NCBI GenBank assembly: GCA_021234155.1
Contig: JAJEKV010000031.1
Location: 4,108,835 to 4,172,834, forward strand
Source of the DNA: Isoetes taiwanensis
Lineage: Eukaryota; Streptophyta; Lycopodiopsida; Isoetales; Isoetaceae
Reading direction: 5' to 3'
Length of the DNA stretch: 64,000 bases
Position numbers and translations under genes: made by a program. Of the stretch, positions 1 to 64,000 are shown piece after piece. How positions within the stretch are numbered: position 1 is the stretch's first letter; each line of letters begins with the position of its first letter. The notes under the pieces were generated by a model. That model made no database searches. It saw nothing but the letters and a program-made list of their open reading frames with translations, and was not told the origin of the DNA.

Positions 1-1084
1 ATATATGAAGAGCCCGGCTAGAAGATGTTAGAAACAAAGTGGAAAACATGGCTTCCATACCCCCGGCATTACAATGGCAAAAGAAGAACATGGAAGGACA
101 CGAACCTGCATCTGTGACGCCAAACCCCTGCAACAAGCCAACCCTACTAATATGAAATAAGAAGTCTTAAACGTTCGGCTTTTTACAAAACGCGATCTAG
201 GGAGAGAAAGAAATCGTCTAGTCTTGGTCCTGTTGTAGATGCCGGAACTCAGAGCTGACTTTTGCATGCGCTTGCACTGAGCGTCTGTCCCAAAGCACAA
301 AATATTGCCAATAACGCTCTTTCGATGACAGAAAACTCTTCTTCTGAACCAACTGTGGCCAAGCTTGGCAGGCACAAGAGGCCGAGCTTGTCGTGTACTA
401 ATAAGCATCAGTTCCAGAAAATGAGATAATATTGCACGCAATCTACTTACATAATCAAATTAGGAACACGACACTTTCCTCAAATGAAATACAAGGCAAA
501 CACATCCCTATGGCCGACTTATTATGCTTTGGGGTAATCAGAGAGAGGTTATGCCGGAGTTGACAAAATCATACTTAATATGCACAATGTACATGGGGAA
601 AGACAAACTAGCTGAAGACCGAATCATAAAATTTGCTCCCTAATGGGAAAGCTTGAAACCCAAGGAATGCCGTAAGAATAAACCGGAAAGAAAAGACGAA
701 GAGGCAGGCAGGCAAACTAAAAGAAGGATGCAGAACACATATTAACATAAAATTCAGAAGAAAAGATTAAAAGCGGACTCAGGAGAACAAAATGCAGGTA
801 TCCAAGTACAGACATAAGGGAAGCATGCAGCAAAGATCTTGTGAGAGTATAGCCAGGGTGAAAACTAAGCAAATTCCAAGTGCCTTAACGGGTGCAGAAA
901 TCCAAATTGAGAGCTAGGATCACACCTTAATTGATCGAGAACTTGAAAGTTAGAATACCGATTGATCAGAACCTCGGGCTGGATATGGCCAAGTCTTCAG
1001 GGAGGAACGAAATCACGGTTCTGAGACTACTGCAACAAAGGAATGTGAGAAAAACGTGAGAAGCTCCTGCGAAAACTTGGAGGA
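1..1084. other. No gene seen
   Basis: AT-rich sequence with no long coding frame, splice-consistent exon or recognisable repeat. The 137-codon minus-strand frame at 28-441 matches nothing known to me and has no codon-bias or motif support. Confidence 0.5.
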
Positions 1085-1215
1085 TCCTTTGGTCCGGGCA
1101 GAAAAGCTACATCCATCATGCTCCAACGGCAATTAAAGCCCAAGTCTCCAACTGCAATTTGAACCCAGGTCTCTCTGTCACTATGAACAACACTGCCAAT
1201 ACACTATATTATGGG
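1085..1215 (-). repeat. tRNA-derived SINE candidate
   Basis: On the minus strand an A-box-like stretch (TAGTGTATTGGCAGTG, 1206-1191) is followed about 30 bases later by a B-box-like stretch (GGTTCAAATTGC, 1165-1154). That is the spacing of an internal RNA polymerase III promoter. The downstream body is not tRNA-like, as expected for a SINE. No poly(A) tail or target duplication was identified, so the ends are approximate. Confidence 0.35.
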
Positions 1216-2196
1216 ATTAGATATATTGAACCTCAATCGATATGAGAAGGTCTGTATGCACATGGGCCGCCCGACTCCAAGCCTGTTCCTGCGACCTTAC
1301 GGCCAGTGAAAATCAGGATGAAAAATCATAACCGCAACAAATTGAAGAAAGGAATTCAACAAAAGACCAAGTTCTTCTGAAGAAAAGCTATGACATGATT
1401 TTCCAGAGATACAGGTCGTCTAAAGCTGGAATGTGTTTCGAACAAAGCAATATACTCAAACAGGATAATTATCTCTGGAACTTACCATCGTCGCAGCAGT
1501 AGGAGGGAGCATGGGATGGGAACCCACAAAAAAATCAAGGCAGGATTCAAGACAAACACCTACTGCCCATCACCATGATCGATCCTCTTAGATTAATAAA
1601 CTTGATTATAAACCTCATAAAATAAGCAGTAATCGGATTAAGGGCAACCTATCCTAGATTTATCTAGAGACCTTTCAGAAAGAAACTATCTAGAAATGGC
1701 ACAAATAATGTCAAAACCAAGTTCTACCTGGTGCCATCCTGCCGCTTCAAGCATCCGATGAAACCATCCGATACAAAAACCATTCGATGAAAAAGGAACA
1801 AGCAAAACTAAGTCTTACCTAGTGTAAACTTGCCGCCTCAAGCATACCTCATATACCCCTCTAACGAAAAAGCCCAGATGGGAAGAATCCACAAAGCGCC
1901 AAGAAAGATGCACCAAAAGCCACCGTAAAAGAACCACCAGAAACCCTCGTCATGTGCAACTAGCAACTAATTCGATAAAGATAGGAAATAAACTTAGAAG
2001 CTGATAGGACAGAGGATGAAGCTGAACCAGAAGAACCAGTGGGATAGCATCCGAAGAGTAGAGACTAGAATCGCTTAAACTGATAGGATAGAGAAGAAGG
2101 AGAAATCTAGCTCAAGAGAACGCCGATGATAGAACAATGAAGGGAGGCTGAATAAATAGGATGAGTGACAAAGGGACGTCCCCATCCAAGGAATGT

Positions 2197-2224
2197 CGGT
2201 TCTATTGCTGTTGCAATAGAACCG
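2197..2224. other. Perfect 12 bp hairpin
   Basis: CGGTTCTATTGC and its exact reverse complement are separated by four bases. It lies in a gene-less stretch (1216-3056) that also has a T-run at about 2336-2355 and small non-descript open frames. No function can be assigned. Confidence 0.6.
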
Positions 2225-3056
2225 TGGCATTAATTGGGGATTTGAACTTCAACACTTGGCAAAATTTGAGGGTGAACAAAACTTTTTTAATGGTTCTTTA
2301 GGGGTACAAAATTTGCAATCTTGAGTTCCTCTTCCTTTTTTTTTTTTTTTTTTTTGGGGGTTGAGGTGTATGGTTTCTAGACATTGGGATGGTTGGAGTA
2401 GTAGTAAAACCATTTCCAGAGGTTGGAGACTTGAATGTATTGCAACAAATAGAGGGGCATTAGATGCTATTTATTATGAAGTACTAATAGTTTACAGGAA
2501 AGCTAACCCTTCTAATCATGAGACTAGACAGAGACAAATTATTGCCATGTGCTTATCATTTAGAAATTGAGCAGTATAGCATGTTGGTAGCAGTTTAAGC
2601 AAGGTGATTGTTGCACATAGTTTTTCTTTAGATCTGCAAAAGCAAGCAAGCACTCAGCTCTCGTTTCTTTGCAAGTACAATATGACTCCCTTATTTCGTA
2701 GCTTAAAGACGTTCTCTATAATCACTTCATTCCTTGCCCCATGTAAAGCCATTGGTATTGCTACCTTCCATTCTTTAATTAAGAAAGGAAGAAAGAAAGA
2801 TATCCATTCTTTCAGTCATGAACTAGTGGAAAGAAAGAAGCAAGCATAATTTCTTCAAATTTACAATCTCAATGGTTCATTGTTTCGAGGTTTTTAGTTG
2901 CATATATCCTCTTTCCACTAATCCAATCATCTAAAAAAGTGGTAATTCTAGTCCAGGTTGATTGGCTTAAAAAAGCATGCAAATCCAAAAATACATAACA
3001 CATCAAAATTTAATCAAAACATACATAATATAAAAATGGGAAAGAGGTTCATCCCT

Positions 3057-3312
3057 CTTCTTCTTCTTCTTCTTCTTCTTCTTCTTCTTCTTCTTCTTCT
3101 TCTTCTTCTTCTTCTTCTTCTTCTTCTTCTTCTTCTTCTTCTTCTTCTTCTTCTTCTTCTTCTTCTTCTTCTTCTTCTTCTTCTTCTTCTTCTTCTTCTT
3201 CTTCTTCTTCTTCTTCTTCTTCTTCTTCTTCTTCTTCTTCTTCTTCTTCTTCTTCTTCTTCTTCTTCTTCTTCTTCTTCTTCTTCTTCTTCTTCTTCTTC
3301 TTCTTCTTCTTC
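3057..3312. repeat. (TTC)n microsatellite, about 85 units
   Basis: An uninterrupted TTC/GAA array of about 256 bp ends exactly where the TIR of the 3313-7460 element begins. Long GAA/TTC tracts can form triplexes. The poly-Leu and poly-Glu frames across it are products of the repeat, not genes. Confidence 0.98.
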
Positions 3313-4013
3313 TAAGTCGTATTTAATTAAAGTGGGACTCATTCCATTCCCATTTTTTTTCGGAACCCGGTTAATTTACATAAAAAGGAGCACCCCGACC
3401 CGAAAACTATCCTTAATTCGAATTTTTGAATAAAACTCCGCATCCAAGCTTTGCTTCAGTTTTCCCTGGTTAGCGAGTCGAGAACAAGAACAATGCAATT
3501 GAAACAAAGAAAATTCATTAAAGTTTGAAACCAAAGATCTAGTTGAAAAAGGTTCTTAGTTGGATATTTTGGTTCTATTTTCTTGGGTGGGTAGACAAGA
3601 GATCACAAATTCCAACAAAAATTAAGCAAATTGTTTACTTAATCACCAAAAAATACTAATTTTGAGACCATAGTGGTCGAATGGGCACAATGATTACACG
3701 CTCTTCACACATGAACGACCTAGTGCAAAGGGCGCGTGGAGCTCTCTCAAGTCACGGAGCAACTTCTGCATCGATAGAAATTTGTATGAGGAGTTCCTTC
3801 ATGGGCCACGTGCTTGTATGTCCAACTGATGTCACCACCCTCTTCTCGGCACCTTTCTTCAATGAACTAGTCTTTTCATTGCTCCCAAGCATGTACTATC
3901 TGGTTGAGATAAGGACTGCAAAAGACAAAATCAAGTTAGTCAAGTGATGCTACAGGCAAAAAAAAATAAAATAAAAGACAATTCTTAGGGCCATTTTTGG
4001 AAAATACAAAATG

Positions 4014-4785
4014 AGGCCTTTCTCAATTCGGGCGAATCGAGAAAGGTAGCTCGAGGGAAAAACACGGAATTCAAGGCCTTTCGAGACGAAAAGGCAGCTC
4101 AAAGCTTAAAAACGCAGGGTATAGGGGTCGAGTCTTTCTCGACTCGGAAGTCGAAAGGCAAATACCAAAGCAAAAACGCAGTTTTAGGGGGAGCCTTTTT
4201 CGACTCGCGAAGTCGAGAAAGGCGTACTCAAAGCAAAAACGCAGTTTTTAGGGGAGTGGGAGGCCTTTCTCATTTTTTTCGAAGTCGAGAAAGGTAGCCA
4301 AAGCGAAAAACGCAGTTTTAGGGGTCAGAGGCCTTTCCCTGACCATCGTGAAAGGCAAAATAAAGTTTAAAAACGCAGTTTTAGAAACCAAAGATGAAGA
4401 AAGAATTCTGACTCGCGAGTCGAAAAGGCGTGTTCGCTTTAAAAATGCAGAGACTAGGGGTAGAAGGCCTTTCTCGACTCGCGAGTCGAGAAAGGCAGTT
4501 CAAAGCGAAAAACACAGGTTTTAGGGGTCAGAAGGCCTTTCTCGACTCGCGAGTCGAGAAAGGCAGCTCAAAGTGAAAAACGCAGGTTTGAGGGCCTTTC
4601 TCGACTTCATGAAGCCCGGAAAGGCGGCTTCAATCAAAAAAAGGCAATTTCAAGGGCCAGAGATTATTTTTTGGGTCTGAGGCCCTTTCTCGACTCGCGA
4701 GTCGAGAAAGAGCCTCTCAGAGCCCCTTTCTCGACTCGTGAGTCGAAGAAAGGCAAAATCAAAGTGCAAAATCTTTAGTTCTAAG
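4014..4785. repeat. Palindromic minisatellite (12 units of about 60-70 bp)
   Basis: About 12 degenerate tandem units each contain a palindrome followed by a spacer like AAAAACGCAGTTTTAGGGG. The best palindromes, 4467-4496 and 4535-4564, are perfect over 30 bp (arm GCCTTTCTCGACTCG followed by its exact complement). Several diverged units, for example at 4193 and 4723, keep both arms. Such arrays can extrude cruciforms or act as protein-binding arrays. Confidence 0.9.
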
Positions 4786-5447
4786 CCCTTCAAACATCAT
4801 ATTACTATACGTTTATTCACATGTGATCAAACATACAACAAATGTGGCGAACCTACTTGCCTACAAACATAGTTTCTACCTCCAATATCATAAAGTGCAA
4901 ATCATTATTAGTTGCACCATATCCTATGTATTTTCCAAGTGCACACTATACCTATGCATTTTTTTTTTTTCTATGTATCACGTGACCCAAAAATAGAATC
5001 CCCATTCCCCCCCCCCTTTTTTAGTATATCAATGTTTTCTAATAAACACAATATCTTATCCTATATATTTCCTAATAAATACAATATCTTATGTATTTCC
5101 TAAATGCACACCATAACTATGCATTTCCTATGTATAGGTAGATAAAAAAATAGTCAACCCCCTAGTATATCAATGTTTTGACTTAAACATTGAAAATGTG
5201 CCTTTGAAAACAATGTCAACATAATGTGCACAATGTGTGAAATTGGGGCGTATAAAAATAGACGTCAATTTATTTAATAATATTTTAATTCTTGCCACGC
5301 TATGTCCAGATTTTTTTTTTTATGTACACCCTATTATTCCACTTTTTTCCTCCCGCCCATGTTTAAGTTTGAAATTTGAAATTGAAAAAGAGGGGGAGAT
5401 TTGGTACATACCTTTGAATTGAAGAGATTTGGTACACTTATGAAATT

Positions 5448-5508
5448 GTGGCTATGGCGAACTCCCAAGATCGTGGCTATGGCGAACTCCCAAGATCGTG
5501 GCTATGGC
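5448..5508. repeat. 25 bp tandem repeat, 2.4 copies
   Basis: The unit GTGGCTATGGCGAACTCCCA + AGATC is repeated exactly twice and then partially. It lies in the GC-richer interior of the 4.15 kb TIR element. Confidence 0.9.
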
Positions 5509-5687
5509 ACGCGAAGCCGAAGCTTTCAACAACCATTTCTTCTCACGATCTTGAGGAGCCGGATCACGAGGATTTGTTTTCAAGAAGCGGGCCGTCATTT
5601 CGAGATTTGTTTTCATATGCCGGATTTCGGATGCGTCCGTCATCGCGAGCTTCAAGTTAAGGCCCTTCCATTCCTTCACGGTAAGCT

Positions 5688-5742
5688 TCCATTCCTTCCA
5701 TTCTTTCCATCCATTCCATTCCTTCCATTCCTTCCATTCTTT
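5688..5742. repeat. (CCATT)n-like microsatellite
   Basis: Repeats of TTCCATTCC type over about 55 bp, inside the 4.15 kb TIR element. Confidence 0.85.
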
Positions 5743-6282
5743 TAAACTTCTCGGCACCTTGCTTTGAAAATGTAGCCAGAGAACCGGATCTTGCTGCAGG
5801 TGCTGCAAAACGGGACGAAAGCTTCAATCCGCATGGCAAGAGGTCGCCTACAGCCAAGATCGAGCTTCAGCTTTTGGGCGTTTTCTGGCCCCCATATCAG
5901 ATGCCGGATTTGCCTTCAAGAAATGCAAAATGCCTCTCTTTAATCCTTGATTCAACTCGCCAGTGGGTTTGGAACTCGCCAGTATCAACGGTTCTTAAGC
6001 GAAGGCAGCGTCTTCGGCATTCCCCGCTTCTTCCCTGTATCTTCCCTCTTCCCTTCTTCGGCTCTGTGCAACCTCTAATTTCGGGAATGGATCCAAATCC
6101 TGATGTAGCAGAAAAAAAAAAAAAGGGACAGACGAAAATGGAGACGAAAAAACAAAAGCTGCGAGAACAGAATAAGGAATGAAAAAAGCAGAGAAAAGAG
6201 GTGCATTTGAGAAGGGAAGAAGGGACCGGGATGCAAAGAGATGTGCAGGGAAGGATTGGTGGAGAAAAGGCGGGATGAAAGA

Positions 6283-6415
6283 TGATTTGGAGCAAAAGGA
6301 AGCAGGGGCAAGTCCGGTTATGGCGGCAAGTCTGGCTATGGCGCAAGTCCGGCGGCAGGGGAAGATTTGGAGCAAAAGGGAGAAGGGGCAAGCCTGGCTA
6401 TGGCAGCAAGTCCAT
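6283..6415. repeat. 79 bp imperfect tandem repeat
   Basis: GATTTGGAGCAAAAGG begins two successive units at 6283 and 6362. Each contains GGGGCAAG followed by CTATGGC motifs. Neighbouring frames on both strands are open but carry no known motif. Confidence 0.75.
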
Positions 6416-6674
6416 CTATCGAGCAAAGAGTCAGCAAGTTCGGCATCCTCCATCGCATCCAATCATCCTCTTACCATGCCAAGGCGAGAGATCCTCCATC
6501 GCATCCAACAAGTCCGGCATCCTCCCTGTATCTTACCTCTCCCTGTATTTTCGCTTCTTCTTTGGGGTTTGGCATTCCCCGCTGCGATGCTTTGTTTGGA
6601 AGGCATTTCAATTGGCAATTGGGGGTAGAGATTAGGCTTGAGGTATTTATAATGGCAACCACCTTAACGGTGTG

Positions 6675-6720
6675 AAATGAGTAAGGCAGTGTGGTTAAAT
6701 GAGTAAGGCAGTGTGGTTAA
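6675..6720. repeat. 22 bp tandem duplication
   Basis: AAATGAGTAAGGCAGTGTGG + TT occurs twice in direct succession. Confidence 0.9.
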
Positions 6721-7082
6721 AAAGGAGCGGGATGGAGACCCCAAGATCCGATCTAGTGCATTGGGGAATGGGAGGTGTGGGCGTGGGGGTGGGGGCGTGG
6801 GAGTAAATGTGGGCCTTGCACATTCTTGGCTTGGCTTCAGTCCACTCCATGCACATTCTCGCCTTTACGGCGAGAAATGGTCTAAGGCTAAATTAATGTC
6901 TAGGCAAAATTAATTAATTGTATATATTGACTCGTAAATGTTTCTCTAATTTATATATTTAATTACATTGACAAACTAATTATATTAATTTATATATGTT
7001 CTCTAATTAATTAATTTGTAATTTATTTATTTATTTATATTATGAATATTGTATTATTATTTTTATTTTGGAGGGGGTGGGG

Positions 7083-7370
7083 GAGACTCTTGCCCCCTTT
7101 GCCCCTCCCTCTCCTCCTTTGCCCTTTTGCTCTTCTCTTTTACTTATCCCCTTCCCCTTCCCTTGCCACTTCCCTCCCCTTCCCCCTTGCCCCCTCTTCT
7201 CACCCCCCTTTCCGAACTCACCCCCTTGCACCCTCCTCTCACCTCCCCTTGCCCCCTCTTCTCACCTCCCTTTTCGAGCTTCCTCCCTCCCCCCTTCTTC
7301 TAACTTAACCCCTTCCTTACTTCTCTCAACTTCTCCCCCAACTTCTCCCCTTCCCCTTCCCCTCCCCCTG
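7083..7370. repeat. Pyrimidine-rich tract
   Basis: Nearly continuous C/T on the plus strand for almost 290 bp, with CCCCTTGCCCCCTCTTCTCA-like units repeated. All overlapping proline/serine-rich frames are composition effects. It lies near the right end of the 4.15 kb TIR element. Confidence 0.85.
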
Positions 7371-7460
7371 ATCTAACAACGATTCAATGTAAAAAAATTC
7401 CCATTTTCAGTCTGAGTCCCAAAATTCGAGATTTGTCCCACTTTAATTAAATACGACTTA

Positions 7461-7715
7461 TTCTTCTTCTTCTTCTTCTTCTTCTTCTTCTTCTTCTTCT
7501 TCTTCTTCTTCTTCTTCTTCTTCTTCTTCTTCTTCTTCTTCTTCTTCTTCTTCTTCTTCTTCTTCTTCTTCTTCTTCTTCTTCTTCTTCTTCTTCTTCTT
7601 CTTCTTCTTCTTCTTCTTCTTCTTCTTCTTCTTCTTCTTCTTCTTCTTCTTCTTCTTCTTCTTCTTCTTCTTCTTCTTCTTCTTCTTCTTCTTCTTCTTC
7701 TTCTTCTTCTTCTTC
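7461..7715. repeat. (TTC)n microsatellite, 85 units
   Basis: A pure 255 bp TTC array starts directly after the right TIR of the 4.15 kb element. It has the same orientation and almost exactly the same length as the left array at 3057-3312. Confidence 0.98.
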
Positions 7716-8480
7716 GAATATGTTCTTACCAAGACTACAGTTACTCTATGCACAAACACATAAGAAATACCTCGTTCATGGTAAGACCATTAACCCAATA
7801 CCCACCCTGGTTTTTTACGCCAGGCCACATCAGGCACTCTCCAAACCATATAATCATGATATTCAATCTTCAAATAGTCAAAAACCATATTGCTTTGTAT
7901 ATCCAGTATGTTTAATTCCATCTATTGTCAAATTGTAATCTTTAAGTCCTTCAAAAAATAAATTTCATGCCATTATCGGATTCTCGTAAAAAGTACCATT
8001 TTATTTTTCAATCAGAATGTTATCATATCAGAACTATTAATTTGTCCATATATCTCAAATAATAATTTATCTATACATCTTAAACACTTGAAGCTGCAAT
8101 ACAAGTAATGATGATGATAATCTTCCATTACTTAACTTTCAATATTTAGTCATTCTTCATTATACAATATAAGATAGATCTCACCACGTTTTGTGATGCA
8201 ATATAGAAGCCCATTAGTCTTCACGCATCCAATCCATTTGTAACTCAAACCACTGAAATTAAATCAGGGAGAAGATGTTTTGGTTACCTGCACCCAAACA
8301 ATGCATAAGTTAGCATAATAATGGTAACTACACAAGGGGCGTCAGGTAAGCTATAAAATATCATGGCTCTTCGCCCTTCACCCTTTAAATTCAGCAAATT
8401 AGCTCAGATAATAAGCAAATATGCTATGTATTATGGGAAACACAAAGTATTTAGCTGCTCACCACACCATACTGTGGACC
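7716..8480. repeat. Diverged tandem duplication, copy 1
   Basis: Corresponds to 10462-11300 at an offset of about 2.74-2.79 kb. Shared landmarks are a TTC array immediately upstream, CCTGGTT...CCAGGCC (7806 and 10546), GGTTACCTG...AACCAAAC-like text (8280 and 11074), TCAGGTAAGC, and ATGGCTCTTCGCCCTTCACC (8363 and 11154). No coding content was recognised. The rest, to 10430, is AT-rich with no gene seen. Confidence 0.7.
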
Positions 8481-10080
8481 ATTTCCAAATGGTTCCAATT
8501 AGATTCTTAGAATGGCGAGACAGAACACAGAGAATCAATTATTAGCCTCTTGCATAATAAATCCTAAATTCATAATTAGGTTCTGTTTGTGGCTGTCATA
8601 CTATGCATGGAACCACGCTTCTGTATTACATAGTTTACAGTCCATATTTCTGTTCACTGCTAAACAGATCCAAAAGCAAAGCAAATACCATTATATCTAA
8701 GATTATAGCATGCAGCCAAAGGCCCAAGCCATCTAAAAAAATCCAGAAGCCAATTAATTCCATAGCAAGCAACTCTACACATGCCTATTAGCGGCAGATA
8801 TAGCTCTAGCAGGGCAGCAATCTACTGTAGCATTATGCAACCCTCTCCCTAGCACTACAAATCTGAGAAGCAAAATCTATTAGCAAAAAAGGAAGCCGTC
8901 TAAAGCATCTAAGCACTACATTTCACCTATTTAACCTGCCAACAGCTGCACAATGCTTTTTTCATATGGATTCTGTTGATTACTTGAAAGGATTGTATTC
9001 CTGGAAAAATAAACCCATAGAAATATAAAAGCCTGTTCAAACCTGGTTAAGAGGCCTTTGAAAATCAGACATTTGTCCTTCGTCTTCACCATAAAGCAAG
9101 CATCCAGCGCTCGCCATTCCTTTCATCTATTTTTATCCAGAAAATTAGCTTGGATCGAACTTCTCAGACGAATTACCCAAGACTAAGGATTTATCCAGAT
9201 ATATTGTATGACATCTATCTGCATAACCGTACCTTGTGCCACAGTATAGATCACAGTATAGCTATGCGAAGCCATTTCGAAATGCAAAACGAAATATGAC
9301 AATGCCGTATTTGGCAGGAGACGACTCCAAGCACTATTTTTACATAGCCAGATCATCCCATGAAACTATGTTTTTCGGCAGCAAATCCGGCAGCTATTTT
9401 TCAACTGCACCTATCTTGTAACAAACCAAGGCATGCGGCATTTTATATTTCGCATCAATGGATCATTTAGAGACTCTTCTTGGCTCCAGACATATCGGCC
9501 GCCATGCTTAAGCTTCGTAAGAAACTAGGGTTTGACAGCCCTAAATCGATTTCCAGAAATGCTTTCGGCCCAACACAATCACATTTGCGGCTAAGCATTT
9601 TTAGGGCAAAGCATTTAGTGCTTAAAGAAACCCTATACGTTACATATAGAGCAATTGGCTTTTCTCAAAGCTATTTGCTTGCACTTTAAGTCTTCGTAAT
9701 AAAGCCCCCAACAATTAATATTGAAGACCCAAGATTTATCTTTCCTAAGATCCACCCAAGACCATGTAATAATTACCATAATTAATTCTATATCACCCAT
9801 AGCCTTTAGCCTTCCCACCATAAATGCTTTGGTCCATGGTGTCATGATTACTAGTACACGTATTCCATAGGATAATATAATGTGTATACCTAAAATATTA
9901 ACTTCCCATAGGTGAAATGGAGCCTATTTATCCTTTTAGCTCCACCAATGTATGCACCATTTCAAAATGTTATAAAATATAATCTTATTCCATAAAGCCA
10001 TGCCTCTATTACATCCTTAGCCAAGAATTATTCCTTCAAGTTCATGAGCCATTTGCAGACTCCCATTATTCAAATATTTT

Positions 10081-10190
10081 TTACCTTTTACACTTGAACT
10101 TAAGCAACTTAACTTGTATATTTTCAAACTTAGAATATTACCTTTTACACTTGAACTTAAGCAACTTAACTTGTATATTTTCAAACTTAG
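10081..10190. repeat. 57 bp tandem duplication
   Basis: A unit beginning TTACCTTTTACACTTGAACT at 10081 is repeated essentially exactly at 10138. Confidence 0.95.
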
Positions 10191-10429
10191 GGCCCCTTTA
10201 GACCATATCTTTCCTCCTTTCAAATTTTCTTGATATAAATGAGCTTCTCAAATCAAATTCATGTATCAGTGGGCATACAAATGTATCATGCCTCTGTGTC
10301 TATACTTTAGATCTTCACCAATTATCCATGTTGAAGTCTTCCAAGATTTCCAAAGTTATAATCTTCTTCTTGTTCCAGCTTAGAGCATAATTTAAACAAT
10401 ATCAACTTTTCAACCTTGCCAGATTTTCA

Positions 10430-10461
10430 TTCTTCTTCTTCTTCTTCTTCTTCTTCTTCTT
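10430..10461. repeat. Short (TTC)n array
   Basis: About 10 TTC units at the start of duplication copy 2, at the position equivalent to the 255 bp array that precedes copy 1. Confidence 0.95.
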
Positions 10462-10717
10462 TACATTTATATCCAGATATACATTATACAGTGTAGATTT
10501 TACAAGGTATAATTTCATTCAAGATATAAACAACTACCCAATATCCATCCTGGTTAAAAACCAGGCCACGTGCACACCCTTAATCCCTTGGATTTTGAAA
10601 TCAACATAAATTGTAACCTTTGCAAAATATAAGCATATTGTATAAGATATCCAAACGTACAAGTGATTGAGTAACATTTTCAAAGTGTAAATTTGAGTAT
10701 AAGGATAATCAGCAATT

Positions 10718-10850
10718 ATGTGTTCAATCTCAGATTTTCAGTATAATATCATAATTTTCAGCATAATAAACTTGTAATCGATTTATGTGTTCAATCTCAG
10801 ATTTTCAGTATAATATCATAATTTTCAGCATAATAATATAATTTTCAAAG
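10718..10850. repeat. 67 bp tandem duplication
   Basis: ATGTGTTCAATCTCAGATTT starts at 10718 and again at 10785, followed by the same ATAATTTTCAGCATAATA text. Confidence 0.92.
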
Positions 10851-10961
10851 ATAATCAACTTGTAATCGAATGTAGAATGATCCATACAGGGGAAGATCTC
10901 ACCAAACATATATAAATCCAGTCATTATTCATCCTAGACTTCATGTGATATCCATATATCA

Positions 10962-11050
10962 ATTTCCATTGTAGTTGCACTATTGCTGCAACCTTGTAAC
11001 TTTGTGGATTTCCATTGTAGTTGCATTTGTGCTGCAACCTTGTAACTTTG
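10962..11050. repeat. 46 bp tandem duplication
   Basis: ATTTCCATTGTAGTTGCA...CTGCAACCTTGTAACTTTG occurs at 10962 and again at 11008. Confidence 0.9.
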
Positions 11051-12892
11051 AAAGAACAGGAGATAGAGTCTCGGTTACCTGTAACCAAACAAAACCCCAA
11101 TTAGCCTTAAAAGGGTAAAGGAGAATGGGTCATCAGGTAAGCAGTGAGACACTATGGCTCTTCGCCCTTCACCTATTCTTCTATAAAGTAGAATGGTGTA
11201 GTTTAAGCAAATAGAGCTCTTCAAATCAGTGAAAATATGCAAATGTGTTAATTTCTATTACGTTCTAGTATATGGCTGCCTACCACGACCATACTCACAA
11301 TGCATATCGATTAAGAATCAGCAGAATCTGGATCTAAGATACATACTTGTAAAATAATATTATGTATCCATTTGCGCCCACATGGGCCATCATGCTGCTT
11401 ACCCCAGCATAGAAACCATATTTACCATCTCTTATCTATGGTCTGATCCACAAACGGCGTAGGTTACTTGATGGGCAGTCCCATTAGGAATAGAACATGT
11501 GTTCAAGATGCAAAAAGCTAATGAAATAACAGTTCTACAACCACAACACCTAACAAGCATGCATTTGAATGCATCTTATGATCTTCACGCAGAGAGGAAG
11601 TAGTAAACGAATAGTACACTGTGCATGTTCTTGTACATAAGTTTATACCCTAGATTAACTTATGCAGAATCATTAGACACTATCCTAATAAATAGATCGA
11701 TTATGTCTAGCAAACCATATAAAATTTGGTCATAATCCGTTTAAATAATATAATAGACATCCATGCAGATCTATTCAATGATGTGTAAACAGATTTTGAG
11801 GATATAAAGGCAGACTTTTAAGAAAAGCATAATCTCTATTTTAAGATTTGCTTTAACATGCATCAATTCCCTAAAGATGGAATGAAAGCCAAAAATATTA
11901 TAGAAACCTGGACATGGGCGCTCCTGGCGTAGGCCTCCTGGGTTTGATTCATTTGCATCCTTCCATCATTTTTCCATAAAGGCTTGTCTGGAGGAAAGTT
12001 TCCATCTTGTTGTGATCTGCTTCCATGAATATATAGACCTTTTAGGCATTTCGGTCCTCCAACAACAGAGTGGCAGAGTCAAGCCACACCATAGAGTAGA
12101 AAGCGGCCTCTCTAAGAACAAAAAGCGGCTAAGTTCGGCTCTACGAAATGTTTTTGATGGCGCCAAAGCCCATCGGCTAAGAACTCTGGAGAAAATATAT
12201 TACAGCTAAGAATAATAATAAAATACTATCTTTGGTCCTCCATATCTTATTGTCCTTCATAAAAATACTTGTGCCTCATTTAATGTAGACGGCTTCCCCA
12301 TAAGTATCGTAGGAGCAAATAATTCATGGGAGGACTTATCATAAAGCTATAAAGCTATGTGTGACATGTGGCACACATGCATGGCCCCAATTTCTTTATA
12401 GAAATAACCTCTAATATATATGGATAAAAGGTGCTTCCATTCTCGATTCCTTATCTTATTTAAACAACCTTAGCATACTTCAAATATTAAAGTGTAATGT
12501 CATGAAAACAATAAATTACCTCATCGTACATATTTTGACCATTGCCCATAGCACTTGTAATGGTCCAAAGCATTCGTAATGGTTCTAGAAAAATTAATTT
12601 GCCTCAGCATAAATATTTGAACCATAAAGCATAGCTTTTGTAATGGTCCATCCTTCAATCTCAATGCATAAATAAGTATGCCATTTTCTAATGTCTCCCA
12701 AAGTCACTTTACAATTATTTTCTAGTCACACATTTTTGTGCATAACTAGGTATGTGCCATAATTTGACTCGACCAGAATAATCAAGTGCTTGTGTACCAA
12801 GGGTGTCCCAAAAGCCCCATTGTTCTAATGTTGATCCATAGAAATCAGGTTCTTTTGTCAAATGACCAACTAAGCCTCTTATTTTTTTGGCT

Positions 12893-12988
12893 TTCTTCTT
12901 CTTCTTCTTCTTCTTCTTCTTCTTCTTCTTCTTCTTCTTCTTCTTCTTCTTCTTCTTCTTCTTCTTCTTCTTCTTCTTCTTCTTCTTC
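12893..12988. repeat. (TTC)32 microsatellite
   Basis: A pure 96 bp array about 50 bp beyond the stop codon of the transporter gene, so it probably lies in or near that gene's 3' UTR. On the gene's sense strand it reads GAA. Confidence 0.97.
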
Positions 12989-13039
12989 CCTGCGCCAATT
13001 TTAAATTTGTTGAACAGCAATAAGCAAATAGATTGCTTT

Positions 13040-14928
13040 TTATAAACCAGACTTATTCACTGTCTTGAGTTCGTCAACTGCATATTCTGTTTGTGGGGCA
13101 TCTTTTTCTGATGTCCCGATCATTTCATCTTGAAAATGTGGGAGTGCTAAATTAGGTTCATTAGCAGCATCAAAAGAAGCATGCAGGCCCAAAAATATAT
13201 AATAAATCAAGATCAAACCCGTCATTACTCCAAATCGAACGTAAGAGTCTGTATCAATGGATCCAAGAAGGAAAATGTTAATGGCGATGGAAGCACACGG
13301 CAACCAAGGCACAAGGGGAACACCCCAGACTTTAGGGGTTCTAGCTTTTGGTACAAAAACCTGGATGCCTGTAACTGCAGCAATTAAGATAGGACCAAAT
13401 ATGCAGTACCAAATCCAACCACTACTATATCGCCAATACATGGCTATCCCTATGGAAGTTACAAGAATCAGAAATATGAAGCCAAGGAGAGTGTTTAAAC
13501 TTTTTTGAGGGGTAAGCCCTGGAACAAAATGGCGTCGAACTAGTAGAGCAATAGATACCATGTTGAATATACAGAGGGTGCTAATAGATAGAAGATTTGC
13601 AAGGGCACTAAGACTGGTAAAGAAGGCTACCACTGCAGCAATTACAAGAAGGCATATGGTTGACCTAACAGGTGTTTTGGTCTTTGGATGTACATGAGCA
13701 AACCATGGGGGTATCATGTGAGTCCTAGCTATGTGTGTTATATATCTAGCTTGGCTTACACTTCCAACAAGTAATGCTGTAGTTGTGGCTTTTAAAGCTC
13801 CAAGAGCTACAATGTATTGTGCCCATTTCCATCCCACATCTCTAAATGCCATAGCAAATGGAGCATCAACATCAATTTTTTCATAGCTCTGCATCAAACA
13901 GAGTGTTAGTGCCATCAAACAGTAGATTATTGTGGTCATGATCATGGAACCTAGAAGACCGATAGGTATATCTTTGCTAGGATTTTTGGTTTCCTCTGCC
14001 ATTGTAGCCACTGCATCGAATCCTAAGTATGCAAAATATACCACTGTTGATGCAGTAAAAATACTCTTGGTTCCATAGGGAAGAAAAGGGGTGTAATTTG
14101 ATATATCTGCCTTGGTTAACCCAGCTATGATCACAAAACCAATGACTAACATGTTGGCTGAAGAGGCTATCCAATTAAGTGTAGATGTTGCTCTTGTGCT
14201 CATCACTGCCACTATGCCTAGAACTAAGACCACCGCGGCGGCAATTGGATCTAGCATGTTGTAGTCATTTGGCAGGCCACTTACATGAATTCTGAGATTG
14301 TGGGAGGGTGTGTTTATGAGAGCTCCAAAATTTGATGTCCAGCCGCGGGCCACGGCTCCTTGGCCAATTATATACTCAAGAATGAGATTCCCAGCAGCAA
14401 GGAAGGATACAAAATCCCCCAATTCTACGCGTAGAAATGCAAATGATCCACCTGTAGAGATGTGGCCGAGGTTGACTATGCATACTTGAAAATTGAATTG
14501 AATTGAATTGAATTGAATTAAATTAAATTAAATGGAAAAAAAAGATATATATGTAATAAAAAGGGCAAAATACCTGCAACAGGAACCTCCACAGCAAATT
14601 CTGTGTAGCAGAACACAGATAACATAGCAGAGATCCCAGCAACAACATATGAGAGTATAATGGCCGGTCCGGCGACATTGCGAGCCTCTTCGCCTGTAAG
14701 AACAAAAATTCCAGACCCAATAACAGCCCCAACAGACCACCACATCAAATCCCACCAGTTAAGAGTCCTGGTCATTTTATTGTGGCTTCTCAGCACCAAA
14801 TCCCCTGTTTCAGCGCTCAAATCTGCTCTGGCAAATACCCTCTGTCTGAACCGGGATCCGGTGCTTCGCAGAGCGGCCCCATATGCCGACCAGCTCTGGA
14901 ACGAAGGCTCGGGAAAAAATTCCCCCAT
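13040..14928 (-). CDS. CAT: Cationic amino acid transporter, CAT family (two exons)
   Basis: Exon 1 is 14928-14574 and exon 2 is 14451-13040. They are joined across a 122 bp intron (GCAG|GTATTT donor, CTACAG|GTGGAT acceptor), and the 1767 bases encode 588 residues. An in-frame TGA four codons upstream supports the start. Near the N-terminus is the plant CAT motif PEPSFQSW, then WWDLMWWSVGAVIGSGIFVL (TM1), EVPVAGGSFAF across the splice junction, and about 14 hydrophobic segments ending near GLHASFDAANEP. This is the APC-superfamily fold. Plant CATs import or export basic and other amino acids at the plasma membrane or tonoplast; location and substrate cannot be read here. It is the only clearly intact host gene in the window. 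Confidence 0.95.
14487..14533. repeat. (GAATT)n/(AAATT)n microsatellite in the CAT intron
   Basis: GAATT repeats grade into AAATT repeats. They lie between the 14573 donor and the 14452 acceptor, so they are intronic. Confidence 0.95.
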
Positions 14929-15579
14929 TTGGGCTGTTCAATCCGGCAAATTTCAGCACGAAACTGGAGCAGAAATGTTTGATCTTCAAGCTTGGCGCAG
15001 AGGCATCAGTTGTAGTTCAAGTCAGAAATTAATGAGGCTGTGGGAAATGGCAGTAATTTGCGATCTGCTGCTACAGTATCTGCTCTGGACTTTTGTGGCA
15101 GAATGTTTGACGATGGCAGAACCAACAACCAATCCTTTTGTCTCCGTCTAAATTCACATGTTTGACTCAGAATTTCTTGCAGATGAACCTTCCCAGCCAT
15201 TATTGTATTCTGCTTTATCGTATTCTAAGTTAGAGTGTCTTTGTCCTCCAATGACTCCGGTGTCTTTCAAACTATAGCGTCTGAAATAGTCCAAAGCCAT
15301 ATGGACAAATCCATGCCACACTTTTCATGTTTTACCTCTTCATAAGTTGTCCTGCACCTTTGCTGGTTATCTAAGTTGTATATGATTGCTGGTTACTTAA
15401 GTTGTATATAGATTATGCATCTATCCACAATCTTTTGAGCGGATCATCATCGACAAGTATAATAAATGAACATTTATGATTTGCATGTTATATGGTCACA
15501 TGCAAACATCTATATCTATATACAAGTTTTTGTAATATGAGGGCCTGCATGAAGCTTACCCTCCAAAACACACCCGGCA

Positions 15580-15735
15580 TGAAAGATTCCCCTAAATTTC
15601 TGAAGATTAGCCCAAGGTTACTTTAGATTCTGCAATATTCTATCTAGATTCCCCTAGATTCTCGCAGATTCTATGAAGATTCTGCAAGATTCTATCAAGA
15701 TTCCTCTCGATTCTCAAATATTTCCCGATTTCTGC
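15580..15735. promoter_or_regulatory. Cluster of AGATTCT motifs upstream of CAT
   Basis: At least seven AGATTC[CT]-type heptamers occur at about 10-15 bp spacing, including GAAGATTC, which fits a two-unit heat-shock element. It sits about 0.7 kb upstream of the CAT start, in the gene-less 14929-15952 interval. It could be regulatory or just a low-complexity repeat. Confidence 0.25.
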
Positions 15736-15952
15736 GAGTGTTCAGTTTCTTAAATACTCGGCAAACCACCCATCCATCGTCCTGCACGAAATTGACAGTG
15801 TAAGAATGCTACGAGTATTAGAGAAAAAGAAGCTGTTCTACTTACGTTGCCATTGTTGCTTTCATCTTCTAGCCTGTATTCGTGCATGATTCAGTCAGTC
15901 TTTTGGCCATTTGGAGCTCTGCCTTTGTAGAATACTAGAGTTTTTCTCATTC

Positions 15953-16256
15953 CTATGAGCTTAAATTTGGATTATCTCTGCCTGTTGCTTTCCAAAATCC
16001 AGCAGCAGTGGCTCTGTTGGTTCGAGTCCCCGTAGGATACTTTTTCTCCTTGTGACTGAAGAAGTACCATTCTGTTTGCTCTGCCAATCCGATTCTACAT
16101 CTTTCTGCAATATTTGAAGACAACATCTTAGAAGCCCAATAAACTGAATCTCCAAACATGACTAGAACTCTGATTTTGAGCTTACCATTTAAGTCCCAAG
16201 GCTCCAATTTGTAAAGATCAGTGTCGTGAATTAAATCGAGATCAATCTTCTTGGCA
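15953..16256 (-). pseudogene. Truncated NAC transcription factor fragment
   Basis: Exon A (16256-16186) encodes AKKIDLD...[10 protein letters not shown] and exon B (from 16104) encodes ERCRIG..., [20 protein letters not shown] and GFWKATGRD. Between them is an 81 bp intron with GTAAGC donor and TTGCAG acceptor, at the usual NAC intron position. The text most resembles the VND/NST/SMB class of NAC factors. The N-terminal LPPGFRFHPTDEE block and everything after TGRD are missing. A DNA-binding plant regulator is therefore reduced to subdomains B-D and is unlikely to function. The intron shows it is a genomic fragment, not a retrocopy. Confidence 0.85.
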
Positions 16257-17085
16257 GGAAAAAACCAACGAGCCCAAGCTGCGAATGAATGGGTCCTGTA
16301 TGTTTAAGGTCAGATCCAACAAAAGAAAAGAATATTGAAAAAAAGAGAAGGCTCAACCTTAGCGAAATGCAAGACCCGGATAGCAAGCTCCATTGTTGAG
16401 CAGCTCTAGGCAGCAAAGCAACTCCAGGCCCGCTGCTCCTGCTGTAAAGAAGGCACTGAAGAACGAATATAGCTTAGGCCATTCGCTGAGTATCCATCGA
16501 ATCTGTGCCTCTGGCTTTAAACAAAACCCTAGATTAGTTTAATGGCACGATTAAAAGAAGATCAAATCTCACCATCCAATCTAAGCATGACATTACCTGC
16601 GTTTTCTGTTAACAATAATCAAGGAAAGCTGTTAGACAAAGGAGCTTAGACCGGAGGATGAAGAAGCATGATCATGGCCGGTCGCCCAGCTCATCGCCAT
16701 AGCCGTAACCTGTTACCTGACTTTTTAAAGAAAGGCCATGCATAACAGGATTGATATGCAGCATGCACTGCAGTGCCTTGGGAGGAAATCTACAGCTCCG
16801 ATCGCAAGGGTCTTACAAAGCGGCAAGATTAATCGATTCAAAATCCTGTGCATTCCAGAAGAGGTCGCAATGGGCCACGGCTACGGTGTTACAGTAAAAG
16901 GGAAAAAGCAATAGTCAGACTTTCGAGGCAAAAAAAAAAATGACACGTCAAGGGCTCATTAATTTTTGCAGCCACCTAACTATGCCACCTTAAAAGTACA
17001 ATAATCAACACTAGGCTTAAATTATGCCTAAATTACATCAATATTATATGGCGTAAACATGGCCGGTTTGGCGGAGCGGCGCCGC
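16257..17085. other. No gene seen
   Basis: Intergenic sequence without recognisable features. Short frames on both strands have no motif support. Confidence 0.5.
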
Positions 17086-17245
17086 CCCCCTTTCCTCTCT
17101 GTTTTCTCTAAGCAGGCAGCGATGGGCTCCCCTTCCCTCTGTTTTTTCTATGCAGGTGCCGCTCCCCTTCCCTCTGTTTTTTCTATGCAGGCGGCGATGG
17201 GCTTCTGATCGGCTTCCTGCCCTCTGTTTTTTCTATGCAGCCAGC
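17086..17245. repeat. CCCTCTGTTTTTTCTATGCAG repeat, four copies
   Basis: A pyrimidine-rich unit ending in TATGCAG recurs at about 17093, 17135, 17169 and 17219, partly with GGCGATGGGCT between copies. Each copy looks like a splice acceptor tract, and no exon was recognised after it. Confidence 0.8.
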
Positions 17246-17594
17246 TTCCGGAGTGGTGCACAGTTATGGTGGCCGGGATCTTCCACTGCGACTCTCTTCC
17301 GTTGCTTCAACTGCCGGATCTAGCTATGGTTGTGGCGGAAGAAATAAGCTACAGCTTCATAAACAGAAGAAATGGTCAGTTTGCAGATTAAGGAACAAAT
17401 TTGTGCAGAGTTTTCTTCCTTGCTTGCAGAGTTTTCTTGCTTTTGCTTGTATAAGAACCCACTGAATCTTCAAATCTTGTATAAAAACCCACTGAATCAC
17501 AGAAACAGAGCCGATTCATCACTGAATCCATCAGTAAACCCACCGAAACAGAGCAAACAGCCTGGAAATTTAAGCCTAGTGTTGATTACGTCCC

Positions 17595-17752
17595 GTAATC
17601 TACGGGAGGGGGGGCATTCCGCCCTCGCAGGGCCTCTCAGCGGCCCGCACAGCCTCGGCGGCACTCGCGGCTCCGCCGCTCATGCACCGCCTCAGCTGGC
17701 GGCGCCGCTTCGAGGCCCTACGGGGCTGAATGCCCCCCCTCCCGTAGATTAC
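17595..17752. mobile_element. GC-rich foldback MITE
   Basis: A 158 bp element has perfect 25 bp TIRs: GTAATCTACGGGAGGG... at 17595-17619 and its complement at 17728-17752. The inverted repeat continues inward with mismatches, so most of the element folds back. It is strongly GC-rich against an AT-rich background. GATTACGT occurs at both edges (17584 and 17745), but the right copy is inside the TIR, so the target duplication is not settled. Confidence 0.8.
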
Positions 17753-17885
17753 GTAGTACTTAATATAAATGCTTAATTGCTTATGCGACCTCGCCCTTCA
17801 CAATAATTGTAGTGCAATTTCTTTGCACCTTCCTTAAACTCAAAATCAATGGCCAGGATTTAAATGCCCCATATCCGACGGTCCA

Positions 17886-17926
17886 GGCATGTGATGCATG
17901 CCCCCATGCATGCCCATGCATGGCCC
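17886..17926. promoter_or_regulatory. CATGCATG (RY-type) motif cluster
   Basis: GATGCATG, CATGCATG and CATGCATGG occur within 41 bp. RY elements bind B3-domain factors in plants. There is no supported gene downstream, and the 17753-19350 interval is otherwise without recognisable features, so relevance is unclear. Confidence 0.25.
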
Positions 17927-19360
17927 CCATCAGATCTGAGGGCCATAATTGCGCCACCTCAAGAATTGGAGGGCCAGGATTGGTGTCTATATACACCTAA
18001 AGGCGATGCCCCCATCCGATATACCTATAGATATATCATTGACAAGTCCCTTATTATTTATGGACTGTATGAGATTGATTGTGTATGGCTACAAAGATTT
18101 GATTGCCTTTGTTGATAAAATTCAATTGTTTTTTTTGGCTTAGCCTACAATGTTGGGAACCACAATTATATTCGAAGGATTTCTAGACACTAATGCAAAT
18201 GAGACTTTAACTAACTAATGGATTACAAGAAATTTATCGCGGTGGCCAAGGTTGCCGCAAACATTTCTTTGGTTCCAAACCTGTGAGGTTGGACCCATTA
18301 TTAACGTATAGTGTAATTTGACAAACATCACGCAAACTTATAATGGTGTGGATGTCGAATTTGATGTAAGTTTGAAGCCTAAGAAATTTAATCCAGGCTC
18401 AAGCTGTCGCTAGAATTTTGAGAATATGCTTATGTTATCATTTTGTTCAACCAACTTTTCTAGCACTTCCAATGACATATAAATCTTGAGCAATTTAAAT
18501 TCACTTCTCACAATCTAGATGCATGATGATTTAGTGCTTCAAGCGAAGTACTTTGTTTCAATATTAAACTGCAATTTCTATGGCAGAGAATTCCAGATAA
18601 GGAGACAATTGCTAGTTTTGGGGACATAGATCTAGGATGTTAATGAGCTTGATGAGCAATCATTTTGTGTTGATGCATATAGTTTAAGTAGTTTATAAAT
18701 GTGGTTATATATGTGATGAAGCATGTTAATGAATGCTTTGTGGATTGGTATCTTCATAAGGTTGCCCTTCTTTCATATGTTTAAGTGGTAGATTTTCAAA
18801 GTTCTGCCTAATTTGAACTCTTGTGATGTGACCATGTGAAAATATACAATCTAGATTTACCTATGTTTGTATTAAATTTGCAAACATTGATTGTGATGAA
18901 ATGTTGCTTATTTGCAACACTCGTGGAAGCACTTGTGCATGGTGCTCTATGTTAGTGCTCTAAGTTGTAACTTTTACAATTTTCAAAACAATGCCACTTT
19001 GTTAAAAACATATAATTACAAATTGAATATAGAGTTTGAACTATTGCCGGTGCTCGATGTTGCTCAACTTCCGCAATCATTTCTCATGTTGGAGCAGGTA
19101 GAGGTCATATACGTGAGAAATCAAACCTCTTGCAACATGGAGAAATAAAAGCTGCCACAATGCGTCATGATCTACGTAAATGCATAAAGAGAATGCCTCA
19201 GAATCTACGTAAATGCATAATGACTATATGGTGTCTGAAATGATGAGCTTACAAAGTGGTCTAGATGCATCCATTTAGTTGGCATCAACACCGTGGTCTT
19301 CTAGAAATGCGTAGCTGGCATCAAGGTCTTCTAGAAAATTCAAACTTCACATTAATTCTA

Positions 19361-19560
19361 GGGGAAAACTACAAAATACCCCTAACTTTTTGCAAAATTC
19401 ACAGTATACCCCTAACTTTCTAAAAATTCACAAAATGCCCTTAAAAATTCACAAAATGCCCCTAAAAACCTATACTTTAGGGGCATTTTGTGAATTTTTA
19501 AAAAGTTAGGGGTATACTGTGAATTTTGCAAAAAGTTAGGGGTATTTTGTAGTTTTTCCC
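19361..19560. mobile_element. Mutator-type MITE with exact 9 bp target duplication
   Basis: An almost fully palindromic 200 bp element begins GGGGAAAACTACAAAATACC and ends in the complementary GTAGTTTTTCCC. Flanking copies of TTAATTCTA at 19352-19360 and 19561-19569 are identical 9 bp target duplications, the length typical of Mutator-like elements. No coding capacity. Confidence 0.92.
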
Positions 19561-19941
19561 TTAATTCTAATGCCACAAAAAGGGCACATAGTTATACAAT
19601 ACATGCCTGCAGTGGAAAATTTGGCAGCTTCTGTAATTATGTTTTTTTTTTATAATGTTGAAAGCGTAGCAACTATAGATTGTACATAGCTCTATGTTTA
19701 GTGTATGTAAGCCTTCCAAGTTTCTTCGAAGTTGTTGTTGTAAAGAAGAAACCCACTGCATCTAGAAGACCAAAAAATATCAAGAAATGCATCGTACCAG
19801 CACAGAAATGTTTGATTCTATCATGTGCTATTTCCATCCTGTCGTCTATTTCCGACGTCTAGGCCATGCAGGTGTGCGTCTATATCAAACAGCTTTAAGC
19901 TGTACATTTAGTGGGCATCTATGATTTGCCTCTTGAGCAAC

Positions 19942-22479
19942 TCATATCATAAGCCCTTTTTGTTCGTGTGTTTCCCGATGCCTGTTCAGCATCTCTCGTA
20001 TTGCGTCTGCCAGATCTCTCATTGTTTCTGTCCTTGCCATTATGGCATGTACCGGTTGTCCCCATCTGACTCTCCTGTACTTTTCCCTGATGTCTGTGTA
20101 TGTTGGACAGCCATTGAGCATGTGGTTTTCGTCCTCTACTTCCATTCTGTCACATACTCTGCATAGTCTGTCATGTTTGTCTATTTTCCTCCACCTGTCC
20201 TTTTCAATTCTCAGATCATGGCACCCCATCCTGAACTTTGCTAAGGTATCTCTCTTCTGTTTTCCTAGCGTGTTATCTTGGTACATTTGTTGTCCTATCA
20301 TCCGCTCTGGGTTGAATATTGACATAAGCCAGAGTGTTTTAGGCCCTGTGTGTTTCTGTAGCCATGCCCGCGTAGCTTTACCTGCCCATTCCTCATTCCA
20401 TTGGCCTTCATTGATCAGTTCACTCAGATTCATCCCCATTTCTCTTGTCCATATCGCTACATCTCTAAACCACCCATTGCTTGTGGTGACGTGTGCCCTT
20501 GCTGACTCGTTGATTGCGATGCTTGCTAACTTTTCTGACTTCCCACCTGCATTATTTCTTATGATGTATCTGATGGTCCTTTCCCATGCTCTCACTTCCA
20601 TGGGTTTCTGTCCTGTTTCATACACTATAATTGTCAATGGCGTGTTTGCTCTCAGCTTGAATTCCTGTTTATGCAGCTGTCTGAAAATACCTTCTTGTTT
20701 TTCCCACTTCTTGTCTGTTAACCCTGGTCCCCAGGCTTCTGCCCCGTACAACTGCGTTGTGACGACTACCGTGCTGAATAGGTAGCATTTGATTTCCCAA
20801 TCTATTATTCTGTTTCTATTGCAGAAGTTTTTCATGTTGTAATAGCTTCCTATGGCTGCTTGGAATCTAGCATCTGCCCCTTTTGCCCATTTCCCTGTGC
20901 CGTGCGTATCATACCCTAGGTATTTGTACTCTGTTGCTTCTTCTAGTTCTGTCCCTAGATATTTGAACGGTTTGTGGCTGTTCCTGTTACCAAAAAACAC
21001 TATTTTGGTTTTTGTGAGATTCACTGTTAGCCCTGTCTTTTCACAGAAGATCTCCAGTAATTTCAACAACCTGTGCATTCCTTTGTTTTTGGTGGCCATC
21101 ATACCCAAATCATCTGCATATAACATGATCGGTACCTTGGTTCCCCCAAGTGTAGGGGCGTCCACATCCCCTTGCTGTTCTGCTATAAAATCCTATAGGG
21201 CATCTATATATATTCCAAACAGTGTTGGTGATAAAGGGCATCCCTGTTTGACTCCTGTGTCGCAGTTTATCGCCTGTCCCTCTTCTTCTATCTTTGCATA
21301 TACTTTATAGTACAATCTCGCAATTGCCCCTACCATGTCTCTCGGTGCCTGCATGTCTATGAGCCTCTGTATGAGCTTTTCCCTTGGGACCGTGTCAAAA
21401 GCTTTTCTAAAGTCTACAAAACAACATATCACTTTCTTTCCGTGGCCCTTATTATGCTCTATTAGTATCCGGAGAGTTACTAGATGGTCTGTTGTTGAGT
21501 GTTCTGGTCTGAAACCTGCTTGCCCCTGTGCTCTCAGATTCCCTGCCTCTGCCCATTGCTTTAATTTATTGTCTAGAACCTTTCCGTACCACTTTGCGAA
21601 AATGGAGCTTACCATTATTGTCCTGTAGTTTCCAGGTTCCTGTTTACTCCCCCCCTTGTGTAGGGGTATGACCCTGTTGTATGCCCATCTGTCTGGTAGC
21701 CCTGTGTGTATTATCCCATTGAATATCTCTGTCACCTGCTTTACTAAAATGGTATCTGCACATTTTAGTACTTCCACCGTTAATCCGTATAGGTCTGGGG
21801 CCTTGTTGTTGGCCATCCCATTTAATGCTTTCATCACTTCCTGTACATTGAAGCACGCTCGATCTATCATTTGTAGTTCAGGTATTGGTGCTGGGGATGC
21901 CCCTGTCTTATATAATTTTTCAAGGTATTTCTCCCAACCGGCTGCTCCAATGCTGCCTCGTGTGTCTTCACCTCCCCTATTCCCTTGCTTCTTTTCTTTA
22001 AATCCGCCCCAGAACTTGCGGGGGTGTTTTTTGATTAGTTTGGCCAGTCCCCATTGGTGTTGCATCAGATTCTTATTCCTCTTTGCCTTCAGTAGCCTCA
22101 GGTATATCGCTCTTTCCTTTTGATATGCTTCCTTACCTTTAAGTGCCTTGACTTTCCTTCTCTGTTCCTTGCATTCGTCATCGTACCATATTGAAGGCTT
22201 GAAGGCATTATTTTCCTTCCTCTTCCTTCTTTTCCCGAAGATTTCTAATGCTACTTTCACTGTTATGTCATTGAGCGCATCTTTCAAATTTATTTTATCA
22301 TCCTCTTTCCCTTCTAAGACTACGACTAGAATCCTGAAACTCCCGGTTACCAAAGCTTTTACTGTTCCGAGAATTTGTAATATCTTTTGATAGGAATGGG
22401 GCACGACATTCCCGATTCCCCTCGACAAATCCAGTAGCCTAATTGTAATGAAGAAAACACTAATTGGGACATAAATCAC
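19942..22479 (-). mobile_element. LINE (non-LTR) reverse transcriptase, 5'-truncated
   Basis: Two frames, 22479-21193 and 21165-19942, are the same frame split by one TAG after IYIDAL. Visible are the RT motifs CCFVDFRKAFDTVPREKL (catalytic Asp), GVKQGCPLSP and MLYADDLGMM, then YGAEAWGP, and a C-terminal CRVCDRMEVEDENH...C zinc-knuckle-like cluster. The apurinic endonuclease expected upstream is absent, so the copy is 5'-truncated. No clear poly(A) was found at the low-coordinate end. Apart from the single nonsense codon the frame is open for over 800 residues, suggesting a fairly young insertion. The opposite-strand frames here are shadows. Confidence 0.92.
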
Positions 22480-22533
22480 ATATTACTGACCTGTGCAACG
22501 CTTTCACCTCCCATTCCCCCGCTTCCCGCTTCT

Positions 22534-22570
22534 CGCCATCGCCATCGCCATCGCCATCGCCATCGCCGTC
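22534..22570. repeat. (GCCATC)n hexamer repeat
   Basis: About six tandem GCCATC units next to the truncated 5' end of the LINE. Just beyond, a 43 bp unit containing AGAAGGTGCATAGGGATTTG is duplicated (22605-22680). Confidence 0.92.
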
Positions 22571-22689
22571 AATGCTAAAATCCACCTGGTCGATGGCATC
22601 ATCCAGAAGGTGCATAGGGATTTGCAATTTATGACAGGGCAAGGGCTAGAAGGTGCATAGGGATTTGCAATTTATGACTGATCACCTAT

Positions 22690-24430
22690 TGTCCCTCCTG
22701 CCCTTTCTGTTAGTATTAAACAAAAGGAAATTTTGAGAATGTAAGCTCAGATGCTAAACTAGATTTTTTTTTGAAAAAACATTCTGTATGTAAACCTTTT
22801 AGCTTCACTTCTTATGTAAAAATATCTAAACTTTAAAAATCTATAATAGCCCATGCACTATTAAAAGACAGAAGTGTTAAACAAATCTGAAGTATGACCA
22901 ATTTTGTCTACTTTAAATATCATCTTTTGTACTGTTAAATGTCTCAGTCATTATGAAATCAGCACTAGGAGCATGTTTACATTCCAAATAAAGCCTGGTT
23001 ATATCTTTGTATTACAAAGAACAGCCCTGTTTTAGAATCAAAGTGCAAAACCTAGTAGAGCCAGTTATTGCTTATATGTAATATATTGCTAAAGTTACAG
23101 ACCTACAGCATGCATTATTGTACTTGCAATGTATTATGTAAACTGGAAAAACCAAGCAGAACATCAAATCCGGAAAACCTGCCTACACAAAGACCGCCCC
23201 TGTGTTTTTTATGGAGTAACTATGAGAAAATAGACGTTGTATGCCTTTTATGAGAGGTTATGCGAAAATCCATCTAAAATTTATTGCAAGAGCCTAGTAT
23301 TCGTCTGGTTCCATGCCATCACCCTGAGTTTCCTTAACATTTGTGCACTATGGTAGTCCTCTTGGCGCCTTCCTCCAAAAGCTTTGGAAGCACGTTGATT
23401 TCCTTGTTTATCCTCTCTGTTATTGAAGTTTCGCTTCTGATTGAAGCCCCCTCTAGCCATCTAACTCTTCTTGCAGTATTGCTAGGTTGAGCACCTCTAA
23501 TGCCTCTTCTTCCGAACCAGAGGTTTCACAGCCGTCTGAGTTATACCCCATGGTTAGGAATGTCAGTCCGGTCACTAAATGGGTATAGCAACAGTCTATT
23601 TTCCAAGCTAGTCATGGTCTTACAAAATCTTGCGCAAGTAGAGATATATTTAGGGCCATCTTTGCCTTAAATTCCAGCTGCTTTATGTACACGACCATTA
23701 GGTTATACAATGAGAACTATCTGGAGTGTATTATACATGTCTGAAAATCTATGACCATATCTATCATGTTAAATTAGCATCTGAGGTCACCTATGTATTA
23801 ACAAGGTTGCAATAATAGAAGCTTTTATTTTAAAGGGAAATATATTCCTATCTTCTAAATGTAGAACTAGGGATAAATAAAATTTAGTAGTGTACTGGGT
23901 CATCCCACTTGTATCATTAGTCCAAAACATCTTTAGACATATGTATAAAGAAGTCCACTCTTTAAATACTTCCTCCCTAGTGTGATCTATAGTTATCATA
24001 TTGTATATTATCATACAATAAAGCAATTAAAAAAAAGAAAGAAAAAGAAAACAAGGTGCTGCGCACGGAGGGTTGCCCTCCATGGCCGGAGGGTGAAGTA
24101 AATTGATTCTTAATTCAAAGTTTTTGACAATCAATTCAAAACCATAACCCATTTGGAACAAAATCTATTTATATTTGCTTAATATTCGATCACGTCACAG
24201 TAAAATTCCATTTGGAAGCCTTCTCTGGCCATATCTGTTCTGTCTATACATAAAGAACTCGGTGACTCATTTTCTGGCTATACAGATAGAAATCGTAAAT
24301 GCTTATATTACAATTAATAACAAAGAACCTCAGCTCAAAACAAGTTTCTTCTAAGCGTCTGTTTGTACTCCATGGTACATTTTTTGTGGCTTGCAGAAAA
24401 AATTCAGTTGAAAACATCAGTAGTAACTAG
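22690..24430. other. No supported gene
   Basis: AT-rich. At 23330-23560 (minus) a GC-richer patch has short open frames of charged residues that could be a retroelement gag remnant, but no CCHC knuckle or other motif can be shown. Confidence 0.4.
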
Positions 24431-24625
24431 TGTTGGTGCCCAACGTTGCGGGGCATAAGTTGGATGTTTGCATATATTTTGACTACAATGAGGAAAGTGT
24501 GCAGTAACATTTTTTTATGACAAAAATATCTAAAGATAGTAACAGTGCCCAACGTTGTTGGGGATTAGTTGGGAACCTATAGAGTTATATGAACTATGAG
24601 AAGAGAGTGCAGTATTAACTGTATA
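24430..24625. repeat. Imperfect ~115 bp tandem duplication
   Basis: GTGCCCAACGTTG..GGGG occurs at about 24436 and 24546, each followed by a GAGAAGAGTGCAGTA-like ending. Confidence 0.7.
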
Positions 24626-24632
24626 GTTAAAG

Positions 24633-24869
24633 TTAAGGTTGCTTGCATCTGGCAATAAACCTTGTATATTCATTTGCCAACCTCAAAACATCCTTTCCAT
24701 GATGTTCATGCCGTGCATATGCTGCAATCATGGTATTACATAGTATCTCGTCCTGATTCAGCGTTTTAAAAAAGATTTTCTGTGCATCTTCGAGTCTCCG
24801 ACACCTAGAGTACATGTTAATGATGTCCATCCTACAACAATATACTAGCATATACGTGGAATATGCCAC
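24633..24869 (-). pseudogene. PPR protein fragment
   Basis: The frame encodes one pentatricopeptide repeat core: DIINMYSRCRRLEDAQKIF, then NQDEILCNTMIAAYARHEH. PPR proteins of the PLS class act in organellar RNA editing and processing. Only about 1.5 repeats remain, with no start, no further repeats and no E/DYW domain in frame. It is a remnant. Confidence 0.7.
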
Positions 24870-24925
24870 AAACCCACATAGACGAGGGTTTGTCCCCTTA
24901 GGGGCAACCCAAAAACGTGAATCAA
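24836..24925. repeat. Dispersed 80 bp repeat, copy 1
   Basis: ACAAACCCACATA.ACGAGGG and CCCCTTAGGGGCAACCCAAA are shared with 44705-44793. The motif GGGTTTG(T/C)CCCCTTAGGGGCAACCC folds into a hairpin. Confidence 0.75.
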
Positions 24926-25455
24926 ATGCTTTAAGACGACTCCAACAAGTCCAAAAACTTCAAAAAACTCCCAGAAAATTGGGCAATAAAACTCGCCATT
25001 AGCTAGGCCTAACTAAGAATGCTCGGCATCGTTGGGCTCTATTACATAACTGAATTCGTAATAGTCGTTTTGCATGTTGTTTTTCGGGAAATGTAGCCAC
25101 CTATAAAACTGGGCCATTGATTTTGTGATCGGCTCACTTGTGAATTTTATAGAACCTATTCCAGATCTGGGCCCAGAATGGTCTCATCACAAAAGTGCTT
25201 TCTTAAAGAAATGAAGGACACGTAAGCTATGCTTGTATTCAATATCCCATTACAATGCTGGTAGAATGGTCAGATCGAGTGAGATTGGTACATTGTCTGG
25301 TTTTAGATCTCTCCCTAACTTTACTCTTATGCTAGGCATCACCAATGGGCCTGGCACTTGATGATGTATACAATAACATTTAAGCTCGTTTCTCTGTTAG
25401 AGACTGGTTAAACTTTGATATGCAAGTGCTTTCTTGACACTACACTATTTCTGAT

Positions 25456-25715
25456 TTGTCAATCTCTGCCACCAGTTTCACTGTCCTGGGGGTTGTGAAG
25501 AAGCTGCTTACAGTGGTAATAAATCTTTTTGTGTGGAAAAGGCACGCATCTGCAGTTGGAACTATGGGACTGCTAACATGTATCAGCAGTCGACGGCAAA
25601 ACCTAGTATAGTTACATCAGACTCATCTAATGATGAGGAGAAAAAACCCTTGCAGGATGAGAAGATAGAAGTAGAGATGGCGGAGGAAGGCAATCCAGTC
25701 AAGGCAGATAAGTAG
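25456..25715 (+). pseudogene. Last-exon fragment of a membrane transporter (SLC35/EamA-like)
   Basis: After a good acceptor (CTGCCACCAG) the frame reads TVLGVVKKLLTVVINLFVW, then HASAVGTMGLLTC. This looks like the last transmembrane segments of a nucleotide-sugar or related drug/metabolite transporter. The likely continuation, YQQSTAKPSIVTSDSSNDEE and a charged tail ending at 25715, is in another frame, so there is a short deletion or frameshift near 25585. Upstream exons were not recognised. The family call is tentative: such proteins exchange nucleotide sugars across Golgi or ER membranes. Confidence 0.45.
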
Positions 25716-26769
25716 ACCACAACATGCTTGTGTTGTTAGCATGAAATCGCATAGTTGAACTGAAATGATGGTTCCTGGAACAAGTTTATTAAAGTGTAAA
25801 TTTTCTGAATTTGAAGGCTTGCAACATGCACGTGCAATGCTTGAATATTAAATTTAACAAATCTAGATATAACTTGGACGAGAATGGCAGGTTCCCTTCC
25901 ACGTCAAGATTAGATGGATTATCTTTCTTTGCAGGTTGAAATGTCAGAACGATGCAAGAATGACAAATTAATGCTTAGAGTGGTTGACCTATGTGCAGAC
26001 CTTGTTATGGCAAGGCAAGGGTAATATAAAAAAAAAAAAACTCTCATTTGTATAAGGGTTGCAGCTTAGTAAGTTTAGCAGCCTTTATAATGGAACAAGG
26101 CACAGCTTATACTAGCATGATAGCCATCCAGTGTAGAGTACGTCCTGTGACCAATGTTGCTTATGACTTGTGGCAGACATTTACGATTTTGCAGCAGTTG
26201 GCAAAGGATTGACATATGCCATTCCACTAAAGAAGCCTAATATACAGCAACTCCACTAGCAACTGCATTGGTAAGACCGTGACACTGCTTCTTTGGAGCT
26301 CAAAACCATCTACAGAGCTATCTTACCATGCTCTGGAGAGCGGCATAAGCAGGCATCTCCACCTGGGCCATACCCTTAAATTGTTGGTAATTCTGAAAAT
26401 TTGGAGATTTTTCTACTGTTCATGGCATAATTTCAAGGAATAAAAAATAGCAGAAGGTTGAAAGCATAAGGCACATAGAGTTGTTTGGCTTTATTTTTTT
26501 TTCTTGACATTGCTTATTAGGAACTTTAATGCACGGCTTTATAAATGACCATATTGTTATGATCAACAGCTTCCCGCATAGATGTGTAGTGACTTTGAAA
26601 CATTCTTTAGCACATATATTGAGTCTGAACAGGGGATTGCAAAATTTTTAGGGAAAACCAGGAAACTTTCACAAAAGATGAAAAGGTTTTCTAGCCCTTT
26701 TATAATTAAAGATGAATATGTTTAGCAATTTGTCTTCCAATGACAAATTGATAATCAACATACATGTAA
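25716..26769. other. No supported gene; one orphan exon-like piece
   Basis: At 25935-26022 a short plus-strand frame (VEMSERCKNDKLMLRVVDLC) is bounded by TTTGCAG and GTAATA, as if an exon, but nothing around it extends the gene. The rest is AT-rich without features. Confidence 0.35.
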
Positions 26770-26779
26770 GACACATGGT

Positions 26780-27704
26780 ATTAGGAGGGTCGCCTACTGT
26801 CTTGTCCTGAATTTCAGGCAAAGTTCCTGCTCTCTCGTTGGGATGTATCTCTATGGGAGAAGGTCGCAGAAAATTTGCCTCTCATAGTGCAAGTTGGTGT
26901 TGCTGAAAGGGTGCCATGGGACTGTCATGAAAATATTCACAAAGGCAAGCAATTTGTCAGATCAGTATATCGTCTTCTTTTAGCACCACAACCCCTCCAG
27001 TTGCCAGATGGGTGGCACCTACATGTTCCACAGCCCATTTTGTGTCGTATATGGCGATGGCTTTGGGATAGGTTGCTCCGTGGACCCTAAAGTCTCTGTA
27101 CTGTGGTGGCAGGCTATCCACAGGTGCCTGCGTTAATGCCTTTCGACATCGCTATGATCCTCGCATATCTGCAGTATGCCCGCTCTGCCTCTCGGATGTT
27201 GAGACTCTTGAGCATTGTCTCTTTGATTGTCCTGAGGTTCAACCAGCGTGGTCCTGGCTACAAGGTTTATTTAACAGTACATTGGACTGCCGATGCATCC
27301 TTTTGGCGTCCTATCCCAACGCATGGCCTCCAGCTAAACAAAGGGCATTTCATCTTGGTTCCGGTTGGCTCCTATGGTCGATATGGGAGCATCGCAGACA
27401 CCACATCTTTCAGGGCATTTATTCATCTGCACACAGTGTTTTTACAGTGGCCCAGAAAAAGATATTGACAGCCTACGTGTGTTCTTCCTTTGACTCAGAA
27501 CTGGTGGAACGCATCTGGATTCAGTATCTTCGAATTGATTCTTATCATTAGTCTCCTATTCTGGAGTAAGTACATTGTGCCCCAGGCTCGTGCTCCTGTG
27601 GCATCTCTGTGTGCTTACACAGTTAGATGAGACATGTAAATTTTGTACTTTTTCTCTGATTAATAAACTTTTTGGCTTTCGTCCTTCAAAAAAAAAAAAA
27701 AAAA
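26780..27704 (+). mobile_element. 5'-truncated LINE 3' end with poly(A) and target duplication
   Basis: The body encodes the C-terminal reverse-transcriptase zinc-binding (zf-RVT) region: FVRSVYRLLL, then in another frame ISAVCPLCLSDVETLEHCLF and the following CPEVQPAWSWL. A 17-base poly(A) lies at 27688-27704. GACACATGGT occurs at 26770-26779 and again at 27706-27715, a 10 bp target duplication that fixes both ends. The copy is dead on arrival (925 bp, frameshifted). Confidence 0.9.
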
Positions 27705-27802
27705 GGACACATGGTTCAGAACTATATTAGAAAATCTTGAAGTTATTTTGTGTCCATTACATGAATCTTTGATGAAAAATAGAACACTTTTTAAAAGAAG
27801 CC

Positions 27803-28987
27803 AAATATAACTTTATTGGACAGTCTCAGCAGTGTGTGGAATTGTGTATCTGACTAAAAACTCTGGCGAGTTCAGATCACCACGTTGCACTTATGAATTT
27901 ACTTTTCCGGATGCATGGCATAGCCAGTAAGTAGGTCCCCAGTTGATGGGCTGCCACCTTGTGCAACAAATATATGAATGCCATCCATTGAAATTTTCCA
28001 AAATCTATGTCTTTAACTGACAAGTTGATTCTTGTCGTGACAAACTTTGTAATTTCAATTCGAGCTGTTCCATGATCCTTCAAGTGCACCTTCTGGTTTG
28101 TCATGGTCATTCTCTTCCAACTTAGCACTAGCATAGATGTCTGACGTAAGAACATATCCCGGAGTGCAACAGGAATTTAGATTAACAACTCCATTAAAGC
28201 ATTGCCTTCCCAGCTCCACATGCCCGTGCATTTTGCAGGCACTAAGAAGAGACATCAAGCCAGAAACATTGGGCTTTGTGGGTTTAAGAAAGCTTGTTGC
28301 TTCACTGAAAAGCCCTGCATGGCCCAGAAGATCAACCATGCAATTACAACGAAATATGGTTGGTGTTATGCCAAAGCATCGTGTCATGTATCTAAAATAA
28401 TAATGACCTTCATTAACTAGTCCTGCATGCCAGGATACACTAAGAATACCAACAAATGTTACATCATCTGGCTTGCATTGCATGTCCTCGAGACATTGTA
28501 TGGCCAATATAACGTGACCGAGTTGTGAATATCGTGAAACAATTGAATTCCATGATATCACATTAGGGTCTGGCAATTCTTCAAAAACCTTTTGTGCTTC
28601 TTCCAGGCTGCCACATTTAACATACATATCAACAAGTGCATTAGCAACAACAATGTCCAACTGGAATAATTCAAGTGCTTCTCTCAACCTTCCACTATTT
28701 GTAAATGCAGCAATCATGTTCGTCCATAAAACCCATCTCTACAAATGAGCTTGTAAACTCACCTCCCTTCAAATAAAGCTTTTGGAGCTCCGCATTCCTT
28801 TAAAATTCTAGAGTAGTATACTTGCCTTGCTGAACTTCCTGATGGTTCTCTAGATACAACATTGGAAACCATATCTGATAATGTATCCCGTAATGTATTC
28901 GATAGCTTCTCCCATAGCTCGGTGCAGAGGAAAAGAGAGCCATATCCATTAGCAACAAATGGAAAAACCAACCTCCAAAGAACCAAC
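27803..28987 (-). pseudogene. PPR gene fragment, tandem duplication unit A
   Basis: The longest frame (28717-28055) encodes PLS-type repeats: VVANALVDMYVKCGSLEEAQ, then NVISWNSIVSRYSQLGH, DDVTFVGILSVSWHAGLVNE, CMVDLLGHAGLF, and an E-domain-like stretch LMSLLSACKMHGHVELGRQC with GYVLTSDIYA. The 28759-28989 piece resembles the gene's N-terminal leader. There is no full set of repeats and no DYW end. The unit is followed at once by a second copy that begins at 28988 and is split by the 14.2 kb element. The shift between copies is 1185 bp. Confidence 0.85.
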
Positions 28988-29253
28988 AAATATAACTTTA
29001 TTGGACAGTCTCAGCAGTGTGTGGAATTGTGTTTCTGACTAAAAACTCTGGCGAGTTTAGATCATCACGTTGCACTTACGAATTTACTTTTCCGGATGCA
29101 TGGCATAGCCAGTAAGTAGGTCCTCAGTTGATCGGCTGCCACCTTGTGCAACAAATATATGAATGCCATCCATTGAAATTTTCCAAAATCTATGCCTTTA
29201 ACTGGCAAGTTGATTCTTGTCGTGACAAACTTTGTAACTTCAATCCAAAATGT
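28988..29253 (-). pseudogene. PPR duplication unit B, left part
   Basis: Nearly identical to 27803-28070, including CGGATGCATGGCATAGCCAG. It breaks off at the TIR of the giant element and continues in the same orientation at 43500, which matches 28070 onward. The break therefore marks an insertion, not a rearrangement. Confidence 0.9.
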
Positions 29254-29275
29254 CATTAGGGCGGATTTGGGGTCT

Positions 29276-29825
29276 GAAAATGGCCTCCTATCAGCCATTC
29301 CACGTCATATTTCCGCTCCCTTTTTCCCATGCCACCTAGGATACCAAACTCTCATAATTACAGATTTGCTTGGAATATTCTTCCGGAATAAGGGGGATTG
29401 CACATTCATGGCGCCATATGTATTTAATTCTGTTGATTGTCAGACGGACTGATGCAACACGTGGCGCTTCTAAAATGCCACTTGCATTATAGCATACCGG
29501 CAACTCATTACGGTGTCTCTTGGTAAGCGTGCGCGTCACCGCCTTCTACATTTCAAAATTTGAATGTGTAGGTTGAAGCTTTGTATCAGATCAGACTTTC
29601 ATTTCGAGGGCCGGTACTGCGCCTTAACCGATCTTCACTTCATCCTAATACAGGCTTCCCGCCCCCACAATTCGAAATTTGAATTTGCTTAATGTATAAA
29701 AGCATGGATTGTAGGAGAATGGACTTTTCGATTTCCATATGCACGTTGCAAATTTCAAAAACGAAGTTAGTATCGGACGTTCGGCTCACACGGCTTAATT
29801 GTGTTGGGGCATAAAAATACCACAC
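29276..29825 (+). promoter_or_regulatory. Left subterminal block with TATA box, copy 1
   Basis: About 500 bp shared with 31242-31812: AAAATGGCCTCCTATCAGCC start, ATGGCGCCATATGTATTTAA, CACGTGGCGCTTCTAAAA, and TATAAAAGCATGGATTGTAG at about 29695. The TATA context and conservation suggest a promoter. It may drive the short plus-strand frame at 30346. Confidence 0.55.
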
Positions 29826-30056
29826 CTTGATTTCAAGTATGCGATCTACACAATATGGAAGTTGTTTGTTGTCAAATTAAACTTAAACACAAGTGAGGTC
29901 GGCACTTACGTGGTTTTCTCGAGGAGGGTTTGGAGTGTTTTTTTTAAATCCCAATTATCGACATAGTGTGACGTAGCATCTTGGTATTAAATAGTATGTT
30001 AAATTCAAATTATACCCCTGTTCATTTTCAGGTTAAACTCAAATCATATAGGTTTA

Positions 30057-30154
30057 GGAATAAGGTTAAAAAGGAAGATATTGATATTTAGGAATAAGGT
30101 TAAAAAAGGAAGATATTGGATATTTAGGTATAAGGTTAAAAAGGAAGATATTAG
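30057..30154. repeat. 33 bp tandem repeat, three copies
   Basis: ATAAGGTTAAAAAGGAAGAT recurs three times with small differences. Confidence 0.92.
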
Positions 30155-30345
30155 ATATGGCTCAAATTTGAGATATGCACATAATGGCATGTAATGATGG
30201 TTGATAGGACTGGAATACGAATCATTCCTACGATTTTCACGCCTAATCCAGCCTATATATCTATTCCAGCCTAGATTGGCCCATTCTCCCCCAATCTCCC
30301 CCAATCTTCGCTAGATCCTCCGCCCAATTTCTCTAGTCCATCGCC

Positions 30346-30558
30346 ATGAAGAGATCAGCTCTGAGAGCCGGAGGTGTCCTCCAAGAGGCTTCTATTACTG
30401 CTGGAAGAGGTGTTCCCTCCGCAGCTTCCCTCTCCGCCCACGGTTCTTGCTTTGAATGCCTCTCGATTCCTCCGATTCCTTTGACGACCGAATCGAGAAT
30501 GAGGAATCGAGGAAATTTCGAGCAGGAGTTCATCACAGTGTTCTTGAAGGCCGGATAG
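30346..30558 (+). CDS. Small unknown ORF of the giant element
   Basis: ATG in context ATCGCCATGAAG opens a 70-residue frame starting MKRSALRAGGVLQEAS. Downstream the other frames turn lysine-rich (KMMKKMKKLKT), so a frameshifted longer protein is possible. It lies between the first TATA-bearing block and the first hairpin. No family recognised. Confidence 0.3.
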   Translation: MKRSALRAGGVLQEASITAGRGVPSAASLSAHGSCFECLSIPPIPLTTESRMRNRGNFEQEFITVFLKAG

Positions 30559-31070
30559 GAGATTCTTGAGAAAATGAGTGGTCTATCGGCGGAGAAGAAG
30601 CCAAGATGATGAAGAAGATGAAGAAGTTGAAGACGAATCCGGCCCGACTTCGAGGAGCTCATGGCGTTAGTTCATGGTACATGCATGTTTTCTTTCTTTT
30701 TTCTTAAGCATTCAACTAACGGTTATTTCTTTTTTTTTTTTTTTTTTTTCTTGGATGGTGAAGCGGATGAATGAAATTTGTTAGGGCAAGAGCACCTCTT
30801 TTTTTTTTCCTTGTTCTTAGACTCCGCTTGCCTCCGACTTCTTACCATATGACCGCAAGCCTCCCGGCTTTTTGTTGTGAATAGTTGAAGCCTCCGGGCA
30901 TTTAAATTTACAAAATGATGTAAAGCCATACGGCCATAAAAAATTTTGAATGTAAAAAGTTTTTGCTTCTAATTCCATTTGAATACCTAACTTTTTTTTT
31001 ACTGTACATGTGTTACCACTCTTAAGTACATAAGTCATTATCCCTTTTCAAAGAGCATATTATTTTTCAA

Positions 31071-31148
31071 GGATCACACTAAGCGAATAGTACATATGCA
31101 ACAAAAATGGAACACACTAAATTCGCATCGTGTGATCCACTTTCTTAT
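31071..31148. repeat. Dispersed hairpin HP1
   Basis: Arms GGATCACACTAAGCGAAT (31071-31088) and ATTCGCATCGTGTGATCC (31131-31148) around a 42-base loop. It is a diverged member of the TCACACGACGCGAA family found only within the giant element. Confidence 0.8.
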
Positions 31149-31241
31149 TTGTTGTCAAATTAAAATTAAACACAAGTCCAGTCTCCCATTTGCATATAAA
31201 ATATCTATCATTCCAAGTTATATTATGTTTTATGAACTAAA

Positions 31242-31812
31242 ATGGCCTCCTATCAGCCATTCCACGTCATATTTCCGCCCCTTTTTTCCCGTCAGATTTG
31301 CTTGGAATATTCTCCCGGAATAAGGGGAATCGCATATCTATGGCGCCATATGTATTTAATTCTGTTGGTTGTCAGACAGATTGACGCAACACGTGGCGCT
31401 TCTAAAAAGCCACTTGCATTATAGCATACCGGCAACTCATGACGGTGTCTTGGTTTGTCAGATACCAATCATGCGCATCACCGATTCTTGTCTTGCACTA
31501 TTTTCATTTAGAGTCCATTCCCGCCTTCTACATTTTAAAATTTGAATGTGTAGGTTGAAGCTTTGTATTAGACTTTACGTTTTGACTGCGATTACATGCC
31601 TTAAAAGTTCGTGAATCGGATCTTTACTTCATCCCAATACAGGCTTCCCGCCCCCCTACAATTCGAATTTTGAATTTGCTTTTGTATAAAAGCATGGATT
31701 GTAGGAGAATGGACTTTTCGATTTCCATATGCACATTGCAAATTTAAAAAACGAGGTTAGTACCTTTGAGCCTCAAACGGCTTGTCTTTGGGGCATACAA
31801 ATTGTACACATT
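31242..31812 (+). promoter_or_regulatory. TATA-bearing block, copy 2
   Basis: Direct repeat of 29276-29825 with the same TATAAAAGCATGGATTGTAG at about 31686. It lacks the outer TIR bases. It sits just upstream of the ATG at 31841 that begins the plus-strand gene, so it is probably its promoter. Confidence 0.6.
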
Positions 31813-31840
31813 CATTTCGGCCGTCGGCGATCCACGCAGC

Positions 31841-34420
31841 CATGGAAGCTCCAAATGATGTGTGGATAAGGATCCAACCGACTCGTGAATATGCTCCAGT
31901 CTTCAATCGCAAAAAGGAGGTCTAAAAATAAGAACTTAGACCTCGACATGTTGCGCCTTGCGTGCTCAAAAGTGTCGACATCCGGGCGGATGGCGCTTTA
32001 TATCCATTGGATCCGTTGAGTGGCAAGAAATCGCCATTTCGACGCGTTTCAAGTTTAGTCCGATTTTGTGGTGATGGTAACTCGGCCTCTTGGGATATTG
32101 TGAGAGATTGAGAGGGATGAAGGCATTCTAATCGAATACAGTTCCTTGAGATGAGCCGCTTCGATTGTCACAAGAGAATTGTAACTTAAACCAGCAGCTC
32201 TTTTTCTCTCGCTTCATTACACCTTGTGATGAAGGAAAGGAATGACGGCTTGGGGAGGGAAACTTCTTTGAGATACGAAGTGGACAAGTCCAAATTGGTG
32301 ATAGGGCAGTTTGCAAGAAAAGATCCAAGAGCTCGAAAGAGCAAACTTTGGGCTTCAATGTAGGTTAAAGAATTTGAAGAAAACACCCTTGGCTTGCGAG
32401 AAAGGAAGAAGCATTATCGAATCGATAGAGGAACCAAGTTTGGATCAGGTGCATTCAGACGCAGGTCACGCCCACAAGGTCCGCTTACAACACTAGCAAA
32501 GGCCGCTTAAGATCCGGGGAAACTAGAAGCAATCTTGGTTACGTAGTGAAGAACCTAGCGACGAAACAGGGAGATAGTGGACATGATTTGTCGGGCCTAC
32601 AACTCTCCTCTCAAGAAGATGGTATTGGAAATGGTACTAGGGGAGATCTACAAGAAGTTAGAAGCGGCATGATGTGTGGTGATCTGTTTGTGATGATGTA
32701 GGCATCGGTATGCTTGGTTACCGTTCTCTATTCAAGCCATTCCACGGCGTTGAAAAGAATGGGCACAAAAAAGTATTCGGCTCCACGTCCACAAATTGTC
32801 GAGAATACAAGGGTTACTAGGACAAAGATGGTGTATGCCATATTAGGAGAGATGCACCACGTTGAATGTGTTTGGTCTGCCATAGCCATAAAAAGATAAG
32901 AATGGCAAGGATTGTTGTGATATAGTTGGAATGAATGAACGCAAATAATCTTTGGGTTGACTCGTTACTCTCTTACAATTCCTTGTCAAATATTATGACT
33001 TAACAATTGCGTAAACTAATGGTGAGATTGAAGTTTGCATAAAATTGGATGAAATGGAACCCGACCAAGTTTGAGAAGTATGCGAGGATATCCGTTGTCA
33101 TCATGAATAGAGCAATTGAGAATGCAATTGCACATGCTAAATCAAAGAGCAACAAGAATAATAAAAAAGATGTAGAGTTGACGGACGAGGAGAAGAAGCG
33201 TGCGGAAAAATGGTTCTCATGTCAATCAAGATGACACCGGTGGTTAGGTCTCTTTAAAGTTCAGAAAGAAACCCACGAGGTATTGAAATGGGTGTTCAAT
33301 CAAACTGACATCCCGAGTCTAATATCTAGATTCGAGGGAGGGGAAAAATTGCAAGTAGATCACTATGGATCTTACAAAGTAATTTTTCACTTGGCGTCTG
33401 ATTTAAAACCGAGAAAGCAATGTACAACATAAGTGGAGGAGGACAAGGAACATGCAAAAGTTGTCTCAGATTTGCAATCATGCAAGGAAGTCAAGTCTTG
33501 GGAAGATCTGTTTCAACCTTGTCCCTTAACCAAGCAAATGCTCCTAATAGAGGAGAAGAAGATCCCAAGTTCCATGGCATTTTCCCCATTCCATTAGAGA
33601 GGGTTCATATCTGCACTTTGCACGGCTTTGTGAGAATCATCGACAAGATGATATTTTTGAGTTGCGCATTCGTGTGGAACATTTCGCACAAGAAGAGAAG
33701 AGAAGAGAGGAAGGAATTCGTGAGAGTTGAACATGTTCTATCGTAAGCAGGTTTGCATGGTGGCAATGTAAGATTAGAGCTCGATGAGAAACGGGGCGGG
33801 AAAGAACAAGTGTGCCTCGTAAGGTGTCAATTGGAGGGGTGAAAGCTTCGACGCTTCATAAAGAATCATAGAGAGGCTCAACGGAAACCGGATGGGAGAA
33901 AAGGTCTATGAATTTGGAAAATTGCTGGTTGATGCGAGCAGGACCGCCTGACGGCGCTCGCTTCGGCATTGAGGAAAAAAAAAGCATGGGATGCATTGTC
34001 CGAATTGTTCCCATACATTCGAGAAATGGACCTCACAAGAGAAGATGCGAAAATGTTCGTGCAAGCGAATAACAAATTTATTAAAGCTTTCATAGACGCA
34101 TGGGGAGAGAGTGAAGTCACGCACTACTTGCACATCTTTTGGGCTCATGCACCTTGGTTTTTAGGAAGTATGGAAGCCTAGCGAAGTGTGGAGTGCACAA
34201 GGCATGGAGAAGTCGCATAAACAAGCTAAAATAGCCTTTCATCGTAACACTCAAAGAGGGGGTGGAAATGTGGGAACCAACCCTCTAAGACAGATGACAG
34301 AGTGGTTTTATAGAAGGGCGATGGCTAACATTTACAAGAAGGTCGCTTTTAGGAGCAACCCGTAAGTCGTAAACACCATTGGCATAATGTCAAGAGAAAA
34401 CGGAAAGTTGCTTGGCAAAA
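31841..34420 (+). pseudogene. Decayed plus-strand gene, candidate transposase
   Basis: Pieces in order: MEAPNDVWIRIQPTREYAPV at 31841; a coiled-coil-like KIQELERANFGLQCRLKNLK near 32320; basic/acidic text with NKNNKKDVELTDEEKKRAEK near 33160; IPLERVHICTLHGFVRIIDK near 33590; HYLHIFWAHAPWFL near 34120; and in the next frame GMEKSHKQAKIAFHRNTQRG near 34210, then EWFYRRAMANIYKK. The 'HxxxxHAPxxL..KYGS...GMEKSHKQAK' layout resembles a family of large uncharacterised proteins common in eukaryotic repeats, but I cannot name it. Frame changes occur every few hundred bases. It is the only long plus-strand gene and thus the best candidate for the mobility protein, by inference only. Confidence 0.5.
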
Positions 34421-34501
34421 TTCTAGGCCCCACTAGCATCGCGACAAAGGAGATCTAAGAGAAAAAGAATCGGTAAAAGTATACTTGTAATGTGTAGCAT
34501 G

Positions 34502-34641
34502 TTCACACGACGCAAAGTACTTGCCTCCAACCTTGTTTGCACAACTGTAGCTTCGCGTCGTGTGATCTTATTTGTATCATATGGCGCGAACAGTGGAGTT
34601 CTCTATTGCTTGCATTTATGTGGCTTCGCGTCGTGTGAAGC
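34502..34641. repeat. Dispersed hairpins HP2 and HP3
   Basis: HP2: TTCACACGACGCAAAG (34502) pairs with CTTCGCGTCGTGTGAT (to 34566). HP3: a degenerate left arm TCATATGGCGCGAA (34577) and an intact right arm CTTCGCGTCGTGTGA (to 34638). They lie between the ends of the convergent plus-strand and minus-strand genes, where a bidirectional 3'-end signal might sit. The minus-strand frame of the next gene runs into HP3. Confidence 0.8.
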
Positions 34642-35191
34642 TTTACAAGATAATAATAAAAAAGGGTTACTTTTGATTAAAGTTGTGAAAGATGTTATAT
34701 TGAAAAACAAAATACAACGACTCATTGTTGCTCCGGTCTTGAGCTCTTCTTCATTATCTTCATCATCATCATCAGCTCGGCCCTCGCCTTCGCCTTCATC
34801 TCTTCCCCTCAAGCGAGCAATCACCCTATCCAAACGTTCCTCCAATCTGTCCACCATCTCTTTGTACATGTCCCGCTCCTGTCCCAATAGCACAACGTGT
34901 TCTTCTGCCTGAATTAGCATCCTCGTTGCCGTCATAACCACCTCAGTGCAGTTGTTGGGGCATGTCATCCTGTTCAGCCTTCTATTCAACCGCCTGATTT
35001 GCCTCTCTTGGCTACGAAGCATGAGAAGGTTGAATTCATTCTCTTCTTCTTTCTGCTGAATTGTAACGGCGTTTTTCCTTTAGAAGATCATCTTGCTCCT
35101 TCAACCTCTTCATTAGAACACCCAACACTATGTCGGAAGGGAGTTCTATCCTCTTCGTTTTTCCTTATCACGTTGAGGATGTGGAGGCCAT
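34603..35191 (-). CDS. Coiled-coil protein, paralogue 1 (frameshifted)
   Basis: ATG at 35191 gives MASTSST, then after a one-base shift ELPSDIVLGVLMKRLKEQDD, a charged region and a clean 139-residue frame from 35022 with RSQERQIRRLNRRLNRM and DRLEERLDRVIARLRGRDEG. An acidic tail DDDDEDNEEELKTG precedes a final stretch encoded by hairpin HP3. The start 'MASxSS...LPxDIxLxVxMKRxKE' is shared with the genes at 36696 and 37590. A structural or DNA-packaging accessory role is conceivable, but nothing shows it. Confidence 0.5.
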
Positions 35192-35424
35192 AGATGACAA
35201 ATGGGAGGGACGTTAAGATTATAGAAGTGAGGAGCAAAGACTCTAACCGCGTAAGGAGCACAATGCAAGGACCTCAATTTATACATATTAGCGCTTGAAC
35301 ATATTAAACACAAATGGCTTTCAGCCGCGTGTCGTCGAGTGGATTCTCGGTTATTGTCCGCTAGAACACATTAATGGTAATGCTCCGCCGGAACACATTA
35401 ATAACTATTCTAACTACATCAGAT

Positions 35425-35490
35425 ATCACACCACGCTGAAATCGCACCACGAGCTTTAAAACCCTATGAAGGGTTTAAGCCCGTGTGATC
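35425..35490. repeat. Dispersed hairpin HP4 (degenerate)
   Basis: Left arm ATCACACCACGCTGAAAT at 35425 and right end CCCGTGTGATC at 35480. An inner stem CTTTAAAACCC / GGGTTTAAG lies between. It is in the gap between two minus-strand genes. Confidence 0.55.
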
Positions 35491-35639
35491 CGTCTTGTCA
35501 TTCTCTCTACCACGGATATTGAAAATTAAAATAGGAAACGTAATATTCGCACATTTGTCAAAAAAACTTTTCCCATTGAGAAATAAAACCATTACAAACA
35601 TTAAAAAAAAACGGGCCCCTCTAGGAGGAGCCCGATGCC

Positions 35640-36070
35640 TATGATCGCCGAGGCAAGCTCTTCCCGGAGGGCGGTGATAATTTTTTTCTGCTCCTCCAAC
35701 ATGATTGCACGCCCGCAACTTCACGTTCTCATATTCCGCAACCTTATCTTCCCGCTCATCGAGTTGAGCTCGGGCAGCCTCTCCCGCTTCCGATTGCGGC
35801 CCTAAGCCTCTCTTGGAGGTTATATCTTGTGGCGCTGCACTTCAGCGGTCTAAGGCAGCCCGCTGATTGTCAAGCCACTAAAAATCACCTCCCCGTAGAA
35901 GGCGGCCTTTTCCTCTGCCGAACCCGGCTTGGCGGCGTCTTCATCATTCTTTTTTTTAGAAGGCTTAATCCGCTCCTCCGGTTCCTCAAAGACATTAATG
36001 TTTTGAATTTCCTTGACCAAAACTTGAGACAAGATCTCTGGGCAGGGATGGAACCGGAGCTGGAGGCCAT
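35640..36070 (-). CDS. Small charged protein of the giant element (frameshifted)
   Basis: ATG at 36070 gives MASSSGSIPAQ. A second frame then reads SQVLVKEIQNINVFEEPEER and KKKNDEDAAKPGSAEEKAAF, and further down MLEEQKKIITALREELASAI. A TATA box (CTATATAAAGCGTCGG on this strand, about 36170-36155) lies about 90 bases upstream. The MASSS start and helical content resemble the neighbouring paralogues, but the LPxDI motif is not evident. No known domain. Confidence 0.4.
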
Positions 36071-36540
36071 TGAAAGTGATGGGAGAACAGGAGAGATGGT
36101 CGAGGGCTGATGTGGTAGAAACAGAGATGGCGGATAGGAGAAGACAAAGGCCTCCGACGCTTTATATAGAAACTAGAGATACGTTGGAATCTACGGTTCG
36201 AAAATGGAATAAAGTTGTGTAATAATCCTACGAAATAAAATTATAGCATGCAATTAGGCAACGGTAGCCTATGTTCGCATCATGGGATCCGGCCATATCC
36301 TAGCCGCATTGTATGCGGGCCGCATAAAAAAACAATGTTATTGTGGCAAATAAGATGCCACGCCCTTGGCATGACGTTGTCATCCACAAGCCACGTATGT
36401 GAATAGACGTTGTCATCCACATGCAAATTAGCATTTACCCGCAAGTTATCACATAATCTAGCTAGATATTTGTGTTACATATACTTTTCCATTAATAAAT
36501 TAGGAATTTATACATACAACGAGGTGTATGCGTTGTGGAG

Positions 36541-36608
36541 ATCATCTGACGCCGAAATCCATTGATTGCTACCTAATTGCAAGAATGGCATTTCGGCCGT
36601 CAGTGATC
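36541..36608. repeat. Dispersed hairpin HP5 (variant arms)
   Basis: Left arm ATCATCTGACGCCGAAAT, right arm ATTTCGGCCGTCAGTGAT. The loop beginning CCATTGATTGCTACCTAATT is the same as in HP7 at 37406, so the two are copies. Both arms differ from HP7 in corresponding places, keeping most pairing. Confidence 0.8.
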
Positions 36609-36695
36609 TTTTAATAAAACAAAACAAGAGAACAGATAGAAGCAAGAAACAAAGCAAATTTTTCTTTGAAACAAAAATATATATATATACAATGG

Positions 36696-37059
36696 CTACG
36701 GATCTTCATGATCCTCAGAAGTCAAGCCGTGAAAGTGCGTTCTCATCCTCCGCAAGACTCGAAGCTTCTTCTCCATATCTTCTAGCTCCTGCGAAATATT
36801 GTGTGCGCTTAAAATCGCCTCGACCCTACGGCTATTGGCCTCTGCATACACAGTTAATGTTGCCGCGAGCTCAAGGTCTCGCATCATCAAAGGCCCCTCG
36901 TGAATTCTAACTCATTCACCGCCTCCATCTTCTCGGCGACAAGACGGGCTGTTTTCGTCGTGAACCTCCTTGAATCTCTTCATCACCACAAAGAAGGGTG
37001 ATGTCCGCGGGCAGCTTCTGGGGCGCCATTAAACTGTCGGAGGAGGATGATGATGCCAT
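36696..37059 (-). CDS. Coiled-coil protein, paralogue 2 (frameshifted)
   Basis: ATG at 37059 gives MASSSSSDSLMAPQKLPADI. After a shift it reads VVMKRFKEVHDENSPS and later, to the stop at 36696, ETAxTxxVYAEANS-like text with AHNISQELEDMEKKLRVLRR. On this strand a TATA-like GTTATAAATAG lies near 37150. It is closely related to the gene at 37590-37974 (shared LPxDI, MKRFKE, LEDMEKKLR). Several single-base frame changes interrupt it. Confidence 0.5.
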
Positions 37060-37181
37060 CGGAGGAGAAGGCTAAGGAAAGGCGGCGAAGAAGATGATGA
37101 GCAGAAGGCGGAAGAGGATCGGAGGTCGAAGGCAAGATAGAAGGTCTTCTATTTATAACAGGGATTTCGTAGTAGCTTGAG

Positions 37182-37243
37182 TCACACGACGCGAAGGATG
37201 CCGTGGGTCAGGAAAATGGACCGTTACTTCTCGCGTCGTGTGA
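37182..37243. repeat. Dispersed hairpin HP6
   Basis: Left TCACACGACGCGAAGG, right TTCTCGCGTCGTGTGA, upstream of paralogue 2. With HP8 it forms a subclass having CTTCTCGCG in the right arm and GAGTCACACGA at the left. Confidence 0.85.
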
Positions 37244-37405
37244 GGAAAAAGGACCGTTACTTCTTCTAACGTCTTTTCTTCCAGAGAAAGCTCGTGTGAT
37301 AATTTTTATTGATAATTTCGGTGATACAATCTATACATAAGTAATTTTACTGATACATAACTAAAGATAGAACTTCTCATTGAAGCAAAATAGAACGGCA
37401 TGGAG

Positions 37406-37470
37406 ATCACACGACGCGAAATCCATTGATTGCTACCTAATTGCAAGCAAGGCATTTCGCGTCGTGTGAT
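37406..37470. repeat. Dispersed hairpin HP7 (perfect arms)
   Basis: ATCACACGACGCGAAAT (37406-37422) and ATTTCGCGTCGTGTGAT (37454-37470) are exact 17 bp complements around a 31-base loop. It lies on the 3' side of paralogue 3. Confidence 0.95.
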
Positions 37471-37589
37471 ATTTTAATAAAACATAACATACATTGGAAC
37501 AAGAGGATAGATAGAAGCAAAAAATAGAGAAAACTTTTCTTTGAAGCAAAAAATAGATAGATACAACGGCTAGGGATCTTCATGATCCT

Positions 37590-37974
37590 CTAGCTGATTT
37601 TCATGTCCTGCAGCTGAAGCCGTAAGGCTGCGTTCTCATCCTCCGCAGCTCGGAGCTTCTTCTCCATATCTTCTAAGGCATGCGAAATCATGTGAGCAGT
37701 TTCAACCGCCTTCGCCCTCATGCTCTCGTCCGCCTCTTGGTATATGGCGAATGTTTCCACGAGCTCAACGCCTCGCTCGTCTGCGCCAGCCTCCCCTCGT
37801 GAAGGCTAATCATCGACCCCTCATTGTTCTCGGCGGCGAGAGGCGGTTGTTTTCATCATGGATCTCCTTGAATCTCTTCATCACCACTGCAAGGGTGATG
37901 TCCACGGGCAGCTCTGGACGCTGGGGAGTGCTATCTTAGCGTGGTCGCTTGCTAGAGGAAGATGATGATGCCAT
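37590..37974 (-). CDS. Coiled-coil protein, paralogue 3 (frameshifted)
   Basis: ATG at 37974 gives MASSSSSSSKRPR, then PELPVDITLAVVMKRFKEIH and, in shifted frames, YQEADESMRAKAVETAHMIS and ALEDMEKKLRAAEDENAALR, ending LQLQDMKIS at the TAG (37592-37590). The C-terminal half has clear leucine heptads. It is a close relative of paralogue 2; the two genes and their hairpins look like one duplicated module of about 0.9 kb. Confidence 0.5.
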
Positions 37975-38000
37975 CGGAGCAGAAGGTGGAAGAACATGAG

Positions 38001-38148
38001 TCACACGAGTTGCTTCTCGCGTCGTGTGAGGAATAAATAAATTAATTGTTCTTTTCCAATAATATTTCATTTCTTCGAGATAGATATCACACGACGCGAA
38101 AACCTAGATATGATGTAAAATCGACCGATGTATTTCGCGTGATGTGAA
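38001..38148. repeat. Dispersed hairpins HP8 and HP9
   Basis: HP8 is compact: TCACACGA (38001) and TTCTCGCGTCGTGTGA (to 38029). HP9: ATCACACGACGCGAAA (38086) and ATTTCGCGTGATGTGAAT (to 38149). Together they fill the gap between paralogue 3 and the next minus-strand gene. Confidence 0.8.
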
Positions 38149-38239
38149 TAAATACAAATAAAGTAATTTTTATTAGGAATTTCGAAGGACAATCAGTACA
38201 TAAATAATTTTACCGATACAAGTTGGAAAACATATAACT

Positions 38240-39788
38240 TCCAATTTCTCAAGCTTCGTCAATTTCATGCTCTTTCAATCCCCCGCACAGACCGATCCAA
38301 CAAGGCAATGACTTCCATGTTATCGACCCTGACTTCCAACCTTGGGTGAATCAAGCCCCAGCCTAAAAAAATTTAACATATTGCTCGCCTCAGACCGGCT
38401 TGGTCGTCAAAATATTGTAGCACAACATCCCGCCAATTGCTATCACACCCTTTCGGTGTTTGATGCCAATTGGGAATGGTTCCCGAACATGCATAATGCA
38501 CGGATGTAATAGACAAACTCGCACCTTTTGACTGAAAGTTCTGCTTTGAAGACGATTACCTCCCCATTAACGAATCTTGAGATATATCGTAACAATGTAG
38601 AGTCCTTCAATCTTTCCTGTCCCCCGTGCATGTCGGGCAAGAAAAATCATCTACTTCCCACAAATAAGAACCCTCAAGCTTATCTTCTTCACATTTATCC
38701 TCATCTACTGTGCTTACGCCCGCGATTGATCAAGGGCCTCGCCAAACCTCAGATCCTGTTGGCAGCTTTGCACGGAGACGCTGGAATTCTTCTTCCGTTG
38801 GTAGATTCGCCTCATCTTGAGCAAATCGAGACTCCAGCCTCTCATAGGCTTCTTTAAGCTTTATAGCATTGCCGGTATAATTAGACACTTCAAACATCTC
38901 TTTGTCCAAATTCTCTTCAAAATCTAGGCCTAAGTTTACCCATTCGGCCAAGGTACTGATAAGCTCGTCTTCCCTAGCACACATTCGTAACAAAGACGGG
39001 TTCCTCAGTATATCACTTAGCAATAGGTATTCTTTGCCTTCCACTAAAATTGGCGTTATGTCAGACAACTTCTTTTCATCCTCATCCCCATCCTCATCAC
39101 CTTCAGAATCATCTCCCTCCTTTGGTTCACCCAAGGCCAGTGCGTCGAAGCTAAAACTCCTACATTCTTGCTCTTCTTCTTGTAGATCTATCTCCATTTC
39201 TACGCCATAGTCGAAGATCATCACACATAACTGACCCCCTTGGCTTAAAGATTTCATTGTTTCCAAAGTGTATCTTCGGTTTGGCCGAAAGCGTAATGCA
39301 ATAACTAGCAAATGCAAACGGCAAAAAGAGAAATAAGATACCTTCTTAAGCACAAGGACGCAGCCGGGAGGAGCCCGTTGTCAAGATTCTTGAAAAACAT
39401 CTTCCCCGTTTGCAAATGGGAAGCCGCCTCCTCTAGAGCTGGTTTTGGAATCCACGAGCCGTGACATCCGCAAAGGACGTCTTGGCGAGACCAAGCGGTC
39501 CCGTGAAAGCTAAGGCAACCTCGCGATAGCATCCAAGCTCGCCATTGTTTGCCATGATGTCCAACTCCTTGCAATAGAACGGATAAATCGCAATCGGCGC
39601 AACTTCCTCGTTGTCATGAGGGGGATGCATACCATTCCGTGAACTTCACATAACAATCCATGGCGAAGCAAACGACGAAAAAACAAGATGTTTAGGAGCC
39701 GGTAAGGCGCCGCACTTTTGAACTCAAGTAGCCGCTTGTCGATTATGAAAGGGGACACAAATAGTTGTGGGGAGATTTGTCCGTACAT
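38240..39788 (-). CDS. Unknown larger protein of the giant element (frameshifted)
   Basis: ATG at 39788 gives MYGQISPQLFVSPFIIDKRL, then in other frames ELDIMANNGELGCYREVALA and a 207-residue frame from 39353 with EEEQECRSFSFDALALGEPK, an acidic run GDDSEGDEDGDEDEKK, and helical text ELISTLAEWVNLGLDFEENL. Below 38730 a further frame contains CPTCTGDRKD. The C-terminal boundary near 38240 is a guess. No family is recognised. Upstream are the TTAGGG array and hairpin HP10. Confidence 0.4.
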
Positions 39789-39790
39789 TC

Positions 39791-39815
39791 TAGGGTTAGG
39801 GTTAGGGTTAGGGTT
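39791..39815. repeat. (TTAGGG)4-like telomeric repeat in a promoter
   Basis: TAGGGTTAGGGTTAGGGTTA + GGGTT lies immediately upstream of the minus-strand ATG at 39788 and touches HP10. On the gene's strand it reads AACCCTAACCCTA. AAACCCTAA 'telo-box' motifs occur in some plant promoters. Confidence 0.9.
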
Positions 39816-39884
39816 GGATCACACGACGCGAAGACTACTATGTGCAACAAAAAAGCACAATGCTTGCTGCGCGTCGTGTGATCC
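39816..39884. repeat. Dispersed hairpin HP10
   Basis: Left GGATCACACGACGCG (39816), right CGCGTCGTGTGATCC (39870-39884), exact complements. It lies between the histone-like gene's 3' end and the next gene's start. Confidence 0.95.
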
Positions 39885-40017
39885 TCACGTATAACATTAA
39901 AAAAAAAAAAATACAAAGTCTGGCTAGGCTTCTAAGAAAGAAATGGACTAAGAGATTCAACTTATAAAGCCATTACATTAAGAAATATTATACATATGAA
40001 AAAAACACAAAGGCACT

Positions 40018-40898
40018 TCACGGCCTTTTTTCTGGGGGGTCTTTCTTCTTGTTGTATTCAGCCATAAAATTTTGACCATAGTACTCGGGATCCCTTATGC
40101 GTAAGACGAGGCGCATGTCCTTGGGCATGACAACCGCCGCTTGGCATGTATTGTTTGCAAGTCGCGAGTCCTCGAACAGACCGACACCAACCGCCTCCGG
40201 GCCATTTGAAGAGCATTTAAAGGCGCTTGCTTGAATTCTCAGAATCGGTATGATGTATCGCACCACACTCTTGCGAGAATCTCTTTCACGAGCACCGCAA
40301 ATGGGAGACGCGGAATGACCATCTCGGTGCTCTTCGATACTTCTTAATCTCGCGCGCTCTTTAATGCCAATGCTTCGCTCTTCCGCTCCTACCACTACCC
40401 TCACCCACCCCAAATTTTTGAGCACATTTGCTGTTCTACCGACTCTTCCGCCATCTCCTCACCCCAAAGATTTGCGGTCGTTCCTCGTCCGAACTCTTCC
40501 GGCCGTCTCCTCACATTTCTGGTCGCCTTCCCCTTTCGGGCGTTGGGCCTCCTCCTTTGATTTGAAGGTTCTGGCGCATCCAGAGGAGGAGCAGGAGGAG
40601 CAGTAAGAGCAAGAACAGGCGGCTGCCCAATAATTAATCCGGCGTCATATTCTGCTCGCCGGTCTCTCACATTTCCATCCTCCGTCTCCGAACCGGAGTG
40701 CACCTCCCTACTTACTCCGGAGCTGCTTCTCCCGCCGTCTGTCATGCGGATTTCTTTTCCGGGTCTTCTGTTAGGCATGGTCGGAGGAGGAGAATCTCTA
40801 TCAGAGACTTCAGATTCAGATGAAGGAGGCGGACTAATGTAATCACCTGGCCTTACACCACCTGGATGGGTCCTTGCAGTTTGCTTAGTTCTTGCCAT
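40018..40898 (-). CDS. Histone H3-like protein with extended tail (frameshifted)
   Basis: ATG at 40898 (context GCCATGG) gives MARTKQTARTHPGGVRPGDY. Residues 1-8 after Met equal the histone H3 tail, and GG and P at H3 positions 12, 13 and 16 are kept, while K9, S10 and K14 are changed. About 130 disordered residues rich in S, P, R and E follow. The H3 fold then appears in three frames: EIKKYRRA (alpha-N, ~40357), IPRLPFAVLVKEILA (alpha-1, ~40316), ALQMA, then GLFEDSRLA (alpha-2, ~40185) and VMPKDMRLVLRIR (alpha-3, ~40130), ending DPEYYGQNFMAEYNKKKDPP. Canonical H3 has LPFQRLVREIA, GLFEDTNL and IMPKDIQLARRIR there. TATAAAGCGCC lies about 25 bases upstream of the ATG. Two or three one-base shifts break the fold, so it is a decayed gene or has consensus errors. 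Confidence 0.85.
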
Positions 40899-41049
40899 GG
40901 CTTCTCAGCGGATGGCGCTTTATACTACTTAACACCGACAAAAAAATAGACAACCGGCAAGAGATAAATAGTAAAAATGTTAAAGTAAAATATGATGGTA
41001 ACGTTTTTAAATAATTGTACGGAACCCTAAAAATATCTGGACAAAATAC

Positions 41050-41952
41050 GGAACCCTAAAAAAACATCGGACAAAAACACAAATAAAAAACCGAGATTCA
41101 AAGCGCTAGGCGATAGACAATTTCTTGTTGATCGCGAACTCACTAAACTTTACATTTCCCTCTTGCCTGTAACCAACCCTAATGCCATCAATAAAATAAT
41201 GGAAGTCGCCGAAGAATCTCCTCTGTCTCCATTAGCACTCTTAGCTCGATAATGGCCATTCGCTTCCATGGTGGTCAGTATAAATGACTTCCTCCCTCTC
41301 CATACTCGAATATCCACCGTGACGGAGTGTCTGCATTATGGTCCTCAAACGGCTCCCAAAAAGTTGTCGCGACCTCTCTTTTTACGCTTTCCTTCGTTCT
41401 AGTTGACAATTAACGATAAATATTGTTTTGGAAGAAAGTATCCGAACTTAGTGGAGGACTTAACTACGCGGACCTCTCATTAGTTGACCGGATGATTCGT
41501 GGAATCGAACATCCTGTGTCGGAACCAAAAATAAGCCATCCACAAAATCGGCAGGGGAGAAAAGCACGTATATGTCTTGAGCTTTTCGAACTTCCTCGCG
41601 CCATCCGAATATGTTAGCAAATACCTCAAACGGTGTGAAGATTTTGAAACTCATCCTCACGCCTCCGCTTTGACATTCCCGCTTGCACCTCGTCGGCCAT
41701 GCATTTCTTCATTGCAATTACATTGTTCTCATTAGTCCGTGGCTTACAAAGTTCACTTAAAGGGGGCAATTCAACCGCCTCAAGCTCGGTTTCGACCTTT
41801 ACGTTATAATCATGTCCAGAAAACCGGATGCCTATACCCCAAGGTCCAGCATCCATACCTTGGAAAAGGACAATTCCGATGTCTATGTGATACATGACAA
41901 GTACACTACTAATACTTTCTAGGAATGACATCCACGACGCGTCGATAAACAT
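41050..41952 (-). CDS. Unknown protein pieces of the giant element
   Basis: A frame from 41952 encodes YHIDIGIVLFQGMDAGPWGI and VKVETELEAVELPPLSELCK, followed in a second frame by FEVFANIFGWREEVRKAQDI and YVLFSPADFVDGLFLVP. A third stretch (41390-41100) has TTFWEPFEDHNADTPSRWIF and FFGDFHYFIDGIRVGYRQEG. The middle part could be the end of a BAH-like fold begun in the 42095-42410 frame, on the far side of hairpin HP11. No firm family. Confidence 0.35.
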
Positions 41953-42014
41953 AAACCCGCATAATAAAGTTGTTTATAAACACGTGTCAACGAAAAGAAA
42001 TGAAAAGATAAGGA

Positions 42015-42082
42015 GATCACACGACGCCGAAACTATCTCTACGCTTAAAGTAGTCGGCGGCTAGCTTCGGCGTCGTGTGATC
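42015..42082. repeat. Dispersed hairpin HP11 (compensated arms)
   Basis: GATCACACGACGCCGAA (42015-42031) and TTCGGCGTCGTGTGATC (42066-42082) are exact complements. Relative to HP7 each arm carries a matching extra base (GACGCCG against GACGCG), a compensatory change. Confidence 0.95.
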
Positions 42083-42094
42083 CGATTAAGGTGG

Positions 42095-42410
42095 TTACCA
42101 TTTTATGGGCAATTTTGGGAATCTGTTTTTGGTGGAGATTAGCTCTTTGGCCATATCGGAAGGGGTATATGCATGTCGTATTGTTATACTTTCCACTTTC
42201 CTACCGCTAGAATTCAACTTGAACTCTTTTATCCTACCTATCCAATGTGTCCGCATCGTCCGATCGCCTTTGTCGCTTAACTCTATGCTCGCCCCTCGTT
42301 GATGGCGAAGATACTCACCCACTCTAACCTATTGAGACAAAACCTCCCACTTCTTGACCTTGGGAGTTACGTAAATGGGGCAAGAACACGAAATTACAGG
42401 AGACATGGAT
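42095..42410 (-). CDS. BAH-domain-like fragment of the giant element
   Basis: From an ATG near 42408 (MSPVISCSCPIYVTP) through one internal stop, the frame continues VRVGEYLRHQRGASIELSDK, then THWIGRIKEFKLNSSGRKVE and YTPSDMAKELIS to the stop at 42095. The order 'VxVGxYL ... WIGRIKEf ... V.IR..YTPSDM' resembles the first half of a BAH domain, a chromatin-reader fold found with methyltransferases and ORC1. Similarity is by eye only. If right, it pairs a chromatin reader with the H3-like protein in one element. Confidence 0.4.
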
Positions 42411-42599
42411 TGCGGATGAGGAGTGAAGGCGGAGAGGATGCACGAGAGGCTGCCAGGGGATAGGTTCAATACGCACGCGTTTTATACACGGAATAATGCA
42501 TGAATTGTATGATACGGCACATATTTGCCGATAAAAACGTAAAAAATACGGCAAAAAAAATTCGGCGTCGCAAGATTTTCGCCGCGAAATCTTCTAATT

Positions 42600-43035
<436 letters not shown>

Positions 43036-43499
43036 GAAAGCTTTTCGGCGTCGCCGAAATTTTTCCGGCCGGCGAGGTTTTTATAATGCTAAATCACGTA
43101 TTTTATTAAAAATTACGTATTTTTTTGACTTTATACGTCGAATTTTAATTTTGTAATGATAGAACCTATCCCCGAGGCGCTTGGAGTGATGAAGATGAAG
43201 TTTGGCCCAAATTTGATAAGGAGTTGGTGACGGACAAGAGGGCTGGTCAAAGTCACCATTATTTTGGGCGGCGGGCGACTCTCGAAAAATACGGGCCATT
43301 AAAATGGTTGCAATAAAAGTGCAGGCATCCCCTATGAAAATACGCCATGTGGATGCCAAGTAAGCCTGCTCATCCTTCTACCTGCCAAGTAATACTGACT
43401 TTCGTAAAAAAGGCGCAAACCTGATTGGTCCTGGCGAATCTGACGTGGAAATCTTTAACCCAAGATAAGGGCCATTTTCAGACCCCAAATCCGCCCTAA

Positions 43500-44385
43500 T
43501 ATCCATGATCCTTCAAGTGCACCTTCTAGTTTGTCATGGTCATTCTCTTCCAACTTAGCACTAGCATAGATGTCTGACATAAGAACATATCCCGGAGTGC
43601 AACAGGAATCTAGATTAACAACTCCATTAAAGCATTGCCTTCCCAGCTCCACATGCACGTGCATTTTGCAGGCACTAAGAAGAGACATCAAGCCAGAAAC
43701 ATTGGGCTTTGTGGGTTTAAGAAAGCTTCTTGCTTCACTGAAAAGCCCTGCATGGCCCAGAAGATCAACCATGCAATTACAACGAAATATGGTTGGTATT
43801 ATGCCAAATCATCATGTCATGTATCTAAAACTTACCAATGGGTATGGAGTCATAGAAGACAGAGAAAGCTTCCAACATGTCTGCTTGAAGGGTTCTGTCT
43901 GAATCGAGGAGTTTGCCACAATTGATAAGACCTTTGAAAGATGGGGACATGGTGTTTCGGGTAAGTCTAAACGTTGCATAGGGCTGCCGCTTGGTCTAAC
44001 CAATATCACTTGAGCGAGCTCAACATTCTCATCTGCTACAGCCTGAGCACATAACAACAACATCTGAACTAAATAAATCTGTGGATCTACATCGTTTCTC
44101 TGCCTTGGCAAGGGCGGCTGCTGCAACGGAAATGCCCCGCTTGAAAATTGCACAGAAAATGGCGAGGAAGTAGAAATATATAAAGATTGAGTCGGAGATT
44201 CTATCAAAGCTGGTAAAGATGTCTGGGAGTAAGAAACTGACCTACCCATCAAGCCTGGATATGGCGCTTCCCGGGATACACTAAGAATACCAAGGATACT
44301 TCTTCCATAGCTCAATGCAGAGGAAAAGAGAGCCATACCCAAGAGCAACAAATGGAAAAAACAACCTCCAAAGAACCAAGAGCCG
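43500..44385 (-). pseudogene. PPR unit B, right part
   Basis: 43500-43830 matches 28070-28395 almost base for base and encodes CMVDLLGHAGLFSEA, LMSLLSACKMHVHVELGRQC and GYVLMSDIYASAKLEE. From 43850 the PPR text is replaced by a GRAS-like segment, then GGATACACTAAGAATACCA (44270) and the leader region (44310-44380) of unit A resume. Confidence 0.85.
43850..44280 (-). pseudogene. GRAS transcription factor fragment inside the PPR copy
   Basis: The minus-strand frame contains LVQMLLLCAQAVADENVELA and QVILVRPSGSPMQRL, matching the first leucine-heptad region of GRAS proteins (…LL.CA.AVA..N...AQ..L…). Upstream text is serine/proline-rich as in GRAS N-termini. The VHIID, PFYRE and SAW parts are absent. 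It is embedded within PPR sequence, so two unrelated genes are fused at DNA level. Confidence 0.6.
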
Positions 44386-44704
44386 TTATAACCAAGAGCT
44401 CCATCGCCAGGCCTGCTTAAGCAGCCTCACGGTTTGTTTGAAAACACTATCAAAACATCCAGGGCACGCGGTGAAAACACAAATCAATCTCTGCCGTTGT
44501 CTTTCCAAGACTCTTCTTTTTTCGCCGGAAGCAGACCTTTTGGACATTCTTCCAAATCTCTGAAGGCCTCAGAATATGGCTACAGCAGCCACCATCGCCA
44601 ATCGCCAGAACACCAGTTATCCGGTTTCCAGAGTGGCGCGAGCAACAGAAATTACCGCCAGTTTACAGCCCATAATCGGTTTTTAGCAGTCATTGGCATA
44701 TTCC

Positions 44705-44793
44705 GAGCATATACTAGTATATACGCAGAATATGCTACAAACCCACATAAACGAGGGTTTGCCCCCTTAGGGGCAACCCAAAAAGAGACTAGT
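44705..44793. repeat. Dispersed 80 bp repeat, copy 2, with hairpin and CTAG
   Basis: Matches 24836-24925. The hairpin GGGTTTGCCCCC...GGGGCAACCC is followed nine bases later by CTAGT, the layout of a Helitron 3' end, although copy 1 lacks the CTAG. The interval 44386-45138 is otherwise without a supported gene. Confidence 0.5.
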
Positions 44794-45141
44794 AAGAGAA
44801 GCTTAGTCTATGACTTGGTTTTGTATTTGAACTCATCAAAGTTGATGCTCTCATTTATCGTTAATGTTGCAAGCCCTCCTTTACGATCCATTTCTTGACC
44901 TAATTCCTGATAACCTTTAGAATTGATCTGATCACAACGAGCCTAGTTTCCCTTGCTAAGTCAGAAATCATGAATATGGAATTTTCCTACCATTCTTTGA
45001 GTCATTCCTAATTTATAATTTTCATTTAAAAGCTTCATCGCTAACATCTTAAGCCACCCAGTCGCCATCGCCATTGTAAAAAAAGTGACAATTAGATTGT
45101 ATAGGGAGTTGAGTTGCTACAATGCCTAAAATATTGCCTTA

Positions 45142-45480
45142 GGGCGGGGTCACATGAAGCTATCAACGTCTTCCATTAGACGTCAAAAACGGAAAACAGA
45201 GGGGTCACATGGAGTTTTTTTGACATGAATCCTTTCATGTTGACATCAATCCATCCCACCGGCTCTCTCCTCGGTTGGACGGATTCATGTCAACATGAAT
45301 CTCTTGGATATCAGCACGTGGCAGATCTCAAGGTACTTGGCAGCAATCCAGAAATCAGTGGGCAGCACAAGAACGGCAAGAACGGATGGTGCTTTTGGAT
45401 CTTCATATGACCCTGCTTCTATCGCTGCGTTCATGTTGACAGGGAAGAGTCCCTGTTGACATCTTCATGTGACCATACCC
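45142..45480. mobile_element. Harbinger-type MITE, TTA target duplication
   Basis: Ends GGGCGGGGTCACATGAAG (45142) and CTTCATGTGACCATACCC (to 45480) are imperfect inverted repeats, flanked by TTA at 45139-45141 and 45481-45483. No coding capacity. Length and TTA duplication fit PIF/Harbinger (Tourist-like) MITEs. Confidence 0.8.
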
Positions 45481-45483
45481 TTA

Positions 45484-46520
45484 GCTAGTTACAAGACCTT
45501 ACTAGAAATGCTTTTTATAGAATTTTGGGTGAAAAAACAAGGGTTAATCAGAAATACATTTTTATAGGTTTTAGGACTGTAGAAGGAGGGCGAGAAGCTC
45601 TGGCGATGGCTTGGGGTGGGATCTTAAACTGTAGCAGGGACTTGTAGCTGTAGCTGTGGCAGGAACTCTCTGTCAGATCTTCTGCTGCCGCAGGGCAAGA
45701 AGAGGGCAGAATTTTTACATCTCCGTTTGCTTGGTCGTTCTTACTATGTGGGAAAGTACTCAAAGTAGCTGTTGTTGTGGTTAGCTAGTTCACTAGTAGC
45801 TGGTTGGCTTGTATTTTGTCAGGGAAGAGCTCAACAGACTCGATTGACCCCATTCTTGCAGCAATCGATTCATTGTTCTTCAAATGCATATTCTATGCCA
45901 GTTTGCCTACCTCCGATGCTTATTTGGAATTGCGACTGCAACAGCAGCAACAGGAAAAGATGTTGATATATTTTTATTGGGTTCTTATTGCTGAGCCCGA
46001 GGAGCAGAGCTAATTTGTGCCTGAGCAGCACATGTCCTATCCTTATTAAGTTCCACAAGCGGAAGCTTCAAGCATTCCATTTGAACAGCTAGAGCAATCT
46101 ACACAGATTTTGTCACCAAAATCTGAGTAAGGATGGAGGCTCAAAACTGTGTCCATTTCGTATTGGTTCTCATCACATGTTGACTGGTAAGACCCTTGAA
46201 TAACGTTGCAACACATTTCCCAGATAGCTTGCATAGTTATTTCCCCAGCAATAAGGTAACATGGGCTTATCCAGCATAACACAGCATGTGAAAAAATCCC
46301 TTGTAGAGATTACTGAGAATTTGGTTTTGGTTCCAGCTCCAACACTTGCCTGACTATAATTGTTATCTTCCCAGCACACTGCTTCATGGTTGTTTTCTTT
46401 GATGTCAGAGGTATGCCGATAACCAGCCGTTATTGGCAGAAAATTTGTATTGGTTAGGAGGTTGATACTGATTATCAATGTTATTGCCCCAGCACAATGT
46501 TTTCAAAAAACAAAACAAAA
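45484..46520. other. No supported gene
   Basis: Frames at 45800-46020 include a short glutamine run (LRLQQQQQEKM) but no domain. The stretch could belong to the same decayed gene as the following RING fragment. Confidence 0.35.
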
Positions 46521-46524
46521 CAAA

Positions 46525-46650
46525 AATAGCTGGAGATTTGTGTGCATTATGTCAAGAAAAAATGCATGTCCCTATTACACTACGTTGCAAGCTGCATGTC
46601 TTTTGTGAAGACTGCGTCTCTGAGTGGTATGACCTCTGTATTTTCTTTTC
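46525..46650 (+). pseudogene. RING finger fragment (RNFT-like E3 ligase)
   Basis: GDLCALCQEKMHVPITLRCK and LHVFCEDCVSEWYD supply the first half of a C3HC4 RING, very like RNFT-type membrane E3 ligases (CAICQEKM...LRCKHIFCEDCVSEW). There is one extra residue in the CxH step, and the second CPxC pair is missing downstream. Non-functional as it stands. Confidence 0.7.
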
Positions 46651-47595
46651 AAATGCATGCTTTGCAATACTGATGAAATCTCTTTTGGATTGTCAGGTTT
46701 TTCAATAACGTGATTTCTTGAACGCTGCCACAATGGCATTAAGTGCATGTCTCTTACTCGAACCATTGCTTCAACTTATGTACCCTGCAAATAAGCTCGT
46801 TCAATTTCAAACAGAAGACTACGAATTATTTGCATATTTTACTTGATATTTCTTACTGAATTGAAAGTTTGCTTTGAGTTCAGAAATAGAGGTGCAAGAA
46901 GAAATTTGTGACAAAACCTTGTAGATTGCTATGAAGGCCTGCGAGTATTGGATAAAGACTGGAGCATTCAGCCAAGCAATGGCATAGAAGTCTAAAACTC
47001 ATGGACCAGATTTGACCTTCAAAGGACGACAAACCACATAAGTTGCAGCAGTTGGAATGGTAAAATCACGCTGTGTACAAGTAGTATATACTGCACTGCA
47101 TGTGTATATTTCTCAGATCTGGATTAATAGTTCTTTCACAGCCGACCATGAACATATGCTAGGCTTCCCAGCAAATACATCAAATTATACTGTATTGGAT
47201 ACCAACAATTAGCAGATTGAATATACTTTTATAGCCAAAGCCATGAAAGTTTAATGCAGTTACAGTACCTTCAATGGATGATGTAGTGACAATGCTAACA
47301 GTTTTTCCGCAAATAATACAAGATGGCATAAATGTTTATGTGCATATGGCATTCCGCACCACTGAGGTACAAAAAGGCATCAATGTTAGCATATAGATAG
47401 AAAATAGAGATTATGGCATCAAAATAGAGCCAAATATGTTGAATGCAGATAGATTGAACACACGAGATCAAATCAAGCAGGTAATCTATAAAAGCATGTT
47501 GATCCCTGCAAACACATTTATTACTTATTCTCTAAAGAAAGGACACGTGCAAAATAACAAGGCTTGAAAAACTGAGTTTGACCACCTACAAATCC
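46651..47595. other. No gene seen
   Basis: AT-rich intergenic sequence up to the hAT target duplication. Confidence 0.5.
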
Positions 47596-48149
47596 ATCAC
47601 AGGCATACTTGGGATAGAACAGAACGTTTTTTATGAACGGTGACCTCGAAAGAACGGGCATGGCCAGGTCTCAGTATGGAATGGAACAGTCTTTTTTAAA
47701 AATCCATATAAAATTATCAGAAAGATCATAATCTATCAGAATATGACATCCAAATATGATAATTCATATAAATAAAGCTTTAAAATTCAGAAACAACCTA
47801 ACAATTAACATAATATGCAATAATGAATGTTTGTAGAACTGATTTAAGCAACAATTCATAAACTAACATAAAAAGAGTTTGGGCTTAAGAAATACAAACT
47901 ATTTCATGTTCATACTAGCACTTGTGATCTCAAAAAACTTTTGAAGCATCCAATGAATAAGCGCACCACAAAGAACCTAAAGGCATATTAAATAGACACA
48001 AAGCAAATTAATCTTCCATAAACAAATAATGGCACGCAAGATACTTACTCAATACATAGAAGCCACGCTATGTGTTCGTGATCGTATCCCTTCAAGTTCT
48101 TCATCTTCTGCTTCTTCATTATCATTGTCAATTTCGTTCTCTTCATGAT

Positions 48150-49675
48150 TATCCTCCTCTTTTCAAACTAGATTCATTGTCTTTGTTATCAACTGCAGAT
48201 TAGAACTTACAAACACAAGATCATTCAATCTTTGGACTCCAAGTCGCTTGCGGTTCTTGCTATGAATATGACCAAATCTACTAAAGATTTGTTCTGCATT
48301 TTGGCTCAATATCCAAGTTGCCAATGTCTGCAATAGCGGAGTCGAAGACCCAATAGTTTTTCCACCACTCCACGGCATCAATGTGCTTCATATCATCCAT
48401 AGCATCTACAAGCAAAGGAACCTTCCAGATTCCTGTGCATGTACAACTCTGCTCTTTTTTTCGCCGCTGCTCCTTATCAGAAACCAGCCTCATTAATGTA
48501 TTAGACCAGCCCTGAGAAACCTCATTGTCCTTTTCTTGTTTTCATGAAACTCCGGATCAAGGTCAAATGCGACACATTGCATATCAGAATGATAGGCTGT
48601 CCACCTGCTAGTGCATATCTCTTCCAAATCACCAATCCTTGTACTATTCTTCTCTATACTTTGTATGTATGCACTCATATGATCCAACCCTTCGTATACT
48701 TTACCAATGCAAGGTTGCAATCCATCAACAAGATGAAGTAATTTTAGTCATTCTAGCACCAATGCATCCAAGATGTTTTGCATCAAAAGTGATGGAAATT
48801 GCTTCCAAACTTGTGTCAAAGCGTGCCTCTGGCAAATAAATGAGGGATCTGTAAATAAGTGGCGAATGAAATCTTTACACTCTATGGGGCGCTCCAACAT
48901 TAGAAAATTATAACTAAAGCGAGTGTCACAGAATTTCGTCACCAAATATTTTTTCTTGCTAATCCTGTGAAACATAGCTAAAGTCTATTAATACAATGAG
49001 CAATGCAAGGGCTGAAACATATGTGAGGATATTGGTCCTGTAACATCGTTCCAGCGCATCTATTAGTGTTATCATTATTGCCCACAAACTGTATGACATT
49101 CTCCGGGCCTACAAATTCAACTGCCTCTTTCCATGTAGTAACAAGATCCTCTGCTTTCTTTCCCAAACTTGCATCATATGATTTCAAGAAGTAAACCTCG
49201 CCAGCAGAATAAACAACAATACCATGCGCACAACAAGAACGATCATCTGTCCATCCATCTCAAATGATAGTGGCTCCATACCACTGCTAAGTTTCACGTG
49301 CATTTCGCGAAAGCTCTTCGCCAAGCCTCTCCTTCTCTTCCTTGAGGAATGCACTCGCAACCTGCTTACGATTAGGCAATCTATATGCAGGTCCATATGC
49401 AATAGCTTTACTCAAGTGTCTCTTGAAAATATGGACATTCATTAATGCAAAATGGGATATGGTTAGTATAGAAAGCCCTACAAAAAGCAGCATCTACCTC
49501 TTTCTTCTTTGATTTATCAAGCATAGCCACCATACTTGTTGCTTAAATCTCTTTGAAATACATTGTACGAGAACAACTACTAGCTGGTCTCTTAAAATAA
49601 GATTGCAAATTATTACTTCCAGAAGCAGGAGAAGGATGCACATCAGAAGTACCTATATTTCGAGTCCCACAAGGC
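48150..49675 (-). pseudogene. hAT transposase, DUF659 to C-terminal dimerisation region
   Basis: In minus-strand order: QSYFKRPAS; FVGLSI...; AYRLPNRKQVASAFLKEEKE; SSGMEPLSFEMDG (DUF659-type start); LGKKAEDLVTTWKEAVEFVG; IQFVGNNDNTNRCAGTMLQD; SPCIAHCINRL; YLVTKFCDTRFSYNFLMLER; and, at the end, AEQIFSRFGHIHSKNRKRLG followed by LNDLVFVSSNLQL, the hAT dimerisation signature. Frame changes and stops split it into at least seven frames. The expected CAxHxxN-like step appears as AHCINRL. It is a decayed but nearly complete core. Confidence 0.85.
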
Positions 49676-50796
49676 CCCCAAAAATGTAGCATGAAAACCA
49701 GTATGCATGTGGTTTTTTTATACAACAATTCACAACATAAAAGAAAACCACGTGTCATTGCTGGTTTTGCAAAACCAATAATGGTCCATATCATGTTTTT
49801 TGTACTAATTCCAAATTTTATGCTAGTATTTAGAAATCATCATTAGTTTGTAGGATTGTTTTTAATTGTACATTGATTTAACAAAATCATTGCTAGTTCA
49901 TATCATGTTTAATTATATCAATTCTATAATCCCATAGTAGTTTTTTAATATTATCAATAGTTTAGAAGATGTGTTTTAAGCATATACTGATTATGGAAAA
50001 CCATTGCTAGTCCATACTATATTTAATTATATGAATTTAGTTTTTACAATAGTTTATGGAAATCATCATTAATTTATAGAATGATTTTTCTATATACATT
50101 TTTAATATCATAATTTCGGATGCTTTTATGTGGTAATTTTGGACAATATCGAGTTTTTCTTATTGGTTCGAGAACCATGTTAAGTTTTGCATTTCTAAAG
50201 TTTTTTTATGTGGTTAGTCACTATGCTTGTTAATAGTTTATTATTCTGCTAATCATATTATCAGTCTTGTAGTCTTCCAAATACAAATGTTTTGGGCCTC
50301 CATAAAAATGCAAAGCTTCTAACTATAGAGAAAGTGTATATAATGCTTCATAAAATCAAATACCTTATCAATAAATTTTGCGAAAAAGAAAAAAAAAACT
50401 GATGTGTCACGATTGGACATGAACAATACAAGACATTTTGAGCTACACGCATAAGTTTACAAGAGATTGAACTGAAAGAAAACATAATAGGTCTTTACAA
50501 AGCAAAAAGAGATGAACAAAGCTCAAGTACCCTCAAGTAGAATGTTTTTCAACCAAGAAGAAGCAAATATTTTTTCCTGTACCTTCCTTCATAACGTTTA
50601 AGACCCTTAAAAGACAATCCCAAGACTGCCATCTATTTTCCACATATGAAATTCCCAAACATTGTCGCCTCTTCTTAATTTTTGGTTCTAACCAGGTCAA
50701 CTTTATCTTTTTATCCTTCTCATTAACTGCATTAATCCAAGCATACCAATAACCATCGTGCTAAATGTGGGGCACTACCCCGTTTTATAGCTTGAT

Positions 50797-52770
50797 GGGA
50801 CACGATCTACCATTTTAACGGCCGGATTAACAAATGGAGCTGTTTCGGTGCCTCGATGCTCAAACCCTATTGAATCCATAGGGTTTAGATTTTGGCAGCC
50901 TTCCCTGCCTCCAAAGTGCTCGAGGACTTGCGTGCATGCTTCCCTCGAAGCCTAGAAGAGAGACCCAAGGAGGAGGAAGAAAACACCCTCCCCAGGCACT
51001 GGTTCCAAACTTGTCTTGTTCCCTGCCCTGCCCCTGCGTCGAGAAAGGGGAAAATTTGGAAGTTGGCACATTCGTGCAGTGGAAGTCCATTTTTTCTTTT
51101 CGAGGACGTTTCATGGGACACGATCTACCTTTAACGGCCGGATTAACAAATGGAGCTGTTTCGGTGCCTCGATGCTTAAACCCTATTGAATCCATAGGGT
51201 TTAGATTTGGCAGCCTTCCCTGCCTTCAAAGTGCTCGAGAACTTGCGTGCTGCTTCCCTCGAGGCTTAGAAGAGAGACCTCACGAGGGAGGAAGAAAACA
51301 CCCTTCCCAGGTACTGGTTCAATCATTGTCGTGTTCCCTGCCTTGCCCCTGCGTCGAGAAAGGGGGGAATTTGGGGGTTGGCACATTCGACAAGTGGATC
51401 ATGGAATAATTTAAGGGCTAAACTTAGCTGTTTGGCGATTTTTTAGCACATTTTCAAAAAAAAAAGGCTAAAGTAAATGAAAAAAATTGAGAAAAAAATG
51501 ATAATTTTAGCTTAACTTTTTTCGGGACTGCACCAATCCTGGAGCTCTTTAGCCAAACACTAGAAAGTAAGAGAGTGAAATTTTGTATTGTTTAGCCAAA
51601 CCATAGAAACTTTTAGAATGTATTTCGGGCTAGTTTAGCTAACATCATTCTAGTTTATATGAAATATATGATTAGTAGTTTAGTTTCTAGCATTATGAAT
51701 TAATTTGAGTCCTAGACTTTGCTAATTAGCATTATTTTAGAATGTTTTCACAAAGAAAATGACTAAAATAAGTGTATACAATTGAAAAAAAGTATAGTAA
51801 TTTGGCTTAATATTTTATGTTGGCCACATCTTAGAAATTTTTGGAATGATGTTTGGGTTAGTTTAGCTAAACACTAGAAAGTATGAGAGGAAAAATGTGT
51901 AGAGTTTAGCTAAACGACAGAAAGTTTTGGGATTAATATCGAGCAAGTTTAGCTAAAGTCATTCTGGCTAATAAGAAATATGCGATTAGTAATTTATTCC
52001 CTGCAGTGGATGTCCAGTTTTTCTTTTTGAAGACATTTCATGGGACACGATCTACCATTTTAATGGCCGGATTAACAAATGGAGTTGTTTCGGTGCCTCA
52101 ATGCTCAAACCCTATTGAATCCATAGGGTTTAGGTTTTGGCAGCCGTCCCTGCCTCCAAAGTGCTTGAGAACTTGCGTGGCTTCTCTCGAGGCCTAGAAG
52201 AGAGACCCCATGGGGGAGGAAGAAAACACCCTCCCCAGGCACTGGTTCCAAACTTGTCGTGTTCCCTGCCCTGCACCTGCGTCGAGGAAGGGGGGAATTT
52301 GGGGGTTGGCACATTCGTGCAGTGGAAGTCCAGTTTTTCTTTTCGAGGACGTTTCATAGGACACGATCTACCATTTTAATGGCCGGATTAACAAATGGAG
52401 CTGTTTCGGTGCCTCGATGCTCAAACCCTATTGAATCCATAGGGTTTAGATTTTGGCAGCCTTCCCTGCCTCCGAAGTGTTCGAGAACTTGCGTGCATGC
52501 TTCACTCGAGGCCTAGAAGAGAGACCCAAGGGGGAGGAAGAAAACACCCTCCCCAGGCACTGGTTCCAAACTTGTCGTGTTCCCTACCCTGCACCTGCGT
52601 CGAGAAAGGGGGGAATTTGGGGGTTGGCACATTCGCGCGCGATGGGAAGTCCGGGGCTTTTCTTTTTCGAGGACGTTTCATAGGACACGATCTACCATTT
52701 TAATGGCCGGATTAACAAATGGAGTTGTTTCGGTGCCTCGATGCTTAAACCCTATTGAATCCATAGTTTG
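50797..52770. repeat. 318 bp repeat, five copies
   Basis: GGGACACGATCTACC-type starts occur at about 50797, 51115, 52042, 52358 and 52681, each unit with GGCCGGATTAACAAATGGAG, GAATCCATAGGGTTTAG and CTCCCCAGGCACTGGTTCCA. A 0.6 kb AT-rich spacer (51410-52010) separates copies two and three. Parallel open frames in all units encode nothing recognisable; a fragment recurs at 53042. Confidence 0.9.
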
Positions 52771-52791
52771 TATTAACCCTATTGAACCTTT

Positions 52792-53548
52792 GTATTAACT
52801 TTAGTTATGATGTTTTAATAAAGTGTCATTCGACATCACCAAATTCGTGTAATCTAAGGCCAGTTTGCTTGGTTTAATCTTTTGCAAGTAACTTTTGCTT
52901 AGATAACAGCTTTTGCTTAGGTAACTTTTGCAGCTAATGCTAATTTGTTAGACATTTTGACATGGAATGCACAATTCTACAGTGCCTTCATTCGCGTTTT
53001 TCTGTTGAAGTAACAAATTTAAGCTATTGCAAGAATGCAGATATCTACCATTTTAACGGCCGGATTAACAAATGGATTGCTTTGGGATTGCTTTGGGATT
53101 GCTAACAAACACTAAACAAACTCCACCTCAGGAGTTGCTTTCCTTTGAAATAAGAAAATAAAAAACCTTGACCTACAATTACAACTTCGAATCCATCCTT
53201 AAACCGTGACATCGATTTAGAATCATCCAATTACAGTATTAGAATGAACATTGTTGGGGTTTTCTCATCTTTAACCTTTGATTGTAGTTACCTTTGTGTT
53301 AACTTTATTTATGATGTTTTAACAAAGTGTCATTCGACATCACCAAATTCGTGTAATCTAAGGCCAGTTTGCTTGGTTAAATCTTTTGCAGGTAACTTTT
53401 GCTTAGATAACATCTTTTGCTTAGGTAACTTTTGCAGCTAATGCTAATTTGTTAGACATTTTGACATGGAATGGCACGATTCTACAATGCCTTCATTCGC
53501 ATTTTTCTGTGACGTAACAAATTTAAGCTGTTGCAAGAATGCAGATAT
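52792..53548. repeat. 250 bp direct repeat pair
   Basis: GTCATTCGACATCACCAAAT and following text occur at 52820-53045 and again about 504 bp later (53296-53548), with a few substitutions. Confidence 0.92.
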
Positions 53549-53695
53549 AATTCTTAGGCAAGCAAACACATGGGTCTGGAACCGAATCTTCGCTAACCAT
53601 CACGAGCATCAAACTTTTTCAGTGTAAAGTCTCCTAGGCCACATGATTATTGTGAGATCAGAAAGAGAGTAGGGCACATGAATATTATGAGAGAG

Positions 53696-53835
53696 AGAGA
53701 GATAGATAGATAGATAGTATTTTTACGTCATGCCACATTGGCAGCGTCCATGAGGACATATGACGGACCCCCAGAGACTTGAACACAAGATCCCTTAATT
53801 GCTAACGCAATGGACTAGCCACTAAACCGAACAAG
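53696..53835 (-). repeat. tRNA-derived SINE
   Basis: Minus strand: TTTAGTGGCTAGTCCATTG (A-box region) near 53828, then GTGTTCAAGTCTC (B-box) near 53785, then an unrelated body and a (CTAT)n(CT)n tail at 53720-53690. Box order, spacing and simple-repeat tail fit a plant SINE. Confidence 0.65.
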
Positions 53836-54950
53836 AGAGAGAGTTATGATTTTTAAGCATTTGTTATTTGGTGATTTTTAAGCATTTGTTATTTGGTGCA
53901 ACGTTTTACTCTGTTTTTTTTTACATTTTGAATGATTTTGATCTCGAAACCTATAACTGCCAGATTTGCCACTAAACCTAATCTCCGGATTTGCCGTCGT
54001 GGGAAAATGCTGCAGCCGAGAATCTGAAGCCTGGTGGAGGAACTGCCATGATAACAAGGCGCATTTGCTTCGGAGCTCTCCAACGGATCTGCAAAGTTCA
54101 TATAAGGTAAATATCTGAAAATATCCATCCGCTTTTCTGTGTTTTACTTTGTATTGTCTCCACTATTTTATGCATCCTGAGTGTCTGAATCCAGGGGATT
54201 CAATGCCATCATGCACAATGGCAGATCGATGGAAATGACGAGGAGGGCAAGTTTCTGCAATTTTTTCAGAGGTACATGTTTGCTTTGTTGTTTTGAACAT
54301 ACAAATTATTCATATTTATGCCACAATAATCTGACTGTCTCCTAACTCCAAAGTCATGCCATCTCATAATTTATTTGAATCCTTTGGCTTGCCATCTAAG
54401 AGTTATCCTTTGGTCCAAGAACTTGCACTGGCAAGCGTTCTTAAAAGGCATTCCAAGAGACGTGTTGCACAACAACTTCTGCCCTTAAGCATGGCTGCAG
54501 TTGTATAAGGTAACAGACATGTTGCATTAGATATCTATTTTCATTATGAAGCATTCTCAATAATGTTCTCAATTTCTCTGTATTAAAACTTTGAGATCAA
54601 TAAGAAGGCATCATATTATTAAGGCCGAAAGAAAAACATACTCAAATATTTGAAATAACTTAGAGCTTGATTGTGTGGCCCTGACTTCAAAAAGTTCTGT
54701 TGTGAAGTTCTATCATCAAGTTGTACAGATGCCATGAAGTTCATATCATCACGTTTTCCTTAATAAATGTCGAGAGTGAATAGGTTTCTCTCCTTCCAAT
54801 CATCCATGATAAGAATGAAAGAAAACGACCTTTGGACTTCACCTAATTGATTTTTCACCCTTGGAGCAATCAAAGATGTTCTGCCTTTAAGAAAATGTCT
54901 TGGTTAGTGTATAAAAATTCTTGAGCTGAGCCTGATCATGTTTTTAACAG

Positions 54951-56110
54951 GTATATTGATTATCTTTTCCTTGGCGATTATGTCGACAGAGGACAGCATA
55001 GTTTAGAGACAATATTGCTTCTCCTTGCTCTAAAGGTATTGCTTTCATCTTTTGTTTTCCCTAATATAGAAGTGTCATAAATTGTAGCTAGTGGATTGTT
55101 AGTTATAGATTTTGGACCAAACATGATAGATACAAAATATATATTACGTTTTAAAAAGTGAGATTTGAGATGCAAATTTGTTAATTTAGTGCAAATGATT
55201 AGAATAACAGCTTTAAGGTGCTGTTGACTATGTAATGGTAACAGTGGATCACTGTTTTAATTGCAGATTGAACATCTCTATATGACAGATCATGCCTATA
55301 TGCAGAGATCTCCAGAAGGCCAAACCTGACTTGGACCAATTTTCACTTGTAAATTTCAAGCCAAGGCGTTTTGGCCTTGCTAGGCCTGCCGGAAGAGGTG
55401 CAGTTTAGTTGGTACATTGACGACAGTTTAAAGTCCAATGCAGAGGATTCCAATCTGGCTAACATTTGGCAATATTTCAAAATGAAAGGTAGCAGAAGGG
55501 TGTCTATCAACAAATTTATTCTGCACTATAGGCTTCTATTACGGGGAATGTCTCATAAATTTTCTTTTAGTTTTTGAATGGAGCGTGTTTGTCCACCTTT
55601 TAGTATAGGCCTGTTTTATGTGAAAAAGCATGATAATAGTCTGATGTACACTTGATACGAGAAAACCATGAAGCGGCTGATATTAATGCATTGTTTGGGT
55701 TTCGTACAGATTGTATTGAGCGCATGGTACAGCTAGCTCTATTGCCAGATGTTGAGCCATGTATGTTACAGAAATAAGTTTGAAGACCTTTTTGGTGTAA
55801 ATCTTTGGCAGGGTGAAAGGGAAGGAATATGGGCCTGGCAACGGGTCAATCAAGTTTTCAACTGGTTACCTATGTCTGCACTCATAGAGGACGCATGGAG
55901 GAATTGGGAGGTCTATAAACTATGTTGGACAGTTTGATAGTTTACAACGTCCAATCTCTATGGACACTGGATCTGTCGTACTTGTGGATCTATTGTGGTA
56001 TGTGCAATGCAAGGGTTAAGCAGTTCTGCTCTAGCTAATTGGACTGTCTATTCTACCGATATTTCATCTCTCAGGTCTGATCCGACGGAAAATGATAGTG
56101 TTGAGGGTCT
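54951..56110 (+). pseudogene. BSL: BSL-type (BSU1-like) Ser/Thr phosphatase fragment
   Basis: An exon with intact splice sites (54951-55035) encodes [20 protein letters not shown], including the metal-binding GDYVDRG. Then come a diverged exon (IEHLYMTDHAYMQ), ENHEAADINALFGFRTDCIE (GNHE changed to ENHE) near 55660, EGIWAWQRVNQVFNWLPMSA near 55835, HGGIGRSINYVGQF in another frame near 55900, and SDPTENDSVEGLYPNAN near 56085. These match the phosphatase half of plant kelch-phosphatases of the BSU1/BSL family in brassinosteroid signalling. The kelch repeats and C-terminus were not found. Introns remain, so it was copied as genomic DNA. Confidence 0.85.
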
Positions 56111-56599
56111 TTATCCAAATGCCAATGTTTCTATTAAGATAATTAAAATTTGAGAAGCACCAAGAGCAGTATCCAAAATTGATGGATTGCTTTCACTTCC
56201 TCTTGCCATTTTTTAGCATTGGACTGTTTTCTGTACTGCGCATTCTTATTTGCTAGAGTAGCAAAATTCGAATGGATCTTTTTTATTTGCTAAAGTAGCA
56301 AAATTCGCATGGATCTGATACTTGGATCACTCAATTTGCAGGGGGACGAGCTGAAGGACTTGATGTTTCTCTTATATATGCAAACAAACAGGTTGATAAA
56401 TTTTGCTCTCTTGAAGCCTGACTGAGGTAACTGGAAATTTATGAAGTCTGTTATGTTTTACGTTGTAAAATTTGCATTCAGAATGAAGATCAATTGGTTA
56501 CAAACACAAGGATCGAGTGCAAACCAAGGATGAAAGGGAAGATGAGGCTATTGACATTTTGCATCTGCTGTTATATATCAGACCATTTTTTTAATAAAA

Positions 56600-57560
56600 A
56601 CATTCAGTTTGAGCCTTGTGCTTTTAGAACTTATGTTCCAAATGTTTGTCTTTTGTATAATTATAAACAATGATCAATGTCAAATTAAGATTGTTATATA
56701 ATGAAAATCTCCAATCAATTAATCATTACATACAACATCATACTTCGTTATAAAATGTGTTTCGAAGCATTTAATTTTCTTGTGCTAATACATTAAGGTC
56801 AAATATCATGCTCCAGTATCACATCAATCAATTTCCTGTAGGAAGCACTATTAGATATCATTAATACGTATATTGTTTCAATATCATATTGATTAGCTGT
56901 TTTGAATTATAGAAAAAAGATTATACTAACAAAGTTAAACCATGTCAATTTGCCATGTTATATGCTGACCATTAACAACTATAAAATATCTGATTAATTT
57001 ACCAAGTCAATATATCGAGGGACATAGATGCAATCAAATACCATTCCATTAAACTTGATATACTAAGTATTAATCCGTATCATGCATTTTAAGTTGTTCG
57101 AAAAACTAATTTAAAAGATTACATTTTAGTACTATGGAGAAAAATGGGGTAAGAAAAGTCATATTAACATATTGAAGCCACTTACGTTTACCACATTGTG
57201 TATTGGTGATTAGTCACTATACAGTATCATGATAAGTAACCATTGTAAAGCATCATCAAAATTATCAACTTAAATTTACCATGTCAATATACTGAAGAAG
57301 ATAGATATGATCAAATACCAGTCTACCAAACTTCACATACTAAACGATAGTATATACCATATAATTTAAATTCTTACAGAGACCAATTAAAATTGCCATG
57401 TTTCAATACCATATCACAAAACAATGTTGACTTATCAACTTAGAAAAATATATTGATGAACCATATCAGATAACTAGACATGATTTGTAAACTTTTGAAC
57501 CCACTAACATGTACTGATTTATGGACTTGGTTTTGACCAATAAACCATTATAAAAAATTT
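56600..57560. other. AT-rich insert end, no gene
   Basis: Dense AT sequence with repeated ACCAT/ATGGT and CAATATA words, probably the subterminal region of the 7.9 kb insert. Confidence 0.5.
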
Positions 57561-57599
57561 ATATTGGTTCAATTTTGGGGGCCTTGTGTCATTTCTCTA

Positions 57600-57888
57600 G
57601 AGGAAGACGTGCCACCTTCAAGAATAGGAGATGAACCAAAAAGCTTTTTTGCTTTCCTAACTTTTGCAGCATCTATCTCACTTGCCATTTTCTTATATTT
57701 GTCTCTTTCTTCATCAGGAATGCTTTTACAGGAGGCAACATCCTTGTTTCATCATGTATCAAATGTGCTTTAACTCTGTCTGGACCACCTGTTTTTTGCT
57801 GCTTGCAAAATCTGCAAACCCAAGTTTTATTGTCTATATTGTCTACCTCATTCCAGCAAATAGACATAAAATACAAGTAAACATACAA
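57600..57888 (-). pseudogene. hAT transposase N-terminus with BED zinc finger
   Basis: WNEVDNIDNKTWVCRFCKQQ followed by TGGPDRVKAHLIHDETRML is a BED-type zinc finger (CxxC, then H...H), which binds transposon ends. It continues ASEIDAAKVRKAKKLFG and REMTQGP up to the insert edge, and should join the catalytic part at 49675. Confidence 0.75.
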
Positions 57889-58607
57889 TTTCAGTAAACA
57901 AACATGTAAAATTTAGGAAGATCGATTGAAGATCGATTGCTCCCTGTGAGAATTAGAAAGCCGTGTAAGAATTAGAAGACCCTGGAATTGAAGATCGATT
58001 GCTCCATGATGTGGTGCCAAGACCTCTTCTATGCCAAGTATGTCAAGATCTCATCTGCATGTTTCTTACAGCGTATCTTCAAATTCAAATAAGAGGTTTC
58101 TATAAGCAGCTCTTACTCGGTAATGAGCCAGTTGCTCTTATACGATGATAAGCTTTGTTCCTACAACTTATCTTCAAATTTAGACAGAGGAGTAATATGG
58201 TCCTTGATTGAGCCCCTTGCGCTTATGAATATCAATAACAAGAGTACCAGCCTTAGTAGTGGAATCAGCAGGATCAGATTTGATTTGGTCTGCTACGGTG
58301 CTTTTGGGTTTTTGGGCTGCCAAAACTTTGATGGCAAAGGATGATTTCCCTCCCCCCCCCTTTTTTTTTGTTTTTTTTTGGGTTCTAATTCCATTTATTT
58401 ATATGTTTCGGTGTAGCTTGGCACATAACGCCGTTCTGAATGGCAAAATTGGGGCAGAACACCGTTCCAAACGGCCGTTCTTGCCAACATAATATTTTTG
58501 TGTATTTTGTGCGTTCAGCGTTCAAGTTTAGAACGCTTGGGATTAGAGAACGTGTCCGTTCCATAATTTTTATAAAACAGCCGTTCTATGTCAAGTATGG
58601 TCACAGG

Positions 58608-59922
58608 AGATTAGCCTTGTATCTTTGTCCCCTACCATAGGCACAGAACAACAAGTTCAGGCTACCTGACAGACACGGAACATAAGTCACATCAGTCCAG
58701 ACCTCAACCAGAGTAAATGATGTTTTAAAGGTGTGCACTCGAGATAAAATGTGGTCACCAGCCGTGAGAACACATACACTGGTCTTTCTGAGGGAGAAGA
58801 CGACTTTCGAATGGGAATGGGAATGGAAATAATAGGTGTTAATCTTTTCTCTATCTGGCACCGAGCCGTTTTCCCGCAGGGCCTCCTCTACAGTATTGTC
58901 GCGGCGATAGAGTTTCACCACCAAGTTCGAGATGGATTGCTGTGGTTCCTCTACGCCCAAGATACCAGAATATCATTTAGAAAATGAAGAGGGCCTGGGC
59001 AAAAACACATGAGAATAAGAAACTAGAAACAAAAAACACCATTGACGTTTATAAAACCAAGCTGCTCTGTTATAAATTCAAGCTCATCATAGATAACTTC
59101 TTCACTACATTCCCTTGCTCCATTGACTGGAAATTGGGTTCATGAGTTCTTAAATCCAAAACACGAGTAAGGTACTTATTAATATTGAGAAAATCTTACT
59201 TGGATCTATTTTGCAGCTAATAAGCTGCAGAACCATTTTTTTGGTGCTCCAGGGTTGGTAAGAAGAGACTCAATTTCAAAAGCAAAAGATAAAACTCATA
59301 TCCAGTGTGTAAAGGTAACACATATAAGAACTAAAACTCCAAATCTTCGAGGAATGAGGGATGCTGCAAAAGTAATGGCGATCATGCAAACCCTAGAGAT
59401 GAGACAAAAGGCACTGGAGATGGAGGCCATGTTGCCCGGGTGATGTCGAAGCAATTTTTTGGGGATTTCTAATTTCGATGATCGTTGATATGGAAAATAA
59501 GGGATCCAACGATCCTCATAAGTTTTTGTTGAGGCATTATCCCACGTGGATAGGCTAGAATCCCAGACATTGTTGTAAGGAGGGTTAGGCAAGCTTGTTA
59601 AAGAAAGAAAGAAAGAACATTATAGTAAAAAAGTGGAAAATATAGTCAGAATCCTATGGTCATCAACCACAACATCCATGTATCATATGCGCAGGAGAAC
59701 ACAAGGCAATAACAGGGGTTCAAATTCCATATATTCTGAAACTAATACACATTCGAAGTGGAATTCTAGCATATGTTCATCAAAAATATCTCAAGTACAT
59801 TTCGAGTCTCATAGACCTTTCACATTACTTCGGCTTTGTAATTAATTGGGATCCAACAACACATGTTTTGAACAAAAGAAGTGTTCGTGGCGGTCACAAA
59901 CGTTAGATCTTAAAATGGGATC
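58608..59922. other. No firm gene; one exon candidate
   Basis: A plus-strand frame at 59255-59443 (RRDSISKAKDKTHIQCVKVT, then NLRGMRDAAKVMAIMQTLEM) follows a TTTTGCAG acceptor and ends LEMEAMLPG. It could be a last exon of an unrecognised gene. Nothing else is seen. Confidence 0.3.
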
Positions 59923-59944
59923 CACTACAAAACCAAAGCCCTGT

Positions 59945-60460
59945 TACGACGTCTATTACGACGTCCAGACGTCGTTTGCACGTCGATGATCGACGCCAAA
60001 ACGTCGATAAACGACGTCTATTTCGACGTCGGAGCGTCGATTATCGACCTTTATGCGTCGCTGTACGCGTCGAAACGGCGGCGTCTTTAAGCGACGACTT
60101 GACGTCGTTCAACGCCGTTATGCACCGCGTGCGGTCGCCCCAGCAAGCGGCCGCTTTACCAGCGGATGGCCAAATACGCCCGGTACCGGGGCGGGCGATG
60201 ATTTGGCAACGCGTTCAACGGCGAATAGTACACGCCATCATCTCCATCCAAATGGCGTTGCCCGGTAGCGTAAGCGGCCGACGCGGGTTTCCGACGCGTG
60301 TGACGCCGTTCAACGGCGTTCTTCGGCGTGGTCGTCATCTGTTTCTTTATCCGCTTGTGGGTATCCGCGTGTCTGGCGGCCCGGCGCCACGCGACAACGC
60401 CGTTCAACGACGTTGGGCGGCGTGCGGCCATGCGCGATAACGCCGTTCAACGGCGATTAA
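59945..60460. repeat. CpG-dense subterminal repeat block
   Basis: More than a dozen GACGTC/CGTCGA words (59945-60115), then AACGCCGTTCAACGGCG-type palindromic words (60110-60460), in otherwise AT-rich DNA. Such subterminal repeats bind TnpA-like proteins in EnSpm elements. Sequence 60470-60900 beyond it is almost pure A/T with no gene. Confidence 0.8.
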
Positions 60461-60916
60461 GGAATTTTGATAAAAAAAAATATTTATTTAATATTATTCA
60501 ATATGATTTAATCCGGACGCTTAATATTCATATTCAAAATTAACAAATATTTAATATAAATAAATATTTAGTAATATTTATTAATATTAATATTATCAAT
60601 AATATTAATAGTATTAATAAATATTAAATATGAACAAAATAAATCGAGAATAAATATTTAAAAATTTAAAAATTCGAAAAATAGAAACAAATATTGATTA
60701 AATTATATTAGTATTCAAAGATCATGGTAGATAAGCATTATTGTTTAATATGTAATTAAATGTTTAATAAATCTAAGAATAAAAAAATAGAATCGAGCAT
60801 AAAATTAACATAACAAAAAAATCACAAATAATAAGAACAAAGCATAAAAAATTTAAATTGAATTCAATTAATATATTTCACAATGTAATTTGCACATTAC
60901 AAAATATATTAAGTCT

Positions 60917-62595
60917 TTAGTTGTTGCTCTCTTCTTCTTCTTCTTCATTGGCTTCGTCTTCATTTACCTGCATTATATTGTATCGCAACAATTAGTTCAT
61001 TGTAGTCACAAATAATTATCTAATGAATGATACACACTTCATCCCCCCTTTCACGCGCAGTGGCGTACGCGATGGCCGCATGACTGCCTTGTTTGAAGGC
61101 CCTTTCGCGTTCATCTTTAGCAGCCGGGCGACCAGCAAATGACGCCTATTGAGAATGAGCACCAAAACTAATGTTAGTGTTCAACTCGAGAACCTACATT
61201 ATAAACCAAATTTATACTTACAAATAGCTTATCCAAAAAGCCATAACCGCCAGACCCAGTCTTATTGGCACTATGGCTGCCACTTGCTTCGTCGTACCTC
61301 GCGTCCAGCGCTGCCTTTGTTCTAGCTTCCCCTTTCTTTGATAATATGTTGGCCTTCAAACACTACAATGCAATACAAGGACTTAGTCCACATGGCATCA
61401 TCTAATTATACGACTCATGGGAGAGATGATGTACTTGAAATACCTCATTAGTCAACTGATAGGGTCATGCCACTTCCTCTATCGAGACTCCTGTAGCTTT
61501 GGCAAGAGCTTTCAGCTGCTTCTTCTGATTACCTCTGCAAAATATAAATAAAATATGAGTACAATGAGGTTATAATGAAGAACGAAAGAGCCTAATACTT
61601 GGTGGCTTTAACATGTTTACCCTGCTTTGAACAAACCTCCCTCCATGAGATCTCTCCTGACTTGAGCTCGGGATATTACGCTTCTAAAAGCTCCTTGATC
61701 CTCTCTTTTTTCCTCATCATAGGCTCCCCGAAGTTCCATTCACCCTTGTGGACGTTATGGCAAACGCTATTTGTGACACTATTAGCCATCTTCCAAAAAT
61801 TGTCGCCATCTGCAGTGCTGTGGCGCGGCAACTTCTTGCTACTACACTCAACATACGACTAACATATGAATATGTGTTAGTGAACAAAAAAGGGCATAAT
61901 TCAAGATGAACTCACTCATATTGAAAGAGATGCCTTCGTGGAGGTGGTGCAGGTGGTGCACGATCTTTAACAGAGCTTGAAGAGGAATTGCGTCCCACTC
62001 CGTAACGTAACGGCGGTCGGCTCCTTCGTGGGGTTCATTCTCCTCGTGCTTTCGAACGGGCCCAAGATTGAATTCCGAAGGAGTGTATGAGCTATGGCGT
62101 GGAGGGTCATGGGCGCCCGGACCTCCGCCTACTTTGTTCAACAATGACCCGTGGCGCAATGTCCATTTCTCAAGGCGACATCCCGAATTGCAAGGCATTC
62201 CACCTATCTTCGGGGTTATCGCCTCGTTGATATCTCGGAGTTCCACGCTCTTCGCCTTCCCCGGCGGATGCGAGGTCCTTTTCCGCCTCTCTTCCGGTGG
62301 TGAGAAGAAGATCCGCCCATAACCACGACGGCGAACATTATGCATAGGAAAAGAAGGACGAACCGCATTTACACGCTACATTTAAAAACATTAGAACGTT
62401 AAAACATTTTATCCTAGAAAAAATCCATACCAAATCCACACAATGGTGGAGGTGGCGGTGGTGGCGAAGCTAAACCCGAACGACCAACTTCGCCTCTTAA
62501 AGGCCTTTGCGGGGTTTAGGGTCACAATAAGGCTACCAAGCCACGCGAAGAAGTAAAGTTGTGAACAATAGATATGCCATCGTGGCCGCATCCCA
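60917..62595 (-). CDS. TnpA-like (Transposase_24-type) CACTA protein, multi-exon
   Basis: Minus-strand pieces in order: a proline-rich start ending LASPPPPPPPLCGFG (about 62450); a 165-residue frame at 62345-61848 with RRRGYGRIFFSPPEERRKRT and PPRHSSYTPSEFNLGP; DGDNFWKMANSVTNSVCHNV and KKERIKELLEA, then SGEISWREVCSKQGKHVKAT (61860-61600); KANILSKKGEARTKAALDAR with SGSHSANKTGSGGYGFLDKL (61365-61220); SFAGRPAAKDERERAFKQGS (61146-61040); and a last exon VNEDEANEEEEEESNN (60967-60917). The 'KxNRxxR..SGSxS' layout is that of plant transposase family 24. One stop (after KELLEA) and unresolved exon 1 leave function doubtful. Confidence 0.5.
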
Positions 62596-62960
62596 TGGTT
62601 CTTTGGACATGTGCAAAAACTTGCAAGTTATTTATATGGAGTGCGATGAATAACATAGTAGGAAAGCAACAAATGTTAGCAACATGGGAAGTTCATTACA
62701 AAACATTGGGATTTGAATAATTAAAAGTGTCTTTATATATTTGGTTATTAGACAATTAAAAAATTTAATACTCTTAAACATGGCAAGATATACAATATTG
62801 TATTCATTATTTGAGTTGTGACAACAACAATTTTGACATCTCCAAGGCATCCATGCACTTCATGTGTCGCCTTTGTCTCACAACCATGGTAGAAGATATT
62901 CCAACACTTTGTAAGGCTTTCAACAACTTCGAAGCTTTGGGTCGTTGATGAGAATACGCC
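62395..62960. other. Mostly non-coding spacer
   Basis: Apart from the presumed first exon of the TnpA-like gene (to 62595), AT-rich sequence between it and the kinase-like fragments; short frames at 62632-62978 have no motif. Confidence 0.4.
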
Positions 62961-62961
62961 T

Positions 62962-63911
62962 TCACGTAGGCACATCATTCTTGTTTTTGCTCCTCCAACT
63001 TGTCAAGACGTCGTTGGTACATATGGGTTGGATTAATCCATTGGGCATTGTTGTTATTATTAAACCACTCCATTCGTCGCGATAGCTTGCACGAAATCCG
63101 TAAAGCATCTCATAAATATATCCCAATGCATAGACATCATGAATTTCGTGTCCCCATACACGATCATCATCCTTTGATTTCTCAAACACGGTTTCCTCTA
63201 ACCATGGATATTTTGCTTGTCCATCCGAAAAGTAAGTACCGACACTTCAACAAGGGACGGCGGCTCTTTGGCGTAAAAATGAATTGCATTGTCCCAATCA
63301 CCAATGGCCACCCACACATTTTGGTACTCATCATCAAAATGTAATTTGACTCTCTTGCAATTAAGCTTTGTGTGAGTGAAGTGGCCTTTGTGGATCTCAA
63401 CGACACCTTCTCGCTAGGGCAAGAGCTATCTCCTCGAACATACCGATATACAACTTCGCATTTTGCTCCTAAGTTCAAGCCTATGTGTTTGTCGGTTCTT
63501 CTTGGCTCTAGCAATTGCATTTGACCATCTTCTAAAACGTGACAAGTTATTAGGTAAATAGTCAAACAAGTGTGCAAGTGTCTCTCCATTCATGAAAGGT
63601 AGAATCACCATTGGCCCTATGGTATCCCCACTAGAGCTAGCAACTTCATATGCAAGTCCAATGGATGTAGCCAAAGCGGGATCTTGCGCTCTTGAAGCGT
63701 ATGTATCTTTGAGCCATCTCATACGCTACGCCCCTATCTTTGCCCTTGAAAACCCATCCACCGTATAGCTCATCATCTTGGAAGGGTTGTGTTCCGTTGA
63801 TCTTGATTTGATACGTGCGATGTGTTGGTTTCTCCTCAATAAGGCGATCACATCCACGGCCTCTACGGGCATGGGATCAACAAAGATTGATGTGTTCATG
63901 TGATTCTCCAA
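62962..63911 (-). pseudogene. Protein-kinase-like sequence with degenerate catalytic residues
   Basis: Minus-strand fragments: QPFQDDELYGGWVFKGKDRG (N-lobe-like), RWLKDTYASRAQDPALATSI, MVILPFMNGETLAHLFDYLP (hinge-like), VEIHKGHFTHTKLNCKRVKL at the catalytic-loop position, VAIGDWDNAIHFY at the DFG position, and WGHEIHDVYALGYIYEMLYG, the usual 'DVYAlGvilyEML' of the C-lobe. The catalytic HRD is not preserved and DFG reads DWD, so it would be a pseudokinase even if frames were joined. Probably a host gene captured by the CACTA element, or a neighbouring gene; it may extend past the window. Confidence 0.5.
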
Positions 63912-64000
63912 AGAAAAGTGGGCCTTGCTAGGCCCCGCCCACTAGAGCTTCCCCGATGCAAAGCATTTTTAATTACCTCCAACCGACGTGCATTGAGATC

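Follow-up and report, generated by a model that had tools for sequence, protein, structure and literature searches.

An H3-type gene fossil with an exact ARTKQTAR tip in a hairpin-punctuated gene island of Isoetes taiwanensis

The window that we analysed is a 64,000-nucleotide stretch of the Isoetes taiwanensis genome, and it contains the remains of an H3-type gene on the minus strand of an 11-kb, hairpin-punctuated island of unassigned ORFs (31074..42080, as delimited by the distribution of the hairpins). The tail of this gene is encoded by ORF1 (40898-40401, minus strand, 165 codons), which opens with the H3 tail tip MARTKQTAR and continues into a long segment rich in Arg, Pro, Ser and Glu. 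The start context of ORF1 is AAGCCATGG, and in the ORF listing for the minus strand its translation begins MARTKQTARTHPGGVRP, or in longer form MARTKQTARTHPGGVRPG. Positions 1-8 match H3 exactly, GG occupies positions 12-13 and P position 16, so that the preliminary description was right to report an H3-like start with GG and P at the H3 spacing in this 165-aa ORF. It was equally right that K9, S10 and K14 have been lost: ORF1 carries T, H, P and V where H3 has K9, S10, T11 and K14. A gapped alignment of residues 1-47 with the H3 tail scores 59 and is weak outside the tip and GG, pairing SPPPT with SAPAT and PNR-RPG with PHRFRPG, and a frame-aware alignment of the tail segment alone gives scores of 57-61. 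The remaining 118 residues of ORF1 are without counterpart in H3, and PNRRPG is separated from REIKKY by ~134 codons of DNA here as against 4 residues in H3. Given its own composition, ORF1 would be open by chance with P=0.0013 or 0.002 in two computations. A protein search returned no homologue of ORF1 at E<=1 among 397 candidates, from which ordinary H3s were also absent, so that the search was insensitive to the shared tip; ORF1 matched neither the Pfam Histone family nor anything in IMG/VR, where plain plant H3 likewise matched nothing and the negative is therefore weak either way. An intron in the tail was considered and rejected, as GTAAGT is present in the insert but the single join that was tried by eye led to a stop codon.

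The DNA from 40354 to ~40085 (minus strand) resembles the H3 core, from REIRKY through the end and corresponding to H3 residues 50-135 in the frame-aware alignment. This core is split across three frames, as REIKKY / KSTEMVIPRLPFAVLVKEI / GLFEDSRL + VVMPKDMRL. All three core signatures named in the preliminary description are present in the translations: LPFAVLVKEI shares the frame of the tail but sits past the ORF1 stop, a second frame holds GLFEDSRLA and VMPKDMRL, and the third holds REIKKY. ORF2 (40021..40458, minus strand, 146 codons from stop to stop) holds the pieces of helices 2-3 (LRIQASA, GLFEDSRL and VVMPKDMRLVLRIR) together with ~24 residues past the H3 end. Similarity to the H3 fold (helices alphaN, 1, 2 and 3) is hence present, in pieces only.

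Against Arabidopsis H3.1 the core scores 184, with 54/86 aligned residues identical in an alignment that was free to choose frames; the Arabidopsis H3.1 and CENH3 reference sequences used here were entered by hand rather than retrieved. The best of 40 shuffled controls reached 36. When 310 further segment/strand combinations from the window were aligned, the highest score was 54 and the mean 31, none of them standing out as a second H3-like site. With a score of 184 against controls of at most 54, the likeness of the core to H3 is not due to chance. The number of frame changes needed within the core depends on the penalty applied, amounting to 9 at a penalty of 8, 5 at 11 or 14, and 3 at 17. 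ORF2 alone retrieved histone H3.2 from the PDB (phmmer, E 9.5e-6), and its match to Pfam Histone (E=0.017) reached 15.8 bits, below the gathering cut-off of 26.4 bits. No single reading frame combines tail and fold, the tail ORF stopping at 40401, before the core. Because the core pieces lie in three frames, the present copy cannot encode an H3 tail together with an H3 fold, and the encoded H3-like protein of the preliminary description is not confirmed. The locus is a real and unusual fossil of an H3-type gene, and not a working histone as it stands.

We simulated the neutral decay of an ordinary plant H3 using the same frame-choosing aligner, and 234 of 2560 runs matched the observed identity and frame changes, with a mean of 0.19 substitutions per site plus indels. 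Neutral decay reproduced the score of the core, its conservative changes (P=0.15) and its lack of stops (P=0.44). As these features match simulated decay, the core sequence retains no trace of a past as a selected, diverged viral H3. A signal of selected divergence (P=0.006) obtained in a biased simulation vanished once the same aligner was applied to the simulated decayed genes, and was discarded.

Several further genes or gene-like units share the island with the H3 locus. An acidic ORF of 175 aa (38730-39257, minus strand), which adjoins the H3 gene and is open, could be placed in no family: a protein search returned no homologue at E<=1 among 100 candidates, and a single-sequence structure model of 38733-39257 was uninformative (pLDDT 37.8). 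Two tandem units of coiled-coil type, A (36.54-37.24 kb) and B (37.40-38.03 kb; together 36541..38029, minus strand), were each duplicated together with their own hairpins and are 75% identical over 530 bp. Over the 44 codons compared, selection was not evident in A and B (dN 1.11, dS 0.90; 0.78/1.78 and 0.99/0.94 in the other frames). The 3' hairpin of one unit has a matched extra pair. A minus-strand ORF at 42098..42328, the presumed 5' part of which is cut off by a stop codon, ends ~15 nt before the hairpin at 42017-42080; neither Pfam nor the PDB gave a match at E<=10, and a BAH-like identity that had been suggested by eye was accordingly dropped. On the plus strand, two overlapping ORF pieces at 33933-34362 contain the conserved-looking HYLHIFWAHAPWFL followed by GMEKSHKQAK..RNTQRGGG and end before a hairpin; Pfam returned nothing above cut-off for these pieces, and the first had no match among viral contigs.

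The Pfam scan covered 86 non-H3 island ORFs, many of them overlapping frames, out of 147 ORFs of at least 45 aa, and none of the 86 gave a match above the curated cut-off, the best below it being Importin_rep_6 (E=0.018). These ORFs include no Pfam family for the NCLDV core genes (major capsid protein, DNA polymerase B, packaging ATPase and VLTF3), which an 11-kb fragment may naturally lack. Nor was a transposase family found among the island ORFs scanned, and the label "mobile element" given to the locus in the preliminary description is unproven. The longest 25 of 103 inverted pairs all fall within an AT microsatellite, Rfam recognised 0 families in 30.5-43.0 kb, and a phage DNA collection gave no match. 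IMG/VR likewise gave no match for five island ORFs, the hairpin pattern or plain plant H3, and these negatives are weak, as even plant H3 retrieved no viral H3.

The hairpins that punctuate the island (31.07-42.08 kb) are 65 bp long and have the arm TCACACGACGCG. Eight of them differ from the arm motif at no more than 3 positions, counted over both arms together (31074-31135, 34503-34565, 34577-34638, 37182-37243, 37407-37469, 38087-38147, 39819..39881 and 42017-42080), and they are joined by one weak (35426-35500) and one diverged copy (36541-36600). The hairpin of the H3 locus, at 39819..39881, has the exact arms TCACACGACGCG/CGCGTCGTGTGA and lies 137 nt past the ORF2 stop. Adjoining it, at 39791-39815, are ~4 TAGGGT repeats of the TTAGGG telomere type. 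A two-arm scan that allowed 7 mismatches found no hairpin in the rest of the 64 kb, and the same scan on five shuffled windows gave 0, 2, 0, 4 and 2 matches. Single arms with at most 2 mismatches number 17 in the island and 7 outside, all 7 of the latter with 2 mismatches, against a chance expectation of 5.25 per window. The conserved 12-base arms are spaced 37-40 nt apart. Where one arm of hairpin 36541 or 42017 has an additional base, the opposite arm has its partner, though elsewhere the 36541 stem is imperfect. We also considered the hairpins as miniature transposons and rejected this, as no target-site duplication was seen by eye at four of them and the loops are mostly dissimilar; exceptions are hairpins 31074 and 39819, which have a stretch in common, and 36541 and 37407, which are duplicates.

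Six of the ten hairpins lie just 3' of an ORF that can be named, at distances of 137 nt for the H3 locus (ORF2), ~124 nt for gene B, ~100 nt for gene A and ~15 nt for ORF 42328-42098; at 31074, 35426 and 38087 the gene ends are indistinct. The other two of the six, adjacent to each other at 34.5 kb, lie between the plus-strand pieces and a minus-strand ORF, the reading of which enters the second hairpin. Hairpin 37182 is upstream of gene A, so "terminator" is not a valid description of all of them. Upstream of ORF1 lies a TATA-type sequence, TATAAAGCGCCATCCGC (40908..40924, minus strand), and the identical 17-mer recurs at 32002-31986 (minus strand), where it also precedes ATG codons; related TATA-type sequences are TATAAAGCGTC at 36166 and TATAAAACGCG at 42486, both on the minus strand. 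The real island contains 42 same-strand 17-mer pairs, those due to the A/B duplication included, compared with 1 in total over 20 shuffled islands. Under the gene grammar proposed here, transcripts would start near TATAAAGCGCC and end at hairpins.

The surroundings of the island are those of a land plant. An amino acid permease at 13.04-14.53 kb is ~60% identical to transporters of Diphasiastrum, Selaginella, Adiantum and angiosperms (among the best 120 of 1905 matches), and the window further contains a PPR E-motif piece (E=0.0006) and a zf-RVT piece (E=0.0007), both below cut-off, as well as LINE-type pieces and, by eye, reverse-transcriptase-like ORFs. The island is flanked by the same stretch twice (28069-28397 and 43502-43830, 97.6% identity over 329 bp), which overlaps PPR-type ORFs. 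A 0.4-kb repeat of 85-92% identity occurs just left of the island (29361-29772) and inside it (31293-31762), an indication that the left boundary either is duplicated or has to be placed further left. Perfect or near-perfect trinucleotide arrays of TCT and CTT, with ~86 units each, are located at 3056-3313 and 7457-7715.

The H3-derived gene seems to be a member of this foreign-looking island and not a plant pseudogene standing by itself, because a hairpin lies past its end, its TATA-type sequence is common to another island site, and its 165-codon tail is open and without a homologue in our searches. The same three features favour the view of the preliminary description that the H3 gene is part of an element, though not that the element produces an H3 at present. 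We give a probability of about one half to the explanation that we prefer, namely that the island is an integrated, decayed fragment of a large DNA virus-like genome and that the H3 locus is one of its genes. As no viral hallmark gene was found, we infer the viral nature of the island, as we do the capture of the H3 gene, its ancestral function and the order of events. Both the A/B units and the H3 core are without sign of selection, which speaks against a viral origin, and an unclassified transposon is a possible alternative identity of the island.

Alternatively, the locus could be an ordinary plant H3 pseudogene, derived from a host gene or retrocopy in a repeat-rich region, which decayed neutrally and received an insertion between tail and core, the hairpins and neighbours being unrelated host repeats. 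We consider this unlikely, while giving it appreciable weight, since the divergence of the core agrees with neutral decay of plant H3, the region is rich in fragments and duplications, and the PDB matches are to ordinary H3. However, a tail ORF that stays open through the insert (P ~0.002) is unlike a host pseudogene with a random insert and is not predicted there, and the promoter 17-mer and hairpin are common to other island sites. The nine-residue tip, moreover, survived exactly in only 0.57% of simulations at the decay rate of the core, a figure that is post hoc because the tip was the reason for choosing this site. That the fold pieces stem from a nuclear H3 pseudogene with no link to the N-terminal ORF, which the preliminary description had named among the findings that would overturn it, is made less likely by the island context, yet keeps some likelihood. 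In plants, CENH3s start with MARTK and carry tails that are long and variable, and a host centromeric H3 (CENH3) gene or pseudogene would share these traits with the locus; the CENH3 tip is ARTKH, however, not the ARTKQTAR found here, and the core scores 95 against Arabidopsis CENH3 but 184 against H3.1 (hand-entered references), on which score we rejected this identity and hold it to be very improbable.

The tail of ORF1 looks better preserved than the core, and this leaves room for a different reading, in which the nucleosomal fold had already been lost and the tip was kept so as to decoy readers or writers of H3K4, the product being ORF1, or ORF1 and ORF2 joined via one frame change. That ORF1 is open with an exact tip and that helix 1 occupies another frame than helices 2-3 would both fit such a mimic, as would an ORF2 that is open across the scrambled core (P=0.00135 against the island background, but 0.025 given its own composition) and frame excursions that return to the ORF2 frame (two at a penalty of 8, one at 11 or 14). 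Some frame was nevertheless wholly open in 9.7% of simulations of a neutrally decayed 87-codon core, and the single-sequence model of ORF2 was uninformative (pLDDT 34.9), so we judge the mimic improbable. Hardly more credible is the combined proposal that an otherwise unrecorded lineage of large, hairpin-punctuated DNA viruses, infecting a land plant of an early-branching group, encoded a tail mimic derived from H3, with the exact ARTKQTAR tip on a long foreign tail, devoid of the nucleosomal fold and aimed at H3K4 readers or writers.

Under our preferred explanation of an integrated virus-like fragment, the parent element would have taken up an H3 gene of eukaryotic origin and retained its ARTKQTAR tip, perhaps along with the end of the tail (PNRRPG weakly resembles H3 PHRFRPG), and some 120-130 codons would have been added between tail and fold. 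A TATA promoter of the element would have driven the gene, and one of the element's hairpins would have followed its 3' end, an arrangement shared with several ORFs nearby. If known single viral H3s are a guide, the ancestral protein, while intact, would have paired with host H4 and entered host or viral chromatin, where it would have displayed a K4-type tail without the contexts of K9, S10 and K14; integration and decay would then have left the fold across three frames. The suggestion that K4 recognition was kept and K9 silencing lost is drawn from the residues themselves, and a decoy or packaging role for the element's H3 is likewise a conjecture from sequence. Should the island be viral, it would record the presence in a land plant of a lineage of large DNA viruses whose gene set is unrecognised and which has its own grammar of promoters and 3' hairpins, together with a captured H3 in which the K4 tip was kept and the rest changed. 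With the hairpin arm TCACACGACGCG as a simple probe, lycophyte and fern genomes could be searched for more copies, and these would make selection on the H3 tip measurable. Among the open-access records listed for our search terms, none named an H3 gene carried by an endogenous large DNA virus in a vascular plant.

Single viral H3s are described for the Dishui Lake phycodnavirus DSLPV1, the Manila clam xenomavirus, Sylvanvirus, and MAGs of mimivirus and phycodnavirus type; of the six covered there, three have tails extended by 35, 53 and 68 residues. They are described as protein-coding, with 73-87% fold identity to the H3 of a possible host, and the authors expect them to form nucleosomes with host histones (PMC9145170). 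The locus resembles them in having one H3 gene with other histones not in reach; unlike in these H3s, as far as that account describes them, its extra residues lie between tip and fold, its fold is broken, and it resides in a land-plant genome (PMC9145170). In the same source, fold identity to Acanthamoeba H3 is 44% for the H3 of medusavirus and 43% for that of clandestinovirus, and the medusavirus H3 is given as lacking K4, whereas here the K4 context is exact and the core is identical to plant H3 at 54/86 residues in the frame-choosing alignment (PMC9145170). NCLDV fragments are known in land plants such as Physcomitrella patens, where they were reportedly recognised by NCLDV core genes; our island is similar in its site in a land-plant chromosome and, as we suppose, its virus-like origin, but differs in that no core gene was found (PMC5294986). 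Many genes of Mimiviridae are described as having hairpins at the 3' ends of their mRNAs, the sequence of which is not conserved in that description (PMC4402537), and their stem and loop sizes are covered in a further report (PMC8557863). The island likewise places hairpins beyond the 3' ends of many of its genes, but in contrast to the Mimivirus hairpins as described there, its arms are conserved in sequence and lie 37-40 nt apart, and at least one hairpin stands upstream of a gene (PMC4402537).
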